A stretch of 6,701 nt of DNA from J088 sp003695505 [NCBI: Candidatus Dadabacteria bacterium]. GTDB taxonomy: Bacteria > J088. A program made the translations under genes and the position numbers. The DNA is taken from NCBI GenBank assembly GCA_003695505.1, contig RFIY01000258.1, forward strand, positions 1 through 6,701, in the 5' to 3' direction. The notes beneath the pieces were generated by a model. It saw only the letters and a program-made list of their open reading frames with translations. It was not told the origin of the DNA and searched no databases. This document shows positions 1-6,701 of the stretch, piece after piece (the first letter of the stretch is position 1; every line of letters starts with the position of its first letter).

Positions 1-29
1 GCGAGCAAGGGGTACATCGAGAAGAGGGA
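1..29. repeat. Terminal direct repeat, copy 1
   Basis: The first 29 bases are identical to the last 29 bases of the window (6673-6701). This copy forms most of the untranslated leader of the small gene at 38 and includes most of its ribosome binding site. Exact matching ends are the usual mark of a circular molecule assembled as a linear contig, in which case the unique length is 6672 bp. They could also be two genomic copies of a leader sequence belonging to related small genes. The identity is seen directly; its cause is inferred. Confidence 0.9.
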
Positions 30-37
30 GAAACGCA

Positions 38-346
38 ATGGGGATGCCCATGTCGCTGGAAGAAGACGTTCGCGAGCTCAAGGAACGCGTCGCCTACCTC
101 GATGGCTGGCGCGAGGGCGAGGCGAACCGTTACGCACGCCTCGAAGCAGATATGGCGCAGGTCAAGGAAGAACTGCACCGCCTTGGCGACAAGATCGCGT
201 CGCAGGATGAGCGGTTGAGCAGTCGCATCGACAGGCTCGACGAGCGCCTCGACGGCACGAATCAGCGCATCGACCGGATGATGTGGTTCATGCTGGCGAC
301 GCTGGGCGGCGTGCTGACCAATCTGGTGCTGACGGTGCTGAAGTAG
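38..346 (+). CDS. XhlA-like small coiled-coil protein with C-terminal membrane helix
   Basis: The product has 102 residues. Residues 6-80 are highly charged with heptad-like spacing and repeated elements such as RIDRLDERLDG and NQRIDRMM, which predicts a long coiled coil. Residues 81-100 are hydrophobic (MMWFMLATLGGVLTNLVLTV) and form a single membrane helix ending in Leu-Lys. This layout, soluble coiled coil then one C-terminal helix, matches the XhlA (hemolysin/holin-associated) type of small protein, known from phage-derived lysis cassettes but also found widely as stand-alone chromosomal genes. No holin or endolysin lies beside it here, so a lysis role is not supported. ATG 38 is chosen because AGGGAG at 25-30 lies seven bases upstream; ATG 44 and ATG 50 are in-frame alternatives with poorer spacing. 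It is separated from the next gene by over 600 bases, so it is probably transcribed independently. Family assignment rests on architecture only. Confidence 0.7.
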   Translation: MGMPMSLEEDVRELKERVAYLDGWREGEANRYARLEADMAQVKEELHRLGDKIASQDERLSSRIDRLDERLDGTNQRIDRMMWFMLATLGGVLTNLVLTVLK

Positions 347-478
347 GCCGGCGCGTGCTGTCGGCAATCGGATCCGGCGTCAGGCAGCAAAAGATACGGC
401 CGCCCTTTGTTTGACTACGATCCGCGTCCAACCGTGTCGTTCGGTGTCGATGATCGGGATTTGCTGCGGACCATCGTC

Positions 479-498
479 GGCCTGATCCGGAGCAGGCC
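479..498. repeat. Near-perfect 20-bp inverted repeat
   Basis: GGCCTGATCCGGAGCAGGCC has perfect 6-bp arms (GGCCTG/CAGGCC) and a self-complementary centre (TCCGGA), so 18 of 20 positions pair; only the A/G positions between arm and centre do not. It can form a hairpin in RNA or be a dimer-binding operator. No T-run follows, so it is not a standard rho-independent terminator. It lies about 130 bases after the stop of the first gene. Confidence 0.55.
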
Positions 499-874
499 AT
501 CGGCGATGTAAGCGCGCCTCGCTCAACTCGCGACACCACGGATTTCGTGTAGCAGTGCATCGACAGTCAAAGGCAGGCCCCCGTCGACATCGAGCCTCAG
601 GCTCCCGGCCTTTCGAACGCGCACATGTTTACTGCGCCGGCTCATCCATCGTGCCCCGCTGTGGCGGCGAAACCGGTGCAACGTCGGGTATCTGCTCAGC
701 TTGGTGCATATGGATAGCGGTATTGGATTGATCCACCTGAATGGTGGGCGCTCCTGCGTGAACGAGACGGCCACCTCCGTCTTCGGGATCGATTTCGAAC
801 TTTCCAGTGGGGGGCACATCTCGGAGAATCGCAGGACGCAGTTGTTTCCAGAGTCAGGTCGGTGCTATCTCTCC

Positions 875-886
875 GAATATATATTC
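875..886. promoter_or_regulatory. AT-rich 12-bp palindrome upstream of the large gene
   Basis: GAATATATATTC is a perfect 12-bp palindrome whose central eight bases are all A/T, set in GC-rich DNA. It lies about 63 bases upstream of the -35 box at 949, a position where an activator or nucleoid protein could bind. The palindrome is seen directly; a regulatory role is inference, since short AT palindromes also occur by chance. Confidence 0.35.
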
Positions 887-948
887 TGTGAAATCGCGTT
901 CGCAGAGTACCGAATTACGTCGCCAGAGACGATGGCGGAGAAAGCCGT

Positions 949-977
949 TTGACAATGATGCGGCAATCCGCTAGAAG
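949..977 (+). promoter_or_regulatory. Sigma-70-type promoter of the large-protein operon
   Basis: A consensus -35 box TTGACA (949-954) is followed after exactly 17 bases by TAGAAG (972-977), which matches four of six bases of TATAAT, including the first two. The predicted transcription start is near 984. This leaves about 30 bases of leader before the GTG at 1016 but only about 4 bases before the ATG at 988, which matters for the choice of start of the downstream gene. No other promoter is obvious between here and 6614, so it probably drives the large gene and both lipoprotein genes together. Confidence 0.7.
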
Positions 978-987
978 TTCATGTTGA

Positions 988-3900
988 ATGTTACTGTTTC
1001 GCAAAGGGGAGTCCAGTGCGCAGTTCTTCCGTTCTTCCGTTCTTCCGTTCTTCATCATAGCGGGTTTGTCTCACGTCGCGACACCAGCAGCAGCGCGTGC
1101 CGATGACGATGCGTTGACGGTCACGGCGGTGACCTGGTCGGGTTCGGTGCTGTCGCCAAACGACGACGGCATCCAGGACAGTATGACGATCCAGGCGTGG
1201 CTGGTCATCGACCATGATCACGGGATCAAGAAGTACGTCCGTGACCGCGCCCTCGGAAAATCATTCAAGAAGACGTTCGATGTCGAGGCCCGAATCTCGC
1301 TGGTTGGCGCGAGCGCCGCGACGGATCTGACCTGGATCGAGCCGCTGGCGCCCAGCGTTTGCGTGACCCGGCTTGGGCGGGTAATGTCGGTTGCGGAATG
1401 GGCGCTGCGCAAGGGCAGCGACGATGAGCATCGCGACAAGAAAGGCGACAAACCCGGCAAGCACGACGATGACAGCGACGATGAGCACAAGAACCCCGAG
1501 TGTGACCTGTTCTTGCAACAAGTGAGCTACGAGCTCGCGGGTACATCCGTGGCGCTGCCGGCCGGCCCGTACAGCGCGGATTTACGGCTGCAATTGATCG
1601 AAACGGAGCACGACGATTGCGACGACGATGAATCGCACGGTGCGGAACAGGAACACTGCGAGCTGGAACGGGAGGTCGTCGGCGGCGAAACACTGCGGCA
1701 CGATCTGTGGGTGACGTGGCCGTTTGAACCGACGAACTTCGTCAACGACACCGTGTTTTATTTCGGTGCCAATGTGACCGACGGCGATGAACAGCGGGGC
1801 CTGATCGGGATACCGCTTCTGCCGGCGCTCGAGATCTCGGCGGTCACGATCCCTGTGCCGGTCCAGGTGGGGTTTGCGGTTTCGACAACGGATCCACGGA
1901 TCGCACTATTGCCAGACGCCGTGACCAGCTTCACGACGCTCGTGACCAGCAGCGCCAACGGGTGGATTTATGGCCTGCCGCTGGCCACGACGGCGCCGCC
2001 GTTGACGGTCACGGATGCGGCGCAATTTGCAGTGACGGTCTATGTTGGTCTGGGCGCCGCTACCGAAAGCCTCAAAGGCAAATTCATTGCTTGGTGGGAT
2101 GCTTCACGGGGGCAATGGGTCACGGTTGATCAGGGGGTGCTAGATGCAGTCCGGTTTGAGCAGCGCCTGGAGGCCGCCCGTCGTCCGGATGGTCGCATCG
2201 ATCCATTTGTTCTGCCACTCAAGGGACAGACAGTCACCCATGAAGTCGATGTGTCGTGGGCGTTTGGTGGTGCGGCGCCGGCAACAGACAACCCGTTCGA
2301 AGTCTACGATAGTGCGGACATTTTTGGAGCACCTTTGACTGCAGATCTCTCGTATTTTGCCGGGGAAACGTTTGAGACGGATGTGACGGAAGGCGAACTG
2401 GTCGATCCATCGTACACGGTGCAGGGTTTCATCAGTTATTTCGATACGCTCCTGCAGAAGAACCGGCCCCTTGACGGCGCGACTGTTCAGGTGTGGGACA
2501 AAGATGCTGTCAAGGATGACCCTGTGTGCTCAGCGGTCACATTGGCGAATGGCTTTTTCCGCTGTACGGGTAATGCAAGCGACTTTGGCTGGTTCGGCCT
2601 GGGATCTACACGCGCCGACCTTTACATCGTGGCGCGAACACGCAACAAGAGCCTGGCTGCGGTTCACATGCCGCCTGATTTCTCGTTTTCTGGTCTGTTC
2701 AGTCTGGACGACCACGGTTTGCTACGCTTGCTCGGAGTCATCGGTAAGACGTTGAAAACATGTTTGTCCAAAGATGCTGGGCAGAAATGCCTGTTGACGA
2801 TCCTGAATTCGCGGCCCGCCTATGCTGGCAAATCAAAGATCCTGGACAACGTGCCGGGTGGGACCGTGTGGATAAACATCACGATGCCGGAAACGGAAAG
2901 TCAATATCACACCTGGTTCAATCGTGCAGCCAAAGTGATTCGGCGCGTCTCAAGCGCGGCCTGGCGGGTCCGTGTTCATTACGAGGATGCGAACGGGAAC
3001 GAGCGAGAGGCAACGCTGGCGCAGCGATTCCAGGCAAATCCACTGGTCATCGGAAATTTCCCGGCCTTGAGTTCGGAATTTTCGTACCTGCATCTGGACT
3101 ATCCATTCTGCAATCTGGCGGAATCTAAGGCAGTGACACAAAATGGGATCGGGTTGCGTTATTGTCCCAATGTTGGTGTTCGCGATTACAAAACGGATTA
3201 TCCTAATCTGTTGGTAGCTACCGAGACTATCCGACGAGCCAATGACCTTTTGAGCTTCGAAACCGCAGTTGGAAACTATGTACGGCTGGTGATACAGCAG
3301 TACACAAAAACTGGAGAGTCCAGCGAGGTTGTTTCCGAGGGTAGGGACAATAATGCAATTGCGGCGTTCTTCACACCCGGTCCCGGCATGGACAGCTATG
3401 CTGCCTTCAATTACGGAATCGGCATGCACTTTGCGAACGAAACCCTCTATCGCAGCGCTGCGTACCCCTACTGTGTCGCGTGGGATTCGGGTGACGATAA
3501 TGTCCTTTTTCGGTTGATCGGACGTCCGCCATTCGTACTGCCTGTCTATTTCTGCAGCCTGCTCGAGGCGGGGCCACGCTACCGCACCGGCGGTGAAAGG
3601 GATGCACTGGCCGTCAGTGCGTACCTGTGGGACCTGGTTGACTACTGCAATAACGACAACTCCGGCAATGGGCGGTGCGATGAGCGGGCCAGCTTTAGCA
3701 GCGAAGATGGGGTCCAGGCTGCCGACCACACGTCGCGGTTTTCGATTGCCGACTATGTGCGAGCCCTGGATGAGGGCCGGCGGTCGGGTTTGAAGATCGC
3801 GGATTTCGTCCATTACCTGCGGGACGATGGCTACTCGGTGAGTTGTCAGCAATTCAACGATGAGGTCGTGACCGCTGCTCGACTGAATGGCATCGGCACC

Positions 3901-4077
3901 GTTGCGCGTCGCAACTGTACGCCACCCGGTGGCGGGGGCGGCGGTGGCGGTGGCAGCGGAGGCGGCTGTTCCGTTGCAACCGCACCCGACGAAGCCAACG
4001 GCTTTGTATGCTGGATGGCGTTGCTCGTTTTTTGGCGAACCGTGGGGCGCGGACGATGTCGCTCGCGTCGTCCCTGA
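988..4077 (+). CDS. Large secreted cysteine-containing multidomain protein with C-terminal sorting-type tail
   Basis: The ORF encodes 1029 residues. From ATG 988 it has an N-terminal signal peptide with a hydrophobic core at residues 18-27 (VLPFFIIAGL) and likely cleavage after ARA at 36-38. Next is LSPNDDGIQD (55-64), resembling the SPNGDGxxD motif of Ig-like modules in secreted proteins. Two Asp/Glu/His/Lys-rich tracts follow (142-172 and 204-232), each with Cys. Residues about 492-555 (DGATVQVWDKD, then a GFFRC strand) resemble a transthyretin or carboxypeptidase-regulatory fold. The 880-930 region has an LWDLVD motif seen near the end of some secreted metallopeptidase-like proteins, but no HExxH is present, so catalysis is not supported. 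The C-terminus has nine Gly, Ser, three Gly, Cys994, a short hydrophobic stretch (1005-1016) and an Arg-rich end, like exosortase/rhombosortase-class or JDVT-type tails. The start is uncertain: an out-of-frame GTG at 1016 has the better ribosome site (see the 8-bp repeat). The 3' end overlaps the next gene by 22 bases. Confidence 0.85.
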   Translation: MLLFRKGESSAQFFRSSVLPFFIIAGLSHVATPAAARADDDALTVTAVTWSGSVLSPNDDGIQDSMTIQAWLVIDHDHGIKKYVRDRALGKSFKKTFDVEARISLVGASAATDLTWIEPLAPSVCVTRLGRVMSVAEWALRKGSDDEHRDKKGDKPGKHDDDSDDEHKNPECDLFLQQVSYELAGTSVALPAGPYSADLRLQLIETEHDDCDDDESHGAEQEHCELEREVVGGETLRHDLWVTWPFEPTNFVNDTVFYFGANVTDGDEQRGLIGIPLLPALEISAVTIPVPVQVGFAVSTTDPRIALLPDAVTSFTTLVTSSANGWIYGLPLATTAPPLTVTDAAQFAVTVYVGLGAATESLKGKFIAWWDASRGQWVTVDQGVLDAVRFEQRLEAARRPDGRIDPFVLPLKGQTVTHEVDVSWAFGGAAPATDNPFEVYDSADIFGAPLTADLSYFAGETFETDVTEGELVDPSYTVQGFISYFDTLLQKNRPLDGATVQVWDKDAVKDDPVCSAVTLANGFFRCTGNASDFGWFGLGSTRADLYIVARTRNKSLAAVHMPPDFSFSGLFSLDDHGLLRLLGVIGKTLKTCLSKDAGQKCLLTILNSRPAYAGKSKILDNVPGGTVWINITMPETESQYHTWFNRAAKVIRRVSSAAWRVRVHYEDANGNEREATLAQRFQANPLVIGNFPALSSEFSYLHLDYPFCNLAESKAVTQNGIGLRYCPNVGVRDYKTDYPNLLVATETIRRANDLLSFETAVGNYVRLVIQQYTKTGESSEVVSEGRDNNAIAAFFTPGPGMDSYAAFNYGIGMHFANETLYRSAAYPYCVAWDSGDDNVLFRLIGRPPFVLPVYFCSLLEAGPRYRTGGERDALAVSAYLWDLVDYCNNDNSGNGRCDERASFSSEDGVQAADHTSRFSIADYVRALDEGRRSGLKIADFVHYLRDDGYSVSCQQFNDEVVTAARLNGIGTVARRNCTPPGGGGGGGGGSGGGCSVATAPDEANGFVCWMALLVFWRTVGRGRCRSRRP
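1003..1018 (+). promoter_or_regulatory. Strong ribosome binding site and GTG start, out of frame in this allele
   Basis: AAAGGGGAG (1003-1011) is the strongest Shine-Dalgarno-like sequence near the 5' end of the large gene, and GTG 1016-1018 follows at good spacing. Translation from this GTG in the present sequence ends at TAG 1058-1060 after 14 codons. By contrast ATG 988, which is in frame with the long ORF, has only AGAAG (973-977) upstream. That motif overlaps the predicted -10 box, so it would not be in the transcript. The site therefore looks like the intended start, separated from its reading frame by the adjacent 8-base repeat array. Confidence 0.55.
1023..1053 (+). repeat. 8-bp tandem repeat in signal-peptide codons (candidate phase-variation tract)
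   Basis: The unit GTTCTTCC occurs three times perfectly (1023-1046), followed by seven of eight bases of a fourth copy (1047-1053). Eight is not a multiple of three, so gain or loss of one unit shifts the reading frame. With one unit removed, GTG 1016 reads MRSSSVLPFFIIAGLSHVAT and on into the long ORF, a compact Sec signal peptide. With the copies present here, only the ATG at 988 is in frame. Slipped-strand mispairing at such 5' tracts is an established switch for bacterial surface proteins; that it operates here is inference. Confidence 0.7.
4021..4037 (+). repeat. Diverged repeat, copy 1: codons of the ALLxxWR tail motif
   Basis: TTGCTCGTTTTTTGGCG matches 15 of 17 bases of 5275-5291, in the same reading frame, and lies 18 bases before the start of the first lipoprotein gene; the second copy lies 9 bases before the start of the second one. 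Both encode a membrane tail motif (ALLVFWR here, ALLILWR there). This suggests that the duplicated unit that gave rise to the two lipoprotein genes included the 3' end of the preceding gene. Confidence 0.5.
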
Positions 4078-5207
4078 GGCGGGTCATCGGGCTGGGATGC
4101 TGCTGGCTGGCGATCGGGGCGTGCGGCCTGATCGAGAGGGATACCGTTGATGACAAGGTATTCCGTGACCTTGTGGCGTTCCATGTCGGCCGAATCATCT
4201 GTGCGCTCGCAAATGATGGTTTGTACTGCACGACCGACATGCGACGCCCGGCCAGGAGCCTGCGCCGCATCGATAGTCCGGTGTATCGTGGATTGTTGTC
4301 TGACGCGACAGACATAGAGCTTATCGGGCTGATTGATCTTACACCTACGGGTGCCGCAGTCCTCGCGGTGCGTGGTTACGGTAACGAAGGGTGGTTGATT
4401 TATCTGCCGTTGTTTGCGCCGGTTGGTGCGGGCGATTTGTACGGCGCGATCCCACTCCCCGGTCCGGTGACGCGCCTGATGCGGAGCTATAGTGCAGATG
4501 CGTTCTGTTGGCAGCGCGGTCCTGGCCGCCCGTGGTGCGCAGTTCGTCCGGGGATTGAGGACCTCGAAACGAGAGTGCTTGGCGTGGAAAGCGTTTCCGC
4601 GCCTGTGGCAGTTCCCGATCAACAGTTCGATGCTCCCGTTGTCCACGAACCCACAGAGTGGGGATTCCCGGTAACCTGGGCGGCGGGAGCCGTGGACGTG
4701 CAGCCGCCATGTGCGCTTTTCGCCGATGGGACGGTGAAGTGCTGGACCTCGGGGACGATCGTACAATTGCCGGTAACGGATGTTACCGGTATCGTATCGA
4801 AGTATGATGGGGAAAACTCATTCAATGGAAGTTTTGTGACTGCCGCTGGCAGGGTCGCGTATGTTGGTACGGTGCCGACTGTGATTGCGCCCTGGGCGGT
4901 CACGGACCTTTCCGCGCCCGTGACCGCACCCCGGTTTGTTGCGGGCATTACGGATGCGGTGGATCTGGAGCAATCTGCGGCTACCGCGTGCGTCGTCCAT
5001 GCGAGCGGCGATGTTTCGTGCTGGGGCGTCATGGATGGTGAGTTTCTCGAGCCAGGGGAATTCGTCACTGCGCCGGTGCGACTGGATGACGTCAAGGATG
5101 CGGTACAGGTCGTGTTGCCATATCAAACGGGAAATGCTTCGGATCTTTGTTGGCTTCGCCGCGACGGGAAGGTGCGCTGTCGGGAGAAGGAGCTTGGGGA
5201 CTGGTAG
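4056..5207 (+). CDS. RCC1-like beta-propeller lipoprotein, first paralogue
   Basis: The 383-residue product has a lipoprotein signal peptide: R8 R9, a hydrophobic core at 10-20 and lipobox I-G-A-C23 with Gly at +2, which predicts transport to the outer membrane. The mature part contains repeated hairpins of the form C-x9-C around a central Gly: 151/161, 219/229 (CALFADGTVKC), 312/322 (CVVHASGDVSCWG) and 365/375, plus a C-x8-C version at 49/58. A sixth copy at 260-270 (FVTAAGRVAYV) keeps the pattern but has lost both Cys. Such CxLxxDGxVxCWG strands are typical of RCC1/alpha-tubulin-suppressor-like propellers in bacterial exported proteins, usually with about seven blades; the wide gap between the first two pairs could hold one without Cys. 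ATG 4056 is preferred over the in-frame ATG 4008 because it gives the proper signal peptide and has GTGGGG at 4042-4047. It starts inside the previous gene, suggesting coupling. The ligand is unknown. Confidence 0.8.
   Translation: MSLASSLRRVIGLGCCWLAIGACGLIERDTVDDKVFRDLVAFHVGRIICALANDGLYCTTDMRRPARSLRRIDSPVYRGLLSDATDIELIGLIDLTPTGAAVLAVRGYGNEGWLIYLPLFAPVGAGDLYGAIPLPGPVTRLMRSYSADAFCWQRGPGRPWCAVRPGIEDLETRVLGVESVSAPVAVPDQQFDAPVVHEPTEWGFPVTWAAGAVDVQPPCALFADGTVKCWTSGTIVQLPVTDVTGIVSKYDGENSFNGSFVTAAGRVAYVGTVPTVIAPWAVTDLSAPVTAPRFVAGITDAVDLEQSAATACVVHASGDVSCWGVMDGEFLEPGEFVTAPVRLDDVKDAVQVVLPYQTGNASDLCWLRRDGKVRCREKELGDW
4770..4789. repeat. Perfect 8-bp inverted repeat inside the first lipoprotein gene
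   Basis: CCGGTAACGGATGTTACCGG has 8-bp perfect arms around a 4-base loop (GGAT), a potential stable RNA hairpin within the codons for PVTDVTG. The left arm (TTGCCGGTAAC) recurs in the second lipoprotein gene at the matching LPVTD codons, but its right arm is not conserved there. This argues for chance from repeated Val-Thr-Asp codons rather than a conserved RNA structure. Confidence 0.5.
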
Positions 5208-5208
5208 A

Positions 5209-5313
5209 TTGAGCATTCGTGCTATCAAGGTGGGGCCCCTTGCGGCGTGGATATCGTTGGGTCTGGGGTGGGCCTTGCTCATTTTGTGGCGTCGCCGGCG
5301 ATGCGTGTGGTAA
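5209..5313 (+). CDS. Possible 34-residue single-span membrane peptide (or tail remnant)
   Basis: Starting at TTG 5209, one base after the stop of the first lipoprotein gene, with GGGGA at 5196-5200 as a well-spaced ribosome site, a 34-codon frame runs to TAA 5311-5313 and overlaps the start of the second lipoprotein gene by 13 bases. It has one hydrophobic span (residues 10-27, including GWALLILW) followed directly by four Arg and a Cys. The end resembles the tail of the large exoprotein (ALLVFWR, then an Arg-rich stretch with Cys) in both protein and DNA, and both tails precede a lipoprotein gene. It may be a translated coupling peptide or the leftover 3' end of a duplicated large gene. The TTG start and small size keep confidence low. 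Confidence 0.35.
5275..5291 (+). repeat. Diverged repeat, copy 2: codons of the ALLxxWR tail motif
   Basis: TTGCTCATTTTGTGGCG matches 4021-4037 at 15 of 17 bases and in the same codon phase (ALLILWR). It lies 9 bases upstream of the ATG of the second lipoprotein gene. See the first copy for the interpretation. Confidence 0.5.
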
Positions 5314-6614
5314 GGCGGGCGCACGCGATCACGCTGATCGCGGCCGTATTTTGCTTTGCGAGCTGTTTTTCGGGAAACGAACCAGAAAAGTTCTGTGCCG
5401 GCGATACCGTGACTAAGGTCGCTCGACTGGTGCCGGTCCAACCGCTGTTGTGCGCCTCCACATCAGCAAACGGACTATCCTGCGAATCACCCTCAGGGTG
5501 TTTGCGCCCCATTGAAGCGTCGACGCAAGTTCACCAAATTACACCGATAATGGATGCTGCGGCGTTCGGCGATGGCTGGATGGGGCTGCCGTCCGGGACA
5601 GTCGCTGTCGGTCTCCAACTGCCCGACGAGTTGTTGTTGGCAGTATTGAAGTATTCTGCTTGCCAGAGCGTGGCCGCAGATTGCCCGCAGGTGCGCGTCG
5701 ACAGTGCAATGCGCATTACGGGAACCGTAAATACATTTCTTGGGCGGGACAGAAAGGATCCGTTGCTTTGCTGGAAAGATAATGACGGTGGAACATACTG
5801 CGTCCAGCCGGTGGCCCCGTTTGTTGATGGTGAGGGGCTCCCAGCCGTGGTATTTGGACTGCCTTCCACGGCAATCGTGCCGCCAGCCAACTATTGGTCG
5901 GCAACGGCGCCACCTTTCCATCTCTCCTGGGCCGACGGCGCGGTGTCGTTATCGTGGCCGTGCGCGGTGTTCGAGGACGGCAGCGTGCGCTGTCGCCCGT
6001 CCAACCTCAACGGTTATCTCGAGGTAACCTTGCCGGTAACCGATGCGGTGGAGGTCGTTGCACGCCAGACCGCCGGCTGGCTGCAGGATGCGCCCGCGCC
6101 GCGTGACGTGACCGAGGTGCCATTTGGTGGTTGCGTACGGACGCGAGATGGGCGAGTGGCCTGTTTCGGTCGCTATCTTGATCTGCCTCCCTCTCTTTCC
6201 TGGGCTGCGGGTGCGTTTGATCTGCCGATGACGGACCCGTTCTGGATGTCGGACGTGACCGATGCGACTGCGCTTCGTCGCGGCATTGGCCAGATGTGTG
6301 TCTTGCGGGCAACCGGTGGCGTGCAGTGCTGGGGGTGGCTGTCGGGGATAGATTCGCTCTATGTGACAGCGCCGACGGACTATGCGGGTGAGCTGACATT
6401 CTCGGCCGACCCGGTAGCCATCGCCGGGATCACGGATGTGACACAGATCGAACTGATGGCGTGGGGCAGTGATCGTTTCGCCCCGTGCTGGCTGAGGCGC
6501 GGCGGCTCCGTCGAATGCCGCAATCGCGTGGGCTGGGGCGATTGCGTGGTGCCCGGCGTGCCGCGAAGCGAGTGGTGGGAACACCTGGACAAGCGATGCA
6601 CGGGCGGGTTGTGA
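5301..6614 (+). CDS. RCC1-like beta-propeller lipoprotein, second paralogue
   Basis: The 437-residue product begins with basic residues (R2, R5, R6), a hydrophobic core (10-19) and the lipobox F-A-S-C22; Phe at the -3 position is unusual but tolerated. Six C-x9-C hairpins with a Gly near the centre are intact: 51/61, 157/167, 221/231 ([11 protein letters not shown]), 278/288, 333/343 ([13 protein letters not shown]) and 396/406. Extra Cys lie at 121/128, 67, 415 and 433. Spacing of 55-64 residues between later hairpins fits RCC1-like blades. It is a diverged paralogue of the preceding lipoprotein: shared elements include LPVTDA/V, ITDV/A before a hairpin, and PCWLRR or LCWLRR near the end, and both have W-A-x-GA before the third hairpin. 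It is longer by about 54 residues. ATG 5301 is chosen because it yields the signal peptide; the in-frame GTG 5247 would add 18 residues of non-signal-like sequence. No strong ribosome site is visible, consistent with coupled translation. Function is otherwise unknown. Confidence 0.8.
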
Positions 6615-6637
6615 CCGAGGCAAACGACCACGATAAC

Positions 6638-6675
6638 TTTCATCCGGCGGCGCCTCTCTGATACGCTGTACAGCG
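6638..6675 (+). promoter_or_regulatory. Weak promoter with 12-bp palindrome before the terminal repeat
   Basis: TGATACGCT (6659-6667) resembles an extended -10 element (TGnTAnnnT), with a poor -35 candidate TTTCAT at 6638-6643 and an 18-base spacer. Overlapping it is a perfect 12-bp palindrome, CGCTGTACAGCG (6664-6675), which would sit at the transcription start and could be a repressor site. Transcription would begin close to the first base of the terminal repeat. If the molecule is circular, this is the promoter of the XhlA-like gene; if linear, of whatever follows the window. Confidence 0.4.
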
Positions 6676-6701
6676 AGCAAGGGGTACATCGAGAAGAGGG
6701 A
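6673..6701. repeat. Terminal direct repeat, copy 2
   Basis: Identical over 29 bases to positions 1-29 and ending exactly at the window edge. It lies 58 bases after the stop of the second lipoprotein gene and just downstream of a promoter-like element and palindrome. No intrinsic terminator is seen between the lipoprotein stop and this repeat. Confidence 0.9.

What the first reader, a model, noticed from the sequence alone, without database searches (positions are those of the whole stretch)
949..1060. Candidate phase-variable switch: 8-bp tandem repeat puts the best start codon out of frame
The promoter (TTGACA-17-TAGAAG), strong Shine-Dalgarno (AAAGGGGAG, 1003-1011) and GTG (1016) are ideally arranged, yet GTG reads only 14 codons to TAG 1058. 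Between GTG and the hydrophobic core lie three perfect units plus seven bases of a fourth GTTCTTCC unit. Loss of one unit (or gain of two) joins GTG to the 1000-residue ORF and produces a clean signal peptide beginning MRSSSVLPFF. The in-frame ATG 988 would start about 4 bases from the predicted transcript start, and its product has an Arg (R15) just before and a Glu (E8) within the n-region. So this allele may be OFF or low-expressing, and the large surface protein may be switched by slippage.
Basis: partly seen in the sequence, partly recalled or inferred. Interest (0 to 1): 0.75.

Follow-up and report, generated by a model that had tools for sequence, protein, structure and literature searches.

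The report
Possible slippage switch on surface protein
A short DNA stutter lies inside the export signal of a large, probably surface-exposed protein in an undescribed bacterium and puts the gene's best start signal one step out of frame, so the protein may be switched between strong, weak and off by gain or loss of one repeat, although no relative or read was available to show that it really varies.

Summary
A perfect 8-bp array (3.875 copies, 1023-1053) separates a strong Shine-Dalgarno/GTG start (1016) from the frame of an intact 1029-codon ORF, which in this allele opens only at ATG 988 (TGA directly before it, almost no Shine-Dalgarno). The array is far beyond chance: in 43 readable sampled contigs (324 kb) no other perfect array with at least 2.75 copies exceeds 18 bp. 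Of 158 other ORFs, 0 match ORF1's start thresholds and 1 has as large a gap between its strongest out-of-frame and in-frame starts. Frame arithmetic gives three states: GTG in frame (2.875 or 5.875 units), ATG 988 in frame (3.875, 6.875), neither (4.875). The product is probably secreted and anchored by its C-terminus; its three-gene cluster lies between duplicated chromosomal pieces. No relative was found, so unit-number variation, the defining test, could not be made. The promoter is weaker than stated. Best reading: a low-copy slippage-prone locus of the Opa/lic2A kind, captured in its weak or off state. Main rivals: a fixed scar, or ATG 988 as the normal start. Real, moderately interesting, unproven.

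The parts
949..977 (+). promoter-like TTGACA-17-TAGAAG; perfect -35, poor -10
   Evidence: read; not accepted by the scan; 11 comparable TTGACA sites in the sampled contigs, all with T at -10 position 6, a letter that 82% of such hexamers have anyway
985..987 (+). in-frame TGA directly before ATG 988, so the long ORF cannot start further upstream
988..4077 (+). 1029-codon ORF1: signal peptide (by eye), secreted body, Gly-rich stretch and Cys/hydrophobic/basic tail
   Evidence: codon score +235 bits; +234 on readable contigs
988..990 (+). ATG, the in-frame start of this allele; almost no SD (-0.5 kcal/mol)
1003..1011 (+). strong Shine-Dalgarno AAAGGGGAG
   Evidence: -7.8 kcal/mol to the anti-SD tail, which is recalled
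1016..1060 (+). GTG start and its 14-codon frame ending at TAG 1058-1060; joins ORF1 if the array loses one or gains two units
1023..1053 (+). 8-bp tandem array GTTCTTCC, 3.875 copies, inside the signal-peptide coding region
3927..4074 (+). Gly-rich stretch, Cys (TGT 3967-3969), hydrophobic segment and Arg-rich end: probable C-terminal sorting signal
   Evidence: by eye; like layout in 3 other proteins of the genome; ORF1 itself does not match the curated models
4056..5207 (+). ORF2, lipoprotein by eye, RCC1-like match below cut-off; start chosen by its SD (-4.8)
5247..6614 (+). ORF3, lipoprotein by eye, RCC1-like match below cut-off (alternative start ATG 5301)
1..351 (+). coiled-coil gene (38-346), copy of the one at the start of contig C59 (pieces 91% and 93% identical)
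473..664 (.). decayed copy (pieces 73% and 66% identical) of the recQ 3' end found whole in C59: upstream boundary of the insert
6633..6701 (+). second copy (98.6%) of the end and downstream flank of the phosphoglycerate-mutase-like gene (named by eye) in C352: downstream boundary

Best explanation
ORF1 is a slippage-prone, translationally switched contingency locus for a large secreted surface protein. The 8-bp array lies in the signal-peptide coding region, downstream of two start codons in different frames. With 2.875 (or 5.875) units the strong SD/GTG 1016 reads into the ORF (high). With the 3.875 units seen here GTG stops after 14 codons and only the SD-poor ATG 988 reads through (low or off). 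With 4.875 units neither does (off). Replication slippage changes the unit number. Shown: sequence, frames, predicted start strengths, non-chance array. Inferred: that the number varies in cells, that GTG is the real start, and the expression levels.
For: Perfect non-triplet array at the 5' end of an intact ORF, its exact sequence found only here in the searchable genome and longer than any comparable array in 324 kb of readable sample or in 3 Mb of Markov sequence. SD -7.8 at GTG 1016 against -0.5 at ATG 988. Displaced-start control: 0 of 158 ORFs meet both of ORF1's thresholds (in-frame no better than -1, out-of-frame -7.8 or stronger) and 1 of 158 has as large a gap. GTG lies 38 nt after the putative -10; at 6 of 11 other TTGACA sites the first start with SD of -4 or better lies 36-77 nt after it, and 104 of 1000 random positions have such a start at 30-80 nt (that range was chosen after seeing the six). 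Start codons in different frames upstream of a repeat give graded phase variation (PMC4235727 passages); Opa switching uses CTCTT repeats in the leader-peptide region (PMC5354566 passages).
Against: No second allele seen; no relatives. Only 3.875 units, short against hypermutable tetranucleotide tracts. No like array in the 43 readable sampled contigs, nor at the 5' ends of the three proteins with like C-termini, so the genome shows no habit of this. The displaced-start control depends on the cut: 2 of 158 at in-frame above -2 with out-of-frame -7.8, 5 of 158 at above -2 with -6, and 11 of 158 have some out-of-frame start of -7.8. Poor -10.
Confidence: 0.45

Rival explanations
1. One-off fixed change: a single unit was duplicated (or lost) in the past, GTG 1016 was thrown out of frame, and the gene now runs from ATG 988 at reduced level. 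The array is a scar, not a switch.
For: Short array and no sign of other slippage loci in the readable sample; ORF intact and coding-like, so it is still translated in this allele or was until recently; 22 codons stay open by chance in 44% of random trials, so ATG 988 being open needs no selection.
Against: The copies are identical, which suggests recent turnover (inference), and the strong SD and GTG have not decayed.
Confidence: 0.25
2. ATG 988 is the normal start, as a near-leaderless message or by coupling to the short frame that ends in TGA 985-987. The SD and GTG 1016 are chance or make a 14-codon leader peptide, and the 8-bp array just encodes signal-peptide residues.
For: TGA abuts ATG, and short frames from TTG 949 and ATG 955 with an SD energy of -6.6 end there. 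16 of 158 ORFs lack an in-frame SD better than -1 and one TTGACA site lies 7 nt from an ATG without SD. An out-of-frame start of -7.8 or stronger near the start is found in 11 of 158 ORFs. The first 11 codons from ATG 988 score within the normal range (40 of 158 ORFs score as low or lower). A leader-peptide form of repeat switching exists in S. gallolyticus pil1 (PMC3894217 passages).
Against: Weak in-frame and strong out-of-frame start together are rare: 0 to 5 of 158 by the cut chosen among those at in-frame above -1 with -6 or stronger up to in-frame above -2 with -6. A perfect non-triplet array exactly between the two is left unexplained. No terminator-like hairpin from 347 to 1200.
Confidence: 0.23
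3. Assembly or consensus error in the unit number; the real allele has GTG in frame.
For: The genome is a fragmented draft (395 contigs, 84.5% complete) and the contig ends lie in repeats.
Against: A 31-bp array is shorter than usual short reads (general knowledge); the ORF downstream shows no other frame damage.
Confidence: 0.07

Closest known systems
Neisseria opa genes (CTCTT repeats in the leader-peptide region)
   Same: Pyrimidine-rich, non-triplet repeat inside the signal-peptide coding region of a surface protein; a change of unit number shifts the frame (PMC5354566 passages; CTCTT slippage also in PMC2911385 passages).
   Different: 8-bp unit, under 4 copies, GTG start, one such gene in the sample, no Opa-family match in Pfam, variation not shown.
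Haemophilus influenzae lic2A type (start codons in different frames upstream of a repeat)
   Same: More than one upstream start in different frames, so graded states are possible (PMC4235727 passages; PMC5084427 passages, speak of repeats shifting translation between alternative starts). The lic2A paper itself is not held.
   Different: Not an LPS gene, not tetranucleotide; low copy number.
H. influenzae biogroup aegyptius hmwA octanucleotide GCATCATC arrays
   Same: 8-bp unit at a surface-protein gene (PMC3309571 passages).
   Different: Those lie in the putative promoter region with 12-15 copies; here coding region, 3.9 copies.
S. gallolyticus pil1 leader-peptide switch
   Same: Short repeat-bearing frame upstream of a surface gene (PMC3894217 passages).
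   Different: No terminator-like hairpin found here, and the short frame overlaps the gene itself.
MYXO-CTERM / JDVT-CTERM sorted surface proteins
   Same: ORF1 ends in Gly-run, Cys, hydrophobic stretch, Arg-rich tail, like three other proteins of the genome; a CPBP protease related to MrtJ is present (66.4 bits, cut-off 75); tripartite signal as described in PMC11980579 (passages).
   Different: ORF1 itself is not matched by the curated models; 35 residues follow its Cys against 31 in the three siblings (counted).

Membership tests
Repeat-mediated translational phase variation (contingency locus) | Perfect tandem array of a non-triplet unit at the 5' end of a gene, beyond chance | tested here: met
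Repeat-mediated translational phase variation (contingency locus) | A change of unit number changes which start reads into the gene | tested here: met
   frame arithmetic
Repeat-mediated translational phase variation (contingency locus) | Unit number varies between cells or strains | not testable with these tools
   no reads; no relatives found
Repeat-mediated translational phase variation (contingency locus) | Tract long enough for high mutation rates | tested here: inconclusive
   3.875 units: short against the tetranucleotide classes in PMC4235727 (mutable 3-12 AGTC, hypermutable more than 10), while 3 or more copies of GACGA are listed there as hypermutable; no class given for 8-bp units (passages)
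Repeat-mediated translational phase variation (contingency locus) | Expression switches with unit number | not testable with these tools
   needs experiment
Neisseria Opa family | Opa-family protein | tested here: not met
   Pfam scan of ORF1 gave only TTR-52 at E 0.017, below its cut-off
Neisseria Opa family | Repeat in the signal-peptide coding region | tested here: met
   signal peptide judged by eye, no predictor run
MYXO-CTERM / JDVT-CTERM sorting | Match to the curated model | tested here: not met
   ORF1 no match. Siblings: JDVT-CTERM 20.3, 18.7 and 18.4 bits (cut-off 27); MYXO-CTERM 19.6 (cut-off 20) in one of three
MYXO-CTERM / JDVT-CTERM sorting | Cys signature, hydrophobic helix, Arg-rich tail | tested here: met
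   by eye on the translation

The most novel reading that the evidence does not exclude
A three-state (high, low, off) contingency locus built on an octanucleotide array in a signal peptide, switching an inserted surface protein with a myxosortase-type anchor, in a bacterium for which the genome searches listed no relative closer than the domain.
Probability: 0.28. Interest if true: 0.6.

Novelty: new member of a known kind. Interest (0 to 1): 0.44.

Why it matters
If true, it carries Opa/lic2A-style repeat switching to an undescribed lineage and to a surface protein with a C-terminal sorting tail; a search for papers with 'CTERM', 'phase variation' and 'tandem repeat' together gave none (open-licence PMC only). 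It would also be a caution for gene calling: the only in-frame start of the deposited allele may be the weak one. The claim is directly testable from existing raw reads.

Tried and rejected
Relatives of ORF1: pattern scans of genome contigs (20 stretches, none a relative) and viral contigs (none), tblastn on plasmids (none at E 0.01), own genome (itself only), 59 genomes with its own among them (itself plus one short match to the Gly-rich tail in G044), 386 genomes with its own among them, query without the tail (itself plus seven short matches, E 5.5e-5 to 0.009, three of them within residues 486-583, where Pfam also gives a sub-threshold transthyretin-like match). PDB sequences: weak matches only, ORF1 best E 0.005 and ORF3 best E 0.12; ORF2 was not searched there. 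Placing the organism: no 16S found; HemE at best 45% identical among the 132 other genomes, of 385, that matched at E 1e-60; HemH scan gave one Aquificaceae MAG at 46%; PDB searches with HemE and RecQ did not place it. Local RNA folding does not set the region apart (z 1.19, -0.27, -0.05). Programmed frameshifting was considered and dropped by eye only: I saw no classical slippery heptamer. No structure prediction was run, as no alignment could be made.

(1) That 10 of 11 TTGACA sites precede long frames says little: 819 of 1000 random positions do (736 before masked contigs were left out). (2) The missing -10 T counts less, as 82% of such hexamers have it. (3) Codons 988-1022 are not unusual for the start of an ORF (40 of 158 score as low or lower). 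The displaced-start control was 0 of 162; redone without masked contigs and with other cut-offs it is 0 to 5 of 158. For this I lowered the best explanation from 0.48 to 0.45 and raised the ATG 988 rival from 0.20 to 0.23.

Full report
Where it lies. The window is the whole of contig C330 in a fragmented draft genome (2.83 Mb, 395 contigs, 84.5% complete). Every genome listed as a relative shares only the domain with it (58 of 58 others listed, 233 of the 386 are not listed), and its HemE is at best 45% identical to theirs. The first 80 bases equal the end of C352 and the start of C59, and bases 6633-6701 match C352 13529-13597 at 98.6%. The coiled-coil gene at 38-346 has a copy at the start of C59, with matching pieces at 91% and 93%. 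Bases 473-664 are a decayed copy (pieces at 73% and 66%, E 5e-8 and 3e-4) of the 3' end of the recQ gene that is whole in C59. The simplest reading (inference; the contig order is not proven) is that ORF1-ORF3 were inserted between two copies of a duplicated chromosomal stretch. C352 and C59 carry ordinary chromosomal genes (hemE-, hemH-, recQ- and mrp-like by my reading; hemE and recQ backed by PDB matches). G+C is 58% in ORF1, 59% in the cluster, 62% in the sample.

The array. GTTCTTCC is repeated 3.875 times at 1023-1053 without a mismatch. A 23-base stretch of it has no match, with up to 3 mismatches, in 200 shuffles of the window, and its exact sequence occurs nowhere else in the searchable genome. 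In 3 Mb of Markov sequence there are 8 arrays of period 5-15 with at least 3 copies, and none reaches 24 bp. I fetched 56 of 395 contigs (360,015 positions); 13 came back masked, which leaves 43 contigs and 324,139 bases. In these the perfect arrays of period 5-30 with at least 2.75 copies are five, of 14 to 18 bp. Tandem Repeats Finder lists other arrays there, most of them imperfect or of about two copies, for example 21- and 33-bp units in the C59 coiled-coil gene and a 28-bp array of 2.3 perfect 12-bp copies.

The two starts. The 1029-codon frame is closed directly upstream by TGA 985-987, so it opens at ATG 988 or later. The hybridisation energy to the anti-SD tail is -0.5 kcal/mol at ATG 988 and -7.8 at GTG 1016. 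Of 102 long ORFs, 27% have a best start (over 300 nt) at least as strong as -7.8 and 98% at least -0.5; of 6000 random start codons, 2.4% and 77%. Over a fairer stretch, from the upstream stop to 60 nt past the first in-frame start, 26 of 158 ORFs reach -7.8 and 142 of 158 reach -0.5. In the same stretch, 16 of 158 have no in-frame start better than -1; none of these also has an out-of-frame start of -7.8, and 1 of 158 has a gap between the two as large as ORF1's. These cuts were taken from ORF1 itself. With looser ones the counts are 2 of 158 (in-frame above -2, out-of-frame -7.8) and 5 of 158 (above -2, -6); 11 of 158 have some out-of-frame start of -7.8. So the displaced strong start is rare, at the level of one to a few per cent, not unique.

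The states. Frame arithmetic: at 2.875 and 5.875 units GTG 1016 is in frame; at 0.875, 3.875 and 6.875 ATG 988 is in frame; at 1.875 and 4.875 neither. The present allele is the ATG 988 state. Both readings share the hydrophobic core and the AARA-DDD cleavage region (by eye). From GTG the signal peptide would be about 26 residues; from ATG 988 about 38, long for a bacterial signal peptide (general knowledge). The first 11 codons from ATG 988 are not unusual in codon use (40 of 158 ORFs score as low or lower), so codon use does not decide between the starts.

The promoter. TTGACA-17-TAGAAG is there, but the scan does not accept it, since it demands T at the last place of the -10. In the sampled contigs 11 of 95 TTGACA sites have a -10 of at least 4/6 at 16-18 bp. 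All 11 have that T, but so do 82% of all hexamers with at least 4/6. Ten of 11 lie within 260 nt upstream of a start of a frame of at least 90 codons, but so do 819 of 1000 random positions. More telling, at 6 of 11 the first start with SD of -4 or better lies at 36, 38, 38, 45, 74 or 77 nt, against 104 of 1000 random positions with such a start at 30-80 nt (range set after seeing the six). GTG 1016 lies at 38 nt. One site (L100) has an ATG without SD at 7 nt, the nearest parallel to ATG 988 at 10 nt. A near-leaderless start is therefore not excluded.

The product. ORF1 is coding-like (+235 bits of codon score; +234) and has no match above cut-off in Pfam or NCBIfam. It ends in a Gly-run, Cys, hydrophobic stretch and Arg-rich tail. 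A degenerate pattern for four Gly codons plus Cys, which ORF1 itself does not meet, found three places in the genome, and all three are ends of long ORFs with a like layout. These match the JDVT-CTERM model at 18-20 bits (cut-off 27) and one matches MYXO-CTERM at 19.6 (cut-off 20). The genome has one CPBP protease at 66.4 bits to the MrtJ model (cut-off 75) with EExxxR and HxxxN motifs; the same family rings in 11 of 14 control genomes, none over the cut-off, so this is weak support. ORF1 does not match the models, so its membership is by architecture only. None of the three siblings has a perfect array (period 5-15, at least 2.5 copies) near its 5' end; the only such array in their contigs is 15 bp of a 6-bp unit in C125, inside the gene.

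What is known. Frame-shifting CTCTT repeats in the leader region of opa (PMC5354566, passages), start codons in different frames upstream of a repeat giving graded expression (PMC4235727, passages), repeats that shift translation between alternative starts in meningococci (PMC5084427, passages), octanucleotide arrays at hmwA (PMC3309571, passages) and a repeat-bearing leader peptide at pil1 (PMC3894217, passages) are all in print. The mechanism proposed here is therefore a member of a known kind. A review's classes put 3-12 copies of AGTC as mutable and more than 10 as hypermutable, but also 3 or more copies of GACGA as hypermutable (PMC4235727); 3.875 copies of an 8-bp unit is modest and not classed there.

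Verdict. The sequence facts are right and not chance, and the best start is displaced from its gene by exactly the kind of element that can move it back. Whether it moves is untested: there were no relatives, reads or metagenome scans. I put 0.45 on a real slippage switch, 0.25 on a fixed scar, 0.23 on ATG 988 as the normal start, 0.07 on an error.

Noticed in passing
window 1-351, 473-664, 6633-6701; L009 1-1080; L025 13529-13648: The three-gene cluster is bounded by copies of a chromosomal stretch (coiled-coil gene, decayed recQ 3' end, end of a phosphoglycerate-mutase-like gene), as if inserted in a duplication.
   Followed up: partly
L009 38-583: The C59 copy of the coiled-coil gene carries extra 21- and 33-bp in-frame repeats (181 codons against 102 in the window): the same gene in two repeat lengths.
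   Followed up: no
window 4056-5207 and 5247-6614: ORF2 and ORF3 look like lipoproteins (by eye) with RCC1-type matches below cut-off; ORF3 has no PDB sequence match better than E 0.12, ORF2 was not searched there. They may act with ORF1.
   Followed up: partly
C125 (L088), C315 (L089), C389 (L090), C334 (L111): Three more proteins with Gly-run/Cys/helix/Arg C-termini (one with an M6 metalloprotease domain, one with an OmpL47-type domain) and one MrtJ-like CPBP protease below cut-off: a possible myxosortase-like system outside the curated models.
   Followed up: partly
L100 position 405 (contig C190): TTGACA-17-TAAACT lies 7 nt before an ATG that opens 301 codons and has no SD: possible leaderless gene.
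   Followed up: no
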